Program-made: the position numbers and the translations under genes | From: Brevibacillus laterosporus | GTDB taxonomy: Bacteria > Bacillota > Bacilli > Brevibacillales > Brevibacillaceae | Direction of reading: 5' to 3' | Assembly: GCA_007833815.1 (NCBI GenBank) | Contig: CP033464.1 | Coordinates: 3,838,001-3,902,000, forward strand | Length of the DNA: 64,000 nucleotides | Part shown: positions 1-64,000 of the stretch, piece after piece | Layout: every line of letters starts with the position of its first letter | Numbering within the stretch: position 1 is the stretch's first letter | The notes under the pieces: generated by a model | The model's database searches: none | Seen by the model: only the letters and a program-made list of their open reading frames with translations | What the model was told of the DNA's origin: nothing

Positions 1-811
<811 letters not shown>

Positions 812-900
812 TCACTCCTTCTCATGTAATCCTTTGCATTATTGTGCATCAATATACCTTGTTACTTAAGTTTTTTAACAACTTATTCAGTAGGAGTTAC

Positions 901-918
901 ACCCCTTATTGAAGGGGT
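901..918. promoter_or_regulatory. 7-bp inverted repeat upstream of the MFS gene
   Basis: ACCCCTT, four-base loop, AAGGGGT. It lies between the alarmone synthetase and the MFS exporter. No T-tract follows it on the minus strand, so it is more likely an operator or weak pause hairpin than a terminator. Function is inferred from position only. Confidence 0.3.
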
Positions 919-1003
919 TAGTTGATATTTATTTTCCATTTTTCAACTCTTTTATTTCCATATAAATCCTCCTAGTATAAAAAAGATATTAAAACATTGT
1001 TGG

Positions 1004-1651
1004 TTAATGTAAATTTTTGACTTCATCGTGAATACTCATCATTTTTTCATCCATTAATTTAGCAGTTTGCGATGCTTCTAATAGGTCTTTCTCTAGATAG
1101 TTAGGGATTCTTTTATCATATTTGTAATAAATTTTATGTTCCAAACTAGCCCAAAAATCCATGGCTAACGTTCGAAGCTGAATTTCGGCATAAACATTTT
1201 CAATTCCGTGAGATAATGTAACAGGAATTTGGACTATTAAATGTAAACTTTGATACCCATTTGGTTTCGGACACTTAATGTAATCCTTTACTTCCATGAT
1301 TTTTATATCTTTTCGATTTATTAGCTGGTCGTAGATGTCATAGATATCATTGACAAAGGAACAAACTATTCTCATTCCAGCAATATCAAATAAATGACTT
1401 TTTGAACTTAACAATGACGGGACGATATTTTTTCTTTCTAGTTTCGCCATTATACTTTCCGGACTTTTAATTCTCGTTTTAATATGTTCAATTGGATTGT
1501 AATCATTTAAATATTTTGCTTCTTCAGCCATAATATTAATTTTCGTTTTCAGTTCATCTAATGCGAATTTATAGGGTAATAAGAAGTGACTCCATCTTTG
1601 CACATCTTCCATTTGGAACTTCCTCATTTCTTTGACTTCTAAATCTTTCAT
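1004..1651 (-). CDS. Small alarmone synthetase (RelQ/YjbM-like, RelA_SpoT domain)
   Basis: 215 residues, the size of single-domain (p)ppGpp synthetases, which transfer pyrophosphate from ATP to GDP or GTP. Visible family features are RIKSPESI (about residue 60), DIAGMRIVCSF (about 90), DYIKCPKPNGYQSLHL (about 122-137) and AEIQLRTLAMDFWASLEHK (about 154-172). There is no hydrolase, TGS or ACT domain. The start ATG overlaps the stop of the upstream TetR gene in an ATGA, implying translational coupling. Pairing a dedicated alarmone synthetase with a TetR regulator and exporters suggests stress- or drug-inducible alarmone production, but that link is inference. The first 78 residues recur identically in the truncated copy at 9898-10140. 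Confidence 0.88.
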   Translation of the reverse strand: MKDLEVKEMRKFQMEDVQRWSHFLLPYKFALDELKTKINIMAEEAKYLNDYNPIEHIKTRIKSPESIMAKLERKNIVPSLLSSKSHLFDIAGMRIVCSFVNDIYDIYDQLINRKDIKIMEVKDYIKCPKPNGYQSLHLIVQIPVTLSHGIENVYAEIQLRTLAMDFWASLEHKIYYKYDKRIPNYLEKDLLEASQTAKLMDEKMMSIHDEVKNLH

Positions 1652-2362
1652 TTATACACCTCTTTATAAAAACCTTTTTTAAGTAAGGAAAGGTCTAAAG
1701 TATAGTTTTTTACCGACTCATCCAAGGGGAGGTCCTTTGCGAAATTTTGAATGAGATTTTGAAACGTCACAGCCATGATAATCTTCAGGACATGGAATAT
1801 TTCTCGTTCATCAGTTATGTTTAGTTTTTCTGTACTTATTAAAACCATGATTTCTGATAATCGATTTTTATAATTAACCTCGTTCACATTTCGGGTCAAT
1901 GTATTTTCAACTTTATAATTCATATTCAAAAAGGCATTTCTAAAAAAGTTGCGATTTTCTAGGTTCTGAAAGCCAATTAACATATAATGGTAAAATCCGA
2001 TAAATGAGTCAAATAAATCGCCATCCTTTTCTTTTAATATCGAAATAAACTTCTCATTGTCCCTTTTGGAGTTCTCATTTAATAAAAAGAAGAAAACATC
2101 TTCTTTATCCTCAAAGTATTGATAAAAGCTTCCCCTAGGTATTCCGGCGTCCTTAATAATATTGGAAATCGATGCTTCGAATAATGGAACTCTTGAAAAT
2201 TCTTTCATAGCAGCATTTATTAAGGTTTCTTTTTTATTATTTGGTAAATTAAAAAAGGTTTGTTTAGGCATTCTTTATCCTCCAATCAAGTGAAGTGACG
2301 ATGTGTCACAGTCAAATATATTCAATCATAAACGACAACGTGTCATATGTCAACAAAAAATG
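1402..2362. repeat. Direct duplication, copy 1 (alarmone synthetase start, TetR, promoter)
   Basis: 961 bp nearly identical to 9892-10851. The two differ by scattered substitutions and one single-base deletion in copy 2. Both copies are in the same orientation. Homology starts at ttgaactta inside the synthetase gene and ends at caacaaaaaatg in the TetR promoter. The next 45 bp (2363-2407) match 13011-13056 instead, upstream of the ABC gene. Confidence 0.9.
1648..2271 (-). CDS. TetR/AcrR family regulator, copy 1
   Basis: 207 residues. The N-terminal helix-turn-helix is clear: NNKKETLINAAMKEFS, then ISNIIKDAGIPRGSFYQYF and DKEDVFFFLL, the canonical TetR DNA-binding segment. The C-terminal ligand domain is not recognisable to a ligand. 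The promoter upstream overlaps three palindromic operators, so it is very likely autoregulated and controls the coupled alarmone synthetase and possibly the MFS exporter. It differs from copy 2 (10137-10760) at only eight residues, four of them in the ligand domain (Tyr/Phe, Ile/Met, Gly/Asn, Gln/His). Both copies probably read the same operators, while effector response could differ. Confidence 0.9.
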   Translation of the reverse strand: MPKQTFFNLPNNKKETLINAAMKEFSRVPLFEASISNIIKDAGIPRGSFYQYFEDKEDVFFFLLNENSKRDNEKFISILKEKDGDLFDSFIGFYHYMLIGFQNLENRNFFRNAFLNMNYKVENTLTRNVNEVNYKNRLSEIMVLISTEKLNITDEREIFHVLKIIMAVTFQNLIQNFAKDLPLDESVKNYTLDLSLLKKGFYKEVYK

Positions 2363-2373
2363 ACGGTGTGTCA
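2296..2373 (-). promoter_or_regulatory. TetR promoter 1 with three operators
   Basis: On the minus strand there is a consensus -35 TTGACA (2353-2348), a 17-bp spacer and a -10 TATGAT (2330-2325). Three near-palindromes with TGAC and GTCA-type arms lie at 2296-2308 (tgacgatgtgtca), 2333-2345 (in the spacer) and 2361-2373 (just upstream of -35). An operator between -35 and -10 is a classic repression site. That these bind TetR is inferred from position and repetition. Confidence 0.75.
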
Positions 2374-2472
2374 TATCCATTATATGGCTATCGTCATACC
2401 CTTCGAGAGGCACGATAGGAACTCCATATTATTTTTAATTTAATTTCTATGAACAGGTTCATTAGCAAGCAA

Positions 2473-2501
2473 AACGTCCGAATTTTTTGTATTCGGACGT
2501 T
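2473..2501 (-). terminator. Intrinsic terminator of the secreted-protein gene
   Basis: A perfect 11-bp stem (AACGTCCGAAT and its complement) with a seven-base loop, followed on the minus strand by TTTTGC. It lies 57 bp beyond the end of the 2559-3272 gene. Confidence 0.7.
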
Positions 2502-2558
2502 AAGGTTTATACATATGAAATAATTGGTACTCAGCTATGCGACATTGATGTTAAATTC

Positions 2559-3272
2559 TTAATAAACCCTTGTGACAAAACAAAAACCAAGCGGTTCACT
2601 AACATAACCTGAACCTTTTTCGCTATCACTAAAAATACCTTTCTGCATTATTTTAAAATTATGAATTTTATCCATACGATACGCTTGAATTTCGCCTCGT
2701 TTACCATAAGGTACAGAGATATTTTGTTCGTCAGTTTTCGATTCGGTCTTCCCAACAGTAATATCCAATTCAGCTTTTACCAATTTAGCATCAATTTTAT
2801 AAGAAGATTTGAGTGTTACAGCCCAAGAATCTGTAAAAGACATTTTTCCCCCTGGAGGACCATAAAAACTATTTCCTGCCATCTCCATAGCGCAAGCTCT
2901 GGTAGTATTAACATCATCAAGATATAAATCTCCGACTAGATAAGCTCCGTTATCCGCATTGATTTTAGGAGATTCAAGCTTATTATCTTCTTCTGGTATA
3001 ACAACTGTAATTTCATCCTTGGAGTCTAATTCTATTCCTTGTAGCTTAGCAAATCCTTCTGTGTCTGTAATCTTAATAACCTTGTATTGTTCTCCATCAT
3101 TGCCTTTTTTATAGCTTACGTCACCTAGTTTTTCGTATTCGCAGACTTTGGTGAATTGATCAGAAAAATCATTCTCTAAGGTTGTATTTGTTCCTTGTGC
3201 CGATACAGATGTTAATACTGCAAGAAATAAGGTGCAAAATGAGAGAAATGTACGAGAAATTAGTTTTTTCAT
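2559..3272 (-). CDS. Secreted protein of unknown function
   Basis: 237 residues with a strong Sec signal peptide: positive start, hydrophobic core FLSFCTLFLAVLTSV and an Ala-Gln-type cleavage site near residue 25. A strong SD (AGGAGG) precedes the ATG. The mature part is acidic. Its last 100 residues alternate polar and hydrophobic residues (for example SYKIDAKLVKAELDITVGK, then NISVPYGKRGEIQAYRMDK), as in beta-sheet proteins. A strand-T/S-rich-strand-PYGK layout loosely recalls secreted beta-rich proteins, including pore-forming toxins of the ETX/MTX2 type, but I do not recognise a family and the resemblance is weak. The mature part has three Cys, two in the N-terminal half and one in FCFVTRVY at the end. 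It is monocistronic, with its own terminator. Confidence 0.7.
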   Translation of the reverse strand: MKKLISRTFLSFCTLFLAVLTSVSAQGTNTTLENDFSDQFTKVCEYEKLGDVSYKKGNDGEQYKVIKITDTEGFAKLQGIELDSKDEITVVIPEEDNKLESPKINADNGAYLVGDLYLDDVNTTRACAMEMAGNSFYGPPGGKMSFTDSWAVTLKSSYKIDAKLVKAELDITVGKTESKTDEQNISVPYGKRGEIQAYRMDKIHNFKIMQKGIFSDSEKGSGYVSEPLGFCFVTRVY

Positions 3273-3363
3273 TTTTTTCCTCCTGAGTATTTTTTTGTTA
3301 TAATAAGATGTAAATGAGGGAAATTGTTTATGGGTTAAACATTAGAAAAGGTGGGAATTATGA

Positions 3364-3588
3364 GTGAAAAACAAAATTGTTGAGACACTTTGGTATGGAT
3401 TTTTAGCTGGTTTATGCCTAAATATTTTATTTTTAAGTAGGCAAGAATCTGTAGAAGTAAAGGGTACATATACAATTACTGTTTTGACATTAGATGAATA
3501 CATCTTCAAAATTTTAAGGTATTCAATCTGGTTTGCTTTAATCATTGGGGTCATTTACTTCCTGTACTGTAAATTTAGAAAACAATAA
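3364..3588 (+). CDS. Small two-helix membrane protein
   Basis: 74 residues from a GTG with GGTGGG eight bases upstream. Two hydrophobic segments (about residues 9-24 and 52-68) flank a polar stretch, and the C-terminus is basic (CKFRKQ). No family recognised. It is divergent from the secreted-protein gene and followed by a hairpin. An ATG four bases earlier opens only a seven-codon frame, which supports the GTG start. Confidence 0.5.
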   Translation: MKNKIVETLWYGFLAGLCLNILFLSRQESVEVKGTYTITVLTLDEYIFKILRYSIWFALIIGVIYFLYCKFRKQ

Positions 3589-3596
3589 AAGACTAC

Positions 3597-3626
3597 CCTC
3601 AAATATAATTAATATTGTATTTGAGG
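3597..3626 (+). terminator. Hairpin after the small membrane protein gene
   Basis: CCTCAAATA and TATTTGAGG, a perfect 9-bp stem, begins 9 bp after the stop codon. The downstream T content is poor, so termination may be weak. Confidence 0.45.
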
Positions 3627-3784
3627 ACCCCAGTTTGCCTGAAGCCGTACATGCTTGCTAAGGATCGAATACTTTTTTGATATCGCCACCTTTCTTTTCA
3701 CCCACATCCCTTCCAATTATTACTATAAACCACTATTCAGAATAAATAAGACTGAGAAATTTGGTAATAATTACAAAATAATAA

Positions 3785-3802
3785 GAGCGACTATTGTCGC
3801 TC
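3785..3802 (-). terminator. Intrinsic terminator after the 3836-4270 gene
   Basis: GAGCGAC, loop TATT, GTCGCTC, followed on the minus strand by TTATTATTTTG. It lies 33 bp past the stop of the upstream gene. Confidence 0.65.
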
Positions 3803-3835
3803 CCTATCTAACCTTTAGAAGTCTACTACATGATG

Positions 3836-4270
3836 CTAGTGAGTCTCTTTTACCTCTGTCACGTCCACCCTCTCAAACATTCTTATCTCCTGCATAATCT
3901 TTCTATACTCTAATTTTTGTGGCTCTGTTGCGTGATGCCTCTGTGCTTCAAACAATGCTACGCATTGCATGAAAAAAGTTTGATTATTCAGAATTAAGGT
4001 TAAAGCCAAACATCTCAGGGTATTCTTTATCCCCTCTTCATAACGCTCATTTTGAAAATAATAGGTAGCCAAATAAAATCGGAACCGAAGATGATGGTCT
4101 TTATCAATTGGATCATGAGAGTTATGAAAGGTTCGTATCTCTTCAGAAAACTTCTCTATAAAGCTGTCTATCGAAAAAACATGTGTGCTAGCTGACTTCA
4201 CAATCACTGTTAAACCAGATAATATCTCTTCTGGATGATTTTCAAGGAAATTGATGTAATCAACTAGCAC
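3836..4270 (-). CDS. Probable C-terminal fragment of a TPR-type regulator
   Basis: 144 residues, all predicted helical. A TPR-like repeat is visible in RFRFYLATYYFQNERYEEGI followed by a second helical pair (CLALTLILNNQTFFMQCVAL). This resembles the C-terminal repeats of helix-turn-helix/TPR regulators of the Rap/PlcR kind. The start (GTG at 4270) has no Shine-Dalgarno site, and a strong hairpin lies 10 bp upstream, so the gene has probably lost its N-terminal DNA-binding part. It could instead be a stand-alone TPR protein. Family assignment is tentative. Confidence 0.45.
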   Translation of the reverse strand: MLVDYINFLENHPEEILSGLTVIVKSASTHVFSIDSFIEKFSEEIRTFHNSHDPIDKDHHLRFRFYLATYYFQNERYEEGIKNTLRCLALTLILNNQTFFMQCVALFEAQRHHATEPQKLEYRKIMQEIRMFERVDVTEVKETH

Positions 4271-4280
4271 ATTTGTATCA

Positions 4281-4322
4281 GAATGGGTGACTTTACAGTA
4301 TTCAATGTAAGGTTACCCATTC
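4281..4322 (+). terminator. Strong plus-strand terminator without an obvious gene
   Basis: A 17-bp stem, GAATGGGTGACTTTACA against TGTAAGGTTACCCATTC with two G-U pairs and an 8-nt loop, followed by TTTTTATTTCTTT. No plus-strand gene ends here, so it may be a relic of a lost gene or act on antisense transcripts. Confidence 0.55.
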
Positions 4323-4386
4323 TTTTTATTTCTTTAAAAACTAGATATCTATATTCAATTTTATAGTATGGACTGTCAACACTAAA

Positions 4387-4754
4387 CTAAAGAAAGCCGC
4401 ATTTCGGATAATATTCTGGATGCCCCAATACAACAACAGAATTGTAACCAAGTTCTGTTGCTCTTTTTAATGCTTCGCAAATAAATTGTTTTCCTACGCC
4501 TTTATTTTGATACTCTGGTAAGGCAGAAACAGGCGCAAGAGCAAGTGATCGTTACTAATTTTTATTTTCGATAAAAGAATATGACCAACGATTTCGTAAT
4601 TATCTTCCTTATTAATTGCAACTAAAGATAGTTCTGGGATGACTATCTCGGATTTTCTGATTCGAGACACCAATTCATGTTCTTTTTTATGGCTGAATTC
4701 CATAGTAGCAAATGCACTCTTTACGACCGCTTTATCGCTTTCCGCCATGATCAA
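4387..4754 (-). pseudogene. GNAT family N-acetyltransferase, frameshifted and truncated
   Basis: The first frame reads ELSLVAINKEDNYEIVGHILLSKIKI and then drifts into nonsense at about 4545. One frame over, the GNAT core continues: LAPVSALPEYQNKGVGKQFI, ALKRATELGYNSVVVLGHPE and YYPKCGFL, then a stop. QNKGVG is the acetyl-CoA-binding motif A. The substrate-pocket C-terminus of about 40 residues, usual in this YhbS-like group, is missing. The gene is therefore inactive by a frameshift and probably by 3' truncation. It begins near 4748-4754 with ATG/TTG choices. Confidence 0.75.
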
Positions 4755-4762
4755 TTACAACA

Positions 4763-4817
4763 AAACAAGCGATCCTCAAGACAAGGCAAGAGTGCCTTCC
4801 TGAGTGATCGCTCGTTT
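4763..4817 (-). terminator. Long hairpin terminator of the ABC exporter operon
   Basis: An imperfect 55-nt stem-loop (AAACAAGCGATC against GATCGCTCGTTT outside, AAGGC against GCCTT inside), followed on the minus strand by TTTTGTTG. It lies 63 bp downstream of the last ABC gene. Confidence 0.6.
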
Positions 4818-4879
4818 CCAGAGACAACGCTTAGTCACAGATGTTTTTTACCAATGCCATCTCATATTTCATTTTGATG

Positions 4880-6778
4880 TCAGACTGCTGATTCAAATTG
4901 GCTGTTGTAAAGAGTGGTATAGACACCATTCTTGCTAACAAGCTCATCATGTGTGCCCTGCTCAACAATATCGCCATTACGCATAACTAATATCAAATCG
5001 GCGTTTCGAATAGTGGATAATCGATGTGCAATCACAAAGCTCGTTCGCCCTTTCATCAGATTATCCATTGCTTTTTGGATCAAAATCTCGGTACGTGTAT
5101 CCACGCTGCTGGTTGCTTCATCAAGAATTAATATTTTGGGGTCTGCCAAAATGGCTCTGGCTATAGTCAGCAGTTGCTTTTGACCTTGTGATATATTATC
5201 AGCCTCTTCATTAAGTATCATGTTATATCCGTCAGGCAATGTTCGGACAAAATGGTCAACCTGTGCGGCTACAGCCGCATTTTTCACATCCTCTTCGGAA
5301 GCGTCTAGCTTACCATAGCGGATATTGTCGGCAATCGTGCCGTTAAATAACCATGTGTCCTGCAAAACCATTCCAAATAATGAGCGAAGTTCATCGCGTT
5401 TGAACTTTCGAATGTCGTGCCCGTCAATTGTGATCGCACCGTTGTTGACATCATAAAAACGCATTAACAGCTTCACAATTGTCGACTTCCCTGCGCCGGT
5501 TGGGCCGACAATAGCGATCTTCTGCCCTGGCTTAACTTTGGCGCTGAAAGAATTAATAATATTCTTATCTGGATTATAACCAAACGAAACCTGATTAAAG
5601 TCAACATGACCCTCTACATTCACCAGCGTATCGGTATTGGACGCTGCACCATTATGATTCACGGACAGAGCATTTGGCTCTTCCTTCACTTCTTCTGGTT
5701 CGTCCAAAAACTCAAATACACGCTCCGCGGCAGCAGCCGTTTGCTGAAGAACATTGGAGATACTGGCAATTTGAGAAATAGGCTGCGTAAACGAACGTAC
5801 ATATTGAATAAAGGCTTGTATTCCGCCAATAGTCATCGTTCCGTTAGCGGCAAAGTAACCGCCTAATATACAGATGGCTACATATGAGAGATTGCCAATA
5901 AAGGCGGTTATAGGCATCATAAGTCCCGATAGGAAGTTTGCTTTCCATGCGGATTTATAAAGAGATTCGTTATATTGCCCAAAGATTCTTGACGAATCCT
6001 CTTCACCGCCGAAGGCCTTTACCACTACATGGCTGCCGAACATTTCCTCTACATGTCCGTTGACGCTTCCAAGAAACTTCTGTTGGTCTTTAAAATGCCT
6101 TTGTGATTTTTTCATAACTATAATGACTACAATCATGGAAAGAGGAAGAATGCACAATGCAGCCAGAGTAAGCTGCCAACTGATGGAAAACATCATGATG
6201 GCTATACCTATGAGCGAGGCCACCGAAGTGATAATTTGTGTTATACTTTGGTTTAAGGTTTGGCTGATCGTGTCCACATCGTTGGTGATTCTGCTGAGCA
6301 CATCTCCATGTGATACCTTGTCATAGTATCCCAAGGGCAGTTTGTGCATTTTTTCGCTTATATCATTTCTCAGCTTAAAAGTCACCTTTGCAGTTACACC
6401 CGACATCACAAAGCCTTGCAAATAAGAGAAAAGCGCACTGACACCATATAATCCAGCCAACCATAAAATAATCTCGCCAATTTTCCCAAAGTTTATGCCA
6501 CCAGTACCTGCAATTTGCCTCATAATGCCGGTAAAAAGTTCATCGGTGGCTTGTCCCAAAATCTTTGGCCCCAGAATGGTAAACACTGTGGAGATAATGG
6601 CCAGAATACATACAAAAATAATCATCCGTGTATGCTTTCCCAAATATCCAATGAGTTTCGATATCGAACCTTTAAAGTCTTTGGCTTTTGCACCTGCCAT
6701 CATGACACCGGGCATCATGCCGCTACCCATGGGGCCTTTTTGCTCACTGCTTTTCGTTTTATTATTTTGCTGACTCAC
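4880..6778 (-). CDS. ABC exporter half-transporter (TMD-NBD), subunit 2
   Basis: 632 residues: a poly-polar N-terminal tail, six-helix exporter TMD (about 45-345) and NBD (about 390-630). Walker A is GPTGAGKST, the signature is NISQGQKQLL and Walker B is ILILDEATSSVD, with a normal catalytic Glu. Its start overlaps the stop of the preceding ABC gene by 4 bp (coupled translation). With that partner it forms a heterodimeric multidrug-type exporter in the cytoplasmic membrane, comparable to the BmrC/BmrD and LmrC/LmrD pairs. Substrate unknown. Confidence 0.9.
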   Translation of the reverse strand: MSQQNNKTKSSEQKGPMGSGMMPGVMMAGAKAKDFKGSISKLIGYLGKHTRMIIFVCILAIISTVFTILGPKILGQATDELFTGIMRQIAGTGGINFGKIGEIILWLAGLYGVSALFSYLQGFVMSGVTAKVTFKLRNDISEKMHKLPLGYYDKVSHGDVLSRITNDVDTISQTLNQSITQIITSVASLIGIAIMMFSISWQLTLAALCILPLSMIVVIIVMKKSQRHFKDQQKFLGSVNGHVEEMFGSHVVVKAFGGEEDSSRIFGQYNESLYKSAWKANFLSGLMMPITAFIGNLSYVAICILGGYFAANGTMTIGGIQAFIQYVRSFTQPISQIASISNVLQQTAAAAERVFEFLDEPEEVKEEPNALSVNHNGAASNTDTLVNVEGHVDFNQVSFGYNPDKNIINSFSAKVKPGQKIAIVGPTGAGKSTIVKLLMRFYDVNNGAITIDGHDIRKFKRDELRSLFGMVLQDTWLFNGTIADNIRYGKLDASEEDVKNAAVAAQVDHFVRTLPDGYNMILNEEADNISQGQKQLLTIARAILADPKILILDEATSSVDTRTEILIQKAMDNLMKGRTSFVIAHRLSTIRNADLILVMRNGDIVEQGTHDELVSKNGVYTTLYNSQFESAV

Positions 6779-9006
6779 GCTAATTCCTCCCCTGATAGTT
6801 GCGACGAGGCAATCTCATAATATGGTGGGCAGTTTTTCAAAAGTTCCTTATGTGTTCCACATCCAACGATTTTGCCTTCATCCAGGACGATAATTTGTTC
6901 CGCGCTCATAATCGTGCTTACCCTTTGCGCCACTACGATGACCGTACTGTCGCCTGTGTGTTCTTTCAGAGCTTTGCGCAAGGCTGCGTCTGTTTTGAGA
7001 TCTAAAGCGGAGAAGCTGTCGTCAAAGATAAAGATTTCCGGTTCCTTTGCCAATGCTCGCGCAATGGATAATCTCTGCTTTTGCCCACCGGAAACATTCG
7101 TGCCGCCTTGAGCGATCTCCGAATCCAAACCCTCCGGTTTTTCAGATATAAACTCCAGTGCTTGCGCTACTTTCGCCGCAGTTTCCACATCAGTATCCGT
7201 CGCGTCTTTCTTGCCATAATGAATGTTAGATGCAATAGTCCCGGAGAGCAACACCCCTCTTTGCGGTACATAACCGAATTTGGAACGCAAATCCTTCAGA
7301 TTTGCCTCTCGCACATCCACGCCATCGACCGTAATCTGACCTTTGCTCACATCATAAAACCGAAGCGCCAAGCTCGCAATCGTTGTTTTTCCAGAACCAG
7401 TGGAGCCGATAATGGCAGTTGTTTCACCCGGTTTTGCAGTAAATGTAACATCGCTTAGAGCGTCTTCTTCCGCGCCATGATATCGAAAATGAACATGCTT
7501 AAACTCTACAAGACCTTTTTGAGTAGCATTAAAACGTTTAGGGTTCTGCGGTTCATCAATGGAATTCTTCGTTTCTAACACTTCGGCGATGCGACCAGCC
7601 GACACCGCTGCCCGAGGGACAAGAATAAACGTCATAGAAAGCATCAAGAAAGCCGTAATGATTTGGATGGCATATTGCATAAATGCCATCATATCGCCAA
7701 CCTGCATGGTAGAACTTGCAATGTGATGGGCGCCGACCCAAACAATGATCAGAGTTACGCCGTTCATAACGAGCATCATAATAGGCATCAGCGACACCAT
7801 AACGCGGTTTACAAACAGATTTGTTTCTGTCAAATCCCCATTTGCCTTTTCAAAGCGTTTCTTCTCATGCCTCTTTGTACCGAATGCACGGATAACCGTC
7901 ATGCCACTTAAATTTTCTCTAGAAACCAAATTCAGTTTGTCAACCATGTTTTGAATGATTTTAAATTTGGGCATGGCGATGGCCATAATAACCAAAATCA
8001 TGCCTACAAGAACGATGCACGCAACCGCGATAATCCAACTCATGGAGATTGATTTGTTTACTGCCATAATGACACCGCCGATTCCCATGATCGGTGCATA
8101 GCAGATCATTCTGATTCCCATCATGAGCAGCTGTTGTATTTGAGTAATGTCGTTGGTGCATCGTGTAATGAGGGAAGCTACCGAGAACTTATCAAATTCG
8201 ACATTTGAAAAGCTCTCAATTTTGTCAAACACATCTTTACGCAAATTCCGGGCGACTCCAGCCGCAATTCTTGAAGACAATAAGCTAACCAAAACCGTGG
8301 CCAATCCACCCAATAAGGCTATCGCAAGCATCAATAGACCTATTCTAAGAATATAGGCGGTCTGCATACCGCTTATGTCCATACCTAACTCATCGTAAAA
8401 AGCCTTAGCGAACATAATACCGCTTTGCTTTAGTGAGGCCTCGTTATTGACTGCTTTTTCGTGTGCAGCAGCAACGGCAGATTCCGGTAACGTCTCAAGC
8501 ATCGGTTGTGCCTGATAAAGCTGTGTGAGGTCGATACCATTTGAAACGGTTGATTCAGTGCCGTCATTAACATCACTAGGTTGTTCTGCCATATCTTGCA
8601 TGACATTCATCAGTGTCCCCGTTGCTGCTTCGAAGGCACGATCAAGTCCTGCATTAACGGCCTTGTCTACATTCTTTTTCACAAAAATCTGCGCAACGGC
8701 CTCGGGGTAAAGACTGTTATATGTCTTTCCATCTGCATTCTTGTCTGTGACGGATACAAGCTCATAATTTTCATCAACAAGCTGCTTTTCGCTGGCAGTC
8801 ATAAAGGTGGTCATTAGATTTATTCCGTCCTGGCTGATCGCATCGGGAGCAGAGTTTTCAATACCGTTTTGCTGAATACCGACATTTACAATGTCCGACA
8901 TATAGTTCGGCAGACTTAATTCGCTTATAGCTTGTCCGAATAAAAGAACAATAGCCGAAATCAATCCGAAAATAAATGGCTTTAAATACTTTGCAAGCTT
9001 TATCAA
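6775..9006 (-). CDS. ABC exporter half-transporter (TMD-NBD), subunit 1 with extracellular insertion
   Basis: 743 residues, about 150 longer than a standard half-transporter. The excess is a hydrophilic acidic segment (about residues 45-205) between the first and second membrane helices, so it should lie outside the cell. The NBD has Walker A GSTGSGKTT and signature NVSGGQKQRL, but Walker B ends FIFDDSFSALD: Asp replaces the catalytic Glu, the usual degenerate site of heterodimeric exporters. Its partner at 4880-6778 has the normal Glu. The remnant of a MarR regulator lies directly upstream, so the pair was once MarR-controlled and may now be deregulated. Substrate unknown. Confidence 0.9.
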   Translation of the reverse strand: MIKLAKYLKPFIFGLISAIVLLFGQAISELSLPNYMSDIVNVGIQQNGIENSAPDAISQDGINLMTTFMTASEKQLVDENYELVSVTDKNADGKTYNSLYPEAVAQIFVKKNVDKAVNAGLDRAFEAATGTLMNVMQDMAEQPSDVNDGTESTVSNGIDLTQLYQAQPMLETLPESAVAAAHEKAVNNEASLKQSGIMFAKAFYDELGMDISGMQTAYILRIGLLMLAIALLGGLATVLVSLLSSRIAAGVARNLRKDVFDKIESFSNVEFDKFSVASLITRCTNDITQIQQLLMMGIRMICYAPIMGIGGVIMAVNKSISMSWIIAVACIVLVGMILVIMAIAMPKFKIIQNMVDKLNLVSRENLSGMTVIRAFGTKRHEKKRFEKANGDLTETNLFVNRVMVSLMPIMMLVMNGVTLIIVWVGAHHIASSTMQVGDMMAFMQYAIQIITAFLMLSMTFILVPRAAVSAGRIAEVLETKNSIDEPQNPKRFNATQKGLVEFKHVHFRYHGAEEDALSDVTFTAKPGETTAIIGSTGSGKTTIASLALRFYDVSKGQITVDGVDVREANLKDLRSKFGYVPQRGVLLSGTIASNIHYGKKDATDTDVETAAKVAQALEFISEKPEGLDSEIAQGGTNVSGGQKQRLSIARALAKEPEIFIFDDSFSALDLKTDAALRKALKEHTGDSTVIVVAQRVSTIMSAEQIIVLDEGKIVGCGTHKELLKNCPPYYEIASSQLSGEELA

Positions 9007-9036
9007 GTAGATCGTCTCCTTTTCTTAATCTTACTG

Positions 9037-9361
9037 TTAGGACTCGCGCTTCAGCTCTTCGGATATATCCGACAAAAGCGTTAGAAGTTCTATGAGTTGC
9101 TACGTATTTTCTTCCCCAAAACGAGAAATGGTTTTTTGGCATTTTATTGGAGTATTCTTCCGTCCTTCTTAGAACCCCCTGTCCTTCAGAGGTTAGCGCA
9201 ACTGCAATTTTTCGCCGATCACTCTTGTCAATCTCACGGATGACATAACCCTTTTTTTCAAGTGTATTAAGCATTTGTGAAACGGCAGGTTTTGTAATGT
9301 AGAGATTGCTTTGAATATCAGATACATAAACCTTTTTATCCGGGCAGGAGGTATTCTCTGT
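9037..9361 (-). pseudogene. MarR family regulator, broken
   Basis: The winged-helix core is intact (VYVSDIQSNLYITKPAVSQM, LNTLEKKGYVIREIDKSDRR, KIAVALTSEG), but the first 40 or so residues are replaced by unrelated MFS sequence. After SNKM the frame shifts, and the normal C-terminus (ISRFGEENT, stop, QLIELLTLLSDISEELKRES) continues in another frame with an in-frame TAG. This would have been the repressor of the two ABC genes that start 31 bp downstream. Three independent lesions show it is dead. Confidence 0.8.
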
Positions 9362-9362
9362 A

Positions 9363-9891
9363 ATCACCCTAATAGGATCGCACCTACCAGCCAGAATGTG
9401 TACGTATGGGTGAATACAATCAACCAGATCGCTCCTGCTTGCGTCCACATTCCAAAAGCAATGAGCCACTTTCGGCCAATTCGATCACTTAATGCCCCGG
9501 TAAATAGCTGGAAGAATCCCCATGCTGTCGGATAAAGGGCTACAATGATGCCAATCTGACTGAATGAAAGGCCGGAAGCCAGAAAGAAAACCGGAAATAG
9601 CCCCCAAGCCATACCATCTTTTAGATTTGTGGAAAGTCCAGCAAAACTACAGCTGGATAATGTTTTATTCTTCCATGTTGTTTGACGGAATACTTCCTGT
9701 GTCGATATTCTTTCATCGGCATCAGACTACTTCTGTTGTTGAGCCTGTATCTTTATATGCTGCGATGTATCTTTCGTAAAGAAAGAGAGAAGAATGCCTA
9801 TGATACTAAAAGCAATTCCGAGATAAAAAGGCTCAGGGCGTAGAGAATAGTTCGAAGCCACATATCCGGAGAGAAGAGTAGCAAGAGCTAC
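9363..9891 (-). pseudogene. MFS transporter, internal fragment
   Basis: Central helices of an MFS protein can be read: LATLLSGYVASNYSLRPEPF, IAFSIIGILLSFFTKDT, then a TAG stop near 9731, then AWGLFPVFFLASGLSFSQIG and GALSDRIGRKWLIAFGMWTQ (motif A of the second half). Both ends are cut off: the left end joins the MarR remnant and the right end joins the duplicated alarmone-synthetase cassette at 9892. It is a passenger fragment trapped between two recombination joints. Confidence 0.75.
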
Positions 9892-10140
9892 TTGAACTTA
9901 ACATGACGGGACGATATTTTTTCTTTCTAGTTTCGCCATTATACTTTCCGGACTTTTAATTCTCGTTTTAATATGTTCAATTGGATTGTAATCATTTAAA
10001 TATTTTGCTTCTTCAGCCATAATATTAATTTTCGTTTTCAGTTCATCTAATGCGAATTTATAGGGTAATAAGAAGTGACTCCATCTTTGCACATCTTCCA
10101 TTTGGAACTTCCTCATTTCTTTGACTTCTAAATCTTTCAT
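9892..10140 (-). pseudogene. Truncated copy of the small alarmone synthetase
   Basis: Starting at 10140 it encodes the same first 78 residues as the gene at 1004-1651. A single-base deletion near 9903 then causes a frameshift and stop after Pro-Ser-Cys, and homology ends at 9892. The RelA_SpoT catalytic segments (DIAGMRI, PNGYQSLH, EIQLRT) are absent, so it cannot make (p)ppGpp. It keeps the ATGA overlap with the TetR gene upstream. Confidence 0.85.
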
Positions 10141-10760
10141 TTATACTCCTCTTTATAAAGACCTTTTTTAAGTAAAGAAAGGTCTAAAGTATAGTTTTTT
10201 ACCGACTCATCCAATGGGAGGTCCCTTGCGAAATTATGAATGAGATTTTGGAACGTCACAGCCATGATAATCTTCAAAACATGGAATATTTCTCGTTCAT
10301 CAGTTATGTTTAGTTTTTCTGTACTTATTAAAACCATGATTTCTGATAATCGATTTTTATAATTAACCTCGTTCACATTTCGGGTCAATGTATTTTCTAC
10401 TTTATAATTCATATTCAAAAAGGCATTTCTAAAAAAGTTGCGATTTTCTAAGTTCTGAAAGTTCATTAACATATAATGGAAGAATCCGATAAATGAGTCA
10501 AATAAATCGCCATCCTTTTCTTTTAATATCGAAATAAACTTCTCATTGTCCCTTTTGGAGTTCTCATTTAATAAAAAGAAGAAAACATCTTCTTTATCCT
10601 CAAAGTATTGATAAAAGCTTCCCCTAGGTATTCCAGCGTCCTTAATAATATTGGAAATCGATGCTTCGAATAATGGAGCTCTTGAAAATTCTTTCATAGC
10701 AGCATTTATTAAGGTTTCTTTTTTATTATTTGGTAAATTAAAAAAGGTTTGTTTAGGCAT
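10137..10760 (-). CDS. TetR/AcrR family regulator, copy 2
   Basis: 207 residues, intact, with the same helix-turn-helix as copy 1 apart from Val to Ala near the recognition region. It probably represses itself and the adjacent ABC exporter, because both promoters carry the same palindromes. Its downstream partner, the alarmone synthetase, is truncated, so this copy controls efflux without the alarmone branch. The function of the C-terminal pocket is unknown. Confidence 0.9.
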   Translation of the reverse strand: MPKQTFFNLPNNKKETLINAAMKEFSRAPLFEASISNIIKDAGIPRGSFYQYFEDKEDVFFFLLNENSKRDNEKFISILKEKDGDLFDSFIGFFHYMLMNFQNLENRNFFRNAFLNMNYKVENTLTRNVNEVNYKNRLSEIMVLISTEKLNITDEREIFHVLKIIMAVTFQNLIHNFARDLPLDESVKNYTLDLSLLKKGLYKEEYK

Positions 10761-10784
10761 TTTTTATCCTCCAATCAAGTAAAA

Positions 10785-10864
10785 TGACGATGTGTCACAG
10801 TCAAATATATTCAATCATAAACGACAACGTGTCATATGTCAACAAAAAATGTGACAATGTGTCG
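10785..10864 (-). promoter_or_regulatory. TetR promoter 2 with three operators
   Basis: Same architecture as promoter 1: TTGACA (10842-10837), 17-bp spacer, TATGAT (10819-10814). Palindromes lie at 10785-10797, 10822-10834 (in the spacer) and 10852-10864. The last is a different version (tgacaatgtgtcg) from copy 1. Confidence 0.75.
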
Positions 10865-10902
10865 CTGTCGTTTATATTAGAACCTTAGATTAAGTCAAAA
10901 TT

Positions 10903-12864
10903 TTATTCAAATCTTAGCGATTCCATCGGGTCCAATTTTGCAGCTTTGGATGATGGCATAATTCCTGCAATTATACTTACAATCATACTGACCGCTATAC
11001 CAAAGAACACATTTTGTCCCGTTAGATTGATGAGTTCTGCACCGAAGCTATTTGATAAAATGCTATTTCCTATTACACTAATAACTGTGGCAACAATCAC
11101 AGCTATTAACCCACTAAATAATCCAAGCAAAGCCGATTCTGAGAAGAAAATTCGTTTTATGTCTTTCTTTCTTGCCCCAACAGCACGTAATATTCCAATT
11201 TCTTTTGTTCTTTCAACTACGCTGATATATAAAACAACTAAAATCATAATACCCGAAACAATTAGAGAAATTCCCGCAATTCCTGCCAGTAGGACAGTAG
11301 CCATATCTAAATAGGAAGTAACCTTTTTAAGCATTTCAGCCATTTGCGAACTTTCAAATCCATCATTCTCTAATTTTGTTTTAATCGCATCTACCTGTTC
11401 TTGTTTATCTGCAAATGCGTTAATTTGAGTAGGGCTTAAAGTTAATCCCTGCTTTGCATATGCATTTTCTAATGTTTCATATTTTACATATGCCATCGTT
11501 GTTCCTTGTGGTCCCATACTTTCAGCCTTATAAATACCAGACACTTTTAATTTATTTTCGATGGTAACAGGTTTGTTGTCTATTCCAATTTCGGTAACAT
11601 AGACACTTATTTCTTTACCAATTAACGACTTGTAGTTTTCATTGCTGCTTAATGCTTTCGCTAAAGATGGTGTTAAGAGAACCTCATTTTCACCTGGAAG
11701 ATGACCTTTTTCTACATTTTCCTTTTTAATTGAATCAGTCATGGTTGAGAATTGCATGATATCTGAACGCTTGTCCCCTAATCCTGCACTACTTTTCATG
11801 TTAAAAGATGTTACTTTCTCAACCCTATTAACGTGTTCAATATTTTTAATTTGTTCAATATCTTCTTCGTTAAAAGGTTCTTTTGCACCTAACATAGGCA
11901 TGGAATTACCTGTATCATTATTTTCTTCCCCTTTTTTGGTGATTTCAACCATTAAGGGGTTCATACTGGAGTTGATTTCTTCATTGATATAGTTTGTTAC
12001 ACCGCTACCTAATGACAACATCAAAATAACACTTAATATACCAATGGAACCACCTAAAGCGACTAAGATATTTCTTTTTGCATTCAACTTCATATTTTTC
12101 AACGCAAGTTTAAACGAAGAAGCCAAGCTAAGGCTTTTAGATTTTACTTGTGGAGACGTTTCTTTAGCTTGGTAACTATCCTTCAGATTTATGTCTTCGA
12201 TAACTTTCCCATCATCAATTTTCACAATTCTACTACCAGAATCGGCAACCTTTTGAGAGTGAGTTACTGTGATTACTAGTTTTCCCTTTTTTGCAATGTT
12301 ATCTAGTAATTCAAGTATTTGTTGACTCGTTTCTTTATCCAAAGCTCCCGTTGGTTCGTCAGCTAAAAGGATTTCTGGTTCGTTAGCTAATGCACGAGCA
12401 ATTGCTACACGCTGTTTTTGTCCACCAGAAAGTTGATTTGGCTTTTTCATCATGTGTTCTTTTAAGCCGACTTCAGTTAAAAGGTCTTTTGCTCTTTCAT
12501 TTCGTTCTTTTTCACTCTTACTTGCCATTTGCATGACAATCGTTACGTTTTCTAATACGCTAAGGTGGGGGATTAAATTAAAACTTTGGAATACAAAACC
12601 GATTTTACTTTTTCTATAATCATCAAGTTCATGTTCCTTCATGTTTTTTAAGTTCGTTCCTTCTACCAGGACTTCTCCTCCAAAATCAGAGTCCATCCCA
12701 CCAATAATATTCATTAAAGTTGATTTTCCACATCCTGATTCACCAAGTATAGATACGAACTCTCCTTTATTAAAACTTAGATTTACATCATGAAGTATTT
12801 TTGTTTTTTCTTTTTTATAAATGGTATATGACTTGTTTATATTTTTTACTTCTAACAAATTCAT
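10903..12864 (-). CDS. MacB-like ABC exporter, ATPase fused to FtsX-type permease
   Basis: 653 residues if started at the ATG at 12864, which has AAGGAGG seven bases upstream; an in-frame ATG 30 bp earlier would place that SD inside the gene. The NBD occupies about residues 1-235: Walker [10 protein letters not shown], signature [10 protein letters not shown], Walker [13 protein letters not shown]. The permease follows with one helix near 270, a large extracellular domain (about 295-520) and three C-terminal helices separated by an [19 protein letters not shown] loop, the FtsX hallmark. Such fusions export peptides, lipoproteins or drugs. It lies downstream of its own triple-operator promoter and upstream of TetR copy 2, so it is probably induced when that TetR releases. 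Confidence 0.9.
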
Positions 12865-12941
12865 TATGAACCTCCTTGAATATTTATATTTCAAAACAAA
12901 GATGTTTGATAATACTATATTACTCCAATCTAGCTTAAAAG

Positions 12942-13021
12942 TGACAACGTGTCATAACTGAGCATAAACCAATAATAAATGACAACGTGTTTATATGTCA
13001 ACAAAAAATGACGATGTGTCA
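12942..13021 (-). promoter_or_regulatory. ABC exporter promoter with three TetR-type operators
   Basis: TTGACA (13001-12996), 18-bp spacer, TATTAT (12977-12972). Palindromes lie at 12942-12954 (tgacaacgtgtca, the most symmetrical arms), 12980-12992 (one arm degenerate) and 13009-13021. The arrangement matches the two TetR promoters, supporting one shared regulon. Confidence 0.7.
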
Positions 13022-13041
13022 TATCCATTATATGGCTATCG

Positions 13042-13158
13042 TCATACCCTTCGAGTAGAGCTTACTAATTGTTTAGCTTCTTCTTCTACCGATTCATCGT
13101 CATCCATTTCAGACATCCTCAATTTAATGATTAAGGAACCTTGTGTTTCTACTCTCAC
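13042..13158 (-). CDS. Possible 38-residue small ORF upstream of the ABC exporter
   Basis: GTG start with GGAAGGGG seven bases upstream. The product is acidic in the middle (MSEMDDDESVEEEAK) and ends SSTRRV. It ends just upstream of the operator array. The same 3' end (from the ctcgaag complement to the operators) is retained in copy 1 at 2361-2407, so that copy once carried this ORF or its tail. No family recognised. Coding status is uncertain. Confidence 0.3.
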   Translation of the reverse strand: MRVETQGSLIIKLRMSEMDDDESVEEEAKQLVSSTRRV

Positions 13159-13302
13159 GGTTCTACCCCTTCCTATGAACAGTCTCAATTGTTGTTTTGA
13201 TAATATCTTACAATATCAACCTGTTTCTGTTCCTTTTCGCTTCACTTTTAGGAAGTCGGGTTAAAAAGAGTGAAAGTTTTTGTTTAGTCTCCACTAGGAA
13301 GA

Positions 13303-13359
13303 TCAGACAGATGTTAGATACCAACGTAATTTTTCTTTGTCTTGAAGAACAACTTTCAT
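13303..13359 (-). CDS. Possible 18-codon leader ORF
   Basis: ATG preceded by AGAAAGGATG, reading MKVVLQDKEKLRWYLTSV then TGA. It lies upstream of the 38-residue ORF and the ABC gene on the same strand. It could be a regulatory leader or chance. There is no independent support. Confidence 0.2.
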   Translation of the reverse strand: MKVVLQDKEKLRWYLTSV

Positions 13360-13387
13360 GATGATCATCCTTTCTGAATTTGGCCAA

Positions 13388-13413
13388 TAAAAAAAGATGC
13401 AGCATAAGCTACA
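13388..13413 (-). terminator. Intrinsic terminator of the two-cysteine protein pair
   Basis: TGCAGC, loop, GCTACA with one G-U pair, followed on the minus strand by TTTTTTTTATT. It lies 34 bp after the stop of the 13447-13677 gene. Confidence 0.6.
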
Positions 13414-13446
13414 CCCTTACATAAAGTTGTTTGTTACAAATACCAA

Positions 13447-13677
13447 CTATAATGCGTCTTTTGTTTTGCATGTGAATGTAAATCCTAATCCGCCCCAGGT
13501 ATTTGATACTTCTGGAACGCCTCCAGCTTCTTTACAATCTTGGGACTGCATTTCAGTAAGTTTGTAGTTTCTAACATGGTGAAAGTTCAAAAAAGTAAAA
13601 CAAACCGCAACAAAGACCATGATCAACAGGGGATAGATCATTCTTTTTCGTTTACTTTTTATTGTCTGATTTTGCAT
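13447..13677 (-). CDS. Small membrane-anchored protein with two-cysteine module
   Basis: 76 residues: a basic N-terminus (KSKRKR), one hydrophobic helix (about 14-29, MIYPLLIMVFVAVCFTFL), then an outside domain ending QDCKEAGGVPEVSNTWGGLG and FTFTCK. The final module matches the C-terminus of its upstream neighbour almost position for position (C-K-x-A-G-G-x-P-E-V-x-N-T-x3-G-x-G, then CK). The two Cys, about 25 residues apart, probably form a disulfide. The start lies 19 bp inside the neighbour gene, implying translational coupling. Family unknown to me. Accessory secreted, immunity or surface functions are all possible. Confidence 0.6.
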   Translation of the reverse strand: MQNQTIKSKRKRMIYPLLIMVFVAVCFTFLNFHHVRNYKLTEMQSQDCKEAGGVPEVSNTWGGLGFTFTCKTKDAL

Positions 13678-13997
13678 TTGACATCATATCCAATGCCAGG
13701 AAAAGTGTTTTTTACTTCTGGAATCCCCCCTGCATCTTTGCAATCTTGAGCACGTCTTTCAGCCATATCAGAATTTCTTTCATGGACTGTATAAACCGTA
13801 TAAGTGGTAGCACCTGCTGTTACAATCGCTGCAATGGCCCATATTACAGGGAGAATGCCTTGCTGCTGCTTAGTAATATTGATTGGTATAGCTCCATGAT
13901 CTGCTGCTGAAATTGACGCCGGACCTAATACTAGAGAAGAAGACAAGATCGATAACGACAAGATGACTGAAAGGAAAATGGAATTACCTTTAAACAT
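13659..13997 (-). CDS. Secreted/membrane protein with two-cysteine module, paralogue
   Basis: 112 residues: a signal peptide (FLSVILSLSILSSSLVLGPA, cleavage likely at ISA-AD, about residue 32), a short segment, a second hydrophobic helix (about 48-64, LPVIWAIAAIVTAGATT), then HERNSDMAERR and the shared module QDCKDAGGIPEVKNTFPGIG with YDVKCK. It has a good SD (AGGAGG). First gene of a two-gene unit with 13447-13677. The layout suggests the module sits outside the membrane. Confidence 0.65.
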   Translation of the reverse strand: MFKGNSIFLSVILSLSILSSSLVLGPASISAADHGAIPINITKQQQGILPVIWAIAAIVTAGATTYTVYTVHERNSDMAERRAQDCKDAGGIPEVKNTFPGIGYDVKCKIRQ

Positions 13998-14056
13998 TTT
14001 TAAATCCTCCTAACAATGTTATATTTTTGTTCATAATATGGATTCTACAGTTTATT

Positions 14057-14078
14057 GGTAATTCCCCCTGGTAATTCC
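14057..14078. repeat. Direct repeat GGTAATTCC x2 upstream of the MFS pseudogene
   Basis: Two identical 9-mers, 13 bp between starts, in the region between divergent genes. Could be a regulator site; no partner identified. Confidence 0.3.
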
Positions 14079-14095
14079 ATATGTTTATTTTTCCT

Positions 14096-14185
14096 ATGAT
14101 GATTTTTACTAATATTTATGCTCAATGTGAGATGCAATTAAAGTTTATTGAAGATATGAAACAAGAATTAAAAATAAATACGTAA
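14096..14185 (+). pseudogene. Possible C-terminal remnant of a regulator
   Basis: 29 codons ending CEMQLKFIEDMKQELKINT and a TAA, 20 bp before the MFS start. The amphipathic helical tail resembles the end of a small regulator such as MarR or MerR types, which often precede drug exporters, but it is too short to assign. Confidence 0.2.
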
Positions 14186-14205
14186 ACGGAAAGGGAGGAT
14201 TCTCA

Positions 14206-15047
14206 ATGGAAATTTCGCTTATTTCAGAGAAAACGAAAAAGGCAGCCCTATTTGTTGTTGCTTTAGCAGTATTCACTGATATGCTTATCTATGGATTAAT
14301 TGTGCCAATCTTGCCTAAATACGTCACATCACTAGGGGCTTCTCAAACGGCTATCGGATTCCTGTTCAGTAGTTATGCCATAACGCTTTTAATCGCAACT
14401 CCTGTTTTTGGAGCATTATCAGATAAGATTGGAAGAAAGGGGCCTATGCTATGAGGATTATTAGGCTTGGGAGCTGCAACAATCTTATTTGCTTTTGCTG
14501 ACAGCTTTTGGATACTCGTTATCGCACGCTCACTTCAAGGTCTTGAAGTGTGTTAGAACCCACACTTCCACTACATTTACAGAAGGTTCTAAGTGCAACA
14601 CCTGGTGTTATAGGTCTGCTATTTGCTGTTCCAACTCTAGCTTATGGCTTACCAACTCCAATTATTGGTACAATGTCTACTCGTATTGGACACATGAAAG
14701 CAATTATTACAGGTCTAATTATGGTGGCTATTGCACTACCCTTGGTTGCTCTTCCGAATATGCTTTGGGTGCAGGTGTGCGCTCTAGCCTTTTTAGGAAT
14801 CAGTATGGGAATGGTTCTTGCACCATGCCTTCCACAACTCGCAGATATTTCACAAAAAAGTGGTATTAATTCATATGGAATTACATTCGCTCTTTATAAT
14901 ACGGCTTATTCAATCGGTATGATGATTGGGCCAATAGCTAGTAGTACAATAGCAGATGCATTTGGATTAACAATATCCTACATGACAATAGCCGCTATCG
15001 TTCTACTATACATGATATTTTTAACTACAACTTCGCGATCTCAATGA
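14206..15047 (+). pseudogene. MFS drug exporter (Bmr/Blt-like), broken
   Basis: Start ATG with GGGAGG upstream. The first four helices read normally (LFVVALAVFTDMLIYGLIVP, GALSDKIGRKGPML motif A) until TGA at 14452 where TGG (Trp) is expected. Reading on gives GLLGLGAATILFAFADSFWI and ARSLQG. At about 14545 the frame changes and the sequence jumps to helices 7-12 (GVIGLLFAVPTLAYGLPTPI, LAFLGISMGMVLAPCLPQLA, SIGMMIGPIASSTIADAFGL). The centre (helices 5-6 and the long loop) is deleted. A nonsense mutation plus an internal deletion make it non-functional. Confidence 0.85.
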
Positions 15048-15117
15048 TATAGTTGCGGATTCCCCCCTTAATAAAATAGTTGTTTACGAAATAAAAGAGA
15101 TGTTTATTTACGAAAAA

Positions 15118-15148
15118 AGCACATTCAGATAATCGATCTGAGTGTGCT
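15118..15148 (-). terminator. Hairpin with minus-strand T-tract
   Basis: AGCACATTCAGAT against ATCTGAGTGTGCT (one mismatch), followed on the minus strand by TTTTTTCG. It lies downstream of the SDR remnant, for which it was probably the terminator. Confidence 0.5.
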
Positions 15149-15266
15149 ACTTAATAACAATGCTCGGTGTGGGTGCCGGTTTGATAGCAAAAACCCCCGA
15201 TTCACGAGCGTATTTCATTTCTTACTTATGATCAGGTAGAGGACATTCTACTACTTCATCTATGGG

Positions 15267-15450
15267 TTACTTCATTTCGCCTCCACCACTGACAGGCAGA
15301 TAACTTCCTGTTAGATAGGCACTATCATCACTAATGGCTTTTGCAATATCCTCAGGCTGTCGCATCTGTCTCTACTAATCCTGGAGAGACAACATTTGCT
15401 GTAATGCCTTGACCTCCCAGCTCTTGGGCCCGATCGATGCTTTTTTTGGA
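15267..15450 (-). pseudogene. Short-chain dehydrogenase (SDR), 3' remnant
   Basis: The C-terminal third of an SDR is readable across a frameshift: SKKSIDRAQELGGQGITANV and VSPGLVETDA, then one frame over RQPEDIAKAISDDSAYLTGS and YLPVSGGGEMK with a stop. The NAD-binding TGxxxGIG and the Tyr-x3-Lys active site are missing. It is a relic only. Confidence 0.7.
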
Positions 15451-15621
15451 AGTCAGCAGAGTTTAAGGAGCAACGGGGCTGAATCATTTAATGTTTCTTT
15501 CCTAACCACGTCAAAAAAGCGAGAAGCCCTGCACCACTCTGTCTACTCGAACAGAATGCTTACAGTAACCCCTCGCTTTACCTTCCTTCTCTATATTTAT
15601 TACTATTCCTTCTATACGAAC
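15451..15621. other. Non-coding stretch between SDR remnant and amidohydrolase
   Basis: No supported gene. It may hold further decayed SDR sequence. The two genes flanking it are both on the minus strand. Confidence 0.4.
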
Positions 15622-16845
15622 CTATGATCCTAATCCTACTTTTTGTTCCTGTACTTCCGGCAGCATTTTCCCTTCAGTCAGATAGTTCATTACCGCCGAA
15701 ATAAACAGCTTGCCCGTCACAAGCATGGAGCGCTCATCCACGTCAAACATGGGATGATGATGTGGATAGGTTGCGTTAATTTCTGGATTTCGTCCACCCA
15801 CATAGAAGAACGTACCAGGTACTTTCTGTAAATAATAAGCAAAATCTTCAGCACCCATGCGAGCTTCTAAGACTTTCGCTTGCTCTTCACCTACCAAAAG
15901 CTTTGCGAGTTGATGGATACGCTCTGTTTCTTTCTCTTCGTTACATACAGCAGGATAGCCGCGCTCATATTCGACCGTAACCGTTGCCCCAGCACCTTCA
16001 CAGGTAGTTTTGGTGATTTGTCTAAGTGAGGTTTCGATCGTTTGCCGGACATCCTCATTAAATGTACGTACGGTTCCAGATAAGGAAACCGAATGTGGAA
16101 TTACATTAAACGCTTTGCCCGCTTGAAAGCTTCCCACTGTCAACACTGCCGCTTGAAGAGGATCGACGCGTCTACTGACGATTTGCTGAAGATTTAGTAC
16201 CAATTGGCTCCCAATCACTAACGGATCAATCGTTTTATGCGGATAAGCGCCATGACCACCTTTACCAGTTATTTGAATGGAAAAAGAATCGGCCGCCGCC
16301 ATGAGATAGCCAGCTTTTACACCAACAACTCCTACAGGATGCTCAGAAGAAACATGGGCACAGTAAATAACATCTACTCCGTCAAGGCATCCCGCTTCAA
16401 TCATCGAGATCGCTCCACCCGGTAACAACTCTTCAGCAAACTGATGAATAAATACGACGGTCCCAGGCAATTCTGCACGATGCTCACTTAAAACCTTAGC
16501 AACTCCCAATAATCCTGCGGTGTGAACATCATGACCACATGCGTGCATCACACCTGGTACACAGGATTTATATGCTACTTCTTTTTCATCTTGGATGGGA
16601 AGAGCATCAAAATCAGCTCGCAAAGCAACCGTCTTACCTGGTTTCCCCCCTTTCAAAATTCCCAATACACCATTCCCACCTACACCTGTTTTTACCTCTA
16701 GCCCTAATTTTCTTAAATATTCTGCTATTTTTTTAGGCGTTTTAACTTCTTGAAAGGAAAGCTCTGGATACATATGCAAATCTCGACGAAAATCAACTAG
16801 TTCAGGGAAAAGCTGTTCCAAACGATCAAACATTGGTTGTAGCAT
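15622..16845 (-). CDS. M20 family amidohydrolase / N-acyl-amino-acid hydrolase
   Basis: 407 residues, the usual length of M20D metallo-amidohydrolases (hippurate hydrolase, N-acetyl-L-amino acid deacetylase, IAA-amino acid hydrolase-like). Metal and catalytic motifs are visible: GVMHACGHDVHTA (about residues 101-113), HQFAEELLPGG (about 136), then GKGGHGAYPHKTIDP in the lid domain (about 198), and the C-terminal YVGGRNPEINATYPHHHPMFD. It is likely cytoplasmic and removes an acyl group from an amino acid or small peptide. It follows the eut operon but is separated from it by a terminator, so it is independently transcribed. Confidence 0.85.
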   Translation of the reverse strand: MLQPMFDRLEQLFPELVDFRRDLHMYPELSFQEVKTPKKIAEYLRKLGLEVKTGVGGNGVLGILKGGKPGKTVALRADFDALPIQDEKEVAYKSCVPGVMHACGHDVHTAGLLGVAKVLSEHRAELPGTVVFIHQFAEELLPGGAISMIEAGCLDGVDVIYCAHVSSEHPVGVVGVKAGYLMAAADSFSIQITGKGGHGAYPHKTIDPLVIGSQLVLNLQQIVSRRVDPLQAAVLTVGSFQAGKAFNVIPHSVSLSGTVRTFNEDVRQTIETSLRQITKTTCEGAGATVTVEYERGYPAVCNEEKETERIHQLAKLLVGEEQAKVLEARMGAEDFAYYLQKVPGTFFYVGGRNPEINATYPHHHPMFDVDERSMLVTGKLFISAVMNYLTEGKMLPEVQEQKVGLGS

Positions 16846-17064
16846 CAGAAAAACACCATCCTTTGATTTTTTGGCTTACCATTTTCGCTTCCAGTCCGCT
16901 CACTTGAATAATTGTGTGTATTATCCGTTACCGGGGTCTGGGCTACCGCTCCAGCCAAGCATACAAGCGCTGCCCATACTACTCTCATATTACTATACGC
17001 TTTGTGCTTTTTATAATCAACAGAAAATTCAATCTATATATTATCCTATTTTATCGTAGAGAAA

Positions 17065-17105
17065 AGGAGGATCGACGCTTTGTGAAAACGGGCATCAATC
17101 CTCCT
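17065..17105 (-). terminator. Terminator at the end of the eut operon
   Basis: AGGAGGAT against ATCCTCCT closes a hairpin with further internal pairing (GA-GC/GC-TC). CCTTTTCTCT follows on the minus strand. It lies 15 bp after the eutQ stop. The opposite strand also has CTTTTCTTTT, so it may work both ways. Confidence 0.7.
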
Positions 17106-17119
17106 ACTTTTCTTTTCTA

Positions 17120-17578
17120 TCATTCAAGCTCTTGCCAGTTTGCCGGATACGTAACATATAAGAACTTGGCATAAGTAGGGACAGAGAACTGAATGCTTGT
17201 ATTTTTGGGAATCAGGATAATATCGCCTGCGTGTCCGATAACACGACGGCCATTAATTACAATTTCTAGCGTTCCCTCTATAATATAATCAATTTCATCA
17301 TATTTCAGAGTCCAGTCGAATGTGGTCTCTTTCATTTCCATCATCCCACACCCAAGGCGAGGACTCTCTTGTAAATCAAAAGCATCTTTTAAATAGACGC
17401 GATCATTTGGTTTTCCCGTATCGAAGAGGTCCAGTTTTAAGGTGTTTAATTTAACAGACATTACACCACTTGGATCAATATTCTTTTCTACTGAATCCGG
17501 TGATTTGTTTAGTTGCTTCAGTTTTTCCAAAACAATTTTACGAACTAACGCTTCAAGGGATGCTGTATCCGATTGCAT
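17120..17578 (-). CDS. eutQ: EutQ, cupin-type ethanolamine utilization protein
   Basis: 152 residues: an N-terminal amphipathic helix (SLEALVRKIVLEKLKQL), a linker, then a cupin (about 75-150) with DEIDYIIEGTLEIVINGRRV and GHAGDIILIPKNTSIQFSVP. EutQ is reported as an acetate kinase-like or structural component acting with the microcompartment; its exact role is debated. The helical N-terminus resembles cargo-targeting peptides of this operon. Last gene of the operon, starting directly after the eutH stop with GAGGAGA upstream. Confidence 0.88.
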   Translation of the reverse strand: MQSDTASLEALVRKIVLEKLKQLNKSPDSVEKNIDPSGVMSVKLNTLKLDLFDTGKPNDRVYLKDAFDLQESPRLGCGMMEMKETTFDWTLKYDEIDYIIEGTLEIVINGRRVIGHAGDIILIPKNTSIQFSVPTYAKFLYVTYPANWQELE

Positions 17579-18679
17579 TTATTTCTCCTCACTTTCCGCC
17601 GTTAGCTTTGATTTGGAAGCAATCAAAATGGCCACTAACACGGCAGTGATTCCACCCACCAATTTCCCCACAATCATTGGGAAAATCAGACCTTTTTCCA
17701 CACCGGCTGTAAAACCCAAATGATCCCCAAAAGTAAACGATGCACTAACTGCGAAGGCGATATTTATTATCTTCCCTCGTGTATCCATCTCTTTTAAAAT
17801 GCCAAACATCGGAATATTATTGGCAAGCGACGCTACCAGTCCTGCTGCTGCTTTGTCATTCATGCCAAGTAATGAGCCCAATTTGAGCAATGGTTTTTGG
17901 AAAACTTTAGTTATCACATATACCATTGGAAATGCACCAGCTAGTACAATAGCAATAGAACCGACAATTTCAATACCATCCCAGATAGGAGCCATACCGG
18001 GAATAATGACTAAACCCGTTAACGTTTCAATAATAATAGCTCCTAGTGCTAGCGTAATAACAATAACAACCCCTTTGCCAAAAACGCTAAAGCCTTTTAT
18101 CATTCCATTTGGGGCTAGCCATAGTCCAATGCCAATAATTAGTGCTACCAGAATGATTGGCACCAGATTGCGTAAAATCATCCCAGGGTCATATCCCGCA
18201 ACCAATCCACCTACCAAGCACCCAATGGGAATGGTCATAATTCCGGCCAGAACCCCCGTAGCAAGGTATTTACGGTCTTCTTTTTCAATGATGCCAAGTG
18301 CAACAGGGATGGTAAATACAATAGTAGGACCAAGCATAGAACCAAGTATGATACCAGCAAAACGTCCTGCTTCTGGATTGCTTGCCATCTGCATCGCTAA
18401 AGGATATCCTCCCATGTCGTTTGCTAATAAAGTGGTGGCAAACATGGCAGGATCAGCGCCTAAGGCTGTATATAAGGGCACAACGATCGGTTTTAATAGC
18501 GTCGCCAGCACAGGTGCCAACGAGATGACCCCCACCATTGCAAGCGTGAGCGATCCCATCGCCATAATCCCTTCCTCGAACTTATCACCCAAATGAAATT
18601 TATTATCTAGACATTTGTCAATTGCCCCTAATGCCATGAAGATTACCATTATGTAAATGATAATTTCATTGATGCTCAT
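17579..18679 (-). CDS. eutH: EutH, ethanolamine transporter
   Basis: 366 residues, about ten hydrophobic helices (for example GIMAMGSLTLAMVGVISLAP, LVPIILVALIIGIGLWLAP, AVLVAILIASKSKL). Conserved EutH features include ANDMGGYPLAMQMA (about 89-102) and LANNIPMFGILKEMDTRGKI. It imports ethanolamine, mainly when external amine is scarce or protonated. The ATG overlaps the eutN stop (ATGA), with AAGGAGG upstream. Confidence 0.93.
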   Translation of the reverse strand: MSINEIIIYIMVIFMALGAIDKCLDNKFHLGDKFEEGIMAMGSLTLAMVGVISLAPVLATLLKPIVVPLYTALGADPAMFATTLLANDMGGYPLAMQMASNPEAGRFAGIILGSMLGPTIVFTIPVALGIIEKEDRKYLATGVLAGIMTIPIGCLVGGLVAGYDPGMILRNLVPIILVALIIGIGLWLAPNGMIKGFSVFGKGVVIVITLALGAIIIETLTGLVIIPGMAPIWDGIEIVGSIAIVLAGAFPMVYVITKVFQKPLLKLGSLLGMNDKAAAGLVASLANNIPMFGILKEMDTRGKIINIAFAVSASFTFGDHLGFTAGVEKGLIFPMIVGKLVGGITAVLVAILIASKSKLTAESEEK

Positions 18680-18966
18680 ACACTGTCCTCCTTATATGAG
18701 TCTCTCAGCTCATAACTATCTATAATACCAACGATCGTCGCATCAACGGGCGCTTTTACTTGATCAAAAGCAGCTCTTGCCGAACCACCTTTCGTTACCA
18801 GTACCAAATCACCAATGCCAGAGCCTGCAGCATCCGCTGCTACAAAGGTTTTCGACGATTCACCACCAAAGATTTCGGAGGGGGCAACAATCATAAGTTT
18901 GAGACTATCTAATTTTGCATCTTTTCTTGTGGCCCAAACGTTACCAATGATTCTTCCAATAATCAC
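18676..18966 (-). CDS. eutN: EutN, pentameric microcompartment vertex protein
   Basis: 96 residues of the EutN/CcmL family: MIIGRIIGNVWATRKDAKLD, LMIVAP, then AADAAGSGIGDLVLVTKGGSARA and the C-terminal VDATIVGIIDS. Such pentamers cap the twelve vertices of the shell. The GTG start overlaps the upstream stop (GTGA), with GGAGGG upstream. Confidence 0.93.
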   Translation of the reverse strand: MIIGRIIGNVWATRKDAKLDSLKLMIVAPSEIFGGESSKTFVAADAAGSGIGDLVLVTKGGSARAAFDQVKAPVDATIVGIIDSYELRDSYKEDSV

Positions 18967-19727
18967 TCGTTTTTGCCCTCCTCCTTCATTTTCTTGACAG
19001 TAATATGATTTATTCGTATGAAATCTTTAGCCAGTGGAGTTAAGATGGCATTCGGTAAAATGGTAAACGAATGTGCTCCTAATAAAAATAACTTTTTTAA
19101 CACAGATTCAGATATAACCTTCTGTTTTATATGCAACACTTCTTCTGAGGTCTCTGTTACGTTACTATTCCCATCCAAATGAATGTAATGCTCTTCTGCA
19201 CGATTTGAATGTGAAGTTTTAACTGAGATAGGTAAAAGATGAATATCTCCTCTTTTGATCAAATTCACTCCATATGTGATTAGCTTCTGTTCGTAGGATT
19301 GATACAACTCATATAAATGAGCTGGAGCTGTTTGATGATAATGTCGATACTCGATGCCTTCTTGTAACAGGTACACTTTTTTACCTTGTAACAGCGCCTG
19401 AATAATTACGTTATCAGTGGCAACAAGCCCTAATGCAAGTGAAGCTAGCGTGTAACAATGTAATCCTGTTAGCAGGATGAAGGAAAAAGATTGAACGTCA
19501 AATTCTGATAGGCCATCAGTCCACTCTTGCCTAGACATCAGATCATCAATCACAACAGAATGGGCGTCAAATTTTCCAGTGAGAATAGACTTTACTGCGA
19601 GCCATTCGCTTTCATTTGGAGAAAATACTAGTATTTTGGGCTTTTTCTCCACATGGAGTGCATCCAATCGAGTTAAAACCTCGCTGGTAATTGCTTCTAT
19701 CAGTTGTTTTATTTCCAAACTCGTCAC
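18963..19727 (-). CDS. Eut operon protein of unknown function (TIGR02536-like)
   Basis: 254 residues. The N-terminus is an amphipathic helix (LEIKQLIEAITSEVLTRL) like those that direct cargo into the shell. The middle resembles a Rossmann-like flavoprotein fold (KPKILVFSPNESEW, SFILLTGLHCYTLASLALGL, ALLQGKKVYLLQEGIEY). The C-terminus has ILTPLAKDFIRINHITVKK, close to the ITPSAKQF...AIKLIE segment at the N-terminus of EutT in this operon. Proteins of this type recur in Gram-positive eut operons without an assigned reaction. The start could be GTG 19727 (overlapping the pduL stop) or TTG 19718, which fits the SD better. Confidence 0.75.
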   Translation of the reverse strand: MTSLEIKQLIEAITSEVLTRLDALHVEKKPKILVFSPNESEWLAVKSILTGKFDAHSVVIDDLMSRQEWTDGLSEFDVQSFSFILLTGLHCYTLASLALGLVATDNVIIQALLQGKKVYLLQEGIEYRHYHQTAPAHLYELYQSYEQKLITYGVNLIKRGDIHLLPISVKTSHSNRAEEHYIHLDGNSNVTETSEEVLHIKQKVISESVLKKLFLLGAHSFTILPNAILTPLAKDFIRINHITVKKMKEEGKNE

Positions 19728-20350
19728 TTCCTAACGAGTCTAGCAACCGTATCTTTTCGATAGCCACACGCATTGGCTTCATCGTAATCAATATGCATAA
19801 ACGTACGAAAATGTGGACTTACCCGAATGGTTACTTCTTGAAAAGTAACTGGTCTTGTTCCAAGTACTTCCACGCATACATTTTCCCTATCTGAAAGCCC
19901 AAACCATTGAGCATCCTCAACCGACATGTGAATGTGCCGCTTGGCAATGATCGCAGCTTTGACTGGAACGGATGCATGCTGCGTAGCCAACGTAATCTCT
20001 GCACTTTCTGCTAAATTTCCTGATTCGCGAATAGGTGGCTTAATTCCTAAAGTAACTGCATCTGTTAAAGAAACCTCCACTTGTGTATTTTGCCTTTCAG
20101 GTCCCAGTACAGCCACATTCTTAATCGTTCCTTTAGGACCGATCAAATCTACTCGCTCCACGCAACTAAATTGCCCTGGTTGGGACAATTCTTTTGCTTT
20201 TGTGAGAGAATATCCCTCTCCAAATAAAATATCAATGGTCTTTCGAGATAAATGCACATGTCTTCCTGAAGCTTCAACGGGAATGAGTAGTTTCTGCTTA
20301 ACCGCAGCTACCACTTTTTCCACAATTTGATTAATTTCACTTTTTGTCAT
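19724..20350 (-). CDS. pduL: PduL-type phosphotransacylase
   Basis: 208 residues from the ATG at 20350, which overlaps the eutT stop (ATGA) and has AAGGTG upstream; an earlier in-frame start at 20401 lies inside eutT. It converts acetyl-CoA and phosphate to acetyl phosphate in the lumen, recycling CoA. Zn-binding motifs are EASGRHVHLS and AIIAKRHIHMS, with the paired PduL beta-barrel repeats and HIDYDEANACGY near the end. The N-terminal helix EINQIVEKVVAAVKQKL is the expected targeting peptide. It takes the place of an EutD-type Pta in this operon. Confidence 0.93.
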   Translation of the reverse strand: MTKSEINQIVEKVVAAVKQKLLIPVEASGRHVHLSRKTIDILFGEGYSLTKAKELSQPGQFSCVERVDLIGPKGTIKNVAVLGPERQNTQVEVSLTDAVTLGIKPPIRESGNLAESAEITLATQHASVPVKAAIIAKRHIHMSVEDAQWFGLSDRENVCVEVLGTRPVTFQEVTIRVSPHFRTFMHIDYDEANACGYRKDTVARLVRK

Positions 20351-21114
20351 TTCTTCACCTTCTTTTGAGTCATGTGCTTGTACATGATTATCAAAAAGCA
20401 ACTGCTGATACGGTTAATGGCCTCAATTAAATCAGGTCTTTGGTTGATCCCATCTTCATTTACATATGTTTGAATAGATACAATTTCTAATTCTCTTGAT
20501 CGTGTTCGTAACGCATATAACTCGATAGCTGACTCTCCCATTTGATAATGTAAAACAGGAGGAGATATCCCGAAATAGACTTGAGGATGGTGCGCCATTT
20601 CCTGAAGGTCGTAGCTATTCATGCCTAGAATTGAAATCTCTGTCAACGCTTCGTCCATCTGATCTGCCCGAAGCACCTCACGGACAAACCCCAGCATTCC
20701 CTCCAAATCCTTTACAAGCTCCTCTTTATTTCTCTTTGCCATTTTCGCCTGTAAACGAAGTATTTCAGCTATAAGAGTTTCCAGTTTACCTTGAAAAACA
20801 ATACGACGATGGGTTTTTGACACCAAAGTTGTTCCATGCAGAAAAGTCAAATGTTCTGGTTTGTGTTCCAGATAGCCACCATTCAAACATTGATATCTAG
20901 GAGTAAAAGTTGACAGCTCCTCTTTTTCTCCCTCTTCCAAAGAAGAGGAAAGGGAAGTAGGCAAGTTGTCATCTACTTCAATGAGCTTGATGGCTTTTTC
21001 CGACATAAACTGCTTGGCTGAAGGGGTAATAATTGTACCTTTAGGAACTGTATATTCGCATATACTCTTCTTTTTTAGAGCGTTTCTTAACTCACTCTCG
21101 GTCAGCACACTCAT
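20347..21114 (-). CDS. eutT: EutT, corrinoid adenosyltransferase
   Basis: 255 residues. It transfers the adenosyl group of ATP to cobalamin, making the B12 coenzyme for EutBC. The N-terminal part has TVPKGTIITPSAKQFMSEKA. The core cobalamin adenosyltransferase fold follows with KTHRRIVFQGKLETLIAEIL, a helical bundle, and RPDLIEAINRISSCFLIIMY. The Cys-rich segment seen in enterobacterial EutT is not evident, so a PduO-like helical-bundle mode is plausible. ATG with GGAGG upstream. Confidence 0.85.
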   Translation of the reverse strand: MSVLTESELRNALKKKSICEYTVPKGTIITPSAKQFMSEKAIKLIEVDDNLPTSLSSSLEEGEKEELSTFTPRYQCLNGGYLEHKPEHLTFLHGTTLVSKTHRRIVFQGKLETLIAEILRLQAKMAKRNKEELVKDLEGMLGFVREVLRADQMDEALTEISILGMNSYDLQEMAHHPQVYFGISPPVLHYQMGESAIELYALRTRSRELEIVSIQTYVNEDGINQRPDLIEAINRISSCFLIIMYKHMTQKKVKK

Positions 21115-21225
21115 AGGTTATTCCTCCACATATCATGTAGAGAGGGCATACTATCCGCTATAGCTTTTAAACGCCGATACATTTATCATCGACCGAAAGC
21201 TGTAAGGGATAGTATGTTCCTGAAA

Positions 21226-21522
21226 TTAGGCTTGTTGTTGTTGTTTAGACTTGGGAAGAATGCTATCCACCTCAGTGTGTGGACGTGGAATAACGTGTAC
21301 AGAAATCAGTTCTCCAATACGTTCTGCTGCTGCTGCTCCAGCATCTGTTGCTGCTTTTACTGCACCAACATCTCCGCGAACCATCACAGTTACTAAGCCG
21401 CCACCCACTTGTTCTTTACCAACCAGTTCTACATTAGCTGCTTTCACCATGGCGTCAGCTGCTTCAATTGCACTTACAAGTCCTTTTGTCTCAATCATTC
21501 CTAATGCATTTGTACTTGCCAT
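21226..21522 (-). CDS. eutM: EutM-type hexameric BMC shell protein
   Basis: 98 residues, one BMC domain: [55 protein letters not shown]. Forms flat hexamers of the shell facets, with a small pore for substrates. The Gln-rich tail (SKQQQQA) is unusual but short. GGAGG lies nine bases before the ATG. Confidence 0.93.
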
Positions 21523-21568
21523 TTCAATTCCTCCGTTTTTTCATGTCATCTTTTTTACAGTTAAAATG

Positions 21569-23050
21569 CTAGGAGATGCAGTTGCTGTGCTTCAAATCCG
21601 CTAGGACTTTCTGGATTATGACATTTACCACATCATCAGTGACCCCAGATCCTCCCTGCGTGTTGCAAGTTGCTTGATGTGGACGTAAATCCTCCAGCTC
21701 CCTAACCCCATAAGCAATACGGCGGATATTCAGTAAATTCATAGGTCCTACGTTATCTGAAGTAGAGTTATTGCCCACTGCTCCACAGCCCAAGGTTAGA
21801 GCAGGAACTAAATTGGTTGTACCCCCGATTCCTCCCAATGCTGCTGGTGTATTTACCAAAAAGCGGGATACAGGTTGACGTAAACCAAAATAACGAATGA
21901 CATCCTCGTCTTGCGCGTGAATAATACAGGTATGACCTGCTCCCTCATTTAATAAAATTTCCACACATAGATCACACGCCTTCTCCATGCTGTCAGATGT
22001 GTAGAAACCTAGAATAGGAGCCAGTTTTTCCCGAGAGAACGCTACTTTATGGCCAATTTCGGTTTCTTCCCCAATTAGAAGTCTTGCTCCAGTGGGAACC
22101 GTTATCATTGCCAAATTGGCTATATGCTTCACGCTTTTCCCAACGATTTGTGGGTTCATAGACCCGTTTTCTCGCATAATGAATCGACCAACTTTTTCCT
22201 TTTCATCCGGAGTTAGAAAATAAGCTCCCTGCTTTTTAAATTCTGCTATTACTTTCTCTTTCATGCATCTTTCAACGACGACCGACTGCTCGGAAGCACA
22301 AATTGTTCCATTGTCAAAGGTTGAGCTATCTAAAATACGCTTAACAGCATTCGATAAATCAGCAGATTTGTCAATGTAAGCAGGGCCATTACCAGATCCA
22401 ACACCGATTGCTGGGGTTCCAGAACTGTAGGCTGCTTTTACCATTGCAGAGCCGCCTGTTGCTAAAATCAACCGAACGTCTTTATGCTTCATCAACTCAT
22501 TGGTTCCTTGAATGGTGGGCATCTCCATACAAGTAACGATATCTTCCGGTCCGCCAACAGATGTAACTGCTTCCCGAATAATTTTTATGGTTTCCAAAAT
22601 ACATTTTTTCGCGTTTGGATGGGGTGAAAAAATGATGGAGTTCCCTGCTTTAATGGAAATAAGAGACTTATACAGCACGGTTGAGGTCGGGTTTGTGGAT
22701 GGAATTAACCCGGCAATCACTCCTACTGGCACACCTACTTCGATGACTTTTTTCGCTGTGTCTTCCTTTAAAACTCCAATGGTCTTCATATCCTTGATAT
22801 GCTCATACACTACTTTGCTTCCAAATAGGTTTTTTATCACCTTATCTTCTCTGATACCAAATCCAGTTTCTTCCACCGCTATCTTTGCCAGAGACTCAGC
22901 ATTTGCAACACCTGCATTTGCAACTGCTTTTACAATTGCGTCGATGTGTTCCTGAGACATCTGGCTCAAGGCATATTGAGCATTCTTCGATTTCTTGATG
23001 AGATTTCTCACTTCTTGTACAGAAAGTAAGTCTTTATCAGAAAGCATCAT
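21569..23050 (-). CDS. eutE: EutE, CoA-acylating acetaldehyde dehydrogenase
   Basis: 493 residues. Oxidises acetaldehyde to acetyl-CoA with NAD+ inside the shell. The ALDH fold has a catalytic Cys in FDNGTICASEQSVVVE (about residue 248), NAD-binding GGPEDIVTCMEMPT and ATGGSAMVKAAYSSGTPAIG, and the C-terminal GAVGNNSTSDNVGP. N-terminal residues 5-20 (KDLLSVQEVRNLIKKS) are helical, as in shell-targeted EutE. The start overlaps the stop of the upstream BMC gene. Confidence 0.93.
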   Translation of the reverse strand: MMLSDKDLLSVQEVRNLIKKSKNAQYALSQMSQEHIDAIVKAVANAGVANAESLAKIAVEETGFGIREDKVIKNLFGSKVVYEHIKDMKTIGVLKEDTAKKVIEVGVPVGVIAGLIPSTNPTSTVLYKSLISIKAGNSIIFSPHPNAKKCILETIKIIREAVTSVGGPEDIVTCMEMPTIQGTNELMKHKDVRLILATGGSAMVKAAYSSGTPAIGVGSGNGPAYIDKSADLSNAVKRILDSSTFDNGTICASEQSVVVERCMKEKVIAEFKKQGAYFLTPDEKEKVGRFIMRENGSMNPQIVGKSVKHIANLAMITVPTGARLLIGEETEIGHKVAFSREKLAPILGFYTSDSMEKACDLCVEILLNEGAGHTCIIHAQDEDVIRYFGLRQPVSRFLVNTPAALGGIGGTTNLVPALTLGCGAVGNNSTSDNVGPMNLLNIRRIAYGVRELEDLRPHQATCNTQGGSGVTDDVVNVIIQKVLADLKHSNCIS

Positions 23051-23745
23051 GTTGTTACTCCTTCTTTATGCAATTTGGTAATCTCCTGAACAAGTTGAGT
23101 TTTTTTAGCCTGTTTCAGTTGTTTGTTGTTAATGCTAACGATTCCTAGCTTTTTCGCTTCCTCCCTTAACTCACTTACTGTCATATTCTGCAATTGTTCC
23201 ACCGGGCTATTGCGGTCTATGGTTGACATGTCAGTTCCCTCACCCACTTCGCCAGCAGAGCGTGCCGAGCTAGTCAAATTGAATGTGGATAAAAGTTCCT
23301 GTTTTGGAATCGTTATAGCCTCCATCGAGGAAGAACGCGTTTCCTTATCAAAGAGTTGTGTACCTTCGTTTGTCGTTAATTTTTCAGCTACTGGTAATGT
23401 CTTAGTCGTTGATGGTGCTTGAGTTATTTGTGACGCTTGATTGATACTTTGTGTTTGGACTGGTGTAACATTTGGCTGCTTAACCATTGCATATAAACTA
23501 TCATCTGGATTAGGGATCACATGTTTAGAAATCAGTGTGCCAAATTTGTTCACCGCTTCCGCCCCTGCTTCCACAGCAGAGGTAATCGCTGATACATCTC
23601 CATGGATTTTTACGGTAACAAGACCGCCCTTTACTTTCTCTAAGCCAATCAAGTTAACATTGGCTGCCTTCATAGCTGCATCTGCCGCTTCTATTGACGC
23701 TAACAATCCTTTTACCTCAATGAGCCCTAAGGCACTATTTTTCAT
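23047..23745 (-). CDS. BMC shell protein with C-terminal Rho_N/SAP-like domain (EutK-like)
   Basis: 232 residues: BMC domain (1-92; ALGLIEVKGLLASIEAADAA, GGLVTVKIHGDVSAI, HVIPNPDDSL), a long Gln/Thr/Ser-rich linker (about 93-185), and a compact C-terminal domain (about 186-232) LQNMTVSELREEAKKLGIVS followed by a Lys-rich helix pair. The last domain looks like the Rho N-terminal/SAP helix-extended-loop fold, which binds nucleic acid. Enterobacterial EutK also carries a C-terminal helix-turn-helix with a basic surface, so this is a functional analogue by architecture. It lies between eutL and eutE. Confidence 0.8.
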   Translation of the reverse strand: MKNSALGLIEVKGLLASIEAADAAMKAANVNLIGLEKVKGGLVTVKIHGDVSAITSAVEAGAEAVNKFGTLISKHVIPNPDDSLYAMVKQPNVTPVQTQSINQASQITQAPSTTKTLPVAEKLTTNEGTQLFDKETRSSSMEAITIPKQELLSTFNLTSSARSAGEVGEGTDMSTIDRNSPVEQLQNMTVSELREEAKKLGIVSINNKQLKQAKKTQLVQEITKLHKEGVTT

Positions 23746-23760
23746 AAGATCACCTTATAA

Positions 23761-24414
23761 TTAGTAACTCTGTGGATTTTCAGCAACGTATTGGACAGCT
23801 TCAGCAAATGCATCACATGCTGCTTTACAGGCAGATTGACTGCCTGTTAGTAGAGCACCGCCAAAGTTAGTCTCGGAGGGTGGTCCGTAAAAGGTAGCCA
23901 TCTGAACATCAGCCGCTTTCAAAGCAGCATCAAGGGCATACATTGCTTCCAGAGGCGGCGCAATCAAGTAGGCAATCGCTTCTGCATCCTTCAGATTAGC
24001 TACCTCGGTAAGATATGTTCCTGGTCGGGAGACGCAATGAGCGTAATAAGCGATAGAATCATCGTCATTAGCACTAATAAAATGAGCTCCATTGTTAATG
24101 AAGTCAACCGCCGCATTTAAACCACTACGAATTTCTGCTGGATTAGGGCCAGCCAGTATTCCAATTACTTCGCCAGCCAGTTTAGAGTTAGCATTGGCTG
24201 CCCCTGCGTACATTGATTTGGCGTAAACGACATCAACAGCTGCCTCCTTAGTCGCTTCATCCAAAGCGGTATAGGTTACATCATCGCTATCAGCCGTCAA
24301 AATCCCTAAACTTTTTTGGTTTGGTTGCAACCGAAATGCTTTTGCCATATCGGGAGCCACATTTGGGATGATTTTTACACTCAACACATTCGCCCGAAGT
24401 GCATCATTCTTCAT
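23761..24414 (-). CDS. eutL: EutL, trimeric BMC shell protein
   Basis: 217 residues, a tandem-BMC protein: LSVKIIPNVAPDMAKAFRLQ, GIGLT-type turn replaced by KSLGILTADSDDVTYTALDE, AKSMYAGAANANSKLAGEVI, GPNPAEIRSGLNAAVDFI, and the second half FYGPPSETNFGGALLTGSQS. EutL trimers have a gated central pore. TAGGAGGG lies upstream of the ATG. Adjacent to eutBC, whose product it may help contain. Confidence 0.93.
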   Translation of the reverse strand: MKNDALRANVLSVKIIPNVAPDMAKAFRLQPNQKSLGILTADSDDVTYTALDEATKEAAVDVVYAKSMYAGAANANSKLAGEVIGILAGPNPAEIRSGLNAAVDFINNGAHFISANDDDSIAYYAHCVSRPGTYLTEVANLKDAEAIAYLIAPPLEAMYALDAALKAADVQMATFYGPPSETNFGGALLTGSQSACKAACDAFAEAVQYVAENPQSY

Positions 24415-24445
24415 TCAAATTTCCCTCCTAAGGATAATGGGAAGT

Positions 24446-25378
24446 TTATAGTTTTAGATCGATTCCACTTGCTTTTTTCTCCAACATGGTCTTAATCAAT
24501 TCTGCAATATGTGCACCTGCTTCTACAGAAGGTGTTCCGCCTTTATGAATATTAGAGATTACTGTGCGCCGTGCTTCTGGCATGTTAATTGTGGCCTTGT
24601 AAGCGATATAAGCACTCATTGACTCTGCTGTGACCAGACCTGGACGCTCACCAATCAGCACACAAGTTACATCGGCCCCTACTATCTCAGAGATTTGATC
24701 CATAGCGCCAACACGGCCCAATTTTACAAAAAACGGTGTTCCTACCTGAATTTTATAGCCTTCCAACCCTTGAATGATGGCTGGCAAAATATCCTTCGCG
24801 TTTGCTTCTACCGCAGCGGAGCTTAACCCATCAGAAACAAAGATTTGAACTTGTGGCTGCTTCTGGCAGTTTTCCTTAATCTTTTGCAAACCTTCATCCG
24901 ATATTTTTCGGCCTAAATCAGGTCTGGTCAAATATTCATCCTTATCCTTGCAAAGCGTCTGTACGGTAAATAGATTCATATCTTTTAAGAACTGTTCATC
25001 TACATTAGAAAACACGGCATCCTGCGCCGCAGCATGGTCAGCACGAAAGCGCAGTATGGTTTCTGTCTTATAACGCGGCCCTGCACGCCAGATTCCGAGA
25101 CGAGCAGGCGTACGTTCTTTCATTTTTAAATAGCCCTTTGCATCTAGTGGATTTGGCACCAACAATTGTTTTTTTAGATCAATTTTCGTAATATCATCGA
25201 TGGTTCCATCAGAAGGCATCTGCTGCTGCACAACCCAGCCACCGCCAACGTTGGATTCAGGTCGTGGCTTGGCAGATTTAATTTCAATTTTTCCTTCCGT
25301 TTTCTCTACACCAGTATTGGAGGTCATTTCCGCTAAAACCTGTTCTACTACTTGTCTGATGTCATTTTCCTGAAGCAT
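24446..25378 (-). CDS. eutC: EutC, ethanolamine ammonia-lyase small subunit
   Basis: 310 residues. The small subunit of the B12-dependent lyase, contributing to the cobalamin site. N-terminal helix [15 protein letters not shown] is the known type of targeting peptide, followed by a linker with [20 protein letters not shown]. The core has [35 protein letters not shown] and [20 protein letters not shown] (cobalamin-binding part). Works as a complex with EutB encoded just upstream. Confidence 0.95.
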
Positions 25379-25396
25379 GTTCTAGCCTCCATTCCT

Positions 25397-26761
25397 TTAC
25401 GCTAGGAAAACAGATGCATCCCCAGCACGTTTTGTTAGCTTTCCATTCTCAATGAATCCCATTTTTTCCATCCACTTTTCAAACTCAGTAATTGGTCGTA
25501 AATGAAGTAGCTCACGCAGAGTTGCTGTTTCATGGTAACCAGTTGTTTGATAGTTCAACATAACGTCGTCTCCATGTGGAATACCCATGAAATAGTTACA
25601 ACCAGCTGTAGACAGCAGAACCGCCAAGTTCTCAATATCGTTTTGATCCGCTTTCATATGGTTGGTATAGCAAGCATCGCATCCCATGGAAATACCGGTC
25701 AGTTTGCCCATGAAATGATCTTCTAGACCAGCACGAATCACTTGCGTACTGTTGTACAGGTACTCAGGTCCAATGAAACCAACCACTGTATTTACTAAGA
25801 ACGGATCATATCTCTTAGCGAAGCCATAGCAACGCGCTTCCAACGTTACCTGATCAACACCATAATGGGCTTCCGAAGACAGTTCAGAACCTTGTCCTGT
25901 CTCAAAATACATGACATTCGGTCCTGTCGCTGTTCCTTCTCTTTGTGCCAATTGACGTGCCTCTTCAATCATGTCTCCTGAAATCCCAAATGCCTCATTT
26001 CCTTTTTGGGAGCCAGCGATACTTTGGAAAATGAGGTCGGCTGGGGCTCCTTTACGAATAGCTTCCATCTGGGTAGTCACATGAGCTAACACACAGTTTT
26101 GTGTGGGAATCGACCACTTTTGCTTAAAATCTTCAAATCTCTTCAATACCCGACTTACGCTTTCAACAGAGTCATCTACGGGATTTAAACCGATAACAGC
26201 ATCACCAATACCAAAGGTAAGCCCTTCCATTAACGAAGCTGTAATTCCATCAGGATCATCTGTTGGATGGTTAGGTTGCAATCGAGCTGACAGAGTCCCC
26301 TCATAGCCAATCGTTGTATTACAGTGGGCTTGGATGCGAATTTTACGGGCGCCGTAAATTAAATCCAAATTCGACATAAGCTTAGTAACTGCCGCAACCA
26401 TTTCACTGGTTAATCCTCGACTGATCCTCTTAATGTTTTCCTCCGTGGTATTTTCATCCAAAATCCATTCTCGTAGCTCAGAAACTGTCCAGTTTTTTAT
26501 TTCGTTATAAATTTTTTCGTTGACGCCATCTTGAATAATACGTGTCACTTCGTCTTCTTCATAGGGTATCGCTGGATTGTTACGTAATTCAGCCATTGTA
26601 AACTCACTCAACACAATCTTGGCTGCCACCCTCTCTTCAGAGCTTTCTGCAGCGACGCCAGCCAATTTATCCCCTGATTTTTCTTCGTTTGCTTTCGCCA
26701 TGACATCCATAACATTTTTGAATTGATAGGCATTGCCGAAAAGATTTGTTTTAAGTTTCAA
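25397..26761 (-). CDS. eutB: EutB, ethanolamine ammonia-lyase large subunit
   Basis: 454 residues from TTG 26761, which has GAGGTG five bases upstream and gives MKLKTNLFG, matching the usual EutB N-terminus; a GTG nine bases earlier would swallow the SD. The TIM-barrel catalytic subunit splits ethanolamine into acetaldehyde and ammonia by a radical mechanism. Visible are KANEEKSGDKLAGVAAES, RIQAHCNTTIGYEGTLSARL, GLTFGIGDAVIGLNPVDDSV and GISMGCDACYTNHMKADQND, all typical of the family. Complex partner is EutC. Confidence 0.95.
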   Translation of the reverse strand: MKLKTNLFGNAYQFKNVMDVMAKANEEKSGDKLAGVAAESSEERVAAKIVLSEFTMAELRNNPAIPYEEDEVTRIIQDGVNEKIYNEIKNWTVSELREWILDENTTEENIKRISRGLTSEMVAAVTKLMSNLDLIYGARKIRIQAHCNTTIGYEGTLSARLQPNHPTDDPDGITASLMEGLTFGIGDAVIGLNPVDDSVESVSRVLKRFEDFKQKWSIPTQNCVLAHVTTQMEAIRKGAPADLIFQSIAGSQKGNEAFGISGDMIEEARQLAQREGTATGPNVMYFETGQGSELSSEAHYGVDQVTLEARCYGFAKRYDPFLVNTVVGFIGPEYLYNSTQVIRAGLEDHFMGKLTGISMGCDACYTNHMKADQNDIENLAVLLSTAGCNYFMGIPHGDDVMLNYQTTGYHETATLRELLHLRPITEFEKWMEKMGFIENGKLTKRAGDASVFLA

Positions 26762-26780
26762 CGTCGTCACCTCATAACTG

Positions 26781-28214
26781 TTAGGAATGAAATACTAGAG
26801 TCTTAATGATCACAGGTAGCACACGGCCATTTGCCAGTGGTTTTCCTATGTCGATGTAATCGCCGTTTTCTAATCGGATACTATCAATGCATATAACTTC
26901 TCGAGAAAATTGCAGTTGCTTATGCATGGTTTGACCTAACACTTTGGCAAAATCCATTTCGACAATAACCACTAGCGGCAAATCTACTTTTATCAAAGCT
27001 TCCATTCCACCGATTAAGGCTTGTGAAAGCTCCTGAATCTCTGTGAAGCTTGGACTTTTTTTCCCACGTATAGCAATGGCGACAGGTTGCCATTCATTTT
27101 CCAGAATGAACCAGCGCAATTTTTCTTTTAAGACATCTTGTAGATGAGCGAAACCTTGCGACTCATCCTCTTCCGTCAGCTTTAAAATGGGCAGATTTTT
27201 CATAGGAAAGTTTTCTTCTGTGTATGTAATGGTGCTACCACTAATCTCCGTTGTATGCGTACCTGCTCCCACCACAGTTGCCCGGATGGTTTCTACGGCT
27301 TGCACCAGTTTTATTTTTTCGCAGAGAGTGGATTGGCGAATCGCTTGTCCTAGCAAAATTCCTATATCCCCGTAAGCAAGTACATCATTTGTTTCCGGAT
27401 GATAGACATAATCAGCCACCCCGCCAGAGAAAGAGATATATTGGGGACGTATACTGTCGTCGATCCCGTGATGAGTTACGATGGTTTGATAAAATGGAGT
27501 ACGGTGTATCAGATTAACTGACTGTTCCAGTAGGCTTACCATCTCAATAACTACTTTACGCAACTGCTCTATATCGGCTGTATCACCTTCTTTCATATGT
27601 AGTTCCCTCTCGCTGATTAACTGCTTGATTTTATCTGCGATGTAGATAATTTTCCCTGAAGAAGGATCTATTTTGATGAGTCTACCGCCAATGTCCAGAC
27701 ACCCCGTACTAACCAACTCTCCTTCGTGAAATACCGCTAAGTTGGTTGTACCACCACCAATATCTAAGTTGACAACGGTAGCGCCCTTTTCTTCCGATAC
27801 TTTATCTATTCCAGCACCCTTGGCAGAAATAATGGATTCCAGATCTGGACCTGCCGTTGCTACAACAAAATCCCCGGCAAAACCACTCAAACGCTGCAAA
27901 ACATCTCTTGCATTTTGTTTTCGAGCGGTCTCACCCGTGATGATGACCGCCCCTGTTTGCACGTCTCCAGGTTGAACATGCGCTCGCTGATACTCTCTTT
28001 CTACAATTCTGCGTACCTCGTCGCTATTAATCTCGGTTTGCGAAAGTAACGGAGTAAAATGAATATCACTTCGATAGATAATCTCCTTATCCACGATTTT
28101 TATTCGAGGAACTCCAAAAGCAGATGCTGTATTCTCGATGCCGATCTTGCTAAACACCAACTGTGTGGTTGATGTCCCAATGTCAATCCCGACACTCAGC
28201 ACTTCTTCTCTCAT
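26781..28214 (-). CDS. eutA: EutA, ethanolamine ammonia-lyase reactivating factor
   Basis: 477 residues of an Hsp70/actin-like ATPase that removes damaged cobalamin from EutBC. Phosphate loops are SVGIDIGTSTTQLVFSK (about 7-23) and VVNLDIGGGTTNLAVF (about 145-160), with an adenosine motif SFSGGVADYVY (about 258). It precedes eutB with a 10-19 bp gap. GGTGG lies upstream of the ATG. Confidence 0.93.
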   Translation of the reverse strand: MREEVLSVGIDIGTSTTQLVFSKIGIENTASAFGVPRIKIVDKEIIYRSDIHFTPLLSQTEINSDEVRRIVEREYQRAHVQPGDVQTGAVIITGETARKQNARDVLQRLSGFAGDFVVATAGPDLESIISAKGAGIDKVSEEKGATVVNLDIGGGTTNLAVFHEGELVSTGCLDIGGRLIKIDPSSGKIIYIADKIKQLISERELHMKEGDTADIEQLRKVVIEMVSLLEQSVNLIHRTPFYQTIVTHHGIDDSIRPQYISFSGGVADYVYHPETNDVLAYGDIGILLGQAIRQSTLCEKIKLVQAVETIRATVVGAGTHTTEISGSTITYTEENFPMKNLPILKLTEEDESQGFAHLQDVLKEKLRWFILENEWQPVAIAIRGKKSPSFTEIQELSQALIGGMEALIKVDLPLVVIVEMDFAKVLGQTMHKQLQFSREVICIDSIRLENGDYIDIGKPLANGRVLPVIIKTLVFHS

Positions 28215-28226
28215 CCTGTTACCACC

Positions 28227-28667
28227 TCAAGTGTTTGTTGCAAGCAAATCTTTGATTTTTTCAAGACCTTGGCTTTCATAGCTACTCACATGAAAGATTT
28301 GTTCTGCTCCTGCTTCTCGTAAAAACTGTTCAGCACGGGTCAGTTTTTCTTGTTGTTCGCACCTATCTACTTTGCTGACAATACCAATCACAGGTTTGGC
28401 AAAAGCGCTAGCGAACTGAGCGGGAAACAAGCTAGTTTGATCTGTGCAATCTTGTACGAGCCCAATCAAATCACACTCCGCTGAGGTTACGATAAGCGCA
28501 CGGTAATAATTTCGGTTCTCAATATACTCACCAGGTGTATCAATAATATTTTCTACAGTTTCAATCATCTGTGTCTTATGGTAGCTGAGTTTGGCATTCA
28601 TGAGGGCCTGAGACAGGGTTGTTTTTCCACATCCCGTCCTACCTACTAACATCATTATTTTTCCCAT
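28227..28667 (-). CDS. eutP: EutP/PduV-type small GTPase
   Basis: 146 residues. P-loop GRTGCGKTT (9-17), G3 DTPGEY (about 44), and SKVD (about 98-101) in place of NKxD. Salmonella EutP has acetate kinase activity, and PduV has been linked to localisation of the compartment; which role applies here is not visible. It lies between eutS and eutA with tight spacing. Confidence 0.9.
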   Translation of the reverse strand: MGKIMMLVGRTGCGKTTLSQALMNAKLSYHKTQMIETVENIIDTPGEYIENRNYYRALIVTSAECDLIGLVQDCTDQTSLFPAQFASAFAKPVIGIVSKVDRCEQQEKLTRAEQFLREAGAEQIFHVSSYESQGLEKIKDLLATNT

Positions 28668-28669
28668 TG

Positions 28670-29014
28670 CTATGACCTCGTTATGGATGCGGATGAAAAA
28701 TGTAATACCTTGGAAAGCATGTTTAGTACTTCTCGTAATGCAGATTCCACACTTGAAATGTCTCCCGTAATGACAAGCGAACCACTGAATCTATCTACGA
28801 ATCCAATGGAAACATCTGCTGACTTCGTGGCCACATCTGCTGCAATGATGGATGCCTCACTTGGTGTTATGGTAAGGATTCCAATCGCTTTGATATTTTC
28901 AGAGAGAAGCCCCAACTTTTTATACAAATCGGGATTAGGATTTGCAATCAAGTGCGCGAGGGTCACCTGTTTTCCGGGAACATACTCTTGTATGACACGT
29001 TGTTTCTCTTCCAT
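28670..29014 (-). CDS. eutS: EutS, bent-hexamer BMC shell protein
   Basis: 114 residues from ATG 29014 ([20 protein letters not shown] matches EutS/PduU starts; an upstream GTG at 29029 is possible). The permuted BMC fold has [40 protein letters not shown]. The N-terminal strand forms the small barrel on one face of the hexamer. First gene of the operon, so the operon promoter lies within 29015-29165. Confidence 0.9.
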
Positions 29015-29165
29015 ATGCTTAATCACCACACTTGTAGTTATTATGATTGTAAGGTAGAGAAAATATGCTCTTAATGTAAAACATGTTTTTATAAAAAAAG
29101 TATGAAATAAATCAGGCTAATGAAAGACAAACTAACTTTATTCCTCCTATCAAAAGGAGAAAGAT
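29015..29165. promoter_or_regulatory. Divergent control region between eutS and eutG
   Basis: 150 AT-rich bases between the eutS start and the leader ORF of eutG. Several TATA-like hexamers exist, but no convincing -35/-10 pair could be chosen. I see no B12 riboswitch and no paired ANTAR-type hairpins here, unlike the described Listeria and Enterococcus eut loci. Confidence 0.4.
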
Positions 29166-29255
29166 ATGAAATCGGATATAAGTTTACGACCCTTCTTCGT
29201 TTTTTGGGGAGCCACCTACTTAGGTATTCCTTGCGATAGACGTATGTTCATTTGA
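29166..29255 (+). CDS. Possible 29-residue leader ORF upstream of eutG
   Basis: ATG behind a strong SD, AAAGGAGAAAGAT, reading MKSDISLRPFFVFWGATYLG then IPCDRRMFI and TGA. The stop overlaps the SD of the next gene (TGAAAGGAG). The 18-bp SD-plus-start block (aaaggagaaagatatgaa) is repeated exactly at the eutG start, so it arose by local duplication or serves as a coupled leader. Confidence 0.35.
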   Translation: MKSDISLRPFFVFWGATYLGIPCDRRMFI

Positions 29256-29267
29256 AAGGAGAAAGAT

Positions 29268-30425
29268 ATGAACCATTTCCAGGTAAAAACCATAGTTCAC
29301 TTCGGGGCAGACGCATTAACTAGCCTCCAACGTATTGAGAATAAACGTATTTTAGTGGTGACAGATCCCTTTATGATCAAATCCGGTATGATTGAAAAAG
29401 TAAAACAACAACTCGAGGAAAAAAACGAACATATCACTATTTTTCATAACATCGTGCCAGATCCTCCACTAGAAAATATCGTGAACGGTGTACAGATCAT
29501 GAGTGCAGCTGACCCAGATATCGTGATTGCCTTAGGCGGAGGGTCAGCTATAGATGCAGCAAAGGCGATTTGTCTGTTTAAAAATCGCATGAATCAGAAG
29601 GAAACGGTTGCAAAAGAAGTGACATTCATTGCCGTGCCAACTACCAGTGGAACTGGCTCTGAGGTGACGAATTTTTCTGTGGTTACGGATAGTAGCAAAA
29701 ATGTAAAATACCCTCTTGTTTCTGATGAAATGCTGCCTACCGAAGCCATACTAGACCCTGAACTCGTCAAAACGGTCCCTCCTTTTATAACAGCTGATAC
29801 CGGCATAGATGTGTTGACTCATGCGCTGGAAGCCTACGTATCTACGCTTTCTTCCGACTTTACAGATGCTTTTTCAGAGAAAGCCATTCGTCTGGTTTTT
29901 GCCTATTTAGAAAAATCGTTCCGAAACGGAGAAGATCATCTGGCCCGCGAAAAAATGCATAATGCCTCCTGTATAGCCGGTCTTGCCTTTAATGCTACCT
30001 CACTTGGTATCAGCCACAGTATGGCACATATTATTGGAGCAAAATTTCATATCTCTCATGGGAGAAGCAATGGCATTGTTCTGCCATACGTTATTGAATA
30101 CAATGCCAACATTAAAGGGTACACGGATCGCAATTTTAGTATGGCAGCCAGCAAATATGCAGATATTGCCAAACTTTTAAATTTACCTTCCTCCGATACA
30201 CGAAACGGAGTGAAAAATCTGATTTTAGCAGTGAAAAAACTTCGAAAAGAGTTAGGAATGCCCGCCTCTCTAAAAGAAGCTGGTGTAAAAAAAGAGGAGT
30301 TTTATCGGGAGCTAGACAATTTGGTCGAAGTGGCCATGCAGGATAAGTGTACGATAACAAATCCGCGTACCCCTAGCGTTAAGGAAATAAAGTCTTTGTT
30401 TGAACAAGCTTATGTAGGTAAATAA
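29268..30425 (+). CDS. eutG: Iron-dependent alcohol dehydrogenase, EutG/PduQ type
   Basis: 385 residues of the group III Fe-ADH family. It reduces acetaldehyde to ethanol, regenerating NAD+ for EutE within the compartment. NAD-binding GGGSAIDAAKAI (about residue 93), PTTSGTGSEVTNFSVV, DTGIDVLTHALEAYVS (metal ligands His/Asp) and GISHSMAHIIGAKFHISHGR. It lies next to eutS but on the opposite strand, an arrangement that allows separate control. The assignment to eut rather than general fermentation comes from its position and its resemblance to EutG/PduQ. Confidence 0.85.
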   Translation: MNHFQVKTIVHFGADALTSLQRIENKRILVVTDPFMIKSGMIEKVKQQLEEKNEHITIFHNIVPDPPLENIVNGVQIMSAADPDIVIALGGGSAIDAAKAICLFKNRMNQKETVAKEVTFIAVPTTSGTGSEVTNFSVVTDSSKNVKYPLVSDEMLPTEAILDPELVKTVPPFITADTGIDVLTHALEAYVSTLSSDFTDAFSEKAIRLVFAYLEKSFRNGEDHLAREKMHNASCIAGLAFNATSLGISHSMAHIIGAKFHISHGRSNGIVLPYVIEYNANIKGYTDRNFSMAASKYADIAKLLNLPSSDTRNGVKNLILAVKKLRKELGMPASLKEAGVKKEEFYRELDNLVEVAMQDKCTITNPRTPSVKEIKSLFEQAYVGK

Positions 30426-30469
30426 AATCGTTTTTTTCGCCTATTTTTGTTATCAATTTTTTTTAGCTA

Positions 30470-30498
30470 TTGACAATTCCGAAATGTACCAGTATGAT
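30470..30498 (+). promoter_or_regulatory. Consensus sigma-A promoter of mgtA
   Basis: TTGACA at 30470-30475, a 17-bp spacer, TATGAT at 30493-30498. Transcription should start near 30505, a few bases before the M-box. Confidence 0.8.
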
Positions 30499-30509
30499 TC
30501 ACTAGTAAC

Positions 30510-30680
30510 AAATAAGTCCTCGTTAGGTGAGGCTCCTATACAAACATAGGCCACTGCCCAGAAATATCGAAAGATGCCCATGGGTAGAACAGGAACTGTC
30601 GGATTAAGGCTTTTCTTAAGGTGGCTAAGAGATCGTTATTCTCTTTACGTTGTATAGTGCCAAAACTCGACTAGGGGGAA
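30510..30680 (+). promoter_or_regulatory. M-box (ykoK-type) magnesium riboswitch
   Basis: The conserved core is plain: CGTTAGGTGAGGCTCCTATA, then AGGCCACTGCCCAGAAAT, TCGAAAGATGCCCATGGGT, AACAGGAACTGTCGG and TTAAGGTGGCTAAGAG. M-box RNAs bind several Mg2+ ions and fold compactly, favouring termination when Mg2+ is plentiful. It is placed between a strong promoter and an intrinsic terminator upstream of a Mg2+ transport ATPase, the expected context. End points are approximate. Confidence 0.93.
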
Positions 30681-30712
30681 CGAAAATGCTTATTTTTGTA
30701 TGCATACTTCAG

Positions 30713-30740
30713 ACCCTCTAGTTATTCTAGAGGGTTTTTC
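30713..30740 (+). terminator. M-box expression-platform terminator
   Basis: ACCCTCTAG, loop TTATT, CTAGAGGGT, then TTTTTC. About 35 nt past the aptamer. Likely the regulated terminator of the riboswitch. Confidence 0.85.
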
Positions 30741-30764
30741 ATTTTGTAAAGGGGGGAATCCCAC

Positions 30765-30923
30765 ATGGAAGACAGTCCTAGTAGTAGTAGTCGAATAAAG
30801 CAGGTATTTCAACATTCTGTATCAAGAGAGAAGCATATTTTCTATGCTCTTACATGTTTGCTATGCTCTTTTTTTCGCCCTCCTTTACCAACAACGTGGG
30901 TGTATTTAAGTATGCGTACTTGA
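30765..30923 (+). CDS. Possible 52-residue leader ORF between M-box and mgtA
   Basis: ATG behind GGGGGGAATCCCAC. The product begins MEDSPSSSSRIKQVF, has a hydrophobic/Cys stretch (FYALTCLLCSFF) and RPPLPTT near the end. It ends 33 bp before a second terminator-like hairpin. Position and proline content recall mgtL-type leader peptides of enterobacteria, but there is no sequence similarity, so this is speculative. Confidence 0.3.
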   Translation: MEDSPSSSSRIKQVFQHSVSREKHIFYALTCLLCSFFRPPLPTTWVYLSMRT

Positions 30924-30955
30924 CATGCGAGTGCATAGAAAAATAGTTCAGCTAG

Positions 30956-30981
30956 CTCTCTCTTACAGGGGGAGTTTTTTT
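30956..30981 (+). terminator. Second terminator-like hairpin before mgtA
   Basis: CTCTCTC, loop TTACA, GGGGGAG (seven pairs, two G-U), then seven T. It lies 33 bp upstream of the mgtA start in the riboswitch-controlled leader. Confidence 0.5.
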
Positions 30982-31013
30982 GTGTCTATTTTTCACACTC
31001 GGGAGGTAACAAC

Positions 31014-33620
31014 ATGAAACGACAAAAACATATCAATAAAACATCTTTGAACCACGACATTTCTTCTCATTTGATCGAAGCATCTACAATGCATATCGAT
31101 ACCCTTATGCAATCGTTATCTACAACCATGAATGGGCTATCGGAACCTGAAGTCAACGAGCGATTGAATCAATACGGAAAAAATCAAATTGCCCATGAAA
31201 AACAGCCCGCTTGGTATATACAGCTTCTTTCATGCTTCAAGAATCCATTTATACTGATTTTGCTTGGGTTAGATATATTCTCCTACTTTTCAGATGATTT
31301 AGAAGCAGCCATCATCATCAGCACGATGGTTTCCATCAGCGTGCTAATCACCTTTACTCAGGAATTCCGTTCCATACGGACAGCAGAAAAACTGAAAGCG
31401 ATGGTCAAAACAACTGCAACAGTAACCCGACTATCCACAAAACAAGAGATCGATATGGAGAGACTAGTACCTGGTGACATGATCCATCTTTCAGCCGGAG
31501 ATCTTGTTCCAGCAGATGTTCGAATTCTCTTCTCCAAAGATCTGTTTGTCAGTGAATCGGCTCTCACCGGTGAAGCCTTACCCGTAGAAAAACAAGCTTC
31601 CGCCCTTCAATCTCTAAATGCATTAGAACTTTCAAATATTTGTTATATGGGGACAAACGTGATTAGTGGTTCTGCCACTGCCCTAGTGGTTTCGACCGGG
31701 TCTTCTACTTACTTTGGTTCTATGACAAAAACATTGGTAGGTAAACGTCCGTTGACAAGCTTTGATAAAGGCGTGAACAGCGTTACCTTTGTCCTTATTC
31801 GCTTTATGTTAATTATGGTTCCCATCATTTTCTTCATAAATGGTTTTACTAAAGGTGATTGGATGGAAGCTCTTTTCTTCGGGTTATCAGTTGCTGTTGG
31901 CTTAACGCCAGAAATGCTCCCCGTTATTGTTACAGCCAATCTAGCCAAAGGTGCGATCAGCATGGCTCGCAACAAAGTGGTTGTAAAGAGACTCAATGCT
32001 ATCCAAAATTTTGGAGCTATGGACATTTTATGCACAGACAAGACGGGAACACTTACTCAAGATAAAATCGTTTTAGAAAAGCATTTGGATATTTATGGGA
32101 ACGAAAGTAAGAACGTATTGGAGTATGCCTATTTAAACAGTTACCATCAAACAGGATTAAAAAATTTATTAGATGTTGCCGTCTTAGAGCATGCCGAGCT
32201 AACCGACGTTCTGGGAGCCGAGAAGAGCTATCAAAAAATAGATGAAATACCTTTCGATTTTAATCGACGCAGAATGTCAGTGGCATTAGAAAAAAACAAT
32301 GGAGGACGTATTCTCATTTGTAAAGGGGCTATGGAAGAAATTCTAAGTATTTGTACTGAAGTATCTACTAATGGACAAATCGTGCCCCTTACATCACAAA
32401 TGACGGATAACATACAAGAAGTTGTACATGGATTAAACACAGATGGTTTACGTGTTGTCGCCGTTGCCATTAAACATTCTGACTCAATAGACAATTCGTA
32501 CAGCGTCAAAGATGAGAGTGATATGATTCTTGTAGGATACATTGGCTTTTTAGATCCACCAAAGGAAAGTGCCGCAACCGCAATACAAGCACTGAATAAA
32601 AACGGTGTCGATGTCAAAGTCCTTACAGGTGATAATGCAGCAGTTACTCGTAAGGTTTGTAAAGACATAGGTTTACAAGTAGATCGGATTGTTCTAGGAA
32701 GTGAAATTGATGATATAACGGATGAGATGCTAGCTGATCTAGCTGAAAAGACAACAGTCTTTGCCAAGCTGAATCCGCTACAAAAGGCAAGAATTGTTCG
32801 AGCACTTCAAAGTAAAGGTCACACTGTGGGGTTCATGGGGGATGGAATCAATGACGCAGCATCTTTACGTGATGCAGATGTGGGAATTTCGGTGGATACA
32901 GCAGTCGATATCGCAAAAGAATCAGCAGATATCATTTTGTTAGAAAAAAGCTTGATGGTTTTAGAAAAAGGAGTTATCGAAGGGCGTAGAACGTTTGGGA
33001 ACATAATTAAATATATCAAGATGACGGCTAGTTCCAATTTTGGTAATGTATTTAGTGTACTGGGTTCAAGTGCATTCCTGCCTTTCCTCCCCATGTTACC
33101 CATTCACTTGTTAATTCAAAATTTGTTTTACGATATTTCAATGCTATCCATCCCTTGGGACAACATGGATAAGAAATTTTTACAGACTCCAAGAAAGTGG
33201 GATGCTAAATCGGTGGGTCGATTCATGATCTTCATCGGTCCTATTAGCTCGATCTTCGATTATGCTACCTATTTCGTCATGTATTATGTATTTGCAGCCA
33301 ATACCATTGCTGATCAATCCTTATTCCAATCTGGCTGGTTTATCGAAGGACTATTGTCTCAAACTCTCATTGTGCATATGATTCGCACAGAAAAAATACC
33401 ATTTATTCAGAGTCGAGCTAGTTTACCGGTATTACTTTTAACCAGTGTCATTATCATTGCGGGAATCTATATACCGTTCTCTGCATTTGGAGCAAGTGTT
33501 GGATTACAGCCGTTACCACTGGAATATTTCCCTTGGTTAGTAGGAATATTACTTAGTTATGCTCTCCTCACCCATTTCATAAAAAAATGGTACATTCGTA
33601 AATTTAATGAATGGTTGTAA
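31014..33620 (+). CDS. mgtA: Mg2+-importing P-type ATPase
   Basis: 868 residues, type IIIB P-ATPase of the cytoplasmic membrane, importing Mg2+. N-terminal cation-ATPase region, two helices, actuator domain with SALTGEALPVEK (about 182-193), the phosphorylation motif CTDKTGTLTQD (Asp about residue 342), hinge MGDGINDAASLRDADVGISV (about 608-627) and six C-terminal helices. Has a strong SD (GGGAGG). The M-box upstream is independent evidence for the Mg2+ role. No MgtC-like gene follows. Confidence 0.95.
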   Translation: MKRQKHINKTSLNHDISSHLIEASTMHIDTLMQSLSTTMNGLSEPEVNERLNQYGKNQIAHEKQPAWYIQLLSCFKNPFILILLGLDIFSYFSDDLEAAIIISTMVSISVLITFTQEFRSIRTAEKLKAMVKTTATVTRLSTKQEIDMERLVPGDMIHLSAGDLVPADVRILFSKDLFVSESALTGEALPVEKQASALQSLNALELSNICYMGTNVISGSATALVVSTGSSTYFGSMTKTLVGKRPLTSFDKGVNSVTFVLIRFMLIMVPIIFFINGFTKGDWMEALFFGLSVAVGLTPEMLPVIVTANLAKGAISMARNKVVVKRLNAIQNFGAMDILCTDKTGTLTQDKIVLEKHLDIYGNESKNVLEYAYLNSYHQTGLKNLLDVAVLEHAELTDVLGAEKSYQKIDEIPFDFNRRRMSVALEKNNGGRILICKGAMEEILSICTEVSTNGQIVPLTSQMTDNIQEVVHGLNTDGLRVVAVAIKHSDSIDNSYSVKDESDMILVGYIGFLDPPKESAATAIQALNKNGVDVKVLTGDNAAVTRKVCKDIGLQVDRIVLGSEIDDITDEMLADLAEKTTVFAKLNPLQKARIVRALQSKGHTVGFMGDGINDAASLRDADVGISVDTAVDIAKESADIILLEKSLMVLEKGVIEGRRTFGNIIKYIKMTASSNFGNVFSVLGSSAFLPFLPMLPIHLLIQNLFYDISMLSIPWDNMDKKFLQTPRKWDAKSVGRFMIFIGPISSIFDYATYFVMYYVFAANTIADQSLFQSGWFIEGLLSQTLIVHMIRTEKIPFIQSRASLPVLLLTSVIIIAGIYIPFSAFGASVGLQPLPLEYFPWLVGILLSYALLTHFIKKWYIRKFNEWL

Positions 33621-33819
33621 GCTAACCTACAAATTAGAGGAGGATCGTGTATAAATCTTTCGGGTCCAATTCCCCACCCCATATGGACCCAAAGCAAGAA
33701 TAGGCATAGCTCGTATCGTAATTCGTGTACGTACAGCAATCATTTGGGGAGCATCTGGTCTTTTACATATTGCTATCGGAAAACTATGTAAGCCGAGGCA
33801 ATCTACAACGGTGCTCCTC
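33621..33819. other. Short intergenic region, nothing recognised
   Basis: About 200 bases between the mgtA stop and the end of the convergent DUF423 gene. An AGAGGAGGATCG after mgtA resembles a ribosome binding site, but no start or open frame worth calling follows. No clear terminator seen. Confidence 0.4.
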
Positions 33820-34194
33820 TTATGATTTCTTTCTCACTGCCAATACTACAAAAAGCCAACCCAATAAGAAACAGACGCCGCCGATCGGGGTAATAGCTCC
33901 TAGCATTTTAACTCCTGTTGCACATAAGAGATACAGGGAACCCGAGAAGATGAGAATACCAGCCAACAAGAAATTACCCGCCCATTTCAACATCTTAGAC
34001 TCACCTAGTTGATTACCCAACAGCCCGACGAATAACAAGCCTAGTGCGTGATACATTTGGTAACGTACCCCAGTTTCAAAAGTGGCCAACCCTTTTGCAT
34101 CCAACATCTTTTCGAGAACATGAGCACCGAAAGCTCCTAAAGCTACTCCTAACAATGCTAAAAAGGCACCAGCTGTTACATAACGTTTTAACAT
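33820..34194 (-). CDS. DUF423 membrane protein (YwdK-like)
   Basis: 124 residues with four hydrophobic helices. The N-terminal signature GAFLALLGVALGAFGAHVLE and TGVRYQMYHALGLLFVGLL are the DUF423 hallmark; the rest is GILIFSGSLYLLCATGV and CFLLGWLFVVLAV. Function unknown in the family. It has a good SD (AGGAGG). Likely monocistronic. Confidence 0.88.
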   Translation of the reverse strand: MLKRYVTAGAFLALLGVALGAFGAHVLEKMLDAKGLATFETGVRYQMYHALGLLFVGLLGNQLGESKMLKWAGNFLLAGILIFSGSLYLLCATGVKMLGAITPIGGVCFLLGWLFVVLAVRKKS

Positions 34195-34650
34195 AAAAGC
34201 CTCCTATTTTTTGAGCACATTCCCATCATATTCTGTCAGAAAACATCTATTATTCATATCATAGCATGTCGACAGTAGGAAAAAAACACAAGTGAACCAT
34301 AACCCATGAAAAAACCGTGACGGACAAAATAAGCCCATTCTTATGTCCTGCTTATACATGACTTGGTATCGTGGCTATCGGCCCACATGGCTCTCTGTTT
34401 GGAAAGCATTCTTCTGGTTGAACATCCTTGCCTTTTACCTCACACGATCGAAAGCGTGCAGTAGAGCAAGCAAGAACATTTACTAAGTCTTAAAATGACT
34501 CTAGACAAATTAAAAACGAAAACAAGTAGGCCTATATGGATAAAGTAGCCCGCTGTTTTCGTTTCCCTTTATCAGTCATTGGTACAAGATCAATGTTTCC
34601 TTTCCATGTATACTATTTATGGGAAATACTGAATATAAAGGAGCTTATAT
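34195..34650. other. Intergenic region with long-loop hairpin
   Basis: 456 bases between divergent genes. The only structure seen is AAACGAAAACA against TGTTTTCGTTT (34514-34564), an 11-bp perfect stem with a 29-nt loop. Its partial T-rich flank (TCCCTTTA) is weak for a terminator. It may serve the MBL gene leader. No coding frame supported. Confidence 0.4.
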
Positions 34651-35475
34651 ATGTTACATTTCATCTGTACTACATGCGGAGTTCAATACCCTAGAAGCAA
34701 GGAAGTTCCCCCTTATTGTGTTATTTGTAAGGAAGAAAGACAATATGTGAACCCTATTGGACAAACGTGGACAACACTAGAAGAGATGCAACAAAAGAAA
34801 GTCTATACGAATGAAATTTTACAAAAAGAAGACGGATTATTTAGTATTACAACGAAACCAAAATTTGCAATCGGACAAAATGCGTACCTCGTACAAAGTA
34901 ATGGTCTTCATCTTTTGTGGGATTGCATTACCTATTTGGATCAATCAACCGTTGAGGAGTTACAGACATTAGGTGGAATCCAAGCAATTGCCCTTTCTCA
35001 TCCACATTATTATTCGACACAAGTGGAATGGGCAGAAACCTTTAACGCTCCCATCTATGTTCATGAAGCTGATAAAGAATGGATCACTCGTCCCAGTGAA
35101 CACATCGTTTACTGGTCAGGAGAGTCTCATGCCTTGACCGATCAATTGACCATTCAGCGATTGGGAGGACATTTTAAAGGCGGGTCTGTCTTACATTGGA
35201 AAGATGGAAATAACGGCAAAGGTCTTCTTTTAACAGGGGATATCATTCAAGTAGTGGCAGACAATTCATGGGTAAGCTTTATGTATAGCTATCCGAACCT
35301 AATTCCATTACCTGCAAATAAAGTAAGAGAAATGGCTGATAGAGTAAAGGGATTACCATTTAATCGACTATACAATGCCTTTCATGGAATAGTAGCCGAG
35401 CATGCAAATGAAACTGTGCAAAAATCTGCTGAGCGATATATCAAGGCTTTAGAGGGACAGTTATTTGAAACATGA
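34651..35475 (+). CDS. MBL-fold metallohydrolase with zinc-ribbon N-terminus
   Basis: 274 residues. Residues 1-30 form a small zinc-ribbon/rubredoxin-like unit (FICTTCGVQYPRS, PPYCVICK; four Cys as CxxC pairs). A beta-lactamase-fold domain follows: LLWDCITYLD, then IALSHPHYYSTQVEW (modified HxHxDH: His-Pro-His-Tyr-Tyr), RLGGHFKGGSVLHWK, LLLTGDIIQVV and AFHGIVAEHA. The HxHYYS variant lacks the Asp usual for the second metal, so it may be a mono-metal enzyme or non-hydrolytic. Substrate unknown. SD AAAGGAG upstream. Confidence 0.8.
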   Translation: MLHFICTTCGVQYPRSKEVPPYCVICKEERQYVNPIGQTWTTLEEMQQKKVYTNEILQKEDGLFSITTKPKFAIGQNAYLVQSNGLHLLWDCITYLDQSTVEELQTLGGIQAIALSHPHYYSTQVEWAETFNAPIYVHEADKEWITRPSEHIVYWSGESHALTDQLTIQRLGGHFKGGSVLHWKDGNNGKGLLLTGDIIQVVADNSWVSFMYSYPNLIPLPANKVREMADRVKGLPFNRLYNAFHGIVAEHANETVQKSAERYIKALEGQLFET

Positions 35476-35630
35476 TTAGGCAGGAATAATTGATTGAATA
35501 TTGTAGCAAGACTGGCCATTATGCTAGCCTTAACCTATTCCTCCTTTCACGATTAAGTGGCTTTTGCCCCACGAGAACCCTAGTTCCTATCCCTCAAAAT
35601 TAGAACTTATACTTCACCCTCTAAATCAAC

Positions 35631-35658
35631 AAAAAAGGAAGGGACCTAAGTCCCTTCC
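35631..35658 (-). terminator. Intrinsic terminator of the YhdH-like gene
   Basis: GGAAGGGAC, loop CTAA, GTCCCTTCC, a perfect 9-bp stem. TTTTTT follows on the minus strand. It lies 146 bp downstream of the gene. Confidence 0.7.
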
Positions 35659-35803
35659 AAGCGTTTTATTCATCGTTCTACTCACTACATTTGTGGATAA
35701 AAGGATATTTTACCCCAACCAATCGCAGGGGAATTAAGAGTAACAGTTATCCTGTTACTTTACCCGTAACATAAGGACACAAAACAGAAGGTTCTAGCGT
35801 CAA

Positions 35804-36793
35804 TTACAATTTCACAATTGTTCTGCCACGTATTTGACCCTCTAAAATTTGAGAAAGGGTCACTGATAATTCTTCCAACGTAATTTCCTTCGCCATCTGA
35901 TCTGTCAAATGTTGTGGTTTCAGATCGGTTGCGAGGCGCTGCCATACCTTTTCACGTTTATTCATCGGGCAATAGACTGAATCTATCCCTAATAGGTTCA
36001 CTCCTCGTAAAATGAACGGGTATACACTCGTAGCCACGTCCACTCCTCCGGTTAAACCACTTACGGCTACCGAACCTCCATACTTGAGGGTAGAAAGTAT
36101 GTACTCTAATGTTTTCCCCCCGACTGGATCTACGGCTCCAGCCCAAAGCTGTTGACGCATTGGTTTTTCGTCCGTAGCAATAACCTCATTACGATGCAAA
36201 ATGTTTGTTGCTCCTAGTTCTTTTAAATAAGCATGCTCACTCTCTTTACCCGTACTGGCCGTTACCTCATATCCGCTTTTTGCTAGAATATCAACGGCGA
36301 CACTACCAACACCACCTGTAGAACCAGTAACCAATACAGGACCTTGTTCTTTAGACAAACCATTCTCCTCTAGGCGCACAATTGATAAGGCTGCTGTAAA
36401 ACCTGCTGTTCCCAAAATCATGGCTTCTTTCATCGTCAAACCATTTGGTAAAGGCACGACCCATTTAGCTGGTACTCTAGCAATTTCGCTAAACCCGCCT
36501 GGATGTGACACACCTATTTCATAGCTTGTAGCAATAACCTGATCGCCTATTTGGTAGCGCTCATCCGTAGAAGCGATTACGACTCCAGCCATATCAATAC
36601 CCGGAACCATAGGGTATTTGCGGATTATGCGATTCGGGATCGTCGCCATGCCGTCTTTGAAATTAACACTGGAATAGGCAACACGAATCGTTACCTCTCC
36701 ATCTGGCAAATCTGCTATAGACCGTTCTTGTATCTGCATGTTGGATTGGCCATCCATCACATCCAATACAAATGCGCGATAGATATCTTGCAT
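35804..36793 (-). CDS. YhdH/AcuI-type quinone oxidoreductase
   Basis: 329 residues from ATG 36793 (AAGGAG eight bases upstream; a GTG nine bases earlier overlaps the SD). Medium-chain dehydrogenase/reductase without the structural Zn loop: YSSVNFKDGMA, PGIDMAGVV, then Rossmann VLVTGSTGGVGSVAVDILAK and SGYEVTASTGK. The group includes acrylyl-CoA reductase (AcuI) and B. subtilis YhfP, all NADPH-dependent. The physiological substrate is not visible. Monocistronic, cytoplasmic. Confidence 0.85.
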   Translation of the reverse strand: MQDIYRAFVLDVMDGQSNMQIQERSIADLPDGEVTIRVAYSSVNFKDGMATIPNRIIRKYPMVPGIDMAGVVIASTDERYQIGDQVIATSYEIGVSHPGGFSEIARVPAKWVVPLPNGLTMKEAMILGTAGFTAALSIVRLEENGLSKEQGPVLVTGSTGGVGSVAVDILAKSGYEVTASTGKESEHAYLKELGATNILHRNEVIATDEKPMRQQLWAGAVDPVGGKTLEYILSTLKYGGSVAVSGLTGGVDVATSVYPFILRGVNLLGIDSVYCPMNKREKVWQRLATDLKPQHLTDQMAKEITLEELSVTLSQILEGQIRGRTIVKL

Positions 36794-36906
36794 GAAATCC
36801 ACTCCTTACTGATTGCTTTCTCTATGAAGTATAAATTGAAATCCCTTATATGAAAAGGAAACATCTAGCAAACTTTTATTTACCTATCAATTATCTTTAG
36901 TAAGTA

Positions 36907-36944
36907 AAAAAGGCTCTACCCAATGTAAATGAGTAGAGCCTTTT
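36907..36944 (-). terminator. Terminator of the symporter gene, two-way
   Basis: AAAAGGCTCTAC against GTAGAGCCTTTT, with T-runs on both strands. Begins 7 bp after the symporter stop on the minus strand. Confidence 0.7.
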
Positions 36945-36950
36945 CCATAA

Positions 36951-38153
36951 TTATAGGATTGGTTCCATCTGTTCTGCAGGCTCCTGTATTTTTTGCCCGC
37001 CTTTAATACGATCCACTATAATTGCAATCGCTCCATCCCCTGTTACGTTGCACGCTGTTCCAAAACTATCTTGTGCTATATAAAGAGCAATCATTAGTGA
37101 TGTCAGTGATGGGCTAAACCCAAGCATTAATTGCAATAAACCAATTGCTGACATTACGGCTCCACCTGGTACACCTGGGGCAGCCACCATGGTAATGCCC
37201 AGCATTAGAATAAATGGAAACACAATATCGAAAGAAGTCGTCATTCCATTCAACATCATTACAGCCATGGCACAGCTGACGAGCGTAATCGTACTTCCGG
37301 ATAGGTGAATAGTTGCACATAGAGGGACTACAAAGTCTGCAATCTGGTCACTTACCTTATTTTTCTTCACTTGACGCAAGGTAACAGGTATTGTAGCCGC
37401 GGAAGATTGTGTACCGATTGCTGTCATGTAGACAGGGAGCATATTCTTCATTAGTGGCAAAAACCTTTTGCGCCCTAGTTGTCCAGCAATAAAATACTGC
37501 ACGATAATATACACCATATGCAAAGTAATAATAATTATAAAGACTTTAAAGAATACAGAGATAATTAGTTGTACTTGTCCAGCATATGTCAGATTGGTAA
37601 ATACACACATGATATGCACAGGCAATAACGGTACGATAACAGAGGAAATCACCTTTTCAACAATTCCTCTAAGATCAACCATCACTTTTAGTAGGGAATC
37701 TCCCTTGAGGGCAGCAGACCCTAGTCCTAAGGTAAAAGCAAGCATAAGTGCACTCATTACGCCCATTATCGGCGGAATTTCAATCGTAAAGTAAGCCTGG
37801 GTTAATGCTTCTTCTGGATTTTGAAAAGCACTAGTTAGTTTTCCAACCTCTAAAATATGTGGGAAAAAGTTGGTGCTTACAAAATAGGCGGCCAATCCTG
37901 CTACAATTGTAGAACCATATGCGATTGCTGTGGTTAATCCTAAGAGTTTTCCAGCACCCTTTCCAAGCTCCCCAATACCAGGAGCAATAAATCCGATAAT
38001 AATCAACGGAATAATAAAATTAAGGAAATTACTGAAAATACCACTAAACGTTGCAAATCCTTTGACGATCCACTCAGGCGAGATGGAGCCAATAATTACC
38101 CCTAATATGATCCCTAGAATGATTTTGGGTAAAAGTCCTAATTTCTTCATCAT
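36951..38153 (-). CDS. Dicarboxylate/amino-acid:cation symporter (DAACS family)
   Basis: 400 residues with eight or more membrane segments and two re-entrant loops. The first hairpin is in GTQSSAATIPVTLRQVKKNK (the Ser-rich loop), with the second at LGITMVAAPGVPGGAVMSAI and the transport signature AQDSFGTACNVTGDGAIAII. It belongs to the GltP/GltT/SstT/DctA group and takes up C4-dicarboxylates, glutamate or serine/threonine with H+ or Na+. The substrate is not resolved; the N in CNVTGD is typical of the amino acid/dicarboxylate site. It has its own terminator. Confidence 0.88.
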   Translation of the reverse strand: MMKKLGLLPKIILGIILGVIIGSISPEWIVKGFATFSGIFSNFLNFIIPLIIIGFIAPGIGELGKGAGKLLGLTTAIAYGSTIVAGLAAYFVSTNFFPHILEVGKLTSAFQNPEEALTQAYFTIEIPPIMGVMSALMLAFTLGLGSAALKGDSLLKVMVDLRGIVEKVISSVIVPLLPVHIMCVFTNLTYAGQVQLIISVFFKVFIIIITLHMVYIIVQYFIAGQLGRKRFLPLMKNMLPVYMTAIGTQSSAATIPVTLRQVKKNKVSDQIADFVVPLCATIHLSGSTITLVSCAMAVMMLNGMTTSFDIVFPFILMLGITMVAAPGVPGGAVMSAIGLLQLMLGFSPSLTSLMIALYIAQDSFGTACNVTGDGAIAIIVDRIKGGQKIQEPAEQMEPIL

Positions 38154-38573
38154 TTCACTTCCTTAAATTCTTGGTGTTAAAGTGTACATGTCAGACGTAC
38201 ACTGTTCCGCCAGGTATGGATTACTGCTACCGTACCACAGCCCCCTTGATTTGTCATCCATATATTTTATAATATAACTCTTGTGAAATTTCTGTAATTA
38301 AACTAAAAAACCTTGTTAGTACGCCTTTTTCATCTTTAACAAAATAACACTTCCACATTTTTTATAAAAAAAAGATAGTTTTATTTATAAAAATAAATTT
38401 TTGTAAGGGCTTCCACCGAAAAAAGGAACGTATGTTTGTTTTTCTGGGATGGATATTTGTGCTATCAAAATTAAAAATTCCTGTAAAAATCTTTTGCTTT
38501 TTCTACTATTATGAATCGGTAAACGCTCAAAACAATATTCCACTACACCTTTATGGGGTTGAAAATATAAAAA
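38154..38573. other. Upstream region of symporter, with an inverted repeat
   Basis: About 420 AT-rich bases. AGTGTAC, nine bases, GTACACT (38181-38203) lies 28 bp before the symporter start and could be an operator. No coding frame supported. The long AT-rich part (38270-38420) likely holds the symporter promoter. Confidence 0.4.
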
Positions 38574-38591
38574 AGGCGGTCACATGCCGCC
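38574..38591 (-). terminator. Terminator of the fdh operon
   Basis: AGGCGGT, loop, GCCGCCT, followed on the minus strand by TTTTTTATAT. It lies 35 bp past the DUF1641 gene. Confidence 0.7.
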
Positions 38592-38626
38592 TCTTTACTT
38601 GTTCCTTATAACTGCTCACCGATCTT

Positions 38627-39121
38627 CTATTTTTCCTTCTCTTGCTCCTTTAAGCTTTCTCCTACCCCTTTTAACATATTCAATCCAAAACAAATGGCAC
38701 GGTTAATATCAGGATCTTGTAGAGCTTTGAACAGATCAAACATGCCAACTTTATTCTCTTTTGCACTTGCTTCTTCTGCTTTTTGCAAACCATGAGTAAC
38801 ACTTGCCACTAGCTTCTTGGTCATCTCTGGTTCTAATTCAGATAAAGCGTCCGTTAACGCCATGACGTTGTTAATCGACTTGGTTACGTTTGGCTTTACC
38901 AATTGCTTAATTGCGATGCCTGCCATCTTTTCCTTGCTTTGAACCATAGACTGTACAGTTTCTAGAACTCCTGCTTGATGTAGTTCATCTAACAGTTTTA
39001 CGGATTGACGAATACTTTGAGCATGCATGGCAAGCTCTTCTTTAAGTTGAGTAAGTTGCAATTCCTGATTCTCTTCTTTTGTTACAACTGGTTTAGCTAT
39101 TTTTGAAATTGGTCTGGCCAT
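38627..39121 (-). CDS. DUF1641 protein, formate dehydrogenase partner
   Basis: 164 residues, helical, with the DUF1641 core ALTDALSELEPEMTKKLVAS, LFKALQDPDINRAICFGLNM and LKGVGESLKEQ. In Bacillus this family is always encoded next to a cytoplasmic formate dehydrogenase (YjgD/YrhD) and is thought to be an accessory or subunit. The start overlaps the fdh stop by one base (TAATG), indicating coupling. Charged tail EKEK. Confidence 0.88.
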   Translation of the reverse strand: MARPISKIAKPVVTKEENQELQLTQLKEELAMHAQSIRQSVKLLDELHQAGVLETVQSMVQSKEKMAGIAIKQLVKPNVTKSINNVMALTDALSELEPEMTKKLVASVTHGLQKAEEASAKENKVGMFDLFKALQDPDINRAICFGLNMLKGVGESLKEQEKEK

Positions 39122-42075
39122 TATTGCTTCCCTCCTGCTACGTTCACATCAGCAATGGGGTCATAATCAGTCCGTGCCCATTTGCGTTCCACCTGAACAC
39201 CCAACTGTGGATTTCGTTTGGCATTACGTGGATTATTTTTTGGCAATGGATTCTGGCCATTCTGCTCAAGCACTTCCATGCGCACCTTGGTTTGTTTATA
39301 GGCTGGTGTTTGCGTCCGTATATCTACTGCATTACCTGTTAGGATATTGATGGCATTGTCACAACTGACTGAGTTCATCGGGACGTATAGCTCTTTTCCT
39401 TGTACTCGTTTAGTCACGACGGCCCGTAACTTGATGGCTCCATATGGAGACACTAATCGTACCAAGGAGCCATCTTTTATTCCCCGCTCACAAGCAAGAT
39501 CTGGTGGAACCTCGACAAATACTTCTGGCACTTTATATTGAATACCTTTCGATTTATTAGTCATATTCCCTTCATGGAAGTGTTCTAATAAACGTCCGTT
39601 ATTAACTACAAGATCAAATTCCGCTGGATAGGCAACAGGTGGTACATACTCTACCAAGGAAAGACGAGCCTTGCCATCAGGAAAATTAAAGCGATTGATG
39701 TAGAGTAACGGTTCGTCTGTTCCATCTGGCAACACAGGCCAAATCAAACTGTTCCAGTCTTTCAACCTTTCATAGCTAACTCCTGAGAAAATTGGACTTA
39801 AGCATGCAATTTCGTCCATAATATCACCCGGGTATCCATACTCCCAGTTGGCTCCGAGATGGTTAGCAAGCTGTGTAATGATCCACCAATCTGGCTTGGA
39901 GCCTTCCAATGTAGGCAATGCTTGATATAATCGTTGAATCCGTCTTTCTGTATTAGTAAACGTACCGTCTTTTTCTAAAGAAGGGGCGGCAGGCAAAATG
40001 ACGTCTGCAAATTGCGCTGTCCTTGTGAAAAAAATGTCCTGTACCACAAAAAAATCAAGCTTACTTAAGGTCTCCTGCACATGATTGGAATTGGAATCAA
40101 CCCAAGCCATATCTTCTCCGATCAAATACATAGCTTTTAGCTTGCCTTCTTCTACCGCTTGTAGCATCTGAATGTTTGTATAACCCGGTTTATTAGAAAT
40201 CTTCACGTCATACGCCTTCTCAAATTTTTGACGTGCCACATCATCAGAGATGGATTGGTAACCAGGTAACCAATTTGGCAAGGAACCCATATCGCAAGCG
40301 CCCTGAACGTTATTATGTCCACGCAGTGGGTACGCTCCCGCACCATGACGTCCAAAATTACCCGTGATTAATAAAAGGTTGGCAATAGCAGCTGATGTAT
40401 GAGAGCCTGCTACGTTTTGGGTAACGCCCATGCCCCACAGTACGCATGTACCATCTGCCTCGCAAATCATTTTTGCTGTTTCTTTTAGTTGCTCTTGTGA
40501 AATTCCAGTCACTTCTTCCGCATATTCAAGTGTGTACCTTTGTATGACATTCTTATATTCGTCTAAGTGTGTGACACGCTCTGCTAGGAAGTCAGCAGCA
40601 TGCCAGCCCTGATCAATGATATATTTAGCTACCGCTGTTAACCAAACGAAATCAGTGCCCTGATTAGGATGTAAATACAAATCGGAACGTTCTGCCATTT
40701 CATGTTTGCGTAGATCGGAAACAATTAGTTTTTGACCATGTAATTTCTTCGCCCGCTTCACCCGTGTTGCCAAGACTGGATGACCTTCTGTCGGATTAGC
40801 CCCGATGATAATCACCAAGCCCGCAGCAGCAATATCTGTAATAACGCCTGAGTCGCCACCATAACCAACGGTCGATAGTAATCCATCTGTAGCTGGAGAC
40901 TGACAGTAACGCGAACAATTGTCCACGTTATTTGTTTCAAAAACCTGTCGAGCTAATTTTTGGATCAAGTAAGATTCTTCATTGGTTGTCTTTGACGAGC
41001 TAACGAAACCGAATGCGTCGCCACCATACTTCTCTCTCATCTCTTTCCACTTACTCGCAATCAATGTAAGCGCTTCCTCCCATGTCGCCGGGACGAACTC
41101 ATCTCCACGTCGAATCAGCGGTGTTGTCAACCGTTCGCTACTATTCACGAAATCCCATCCAAATTTTCCTTTAATACAGGTAGAAATGCTATTGACTGGT
41201 GCTTCCTCAGATGGTTCAATTTTTAAAATTTGGCGTCCTTTCGTCCAAACCTCAAAGCTACAGCCTACGCCGCAAAATGTACACACCGTTTTTGTCTTTT
41301 TCGTCCGAGTTTCGCGCATTGCCGCTTCTACTTCGGATATGGCCAAAATTCCACTGTAACCAGGCTCTACTTCCTTAACCAATTCAATCATGGGATCAAG
41401 CAAATCTTTTCCAATATTGGTCATGAAGCCTGCTTCACCCAGCATGGTTTTTTCCATTAAAGCATTGCACGGACATACAGTGACACAATGCCCACAGGAG
41501 ACACAGGAGGATTCATTAATAGATTTATCCTGATCCCAGATAACGCGAGGCATTTCACGTTCCCAATCAATGGTCAAGGTCTCGTTTACTTGTAAATCCT
41601 GACAAGCTTCTACACAACGTCCACACAGAATGCACTGATTTGGATCATATCTGTAAAAGGGATGGGACATATCCACCTCGTAGCCTTTTTCTCGAAACGG
41701 TCGCTCCTGATGCTCCACTTCCATCAGCTCTACGGTATTATGTACACGACAATTACCGTTGTTATTATCACAGACGGTACAGTACAGCATGTGGTTTTCC
41801 AGTACACGATCCATAGCTTGTTTTTGCGCATCCTGTGCCCGTGAAGAAGAGGTCTTGATGTTCATACCCTCCTGTACAACTGTAGAGCAAGCTCTCATCA
41901 ACTGTCCGTCAATTTCACAGGTACAGGTATCACATGTTTGGATAGGACCTAAGATAGGTGAATAGCAAATATGAGGATGTTTTATCTCGTGTTCAAGAAG
42001 ATAATCAAGAATTCTAGTTCCCTCTTCTGCTTGATGCAACGTATCGTTGATAGTAAATGAAATCGTTTTGTTCAA
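39121..42075 (-). CDS. fdhF: Formate dehydrogenase alpha subunit (molybdenum, Cys form)
   Basis: 984 residues from TTG 42075 with GGAGG nine bases upstream. Oxidises formate to CO2 in the cytoplasm. Order: N-terminal [2Fe-2S] domain (HICYSPILGPIQTCDTCTCE), Cys-rich YCTVCDNNNGNC, two [4Fe-4S] ferredoxin motifs (CILCGRCVEACQ, CVSCGHCVTVCPCNA), the Mo-bis-MGD domain's own [4Fe-4S] site (VCTFCGVGCSFEVW, about 265), and the active-site loop DNCSRYCQSPATDG (about residue 391). There Cys occupies the position of selenocysteine in E. coli FdhF. C-terminal molydopterin-binding part ends near 940. The TTG start and leader hairpin suggest modest, controlled expression. Confidence 0.93.
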   Translation of the reverse strand: MNKTISFTINDTLHQAEEGTRILDYLLEHEIKHPHICYSPILGPIQTCDTCTCEIDGQLMRACSTVVQEGMNIKTSSSRAQDAQKQAMDRVLENHMLYCTVCDNNNGNCRVHNTVELMEVEHQERPFREKGYEVDMSHPFYRYDPNQCILCGRCVEACQDLQVNETLTIDWEREMPRVIWDQDKSINESSCVSCGHCVTVCPCNALMEKTMLGEAGFMTNIGKDLLDPMIELVKEVEPGYSGILAISEVEAAMRETRTKKTKTVCTFCGVGCSFEVWTKGRQILKIEPSEEAPVNSISTCIKGKFGWDFVNSSERLTTPLIRRGDEFVPATWEEALTLIASKWKEMREKYGGDAFGFVSSSKTTNEESYLIQKLARQVFETNNVDNCSRYCQSPATDGLLSTVGYGGDSGVITDIAAAGLVIIIGANPTEGHPVLATRVKRAKKLHGQKLIVSDLRKHEMAERSDLYLHPNQGTDFVWLTAVAKYIIDQGWHAADFLAERVTHLDEYKNVIQRYTLEYAEEVTGISQEQLKETAKMICEADGTCVLWGMGVTQNVAGSHTSAAIANLLLITGNFGRHGAGAYPLRGHNNVQGACDMGSLPNWLPGYQSISDDVARQKFEKAYDVKISNKPGYTNIQMLQAVEEGKLKAMYLIGEDMAWVDSNSNHVQETLSKLDFFVVQDIFFTRTAQFADVILPAAPSLEKDGTFTNTERRIQRLYQALPTLEGSKPDWWIITQLANHLGANWEYGYPGDIMDEIACLSPIFSGVSYERLKDWNSLIWPVLPDGTDEPLLYINRFNFPDGKARLSLVEYVPPVAYPAEFDLVVNNGRLLEHFHEGNMTNKSKGIQYKVPEVFVEVPPDLACERGIKDGSLVRLVSPYGAIKLRAVVTKRVQGKELYVPMNSVSCDNAINILTGNAVDIRTQTPAYKQTKVRMEVLEQNGQNPLPKNNPRNAKRNPQLGVQVERKWARTDYDPIADVNVAGGKQ

Positions 42076-42112
42076 GGGTTATATCCTCCTTTTCTTTCTT
42101 CCACCAGCTACA

Positions 42113-42187
42113 AAAAAATAAAAAAACCCACCACAAAACAACCAGCGCAAACCAAAAAGCGTTGCTCAAGCTGTTTTATGGTGGGTT
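42113..42187 (-). terminator. Attenuator-like terminator in the fdh leader
   Basis: AACCCACCA and AAAACA pair with TGTTTT and TGGTGGGTT around a loop, followed on the minus strand by TTTTTTTATTTTTTT. It lies between two divergent genes, about 40 bp upstream of the fdh start, where there is no upstream minus-strand gene to terminate. It therefore probably sits in the fdh mRNA leader. Confidence 0.6.
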
Positions 42188-42198
42188 AATACTTAGCA

Positions 42199-42876
42199 GT
42201 GGTATACCAGTTATCAAGCCCGCCATACTCTGTACGCGTATGCGTGAAAGCACAGGATGAATGGAATGACAGTAGTCAGCCAGCCTTAGACATCAATGAA
42301 CTTCCTTTTTTAATGATAATCAAACTTTCAGAAATTGCAAGAGAAGAGCATATTTTTTCTGGTTTATGCAGGTTTAAATATAAAAAGACAAATCCCTATA
42401 TTTTTTGTAGCACAAAAAAAGGATTGCTTATTTCTAGAAACGGGATTATATTTTCTGTAGAACAAAAAAGGTGGAATTCATTTATGGATAATCGATTCAG
42501 CTCTTTTCAAGAATTCGCTCAAGCCTTCGAGCAAAAATGGTTAAAAGAAGCAATAGAACATGGATTAGATGATCAAAAAATGGATATATATCTAGCAAAG
42601 GTTCGCAAAAAAGCGCTTTTTGTTTGGAATAAAAATCAAGGGGATGAATGGATAGAAAAACAAGGCTATGTGATCGTTGACAGAAAGCCCAATAAGGATG
42701 AGATTTTTCGTAAAAAACTAGGACGGGGGCGCCCACGTAAACTTGAGGATGAGCGACTACAGCATGCCATCCATGTCAGACTAGATGAGGAAACATACCA
42801 AAAACTGCAATCCTTGTGTCAAAAAAACAACCTTGACCTCTCTGAGACTATTCGTATGCTCATTAAAAAAGGATAG
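42199..42876 (+). CDS. Putative DNA-binding protein with C-terminal RHH domain
   Basis: Up to 225 residues; the start is uncertain (GTG 42199 has no SD; ATG 42313 is a later option). The C-terminal 40 residues form a ribbon-helix-helix (HAIHVRLDEETYQKLQSLCQ, then NLDLSETIRMLIKKG), preceded by an AT-hook-like GRGRPRKLE. The centre is basic and Trp/Phe-rich (RWNSFMDNRFSSFQEFAQAF) with no known family. It is followed 29 bp later by an MFS exporter in the same direction, so it may be its regulator. Unknown function otherwise. Confidence 0.6.
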   Translation: MVYQLSSPPYSVRVCVKAQDEWNDSSQPALDINELPFLMIIKLSEIAREEHIFSGLCRFKYKKTNPYIFCSTKKGLLISRNGIIFSVEQKRWNSFMDNRFSSFQEFAQAFEQKWLKEAIEHGLDDQKMDIYLAKVRKKALFVWNKNQGDEWIEKQGYVIVDRKPNKDEIFRKKLGRGRPRKLEDERLQHAIHVRLDEETYQKLQSLCQKNNLDLSETIRMLIKKG

Positions 42877-42905
42877 ACCATTTCGGTTTATAAGGAGGAA
42901 ATAAG

Positions 42906-44357
42906 ATGAGTCAGGAAGGTCATCTATCTACTACCAGCACTGCACTACGCTGGTGGATACTAACCAACGTGTCTCTGGGAATCTTTATGTCAACATTGGA
43001 TGGAAGCATCACGAATGTCGCTCTTCCTAGCATTTCCAGTACATTACAGGTTCCGTTACACGTCGTACAATGGGTTGTAACCGCCTACTTATTAGCAATC
43101 GCTGCCCTCCTGCCCATTATTGGAAAGTTATCTGATCTATTTGGTCGTGGGAGATTATATAATCTTGGGTTTTTAATTTTTATGATTGGCTCTGCTTTAT
43201 GCGGTTTGTCAGAATCCATCTGGATGTTAATTGGTATGCGGGTCGTGCAAGCTGCTGGTGCTGCACTGCTCATGGCTAACAGTCAAGCCATTATTGCTGC
43301 CACTTTTCCCAAAGAAGAACGTGGCCGTGCCCTTGGAATAACAGGCATGGTGGTATCACTTGGTTCATTGTCAGGTCCAGCCATCGGTGGTATTCTAGTT
43401 AGTTCTTTTGGTTGGGAATCTATCTTTTGGATTAACGTACCGATTGGTTTAATCGGATTTATTGTAGCTCTGCGTATCATGCCAAAACAGCACCAAAAAC
43501 GCGCGGGAGAACCTTTTGACTATCTTGGTTCCATTATGTACATGACAAGTATGATTACGTTCCTATATACCATCTCCAATGCGGAAGAACACGGTTGGAC
43601 AACAAGTATTACACTAGGTGGCATTCTCTTTTCATTAGTAATCTTCGTCTTGTTCTATCGACGCGAAACACGAATCTCATATCCAATGCTTGACTTCTCT
43701 CTATTTAAGATTCGTACATTCCGTTCAGGGAGCTTTGCTGCTCTATTTTCATTTCTCTCCTTGTTTTGCATAACAATTCTCATGCCATTTTATATGCAAT
43801 TGGTGCTAGAATATCCCCCAAAAATCGTGGGCTATGTCATGATGGCAAATGCTGTGATGATGGCGATAGTGGCCCCGCTATCTGGCTGGCTTTCAGATAA
43901 AATTGGTTCTTATTACTTAACGATTTCAGGTCTGTTGATTAATGCCATTTCCTTTGTCCTGCTCACCCGGCTTACGACTAGTGAGCCTGCTTGGCTTGTT
44001 GCGATGCACATGGCCATCTTTGGAATCGGTTCTGGTCTTTTTCTATCTCCAAACAATGCCAGTATTCTAGGGTCTGTTCCACATAAACTGTTGGGAATAG
44101 CAGGCGGTCTAAATGCATTAGTCCGAAATATCGGAATGGTATTGGGTACGACATTTGCTATCTCACTATTCTCTTTTCAATTAAATAGATTAACAGACAA
44201 TCAACCTGACTCTAGCAGCACTGATATATTAAATGTAGAAGCTTATATGGCTGCTCTTCATACTGTCTTTTGGGTGGCAGCTGTCATTTGTCTATATGCT
44301 GCCATCCTCTCTTCTAGACGTGATAAACCTCAAAGAAAGAAAAGGAAAGTTGCTTAG
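42906..44357 (+). CDS. MFS drug exporter, DHA2 (14-TM) type
   Basis: 483 residues with fourteen hydrophobic helices. LDGSITNVALPSI (helix 1, motif D1), GKLSDLFGRGRLYNLGFLIF (motif A) and ALGITGMVVSLGSLSGPAIG GI (motif C) are clear, giving a proton-driven exporter of the EmrB/QacA type. A strong SD (AAGGAGG) precedes the ATG. The adjacent RHH gene upstream is the likely regulator. Substrate unknown; the NRPS cluster next door makes self-protection conceivable. Confidence 0.9.
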   Translation: MSQEGHLSTTSTALRWWILTNVSLGIFMSTLDGSITNVALPSISSTLQVPLHVVQWVVTAYLLAIAALLPIIGKLSDLFGRGRLYNLGFLIFMIGSALCGLSESIWMLIGMRVVQAAGAALLMANSQAIIAATFPKEERGRALGITGMVVSLGSLSGPAIGGILVSSFGWESIFWINVPIGLIGFIVALRIMPKQHQKRAGEPFDYLGSIMYMTSMITFLYTISNAEEHGWTTSITLGGILFSLVIFVLFYRRETRISYPMLDFSLFKIRTFRSGSFAALFSFLSLFCITILMPFYMQLVLEYPPKIVGYVMMANAVMMAIVAPLSGWLSDKIGSYYLTISGLLINAISFVLLTRLTTSEPAWLVAMHMAIFGIGSGLFLSPNNASILGSVPHKLLGIAGGLNALVRNIGMVLGTTFAISLFSFQLNRLTDNQPDSSSTDILNVEAYMAALHTVFWVAAVICLYAAILSSRRDKPQRKKRKVA

Positions 44358-44464
44358 GAAATCTTCCTCTAATCACAATAGAAAATATAGTTACCTGTAA
44401 ACCAAAATAGTTTCACCGTAAAGTAATCATCAAGTAAATCTGTGTAAAAGTGTTTCAAAGAGTA

Positions 44465-44535
44465 ACGGGCATGATCGCTCACGAATAGAGACTGGTGTTT
44501 ACCCACATTTACCCATTCGAGAATATCATGCCCGT
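44465..44535. terminator. Long hairpin between MFS and NRPS genes
   Basis: ACGGGCATGAT against ATCATGCCCGT (11 bp), with an inner CGAAT/ATTCG pair and a loop containing TTTACCCA twice in tandem. T content after the stem is modest on both strands. Likely the end-of-transcription structure for the convergent MFS and NRPS genes. Confidence 0.5.
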
Positions 44536-44596
44536 AAATTCTATTCGTCTACGTTATACTGGATTTTGTAACAATGATCATTTTGACTTGCAATGT

Positions 44597-47500
44597 CTAC
44601 CTAAAACGATTCGTTGCATTAGAAGTGACAGCGTACGTTTCATCGATGATTTGTTGGACAATGAGACGTACTAATCTTACATTCTCCCCAATCATTTCAG
44701 GGTCAAGCATCTCTTCATGCGTCCCCTTCGCTTGATGTTCAGTATGAGTACCAAGTGTTGCATCTCCCCATGACCAAGAACAATCCTCCGTTGATCCCTT
44801 TCTCGTAGAATCTTTTGCTATTAATTCATGGATGTTTGCCTGGACAGTACCCGTATTTACAAGTTGATTCCGATACCTAGCATATGAATAAATTCTGTTC
44901 GTATAAGCAGGAGTTACAAGATGCTTATACTGTTCAGGCATGTCTTCTAATAGAGAATCGATTTGTTTTATTGCTTCTTCCTCCGAGAATTCTGCCTCTC
45001 CATTGCTTCTAATAGAATCAAGCATGATAATATCCTTTACTTCATAGCCTTTTAGCTTCATAGCTTTTGCCACTTCAAATGCGAGATTACCTCCCATTGA
45101 ATAACCCAAGAACACGTATGGTTGTTTGTCTTGTACGTCAGTAAGGATTTTTACATATTGTTCCATTAAATCCTCATCATTTTTATATTCTTCGATAAAG
45201 TCGATGCCGTATATCACACAATGGTTTTCAAGTAGTTTCGCCATGTCGATGTAAGCCATTCCATATCCGATCGCTGGAGGGAAGCAGAACACATTCACAC
45301 GTCCATGTTCGTTTAATTTCATGATCGGGTTGTTATGATTTTTTTCAAACATGGATCTTACAATTTCCTGCGCCATTCCTTCTATAGTGGGCATTTCAAA
45401 CACTACACGGATAGGGATTTCGACTCGAATATCAGTATAGATCTTCCTGATTAATTCAAGGACATGTAAAGAATGTCCACCTAGCTCAAAGAAATTGTCT
45501 TTTCTACCTATTTTGAGAACACCAAGTACTTCTTTCCAAATTTCTACCAATTGCAATTCCGTTGGTGTTTGTGGAGCAGTATATTCCACTCCTAGATGGA
45601 TATTTCCTTCTGGTGCAGGTAACGCATTTCGATCGATTTTCCCGTTTGGTGTCAACGGCAGTTGCTCAAGTTGAATGAAATAGGATGGAACCATGTAAGT
45701 AGGTAAATCTTGTAACAGCGAACTTCTTATTTCACCTACTGTAAGTTGCTGTTTTGCCACAAAATAAGCGCACAAATGCTTCTGCCCCACTTGGTCCTCT
45801 CTTGCAATCACCACCGCTTCATGAACGGAAGGTACTTGTAGGAGTTGCGCTTCGATTTCACCAAGCTCAATGCGGTAACCCCGAATTTTTACCTGATGGT
45901 CCATTCGCCCCAGGTACTCGATGCTGCCATCTGGTAGCCATCTTGCCATATCTCCTGTTTTATACATCCTCTCTCCTGCCACAAACGGGTTCTCTACGAA
46001 TTTTTCTGCTGATAGCTCAGGACGGTTCCAGTAGCCTTTTGCCAATCCTTCTCCTGCAATGCACAGTTCACCTGCTATCCCAATCGGTTGGATATGGTTT
46101 TCAGCATTCAAAATATAGCAGGTAGTGTTCACGAGCGGTTTGCCGATCGTTATGTTTTCTCCTTCCATCAGTTGTCCCACCGATGAATACACCGTTGTTT
46201 CCGTTGGACCGTACATATTATACAAACGTGCCTGCGTATTCTCACGCAAGGTTTTGAGCATAGAAGCTGGAAGTGCTTCTCCACCAAACATGATTTCTTG
46301 TAAGCCCTGCAAGCACTGGATGTGCCCCGAGGATAACAACATTTGCATGCGGGAAGGTGTCATTTGGATCATGTCCACCTGTTGTTTTTGAATCACATCA
46401 CTTAATGCCCTCGGTTCTATTTGCTGAATGCCACTAGCTAGAACTACCCTTACTCCTTTACTTAACGAAAGTAACGTTTCTAATACAAAGATATCAAATG
46501 AAATCGTCGTAACAGAAAGAAGTGACTTCCCTTGGGTAAAGTCGATTTGATTGGTTATGCCTTGCAACAGGTTGACAACCGCCTGCTGTAAAATCATGAC
46601 GCCTTTTGGCTTGCCTGTCGATCCAGATGTATAAATGACATAGGCTAAATCAGCAGGACCACTGATCGGTTCAAGGTTAGATATTTCTTTCTGATAGGAA
46701 GCTTCCTCATCTAGAGCTACAAATCTGCCAGTAAAAGATATCTGCTCTTTCAAATGGCTTTGCAGCACTACCAATTTGGCTCCCGCATCCTCCAACATGT
46801 AGCGAATACGCTCTCCCGGGTAGTCTGGGTCAATTGGCACGTAGGCTCCTCCAGCTTTCAAGATACCCAACAGCCCGATCATCATGTCAAGGGAACGTTC
46901 GACCATAATCCCCACCAACTGATTCGCTTCTATCCCTTCCGCTCGCAGAGTTCGTGCCAGTTGATTCGCTCGCTCGTTTAATTCACGATATGTTAGTTGC
47001 TCTCCTTCGAAGACTACAGCCACATGCTCCGGTGTACGCTCCATCTGACTCTCAAATAATTGGTAAATCGTTTTCTCCCTTGGATAATCCGCTACTGTGT
47101 CATTAAAAGTTTTTAGAATTAACTCTTTCTCTTGAGGCGTGATTATCTCAATGGTAGAGAGCTTCGTATGCGAATCAATCATAATGCTGTCGATTATCTG
47201 TAGAAAATGCTCTGCCATTCGCTCTATGGTGTCTCGTTTGAACAGCGACGTAGCAAATTCGAAAGTACACACAATGGTTTCATCATCTTCTTCGGCATAT
47301 AAGGTTACATCAAACTTAGAAACGGTATGCTCTCCCTGATACGGTCTAAGTTGTAAGCCCTCGATAGTATGTTCTCCTTGCTCCACATTTTGTAAGACAA
47401 ACATAGTGTCAAACAGCGGGTTGCGACTGAAATCACGTGCTACATGTAATTTCTCTACCAGTTCCTCAAATGGGTACTCCTGATTTTCAAATGCATGTAG

Positions 47501-50500
47501 CGCATGCTCTTTGACCTCTTGGACATATTCGTAAAATGTTTTTTCTGCCGCTGGATAGGTGCGAATCGCTAGGGTGTTAACGAACATACCAATCAATCCA
47601 CCAAGGTCTGCATGCGGTCTTCCCGCTATCGGAGTTCCTACAACGATATCTTCCTGTCTACTGTTTTTGCTTAATAAAATGGTATAAGTAGCCAACAAAA
47701 CCATGTACAAGGTCGATCCCGTTTGTGCAGCAATCTGTCTCATTCCATCGCTTCTTTGTTGATCGATCACAAATTCGAATGTATCTCCCTGATAGCTTTG
47801 TACCGCAGGTCTTGGATAATCTGTTGGCAAATCAAGTACCGGGCTTTCACCGCTATGGACTTCCAACCAATATGCTTCCTGGTTGATCATTCGTTCACTT
47901 TGTACTTCTTCTTGCTGCCACACCGCATAATCCTTGTACTGAATTCGAAGCGGTTCTAGCTCCTCTCCTTTGTACAATTGGAAGAACTCTTGAACGAAAA
48001 TACTTGTGGAAACAGCGTCAGAAATGATGTGATGCATGTCAAGCATCAAGACGTGGCGATCCGCTTCAAGTTCGATAAGCCCAACCCGCAAGAGCGGTGC
48101 TTTTGCAAGATCAAATGAACGCACGAATCCTTGAATGATTTCTGCCGTCTCCCCTTCTTTTGCCTGTGAGTACTCAACCTCAAATGTCACGTCACGGTAA
48201 ATATGTTGGATTGGCTCTCCATTCACCATCTCAAAGCCTGTTCGAAGTGTCTCATGGCGGTCGATCAGGCTTTGGAATGCTTCTTCAAGATTCTCTCGAT
48301 GAAGCTGTCCCTCTACCATCAGGACACTTGGCATGTTATAGCTGAGTCCTCCACCTTCGATTTGATTTAAAATAAACAATCGCTTTTGAGCAGAAGATAC
48401 TGGATAGAACTCTCTCTCCTGGATCACGGGGATCGAGGAGTGAGCAACATAATCTATCCCAGATACTCGTTCTGCCATTTGTTCAATCGTGGGATATCCG
48501 AAAACATCACGCAAGGGAAGACTGATGCCCATCTCTTTATGCATCATGGCAACTAGAGTAGTGGCTCGTAAGGAATGTCCTCCACTGTCAAAGAAGTTGT
48601 CTTTCACCCCAATGCTTGGAATCCCAAGCACCTCTTGCCAAATTTTTGCTATCTGCACTTCTATCTGGGTACGCGGTGCTACATGTTCCACTCCTGTTTG
48701 CATACTTCCTTCAGGAGCAGGTAACGCCCTACGATCGATTTTTCCATTCGGTGATAATGGCATCCGTTCTAATTGCACAAAGTAAGAAGGAATCATGTAT
48801 CCAGGTAAATGTTGTGACAATGTGCTTCTTAGATCTTTTACAATCAGTGGTTTATCGGCTACGAAATACACGCATAGTTGCTTCTGTCCTGTTGCGTCTT
48901 CCCTTGCGATTACCACCGCCTCTTGAATCGTTTCCACTTTCAAGAGTTGTGCTTCTACTTCGCCAAGCTCAATGCGGTAGCCGCGAATCTTCACCTGATG
49001 GTCGATCCTACCAAGATACTCGATATTTCCATCTGGTTGCCATCTTGCCAAGTCTCCCGTTTTGTACATTCGTTCGTTTGGCACGAACGGGTTGTTCACA
49101 AACTTCTCTGCCGTAAGCTCGGGACGATTTAAATAGCCTCTGGCCAACCCCACTCCCGCTATGCACAACTCTCCTGCTACACTGATCGGTTGAAGGTGTT
49201 CCGTTTCATTTTGAACAATGTAGAGTTGCGTATTGAAAATTGGTTTGCCTATCGGGACTACTGTGTACTCTTGATCTGCACGACAATCAAAGTACGATAC
49301 GTCTACAGTAGCTTCAGTCGGTCCATACAAGTTAATGAGTTGTGCTTGGTTCACTGATGCAATGATATGGTGGAACCTGGCTACTTGTGAAGGCGCCAAA
49401 GCTTCCCCACTCGCAAAAACTTGTCTCAGATTATGAAGTTTTCTCTTTATATCCTTGCTTGAACATTGCTCAAGGTACTCTAAAAAAGCGTGCAGCATAG
49501 CTGGGACAAAATGCATAGTGGTAATACCTTGCTCAGCTATCGTCTCAACGATGCGTTCAGGGTTCTTCTCGCCCCCCAAAGATAATAAACATACTTTTGA
49601 GCCTACGAGGGACCACCAAAACAGTTCCCACACTGATACGTCAAACGTAATTGCTGTTTTTTGTAAAATAGTGTCTGTTTCTGTAATTGGGTATCTAGTT
49701 TGCATCCACATCAGTCGGTTTATGACAGAATGATGTTCTACCATAACCCCTTTAGGCTTGCCTGTTGATCCAGACGTATAGATGACATAGGCTAAGTGTT
49801 GTGAATCATTTATAGGCAAGAGATTAGATTTGTCCTTGCTATACATTTGTCCATCATTTAAATCAACCAGTTTTCCCGCAAAAGATACCCGGTCGCGTAA
49901 ATGATTTTGCACCAACAACAACTTCGTACCCGCATCCTCTAGCATGTAGCTAATACGTTCCTCAGGAAACTCTGGGTCAATCGGCACATAAGCACCGCCC
50001 GCTTTCAAAATCGCGAAGATTGCAATCATCATCTCCAAGGAGCGTTCAACCATGATGCCAACTAACTGATCAGCTTGTACACCCTCTTTTCGCAAGGTTC
50101 TCGCCAGTTGATTAGCTCGTTCATTCAGCTCACGATATGTCAGTTGGCTAGCCTCGTAGATCACTGCTACTTGATCCGGCGTACGCTCCACCTGACTCTC
50201 AAACATCTGATGGATCGTCTTATCCGCTACATAATCCGACGTCGTATCATTAAATACTGCTAGAATCTGCTCTTTCTCTTGGTGCGTTATTATAGTAAGA
50301 GATGAGAGCGTTGCATGTGGATCATGCACAATCGTTTCAATTAACTGTACAAAATGCTCTCCCATCCGCTCAACTGTTTCTTCCTTATAGAGAGAAGTAG
50401 CATATTCAATGCTACATACGATTCCCTCTGCTTGCTCTACCGCATTCCAAGTTAAATCAAACTTAGACACCGCATGGTCGTCCACATAAGAAGTAAGATG

Positions 50501-53500
50501 CAAGCCCTCGATACTCAATTCTTCTTGCTCTAGATTCTTCAACTCAAACATCGTGTCAAACATTGGATTTCGGCTCAAATCTCTCTTGACATCCAGCTTG
50601 TCTACTAGCTCTTCAAATGGATAATTCTGGTTTTCGTACGCTCCTAATGCCTTCTCTTTAACTTCTTGCACAAACTCATAGAACGTTTTCTCACCTACTG
50701 GATAGGTACGAATAGACAAAGTGTTGACAAACATACCGATGATCGGCTCCAAATCCGGATGAGATCTTCCGGCAATCGGAGTTCCTACAATCACATCTTC
50801 CTGACCCGTATATTTATGTAACAGGGTTGTATAAGCTGCTAACAATACCATATACAAGGTGGAACCGGTTTGTGCTGCTATCTTCCGCAAGCCATCCCTG
50901 CTCTTTTTGCTGATGACAATTTCAATCGTATCACCCTCAAAGCTTTGCATGGCCGGACGGACATAATCGGTTGGCATGTCGAGTACAGGAATGTCTCCTT
51001 GGAAGACTTCACGCCAGTATGCTTCTTGCTGTTTCATTTCCTCGCTCTTAACGCCTTCTTGCTGCCATGCCGCATAATCTTTGTATTGGATGCGCAGTGG
51101 AGATAATTCTTCCCCCCCATATAAGCTGACAAATTCTTGGATCAAAATGCCCAAGGAAACACCATCAGAAATTATATGGTGCATGTCAAACATCAGAAGA
51201 TGGCGGTCTCTCGCTAGTTCAACCAGCCCAACACGAAGTAATGGCGCTTGCTCAAGGTCAAACGTGCGAACAAAGCCTTGAATATATGCTTCTGCCTCTT
51301 CCATACTGGCTTGCGCATACTCCACCACAAAATCCACATCTTGGTGTACTCGTTGCATGGGTTCTCCGTTTACCAGTTCAAAACTGGTTCGTAATGTTTC
51401 ATGACGCGAAATCAGCTTGCGGAAGGCTATCTCTAATCGCCCTTGATCCAGTTCCCCCTCTATCACCACCACATCCGGCATATTGTAACTAATTTCGCCA
51501 CCTGTTAATTGACTCAAAATGTACAATCGCTTCTGGGCAGAAGAAACCGGATAGTACTCTCTCTCTTCAATGATTGGAATAGACGCATAAGCGATTTCTT
51601 CTCTTTTCTCCAATACTTCTGCCATTTGCTCAATGGTAGGATATTGGAAAGCATCCCGTAACGGCAGATTCTGGTTCAACTCTTTGTAGATTTTGGAGAC
51701 CAAATTGGTAGCTCGCAAGGAGTGACCACCAATATCAAAGAAGTTGTCCTTCATCCCGATGTTTGGAAGACCAAGAACCTCCTGCCAAATTTGCACAAGC
51801 TTAGTCTCCATCCACGTACGAGGCGCCATGTATTCTACTCCCATATGGCTACCATCCTCTGGGGCAGGCAAAGCCTTACGATCGATCTTTCCGTTTGGTG
51901 TATGTGGTATTTTATCCAACTGCACGAAGTAAGACGGGATCATGTAGCCAGGCAGTTCATGAGACAATCTGCTTTTTAGTTCACTCATGGTCAATTGCTT
52001 TTCTGCTACAATATATGCGCATAATTGTTTGTGCCCAGCTTGGTCTTCTCGTGCGATTACCACGGTTTCTTGTACCGCTTCCATGTTTACAAGCTGTGCT
52101 TCTACTTCCCCAAGCTCAATGCGATAGCCCCGGATTTTAACCTGATGGTCGATTCGGCCCAGATACTCGATGGTGCCATCGGGAAGCCACTTTGCCAAAT
52201 CGCCTGTTTGATACATCTTACTGCCTGCCATAACCGGGTTTTCCACAAACTTCTCCGCCGTTAATTCTGGACGATTCCAGTAACCTCTTGCCAGTCCCTC
52301 GCCCGCGATACATAGCTCACCTGCTACCCCAATCGGTTGAGGATGACCCTCGGTACTTAGAATATAGAAGAGCGTGTTCATCAATGGCTTGCCAATCGTG
52401 ATAGACTCTCCTGTCGTCACTTCTCCAACTGATGACCAAACGGTTGTTTCGGTCGGACCGTACATGTTGTACAACCGTGCCTGAGTATGCTCACGTAACG
52501 TGTTAAGCAAAGAAGCAGGAAGAGCTTCTCCACCAAGCATAATCTCACGTATTCCCTTTAGACATTTCACACGCTCCGTACCATGCATGGATGACAGAAG
52601 CATCTGCATACGAGAAGGGGTCATTTGAATCATATCAATTTGCTGTTCCAAAATGACCTCGCTCAAGGCTTGCGGGTCGGTCTGTTGCTCCCCGCTAGCT
52701 AGGACGACCCTTACCCCTTTACATAGTGAAAGAAACGTTTCTAGCACGAAGATATCAAACGAAATTGTGGTAACGGAAAGAAGGGACTTCCCTTGAGCAA
52801 AGTCGATCCGATCCGATATGCCATGTACCAGATTGACCACTGCTTGATGAGTTATCATGACCCCTTTAGGCTTACCTGTCGATCCTGATGTGTAGATGAC
52901 ATAGGCTAAATCAGCTGGACCACTTATCGGTTCAGGGTTGGACGCATCTTTCTGATAGGAAGCCTCCTCATCCAAAGTGAGACATTTTCCGGCAAAAGAA
53001 ATACGCTCCTGCAAATGGCTGTGCACCACTACCAGCTTGGCCCCCGCATCTTCTAGCATGTAGCGGATCCGCTCTTCCGGATATGCTGGATCAATCGGTA
53101 CGTAAGCTCCCCCCGCTTTCAAGATTGCTAAGAGACCGACCATCATATCAAGAGAACGCTCCACCATAATACCAACGAGTTGATCGGGCCCTATCCCTTC
53201 CGCTCGCAGGGTTCGTGCCAATTGATTGGCTCGCTCGTTTACTTCACGGTACGTCAGTTGCTCACCTTTATAGACTACAGCCACTTGATCCGGTGTACGC
53301 TCAACCTGACTTTCAAATAACTGGTGAATCGTTTGCTCCTGTAGATCATCCACTGTCGTATCATTAAACGTTTCGAGAATCAATGCCTTCTCCTGAGGCG
53401 TCATCATATTAATGGAGGAAAGCTTTGCATGTGGATTACTTACAAGTACGTCAATTATCTGTAGAAAATGCTCCGTCATACGCTCGATTGTTTCTCGCTT

Positions 53501-56500
53501 GTAAAGCGTTGTAGCATATTCGAAACTGCACATGATCGTATCTGCATCTTCCATTGCATTTAGTGTCAAATCAAATTTTGATATCGTATGTTCGCTGGCA
53601 TATGGTGTGATACGCAGGCCTTCCAAATCCTGTTCCTTACTTTCTAGATTTTGCAGCACAAACATCGTATCAAATAGTGGATTACGACTCATATCCCTGT
53701 TTACATCCAGCTTATCTACCAACTCTTCAAAGAGGTAGTCTTGATTCTCATACGCCTTCAAAGAGGTTTCTTTGACTTCTTGTAAGTATTCATAAAACGT
53801 CTTCTCACTCATCGGATAATTCCGTATCGCCAGAGTGTTTACAAACATACCGATCAGACTTTCTAAATCTGCATGAGGTCTTCCAGCAATCGGAGTTCCT
53901 ACAATAATATCCTCTTGCCCACTGTATTTACTTAGTAGCGTGGTATAAATGGCCAATAACACCATATATAAAGTCGATCCAGTTTGTGCTGCAAGTTGTT
54001 TTAGTTCCTCACTTCTTTGTTTGTCGATTACAAACTCCAACAGACTTCCAGCAAAGCTTCTCACAGCTGGACGGGTATAATCAGTAGGCATATGGAGTAC
54101 AGGTAGTTCCCCTGAAAATGCTTGTAGCCAATAGTTCTCTTGTTGTTGATACCATTCACTTTGCATTTGTTGCTGTTGCCAAGAAGCGTAATCTTTATAC
54201 TGAATTCGCTGTTCAGGTAAATCCTCTTTCCCATACAATCCGGAAAATTCCTGAATAAGAACGCTGAAAGAAGTTCCATCAGAAATGATATGATGCATGT
54301 CAAACAATAATATATGACGATCTGAGGCCAGCTCGACAAGTCCCACTCGCAACAATGGGGCACTTTGCAAATCAAACATTCGTATAAAATCACGAATAAA
54401 GCCTTCTGCTACTGCTTCATTTGCAACTTGAACATACTCAATGGCGAAAGAAACTTCCTTGTGCACACGTTGAATTGGTTCTCCGTTTACTAGTTCAAAG
54501 CTGGTACGCAATATTTCATGACGTGCGATTAGTTGATCAAAAGCTTTTTCTAAACGTACTCGGTCTAACACTCCCTCTAAAATCAAAGCACTCGGCATAT
54601 TGTAGCTAAGTTCCCCACCTACTAGCTGACCCAAAATATAGAGTCGCTTTTGTGCAGAAGAGACCGGATAATATGGCTTTTCTTCCATAATTGGTATGAT
54701 TGAATATGCCGTTTGTTCCATATCCTCAATTAATTGAGCCATCTGTTCGATCGTTGGATTTTGAAATACATCTCTTAGCTGTATATTCTTTTGAATCTCT
54801 TTATGAATCGTAGATACCAAGGCTGTTGCTCGTAAAGAATGGCCGCCTCTGTCAAAAAAGTTATCCCTCATTCCAATCTTGGGTATGCTTAAAATTCGTT
54901 TCCAAATATCTTCTAATTGTTCTTCCAACTTTGTGCGTGGTGCCACATATTCTACTTCTATTTGCAAAGTGTCCTCAACATCGGGGAGCATTTTCCGATC
55001 AATTTTTCCGTTCGGAGTAAGAGGCATCTGGTTAAGTGGCATGAAATAATCGGGAACCATATATTCGGGTAGCTTCTCTGACAGATTTCTGAGTAGCTCC
55101 CCCACTTGGATTGACTCTTTTACGACGTAATACGCTGCTAAATATTTATTTCCATCCTTTATTCCATCCATAACAACTGCTTCGTTGATCTCTGGGAATG
55201 TTAAAAGTGCATTTTCAATCTCTCCCAGCTCAATTCTAAATCCTCTGATTTTTACCTGTTTATCAATCCGGTCCAAAAACTCAATGGTTCCGTCTGGAAG
55301 CATTTTAACCAAATCACCTGTACGATACATTTGGGTTCCCGGTACAAACGGATTATCCACGAATTTTTCCACATTCAACTCTTCTCTGTTGAGATATCCA
55401 ATAGATAGACCTTCTCCTGCTATACACAATTCGCCTGTAACCCCAATCGGTTTGAGGTTGTTCGCCTGATCCACCACGTACACCAATGTATTGGCTAGCG
55501 GTTTCCCAATCGGAACTGTAGCTACAGCTTCCAATGGAGAATCAATTGGATAAAAGGTGGTGAAAACCGTACTCTCCGTCGGGCCATAAACATGAATTAA
55601 CCGTTCTGGTCCCAAATAATCAAATGCCTTCCTTACATGACTAACCGATGCCCGTTCTCCTCCAATTAGGACTTTGCGGATATTCTTTAAGCATGTTAGC
55701 TGGTGGTCTACCAGCATGTTGAAAAATGCGGTAGGCATAAAGGAAACCGTAACATTCTGTTGCTCAATAACTACACTTAATTTATTCAGATCAAGCATAT
55801 CCGTTCGTTTAATTAAGACCAGCTTTGCGCCATTCAGTAAAGCACCGTAGATATCAAATACAGAACCATCAAACACATAGTTAGAAAGCTGTAGTAGCGT
55901 ATCTTTTTCTCCAATTTCGATGTAATTTGTGTTCATTACGACTCTTGTAGCACTGAAGTGTCTGATTTGCGTACCTTTAGGTGCCCCAGTAGATCCAGAA
56001 GTATAGATTACATAAGCTACATCGGTAGCTTCTGCTAATGGCTCCAAGTTGGAACCGTCCTCACTGTAAGCCTCCGAATCATCTATCAATAGGCACGTTC
56101 CCTTAAAATCCACTCGATGCTGTAAATGACTTTGCAATACGAATAGCTTTGCTCCCGAGTCTTCGAGCATGTAACGAATACGATCATTCGGATATTCTGG
56201 ATCAATTGGTACATAAGCTCCCCCTGCTTTTAAAATCCCGAAAATTCCGATGATCATTTCTAGAGAACGCTCAACCATAAGTCCTATCAACTGTCCTGCT
56301 TGGACTCCTTTCGTTCTCAAAGTTCGTGCTAGTTGATTAGCCTTTTCATTTAGCTCCTTATAGGTCATTTGCTTATCTTCAAAGACAATTGCCACCTGAT
56401 CCGGTGTACGCTGTACCTGACTCTCAAACAACTGTTGAATGGTCTTCTCTCTCGGATATGCCGTTTTCGTATTATTGAAAGTAAGCAAAAGCTGTTCTTT

Positions 56501-57235
56501 CTCAGCTTCTAAAAACAGATCAACTTGATCTAAAGAAAGGTCAAGGTTAAATAAGACAATGGATAAAATATGAGATAAATGCCTCCCAACTTGGGCAATC
56601 AGCTCTTGATCATAACGATTTTCGTTATAAATAGTAGTTAAATGAAGAGAACCATTCTCCAAATCAAATTGAAAATGGATGTCAAAAGTCGCGTGTTCCT
56701 CGAAATCTAGCGGATGAATCTCTTTTAACGAAACGATGGTATTGACAATAGGTACATGTTTCGAATCGTAATGTACATTCAGTCTATCTATAAAATTCCA
56801 AAATGGGAGACTTTGATGTTTGATTGCTTCACTGACGGATGTCTTCATTTGGTTTAACAAAGACTTGAATGTACTCTTGCTATGTACTTCATTTTTCAAA
56901 ATCAATAGCTGATTCGAAAGTGGTGGGGCATCATCTGATGTACGTATTCCGGGAACGCCTACAATCACATTTTCTTCGTTACTATATTTGTGCAACAAGC
57001 ATTCTACACCAGCTAACAAGATCATAAAGATGGCTAAAGATGACCCGCCTGCTATGGAACTGATTCTTTGGGAAATATGGGGTGGCAACGTAGTGCAAAC
57101 AGTATGGAAGCTGTCCGTATTTCTGCTTATAGTGGTTGTTCTATTATACGGAAGACTTACGAGATGATCTTCGGCATCAAACTTGTTGCTCCAAAAAGCC
57201 TTTTCTTTTTCAAATAGAGCTTTCAATTGCATCAC
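44597..57235 (-). CDS. Non-ribosomal peptide synthetase, last four modules plus thioesterase
   Basis: 4212 residues. Order with marker residues: partial C domain (1-235, lacking the HHxxxDG half); A1 (YTSGSTG about 411) and T1 (GGHS about 797); C2 (HHIISDG about 982), A2 (about 1448), T2 (about 1837); C3 (about 2021), A3 (about 2487), T3 (about 2886); C4 (HHIISDA about 3069), A4 (about 3538), T4 (about 3919); thioesterase (GYSMGG Ser about 4044). No E domain. Read with the GrsA rules, the substrate codes are DGFFLGVVFK (Ile), DILQMGMVWK (Gly, tentative), DVWHFSLVDK (Ser) and DILQMGMVYK (Gly, tentative). The TE should release by cyclisation. GTG/ATG start with a poor SD. Residue numbers are approximate. 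Confidence 0.93.
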   Translation of the reverse strand: MMQLKALFEKEKAFWSNKFDAEDHLVSLPYNRTTTISRNTDSFHTVCTTLPPHISQRISSIAGGSSLAIFMILLAGVECLLHKYSNEENVIVGVPGIRTSDDAPPLSNQLLILKNEVHSKSTFKSLLNQMKTSVSEAIKHQSLPFWNFIDRLNVHYDSKHVPIVNTIVSLKEIHPLDFEEHATFDIHFQFDLENGSLHLTTIYNENRYDQELIAQVGRHLSHILSIVLFNLDLSLDQVDLFLEAEKEQLLLTFNNTKTAYPREKTIQQLFESQVQRTPDQVAIVFEDKQMTYKELNEKANQLARTLRTKGVQAGQLIGLMVERSLEMIIGIFGILKAGGAYVPIDPEYPNDRIRYMLEDSGAKLFVLQSHLQHRVDFKGTCLLIDDSEAYSEDGSNLEPLAEATDVAYVIYTSGSTGAPKGTQIRHFSATRVVMNTNYIEIGEKDTLLQLSNYVFDGSVFDIYGALLNGAKLVLIKRTDMLDLNKLSVVIEQQNVTVSFMPTAFFNMLVDHQLTCLKNIRKVLIGGERASVSHVRKAFDYLGPERLIHVYGPTESTVFTTFYPIDSPLEAVATVPIGKPLANTLVYVVDQANNLKPIGVTGELCIAGEGLSIGYLNREELNVEKFVDNPFVPGTQMYRTGDLVKMLPDGTIEFLDRIDKQVKIRGFRIELGEIENALLTFPEINEAVVMDGIKDGNKYLAAYYVVKESIQVGELLRNLSEKLPEYMVPDYFMPLNQMPLTPNGKIDRKMLPDVEDTLQIEVEYVAPRTKLEEQLEDIWKRILSIPKIGMRDNFFDRGGHSLRATALVSTIHKEIQKNIQLRDVFQNPTIEQMAQLIEDMEQTAYSIIPIMEEKPYYPVSSAQKRLYILGQLVGGELSYNMPSALILEGVLDRVRLEKAFDQLIARHEILRTSFELVNGEPIQRVHKEVSFAIEYVQVANEAVAEGFIRDFIRMFDLQSAPLLRVGLVELASDRHILLFDMHHIISDGTSFSVLIQEFSGLYGKEDLPEQRIQYKDYASWQQQQMQSEWYQQQENYWLQAFSGELPVLHMPTDYTRPAVRSFAGSLLEFVIDKQRSEELKQLAAQTGSTLYMVLLAIYTTLLSKYSGQEDIIVGTPIAGRPHADLESLIGMFVNTLAIRNYPMSEKTFYEYLQEVKETSLKAYENQDYLFEELVDKLDVNRDMSRNPLFDTMFVLQNLESKEQDLEGLRITPYASEHTISKFDLTLNAMEDADTIMCSFEYATTLYKRETIERMTEHFLQIIDVLVSNPHAKLSSINMMTPQEKALILETFNDTTVDDLQEQTIHQLFESQVERTPDQVAVVYKGEQLTYREVNERANQLARTLRAEGIGPDQLVGIMVERSLDMMVGLLAILKAGGAYVPIDPAYPEERIRYMLEDAGAKLVVVHSHLQERISFAGKCLTLDEEASYQKDASNPEPISGPADLAYVIYTSGSTGKPKGVMITHQAVVNLVHGISDRIDFAQGKSLLSVTTISFDIFVLETFLSLCKGVRVVLASGEQQTDPQALSEVILEQQIDMIQMTPSRMQMLLSSMHGTERVKCLKGIREIMLGGEALPASLLNTLREHTQARLYNMYGPTETTVWSSVGEVTTGESITIGKPLMNTLFYILSTEGHPQPIGVAGELCIAGEGLARGYWNRPELTAEKFVENPVMAGSKMYQTGDLAKWLPDGTIEYLGRIDHQVKIRGYRIELGEVEAQLVNMEAVQETVVIAREDQAGHKQLCAYIVAEKQLTMSELKSRLSHELPGYMIPSYFVQLDKIPHTPNGKIDRKALPAPEDGSHMGVEYMAPRTWMETKLVQIWQEVLGLPNIGMKDNFFDIGGHSLRATNLVSKIYKELNQNLPLRDAFQYPTIEQMAEVLEKREEIAYASIPIIEEREYYPVSSAQKRLYILSQLTGGEISYNMPDVVVIEGELDQGRLEIAFRKLISRHETLRTSFELVNGEPMQRVHQDVDFVVEYAQASMEEAEAYIQGFVRTFDLEQAPLLRVGLVELARDRHLLMFDMHHIISDGVSLGILIQEFVSLYGGEELSPLRIQYKDYAAWQQEGVKSEEMKQQEAYWREVFQGDIPVLDMPTDYVRPAMQSFEGDTIEIVISKKSRDGLRKIAAQTGSTLYMVLLAAYTTLLHKYTGQEDVIVGTPIAGRSHPDLEPIIGMFVNTLSIRTYPVGEKTFYEFVQEVKEKALGAYENQNYPFEELVDKLDVKRDLSRNPMFDTMFELKNLEQEELSIEGLHLTSYVDDHAVSKFDLTWNAVEQAEGIVCSIEYATSLYKEETVERMGEHFVQLIETIVHDPHATLSSLTIITHQEKEQILAVFNDTTSDYVADKTIHQMFESQVERTPDQVAVIYEASQLTYRELNERANQLARTLRKEGVQADQLVGIMVERSLEMMIAIFAILKAGGAYVPIDPEFPEERISYMLEDAGTKLLLVQNHLRDRVSFAGKLVDLNDGQMYSKDKSNLLPINDSQHLAYVIYTSGSTGKPKGVMVEHHSVINRLMWMQTRYPITETDTILQKTAITFDVSVWELFWWSLVGSKVCLLSLGGEKNPERIVETIAEQGITTMHFVPAMLHAFLEYLEQCSSKDIKRKLHNLRQVFASGEALAPSQVARFHHIIASVNQAQLINLYGPTEATVDVSYFDCRADQEYTVVPIGKPIFNTQLYIVQNETEHLQPISVAGELCIAGVGLARGYLNRPELTAEKFVNNPFVPNERMYKTGDLARWQPDGNIEYLGRIDHQVKIRGYRIELGEVEAQLLKVETIQEAVVIAREDATGQKQLCVYFVADKPLIVKDLRSTLSQHLPGYMIPSYFVQLERMPLSPNGKIDRRALPAPEGSMQTGVEHVAPRTQIEVQIAKIWQEVLGIPSIGVKDNFFDSGGHSLRATTLVAMMHKEMGISLPLRDVFGYPTIEQMAERVSGIDYVAHSSIPVIQEREFYPVSSAQKRLFILNQIEGGGLSYNMPSVLMVEGQLHRENLEEAFQSLIDRHETLRTGFEMVNGEPIQHIYRDVTFEVEYSQAKEGETAEIIQGFVRSFDLAKAPLLRVGLIELEADRHVLMLDMHHIISDAVSTSIFVQEFFQLYKGEELEPLRIQYKDYAVWQQEEVQSERMINQEAYWLEVHSGESPVLDLPTDYPRPAVQSYQGDTFEFVIDQQRSDGMRQIAAQTGSTLYMVLLATYTILLSKNSRQEDIVVGTPIAGRPHADLGGLIGMFVNTLAIRTYPAAEKTFYEYVQEVKEHALHAFENQEYPFEELVEKLHVARDFSRNPLFDTMFVLQNVEQGEHTIEGLQLRPYQGEHTVSKFDVTLYAEEDDETIVCTFEFATSLFKRDTIERMAEHFLQIIDSIMIDSHTKLSTIEIITPQEKELILKTFNDTVADYPREKTIYQLFESQMERTPEHVAVVFEGEQLTYRELNERANQLARTLRAEGIEANQLVGIMVERSLDMMIGLLGILKAGGAYVPIDPDYPGERIRYMLEDAGAKLVVLQSHLKEQISFTGRFVALDEEASYQKEISNLEPISGPADLAYVIYTSGSTGKPKGVMILQQAVVNLLQGITNQIDFTQGKSLLSVTTISFDIFVLETLLSLSKGVRVVLASGIQQIEPRALSDVIQKQQVDMIQMTPSRMQMLLSSGHIQCLQGLQEIMFGGEALPASMLKTLRENTQARLYNMYGPTETTVYSSVGQLMEGENITIGKPLVNTTCYILNAENHIQPIGIAGELCIAGEGLAKGYWNRPELSAEKFVENPFVAGERMYKTGDMARWLPDGSIEYLGRMDHQVKIRGYRIELGEIEAQLLQVPSVHEAVVIAREDQVGQKHLCAYFVAKQQLTVGEIRSSLLQDLPTYMVPSYFIQLEQLPLTPNGKIDRNALPAPEGNIHLGVEYTAPQTPTELQLVEIWKEVLGVLKIGRKDNFFELGGHSLHVLELIRKIYTDIRVEIPIRVVFEMPTIEGMAQEIVRSMFEKNHNNPIMKLNEHGRVNVFCFPPAIGYGMAYIDMAKLLENHCVIYGIDFIEEYKNDEDLMEQYVKILTDVQDKQPYVFLGYSMGGNLAFEVAKAMKLKGYEVKDIIMLDSIRSNGEAEFSEEEAIKQIDSLLEDMPEQYKHLVTPAYTNRIYSYARYRNQLVNTGTVQANIHELIAKDSTRKGSTEDCSWSWGDATLGTHTEHQAKGTHEEMLDPEMIGENVRLVRLIVQQIIDETYAVTSNATNRFR

Positions 57236-57418
57236 TCCAATTTTTTATTTACATATGAAGGAAACGAACAACGAGGTGTCCACTGTCCACTATCATACAT
57301 CCACACCTCTTCTTACCTTTAATATCCGCAACGAAATGAATGAGTGCAAAGAAATAAATGTTGAGCGTGTGCTATGGATCTCTCCATAGCACACACTCGT
57401 TAAAAGTATTCTTTTCCC
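57236..57418 (-). other. Gap between the two NRPS genes
   Basis: 183 bases, AT-rich, with a 12-bp perfect hairpin (separate entry). The second NRPS gene has a stop codon in frame just upstream of its GTG/ATG, so the gap is a genuine break, not a sequencing frameshift within one long protein. Confidence 0.5.
57367..57394 (-). terminator. Intergenic hairpin within the NRPS operon
   Basis: GTGTGCTATGGA against TCCATAGCACAC, loop TCTC. CTCAACATTTATTT follows on the minus strand, so the T-tract is weak. It lies 24 bp after the first NRPS stop. It may reduce read-through or stabilise the upstream mRNA. Confidence 0.5.
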
Positions 57419-60400
57419 TTAAAAATCAAATTGAATGGATTCTACAAGCTGGTCGTTGCTAGTAGCATTCTCTAACAAATCGATTGCCCCTAGCTTTTTA
57501 TCTGGAGTGCTGACAACCTCCGACAATATCCGTACGAAATCATTTGCTAGCTGTTCAATCATGTTTTTATTGAAAAGCTTTGTGCAATATTCGAATGCTC
57601 CTCTAATCTCTCCCTCTTCTGTGCTCATTGACAATGTTAAGTCAAATTTGGCAACGGTATGCTCTTGCACATAAGGAGTAATGGATAGCGATTCGATGGT
57701 TGCTTCCTGACTTTCCGTATTGTGCATGACAAACACCGTATCAAACAGTGGATTTCTGCTCGCATCCCGCTTCACATTCAGTTTTTCCACCAGTTCTTCC
57801 AATGGATACTCTTGGTTCTCAAAGGCTTGGAACGTACGTTCTTTAACTTCCTCCAAGTAAACTTGGAACGTCTTATCCTTCTGTGGGTAATTACGGATTG
57901 CTAACGTGTTGACAAACATACCGATAAGTGGTTCCAATTCTGCAGACAATCTTCCAGCGACAGGAGTACCAACAATGATGTCTTCTTGTCCGCTGTACTT
58001 AGAAAGCAAGGTCGTATAGGTAGCCATGAGAAGCATATACAATGTGCTTCCACTATTTTCAGCCAACCGGTTTACTTGTTCAGACAATCCACGTTCAATC
58101 ACAAATTCGTACTCTGCACCCTCGAAGCTACGCACCACAGGTCTCGGATAAGCAATCAATAAATCCAAGACAGGCAGTTGACCAAAGAATTCACCAAACC
58201 AGTAGTTCTCTTGCTGCTCATATAGCTCACTCTGCGATCTTTGCTGTTGCCAAACCGCATAATCCTTATACTGAAGCCGCAATGGTGACAACTCTTTGCC
58301 TTCATACAGTTCGGCAACTTCTTGCATCAGAATACCCATCGAGACTCCATCAGATATGATATGGTGCATATCATACAGCAAGATATGTCGATCCAGTTCC
58401 ACTTCAATGAGTCCAACCCTGATTAATGGCGCCTGCTGAAGATCAAACTTCCGCACAAAACCGCTTATCCGTGCTTCCACTTCCTCATCTCTCGCTTGTA
58501 TATTTTCCACTGCAAACTCCACGTCTTTATAGACCCGTTGAACTACCTCTCCATCTACCATTTCAAAGCCTGTGCGTAATGTCTCGTGACGATCAATCAA
58601 ATGTCGGAATGCTGTCTCTAGCTTCATCCGATCCAACTGACCTTCTATCGTCATAACGCCTGGCATATTGTAGCTAAGCTCCCCACCCTCCACATGACTC
58701 AAAATATAGAGACGTTTTTGAGCTGAGGATACAGGATAGTAATCTTTTTCTTCTGCAATTGGAATGGATATATAAGCGTGTTTTTCCATATTCGCAATTC
58801 GATTAGCCATCTGCTCAATCGTTGGAATCTGGAACACATCTCGTAGTGTAATGCTTGTGTCTAGTACTTGATGTATTTTAGCAACTAGAGTCGTTGCGCG
58901 TAGGGAGTGTCCTCCAATCTCGAAGAAGTTTTCCGTCACTCCTACTTGTGATAGTCCCAGTACATCTTGCCAGATTTGAGCTAACTTCTCTTCTACCCGT
59001 GTTCGAGGAGCAACATATTCTCTTCCAGTCTTCAGACCTTCTTCTGGTGCTGGTAGCGCTTTTCGATCTAGTTTTCCGTTCGAGGTTAAAGGCATCCGCT
59101 CCACTTGCACGAAATAAGCCGGAATCATGTAGTCAGGCAACTGTTGTGATAATGCTCTTCTTAGCTCGCTTACGGTCAGTTCGTTGTTTGCCACAAAGTA
59201 GGAGCATAAGTATTTTTCTCCACTCTCATCTTCATGTGCAATCACGATCGCTTCTTGGACGGATTCAATGTTCAGCAGCTGAGTTTCCACTTCTCCTAGC
59301 TCAATGCGATAGCCACGAATTTTAACTTGATGGTCAATTCGACCTAAATACTCAATGTTGCCATCCGCAAGCCATCTCGCCAAATCCCCGGTCTTATACA
59401 TCCGCTCGCCCGGTGCAAATGGATTAGTAACGAATCGATCATTGGTCAGCTCTGGACGATTCAAGTAGCCTCGAGCTAATCCTACACCAGCAATATACAG
59501 CTCTCCCTTAACTCCAACAGGCTGCAGTCGCATATGTTCATCTAAGATGTATGCGCATAAGGTTGGGATCGTTTTACCAATATTGCTTTTCGCTTGAGAA
59601 ATCTCTGCTTCTGTAATTTCCTTGTACGTGACATGTACTGTGGTTTCTGTTATTCCATACATGTTAATTAATTGGATGTGCGGGTATTTCGCCTTCCAAT
59701 CTTTCAACAAGGATGGACTTAACGCCTCACCACCGAAAATCACATTTCGTATGGCCAACTCTTTTTTGCCATCACTTGCCTCTTCCTGAAGCAATTGATA
59801 GAAATAGGTTGGTGTTTGATTCAATATCGTCACTTGCTGATCCTCGAGTAACTGAAGGAATTGCTTCGGACTCTTGGCTGTCAGTTGAGGCACGATAACC
59901 AATTTTCCACCGTATAAAAGTGCCCCATACATTTCCCACACGGAGAAATCGAAGCAGAATGAATGGAATAACGTCCATGTATCAGAAGCATTAAAATCAA
60001 ACAAGTTTTTGCTGTTGAATAACAGACGAACCACGTTCTTATGCTCAATTAAGGTTCCTTTCGGCTTCCCTGTCGTCCCTGACGTATAGATCACGTAGGC
60101 TAGATGGTTCGGTCCAGATCTGAGTTCCAAATTAGAATCATCTGTATGGTAGGCTTGTTCGTCATCTAGTAGCACAACTTTCTTATCGAAAGCTACGTGC
60201 TCTTGTAAATGTGACTGCAACACTAACAGCTCTACACCTGAATCCTCCAACATATAGGCAATCCGTTCTTCCGGATACTCTGGATCAATCGGTACATAGG
60301 CTCCTCCTGCTTTTAAGATCGCAAGCATTCCGACAACCATGTCCAGAGACCGTTCGGCCATTATTCCTACTAGCCCATCTGCCTGAACTCCTTGAGCCAC

Positions 60401-63400
60401 CAATGATCTTGCCAATCGATTTGCCTTCTTGTTTAGTTCACGATAAGAAAGCTGTTCCCCCTCGTATACAACTGCGACATGATCCGGAACAAGTGCCACC
60501 TGCTCTTCAAAGAACTGATGGATTGCTTTCTCCCGCGGATAATCAGCCTGTGAATCATTGAATGTCTCAAGGATTGTGGCTTTTTCATGTGACGTAATCA
60601 TCTCAATGGAAGAGAGCTGTGCCTCTGGATCTGCAATGATAGAATCGATTACTTGCATGAAATGCTCGATCATCCGTTCCATCGTTTCACGCTTGTACAG
60701 GGAGCTTGCAAAATCAAAGCTACACTCAATACTGTCTTCAAGCTCTTCTGCATTTAAAGTCAAATCAAACTTAGCTACGATAGGTTGTTCTCCATAAGGT
60801 TTCAGTTGCAAGCCTTCAATGAACAAATCTCCTTGCTCCGTATTTTGTAAGACGAACATTGTGTCAAACAACGGGTTACGGCTTAAATCCCTTTTCACAT
60901 CCAGCTTCTCAACTAGTTCTTCAAATGGATAATCTTGATTTTCATAAGCTTGTAATGAACTGTCTTTGACCTCTTGCAAGTAACTCAGGAACGATTTATC
61001 AGCCTCTGGATAATTACGAATAGCCAGTGTGTTGACGAACATTCCGATGATTGACTCTAGATCAGCGTGCGGTCTTGCCGCAATCGGGGTACCGACAATA
61101 ATATCTTCTTGGCCACTTTGTTTAGAAAGCAGCGTTGTATAAACTGCGAGTAGCACCATGTACAGCGTAGTTTCATTGTCTGCTGCAAGCTTTCTAAGCC
61201 CTTCGCTTCTCAGTTTGTCAATTACGAATTCGATTGCTTCTCCCTCAAAACTTCTAGTTGCAGGCCGTTGATAATCAATTGGCATGTCTAAAACAGGAAT
61301 TTCACCCGCAAAGACTTCCATCCAGTAAGCTTCTTGCTTGCTCATCCACTCGCTCTGAATACCTGCCTGCTGCCAAGCGGCATAATCCTTGTACTGGATT
61401 CGAAGTGGAGATAGTTCTTCTCCCCGATATAGTTGGACAAATTCTTGCATTAGAACGCCCATGGAAACACCGTCAGAGATAATATGGTGCATGTCAAACA
61501 GTAAGATATACTGATTGATATCAACTGAAAGTAAGCCTACCCGTAATAGTGGAGCCTGCTTGAGGTCAAACGAGCGTACGAACTCATTGATAATCGGCTC
61601 TGCTTCCTCTAGGCTGGTTTCCCAATACTCCAGCATAAATGACACTTCATCATGAACTCGTTGCATAGGCTCCCCATTGACCAATTCAAATCCCGTGCGT
61701 AGCGTCTCATGTCGTTGGGTCAATGTTTGGAACGTTGCTTCTACACGCTTCTGGTCTAATGAACCTTCTAGCATCATGATGCCCGGCATATTGTAACTAA
61801 GCTCTCCACCTTCAAGATGGCTGAGAATGTACAATCTCTTTTGAGCAGAGGAAACCAAGTAGTACTCGCTTTCCTCTATAACAGGAATGGAAGCGTACGT
61901 GATTTGCTCCATGCTAGCGATCAGTTGAGCCATTTGTTCAATCGTCGGATTTTTGAAGATGTCCCTAAGTGGCACAACAACGTTCATCTCTTTGTGAATC
62001 TTAGCAACCAAAGTTGTTGCTCGTAACGAGTGTCCTCCCACTTCAAAGAAGTTCTCTTTTACTCCTATGCTTGAGAGACTGAGTACTTCTTGCCAAATCA
62101 ATGCCAATTTAGCTTCAACTGATGTGCGAGGGGCCACATATTCTTTTCCGCTTTGAATGCTTCCCTCAGGCGCAGGTAACGCTTTGCGATCAATTTTTCC
62201 ATTCGAAGTAAGTGGCATTTGCTCCAATTGTACAAAATATGATGGAACCATATACTCAGGCAACACATGAGTTAATGCTTTTCTAAGTTCACTTACCTTC
62301 AGCTGCGTTTCAGAAACAAAGTAGGCGCATAGCTGATTTTGTCCAGCTTCCTCCTCTTTTACAATGACGGTAGCTTCTTGAATCGGTGCTAGTTTCGTCA
62401 TCTGTGCTTCCACTTCGCCAAGCTCTATGCGATAGCCCCGAATCTTCACTTGATGATCAATACGACCTACATATTCGATATTGCCATCTGGTAGCCATCT
62501 TGCTAAGTCGCCTGTTCTGTACATCCGTTCTTCTGCTACAAATGGGTTATCCACGAATTTCTCCGCTGTAAGCTCCGGAAGATGTAAATATCCTCTAGCT
62601 AAACCAGCTCCCGCAATGCATAGCTCTCCTGCTACTCCTATCGGCTGAAGCTGATTGTGAGGGTCTACGATATAGACCTGCTTATTTGCGATCGGTGCTC
62701 CGATGGAGAGTTCCTGATCCGCATGTGTAATCGATAGAGAAGTAGTGACTACACTGCTTTCTGTAGGACCGTATTCGTTGCAAATTTCAATGTACGGATT
62801 CATTTCCGTCACTCTCTTAACTAACGCCGAAACGATATTCTCTCCGCCGACAACGATATTCTTTACTGACTGCAAATCTTCGGGATTCATCGTATCCACG
62901 ATACTCCATAAGAAGCTAGGTGAGCTTTGCAGATGCGTAATGCTCTGTTGCGTAATAGCTTTTTTAATAGCAACAGGGTCTTTGCTTTCCCCATCTGGCA
63001 ACAAATACACTGTTGAACCAGATACCAATGGACCAAACAAGTGTGTAAGAAATGGATCAAAGACAAATGGAGTAACCATCAGCACCCGGTCGTTTCCAGT
63101 AAATCCATACGTATTTGCTTTCCAGTGAATCGTATTAGCTATACTTGCGTGTTCAACCATAACGCCCTTAGGCTTGCCAGTGGTTCCAGAGGTGTAGATG
63201 ACATAGGCCAAGTTGTTCGGTCCATGTATCGGCTCCAGATTTGATCGCTCCTCTTGATAAGTCGCTTTATCGTCTAGAAGCACAAGCTTATCAGCAGCAA
63301 AGAAGGAAACTTGCTCTTGCAACTGATGTTGCGTAACTACCAACTGCACTCCTGCATCTTCTAGCATGTAACGGATACGTTCCTCTGGGTATTCTGGGTC

Positions 63401-64000
63401 AATCGGTACATACGCCCCACCAGCCTTCAAGATTCCAAGCATACCGACAATCATCTCTAAGGAACGCTCGGCCATAATGGCAACCAATTGATCAGCTTGT
63501 ACACCTTTCACTCGTAAGCTTCTAGCTAGTTGATTTGCCCGTTCATTCAATTCAAGATAGGTCATTTGCTCAGCTTCATATACAATTGCCAGTTGGTCTG
63601 GTGTGCGCTCCGCTTGCTGTTCAAACAATTGTTGGATCATGTACTCCTGAGGATAAGCAACTGCTGTATGGTTAAATACCTCGACGATTTGCGCTTTTTC
63701 TTGTTGTGTTACTAATTCAACCGCATTTACAGCAACAGCCGGGTTATTGATCACTTGCTGCATGACGTGAACAAAATGTCCCAAAATCCTCTCAACGCCC
63801 GTTTGATCATACATAGACGCATTATACTCAATGTGGATTCTAATCTCTTCACCAGGGATAACAATGAGATTAAAGTCGTAGTTGGTTTGCTCCACCATCT
63901 TGACGTTAGTGACCTCAAATGCCGTTTCGTCATCTTTTCCTACTTGCTCCATCTGCTGTTCGACCGGATAATTCTCAAACACCATAATATGGTTGATCAA
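57419..64000 (-). CDS. Non-ribosomal peptide synthetase, two modules plus terminal C domain (5' end outside window)
   Basis: 2193 residues visible; the frame is open to the right edge, so the true start lies beyond (the first codon, TTG, is internal). Order: end of a C domain (INHIMVFENYPVEQQ..., a form typical of C domains that accept D-residues), A1 (YTSGTTG about 270), T1 (about 656), C (HHIISDG about 843), A2 (about 1307), T2 (about 1698), C (about 1885) and a short tail ending at 2193. No E or TE domain. Codes are DPTQVGEVVK (not recognised) and DFWNIGMVHK (Thr). The protein ends in a complete C domain whose acceptor is the first A-T of the downstream gene. Confidence 0.92.
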   Translation of the reverse strand: MINHIMVFENYPVEQQMEQVGKDDETAFEVTNVKMVEQTNYDFNLIVIPGEEIRIHIEYNASMYDQTGVERILGHFVHVMQQVINNPAVAVNAVELVTQQEKAQIVEVFNHTAVAYPQEYMIQQLFEQQAERTPDQLAIVYEAEQMTYLELNERANQLARSLRVKGVQADQLVAIMAERSLEMIVGMLGILKAGGAYVPIDPEYPEERIRYMLEDAGVQLVVTQHQLQEQVSFFAADKLVLLDDKATYQEERSNLEPIHGPNNLAYVIYTSGTTGKPKGVMVEHASIANTIHWKANTYGFTGNDRVLMVTPFVFDPFLTHLFGPLVSGSTVYLLPDGESKDPVAIKKAITQQSITHLQSSPSFLWSIVDTMNPEDLQSVKNIVVGGENIVSALVKRVTEMNPYIEICNEYGPTESSVVTTSLSITHADQELSIGAPIANKQVYIVDPHNQLQPIGVAGELCIAGAGLARGYLHLPELTAEKFVDNPFVAEERMYRTGDLARWLPDGNIEYVGRIDHQVKIRGYRIELGEVEAQMTKLAPIQEATVIVKEEEAGQNQLCAYFVSETQLKVSELRKALTHVLPEYMVPSYFVQLEQMPLTSNGKIDRKALPAPEGSIQSGKEYVAPRTSVEAKLALIWQEVLSLSSIGVKENFFEVGGHSLRATTLVAKIHKEMNVVVPLRDIFKNPTIEQMAQLIASMEQITYASIPVIEESEYYLVSSAQKRLYILSHLEGGELSYNMPGIMMLEGSLDQKRVEATFQTLTQRHETLRTGFELVNGEPMQRVHDEVSFMLEYWETSLEEAEPIINEFVRSFDLKQAPLLRVGLLSVDINQYILLFDMHHIISDGVSMGVLMQEFVQLYRGEELSPLRIQYKDYAAWQQAGIQSEWMSKQEAYWMEVFAGEIPVLDMPIDYQRPATRSFEGEAIEFVIDKLRSEGLRKLAADNETTLYMVLLAVYTTLLSKQSGQEDIIVGTPIAARPHADLESIIGMFVNTLAIRNYPEADKSFLSYLQEVKDSSLQAYENQDYPFEELVEKLDVKRDLSRNPLFDTMFVLQNTEQGDLFIEGLQLKPYGEQPIVAKFDLTLNAEELEDSIECSFDFASSLYKRETMERMIEHFMQVIDSIIADPEAQLSSIEMITSHEKATILETFNDSQADYPREKAIHQFFEEQVALVPDHVAVVYEGEQLSYRELNKKANRLARSLVAQGVQADGLVGIMAERSLDMVVGMLAILKAGGAYVPIDPEYPEERIAYMLEDSGVELLVLQSHLQEHVAFDKKVVLLDDEQAYHTDDSNLELRSGPNHLAYVIYTSGTTGKPKGTLIEHKNVVRLLFNSKNLFDFNASDTWTLFHSFCFDFSVWEMYGALLYGGKLVIVPQLTAKSPKQFLQLLEDQQVTILNQTPTYFYQLLQEEASDGKKELAIRNVIFGGEALSPSLLKDWKAKYPHIQLINMYGITETTVHVTYKEITEAEISQAKSNIGKTIPTLCAYILDEHMRLQPVGVKGELYIAGVGLARGYLNRPELTNDRFVTNPFAPGERMYKTGDLARWLADGNIEYLGRIDHQVKIRGYRIELGEVETQLLNIESVQEAIVIAHEDESGEKYLCSYFVANNELTVSELRRALSQQLPDYMIPAYFVQVERMPLTSNGKLDRKALPAPEEGLKTGREYVAPRTRVEEKLAQIWQDVLGLSQVGVTENFFEIGGHSLRATTLVAKIHQVLDTSITLRDVFQIPTIEQMANRIANMEKHAYISIPIAEEKDYYPVSSAQKRLYILSHVEGGELSYNMPGVMTIEGQLDRMKLETAFRHLIDRHETLRTGFEMVDGEVVQRVYKDVEFAVENIQARDEEVEARISGFVRKFDLQQAPLIRVGLIEVELDRHILLYDMHHIISDGVSMGILMQEVAELYEGKELSPLRLQYKDYAVWQQQRSQSELYEQQENYWFGEFFGQLPVLDLLIAYPRPVVRSFEGAEYEFVIERGLSEQVNRLAENSGSTLYMLLMATYTTLLSKYSGQEDIIVGTPVAGRLSAELEPLIGMFVNTLAIRNYPQKDKTFQVYLEEVKERTFQAFENQEYPLEELVEKLNVKRDASRNPLFDTVFVMHNTESQEATIESLSITPYVQEHTVAKFDLTLSMSTEEGEIRGAFEYCTKLFNKNMIEQLANDFVRILSEVVSTPDKKLGAIDLLENATSNDQLVESIQFDF

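What the first reader, a model, noticed from the sequence alone, without database searches (positions are those of the whole stretch)
1402..13056. Copy 1 of the TetR/alarmone-synthetase cassette looks like a deletion derivative of an ancestral TetR-ABC locus
The cassette occurs twice (1402-2362 and 9892-10851), separated by 7.5 kb. Copy 1 keeps an intact synthetase but has no ABC gene. Copy 2 has the ABC gene but a truncated synthetase. Directly after the shared block, copy 1 continues with 47 bp (2361-2407) that match 13009-13056, the far side of the ABC gene, with one mismatch. This is what recombination between repeated operator/promoter segments (tgacaacgtgt-type, flanked by caacaaaaaatg) would leave if it removed the ABC gene.
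Basis: partly seen in the sequence, partly recalled or inferred. Interest (0 to 1): 0.7.

Follow-up and report, generated by a model that had tools for sequence, protein, structure and literature searches.

The report
Split repressor, pump and alarmone-enzyme locus
A bacterium of the Brevibacillus group carries a duplicated gene-control cassette in which one copy has kept a stress-signal enzyme and the other an efflux pump, probably because look-alike promoters recombined and cut the pump gene out of one copy.

Summary

More interesting is what the repeats are. Each of the three promoters carries three 13-bp sites TGAC-N5-GTCA (some mismatched). Upstream of 80 related TetR genes there are 160 exact sites against 0.65 expected. 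TetR-linked alarmone synthetases have a site in 11 of 11 loci, unlinked ones in 0 of 29. The TetR keeps HrtR's two DNA-contact residues but not His72. I read this as an efflux-type repressor that also controls an alarmone synthetase, split into complementary copies.

The parts
1004..1651 (-). copy 1: intact small alarmone synthetase, YwaC/RelP/SasA type, 215 aa; its ATG overlaps the TetR stop codon (ATGA)
   Evidence: Pfam RelA_SpoT 6.6e-35; best PDB match 6fgk YwaC 2.4e-64; ORF
1648..2271 (-). copy 1: TetR regulator, 207 aa, TetR_C_19 C-domain, HrtR-like DNA-binding half
2296..2373 (-). copy 1 promoter with three operator-like sites: 2296-2308, 2333-2345 (one mismatch), 2361-2373
2345..2362 (-). 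18-bp segment in which copy 1 switches from the TetR promoter to the ABC promoter flank
2363..2407 (-). flank that in copy 2 lies upstream of the ABC gene
   Evidence: 2345-2407 equals 12993-13055 at 62 of 63
9898..10140 (-). copy 2: truncated synthetase, 80-codon ORF, identical to copy 1 at 238 of 238 compared positions
9364..9891 (-). MFS transporter remnant next to the truncated synthetase; an in-frame stop inside, apparently cut at both ends
10137..10760 (-). copy 2: TetR regulator, 207 aa, 96% identical to copy 1
10785..10864 (-). copy 2 TetR promoter with three operator-like sites: 10785-10797, 10822-10834 and 10852-10864 (the last two with one mismatch)
10834..10851 (-). 18-bp recombination segment in copy 2's TetR promoter
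10903..12894 (-). copy 2: MacB-type ABC transporter, ATPase and FtsX permease in one chain (likely start near 12864)
12942..13021 (-). copy 2 ABC promoter with operator-like sites 12942-12954, 12980-12992 (two mismatches, by eye) and 13009-13021
12993..13010 (-). 18-bp recombination segment in the ABC promoter
13011..13055 (-). ABC upstream flank shared with copy 1

Best explanation
An ancestral locus read flank - operator promoter - MacB-type ABC pump - operator promoter - TetR - synthetase, with both promoters under the same TetR. The locus was duplicated. In copy 1, recombination between the 18-bp identical -35 segments of the two promoters, which lie 2,159 bp apart in copy 2, removed the pump gene. 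What remained is a complete three-site promoter driving TetR-synthetase. In copy 2 the synthetase was truncated, leaving pump and TetR. The two loci are now complementary: one TetR sits with the alarmone synthetase, the other with the pump. The TetR probably represses all three promoters by occupying the sites upstream of -35, between -35 and -10, and after -10. A toxic small molecule would release it, inducing export and a burst of (p)ppGpp/pGpp. Shown by sequence: the duplication, the hybrid promoter, the sites, their conservation, open reading frames of both TetRs. Inferred: order of events, binding, ligand, induction.
Confidence: 0.62

Rival explanations
1. Gain, not loss: copy 1's arrangement (flank - promoter - TetR - synthetase) is older, and copy 2 acquired an ABC-promoter-TetR segment from a diverged relative by recombination at the same promoter repeats and near the TetR 3' end.
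For: All 21 differences fall in 1658-2295, that is TetR and its leader; the synthetase part and the promoter beyond 2295 are identical. Imported TetR next to native synthetase would look like this.
Against: Needs an outside donor and two crossovers. The heterogeneity is modest (827 of 20000 draws reach the longest clean run).
Confidence: 0.25
2. The two loci are independent acquisitions on mobile DNA and not a duplication inside this genome; the shared blocks reflect a common donor pool.
For: The first 15 kb of the window has little synteny with the other Brevibacillus genomes, whereas about 15.5-18 kb is syntenic with three of them; an IS1182 transposase gene lies left of the window.
Against: No close relative of the TetR in the plasmid collection (one record at E 1e-30 or better, 36% identity) or in the viral contigs (one 27% match).
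Confidence: 0.1
3. The synthetase is only a passenger: its link to the sites is a by-product of TetR autoregulation and the enzyme has no role with the pump.
For: In the window and L039 the synthetase simply follows TetR.
Against: In L034 the synthetase diverges from TetR and has its own three-site promoter; in nine others it precedes TetR and the sites lie upstream of it.
Confidence: 0.15

Closest known systems
HrtR-HrtBA heme-efflux system of Lactococcus lactis
   Same: TetR repressor with an ABC exporter in one locus; best PDB match of the TetR is the chain of 3vok/3vox/3vp5, and PMC12670364 (passages) names 3VOX and 3VP5 as HrtR; HrtR DNA contacts R46 and Y50 are present; a 15-nt palindromic operator is reported (PMC12839281, passages).
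   Different: Similarity covers residues 1-124 only; the residue at heme-ligand position 72 is Asn; the ABC is one fused chain, against separate HrtB and HrtA; an alarmone synthetase is in the locus; three sites per promoter.
YwaC/SasA/RelP small alarmone synthetases
   Same: 215-aa enzyme, best match the B. subtilis YwaC structure 6fgk, E 2.4e-64.
   Different: SasA is reported to be under the envelope-stress sigma factors M and W (PMC7492591, passages); here it sits behind a TetR-type site array.
FhtR-HrtBA of Enterococcus faecalis
   Same: TetR repressor with two palindromes in an ABC promoter (PMC7858072, passages).
   Different: Its operator, TTATCAATCGATAA, is unrelated.
Duplication-degeneration-complementation of gene copies (recalled concept)
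   Same: Each copy has lost what the other kept.
   Different: Here the lost parts are whole partner genes of a regulator, and loss in one copy follows promoter recombination.

Membership tests
YwaC/SasA/RelP small alarmone synthetase | single RelA_SpoT synthetase domain of about 210 aa without hydrolase | tested here: met
YwaC/SasA/RelP small alarmone synthetase | alarmone synthesis | not testable with these tools
   needs an enzyme assay
toxSAS toxin | closest similarity to a toxSAS subfamily, with an antitoxin gene beside it | tested here: inconclusive
   best PDB match is YwaC and the neighbour is a TetR, which speak against it; no toxSAS profile or antitoxin search was run
HrtR heme sensor | DNA contacts R46 and Y50 | tested here: met
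   82 of 82 proteins, window copies included
HrtR heme sensor | heme ligand His72 | tested here: not met
   Asn in copy 1; His in 9 of 82
HrtR heme sensor | heme ligand His149 | tested here: inconclusive
   the C-terminal half does not align with HrtR; a His at window position 160 is kept in 68 of 82
MacB-type ABC exporter | ABC ATPase, MacB periplasmic core and FtsX permease domains | tested here: met
deletion derivative by promoter recombination | hybrid joint within identical sequence | tested here: met
deletion derivative by promoter recombination | undeleted three-gene ancestor in relatives | tested here: not met

The most novel reading that the evidence does not exclude
A widespread family of HrtR-like TetR repressors in Bacillota, with a three-site promoter module, repeatedly captures an alarmone synthetase next to or in place of efflux pumps, so that a drug or toxin triggers both export and an alarmone pause. 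Because a locus can carry near-identical promoter modules, recombination between them drops or splits cargo, as in this genome.
Probability: 0.4. Interest if true: 0.68.

Novelty: new variant of a known kind. Interest (0 to 1): 0.48.

Why it matters
The YwaC-type synthetase of B. subtilis is described as an envelope-stress gene under sigma factors M and W (PMC7492591, passages). A ligand-responsive TetR that places such an enzyme with efflux cargo would give a direct, drug-triggered route to (p)ppGpp-type tolerance. It would also supply a regulator and a site that predict which synthetases behave so. The two copies show how repeated promoters can split a regulon into complementary parts.

Tried and rejected
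Two site patterns found nothing, even in the window: one search was mis-spaced and demanded an exact middle site that carries a mismatch here. Both were my errors and say nothing about the biology; the corrected pattern is. Phage and plasmid DNA searches gave only partial synthetase or TetR matches (7 records each). ABC relatives in another family (10 of the 12 loci fetched, about 61% identical) have no TetR hit and no exact site in their 1.5-kb flanks, so the ABC-TetR link is not universal. A heme-sensor assignment was considered and not adopted because His72 is missing. A toxin reading of the synthetase was considered and set aside, not formally excluded. Literature: searches (20 of 110 papers listed; 0 papers; 2 papers; 8 of 33 listed) showed no title about a TetR-controlled YwaC-type synthetase. 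I saw listings only, in the held open-access library, so this is weak evidence of absence from print.

Full report
The finding. On the minus strand the window holds two versions of one cassette. Copy 1 is TetR (1648-2271) followed, with an ATGA overlap, by an intact 215-codon small alarmone synthetase (1004-1651). Copy 2 is an ABC gene (10903-12894), TetR (10137-10760) and an 80-codon ORF that holds only the first part of the synthetase (9898-10140), next to a broken MFS transporter gene. Positions 1414-2360 and 9903-10849 differ at 21 of 947 places. Beyond the shared promoter, copy 1 continues as 2345-2407, which equals 12993-13055 upstream of the ABC gene at 62 of 63 positions.

Where the joint lies. 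Written in the direction of transcription, copy 1's promoter core shares 67 identical bp with copy 2's TetR promoter and 21 with copy 2's ABC promoter. The two donors have 18 identical bp in common, CATTTTTTGTTGACATAT, which contains the TTGACA -35 box (the boxes are read by eye). The two donor segments are direct repeats 2,159 bp apart in copy 2 (10834-10851 and 12993-13010). Recombination there removes the ABC gene and leaves a full promoter, which is what copy 1 shows.

What the repeats are. Each of the three promoters carries three 13-bp sites of form TGAC-N5-GTCA, one before -35, one in the spacer and one after -10; the spacer sites and one upstream site have one or two mismatches. The 64-kb window holds five exact sites, all in these promoters. 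In the 250 bp upstream of the 80 TetR genes there are 160 exact sites against 0.65 expected from dinucleotide shuffles; with one mismatch allowed, 174 against 8.4. Within 350 bp upstream of TetR, 71 of 80 have at least one exact site. The other nine are exactly the loci where the synthetase precedes TetR, and there the sites lie upstream of the synthetase. Common spacings are 28-31 and 35-40 bp. In the genus, widely spaced exact-site pairs occur in the window's genome (two promoters) and in G003 (one), and in 0 of the 4 genomes without a close TetR. This makes the TetR the likely binder, though no binding was measured.

The synthetase link. All 11 TetR-linked synthetase loci outside this genome have at least one exact site within 350 bp upstream of the gene that leads the synthetase transcript (a 419-bp stretch was scanned for L070, with its sites at 97-132 bp; L081 has a single exact site; transcripts are inferred). 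Of 29 synthetase loci fetched without such a TetR, 0 do. Fisher P is 4e-10, but many of the 29 are close relatives of one another, so the effective number is smaller; one of them (L151) has a weak TetR-like hit (39% over 49 residues) beside it and no site. The gene orders differ: TetR then synthetase (window, L039), divergent with separate arrays (L034), synthetase then TetR (nine loci). On a quick TetR tree the linkage needs three changes among grouped rows, or seven over all 82 rows with both window copies counted as linked, but starred branches force only one, so repeated capture is suggested and not shown. The commonest cargo is an MFS protein, directly after TetR in 33 of 80 loci by BLAST clustering (Pfam checked for one member). 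AcrB-type pumps and FtsH-type proteases also occur.

Identity. The synthetase is YwaC-like (6fgk, E 2.4e-64). The TetR's best solved relative is the chain of 3vok/3vox/3vp5 (E 7.8e-18, residues 1-124). PMC12670364 (passages read) names 3VOX and 3VP5 as L. lactis HrtR. PMC12839281 (passages read) gives R46 and Y50 as its DNA contacts, H72 and H149 as heme ligands and a 15-nt palindrome as its operator. R46 and Y50 are present in 82 of 82 proteins here, His72 in 9 of 82 and not in copy 1. The DNA-binding half is thus HrtR-like, and heme bound the HrtR way is unlikely. My recollection that the HrtR operator itself reads like TGACACAGTGTCA was not confirmed by any search; a text search for that string found nothing.

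Verdict. The duplication and the hybrid joint are confirmed; loss of the pump gene in copy 1 is the best but unproven history. The larger point is a repressor family with a recognisable three-site promoter that sits with efflux pumps and, in a minority of lineages, with an alarmone synthetase.

Noticed in passing
1-811 and about 793 bp further left in the genome: An open MFS frame of 535 codons (its distal part matches DHA2-type efflux models) lies downstream of the copy 1 synthetase on the same strand; no site with up to one mismatch lies in 780-1010.
   Followed up: partly
2468-2534: A hairpin-bearing repeat found in four other places of the genome at 77-96% identity over 52-67 bp, and once in G004.
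   Followed up: partly
4278-4369: A 92-bp sequence that recurs at 91-100% identity in at least three other places of the genome, and at 79-87% in G003 and G005, right beside an unassigned 144-codon ORF.
   Followed up: no
1-15500: Little synteny with the other five genus genomes apart from the ABC-TetR match in G003 and short scattered matches, while about 15.5-18 kb is syntenic with three of them; an IS1182 transposase and a macrolide-family glycosyltransferase gene lie left of the window.
   Followed up: partly
L072, L085, L086, L096, L099: A short ORF of roughly 40 codons, seen by eye, lies between the sites and the synthetase.
   Followed up: no
L084, L098, L100, L102, L105: The same TetR family sits directly before an FtsH-like protease gene in five clustered loci, four of them Neobacillus; Pfam was run on L084 only.
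   Followed up: no
13457-14090: Matches an unlinked place in two sister genomes (81-83%), so this part of the window has been rearranged.
   Followed up: no
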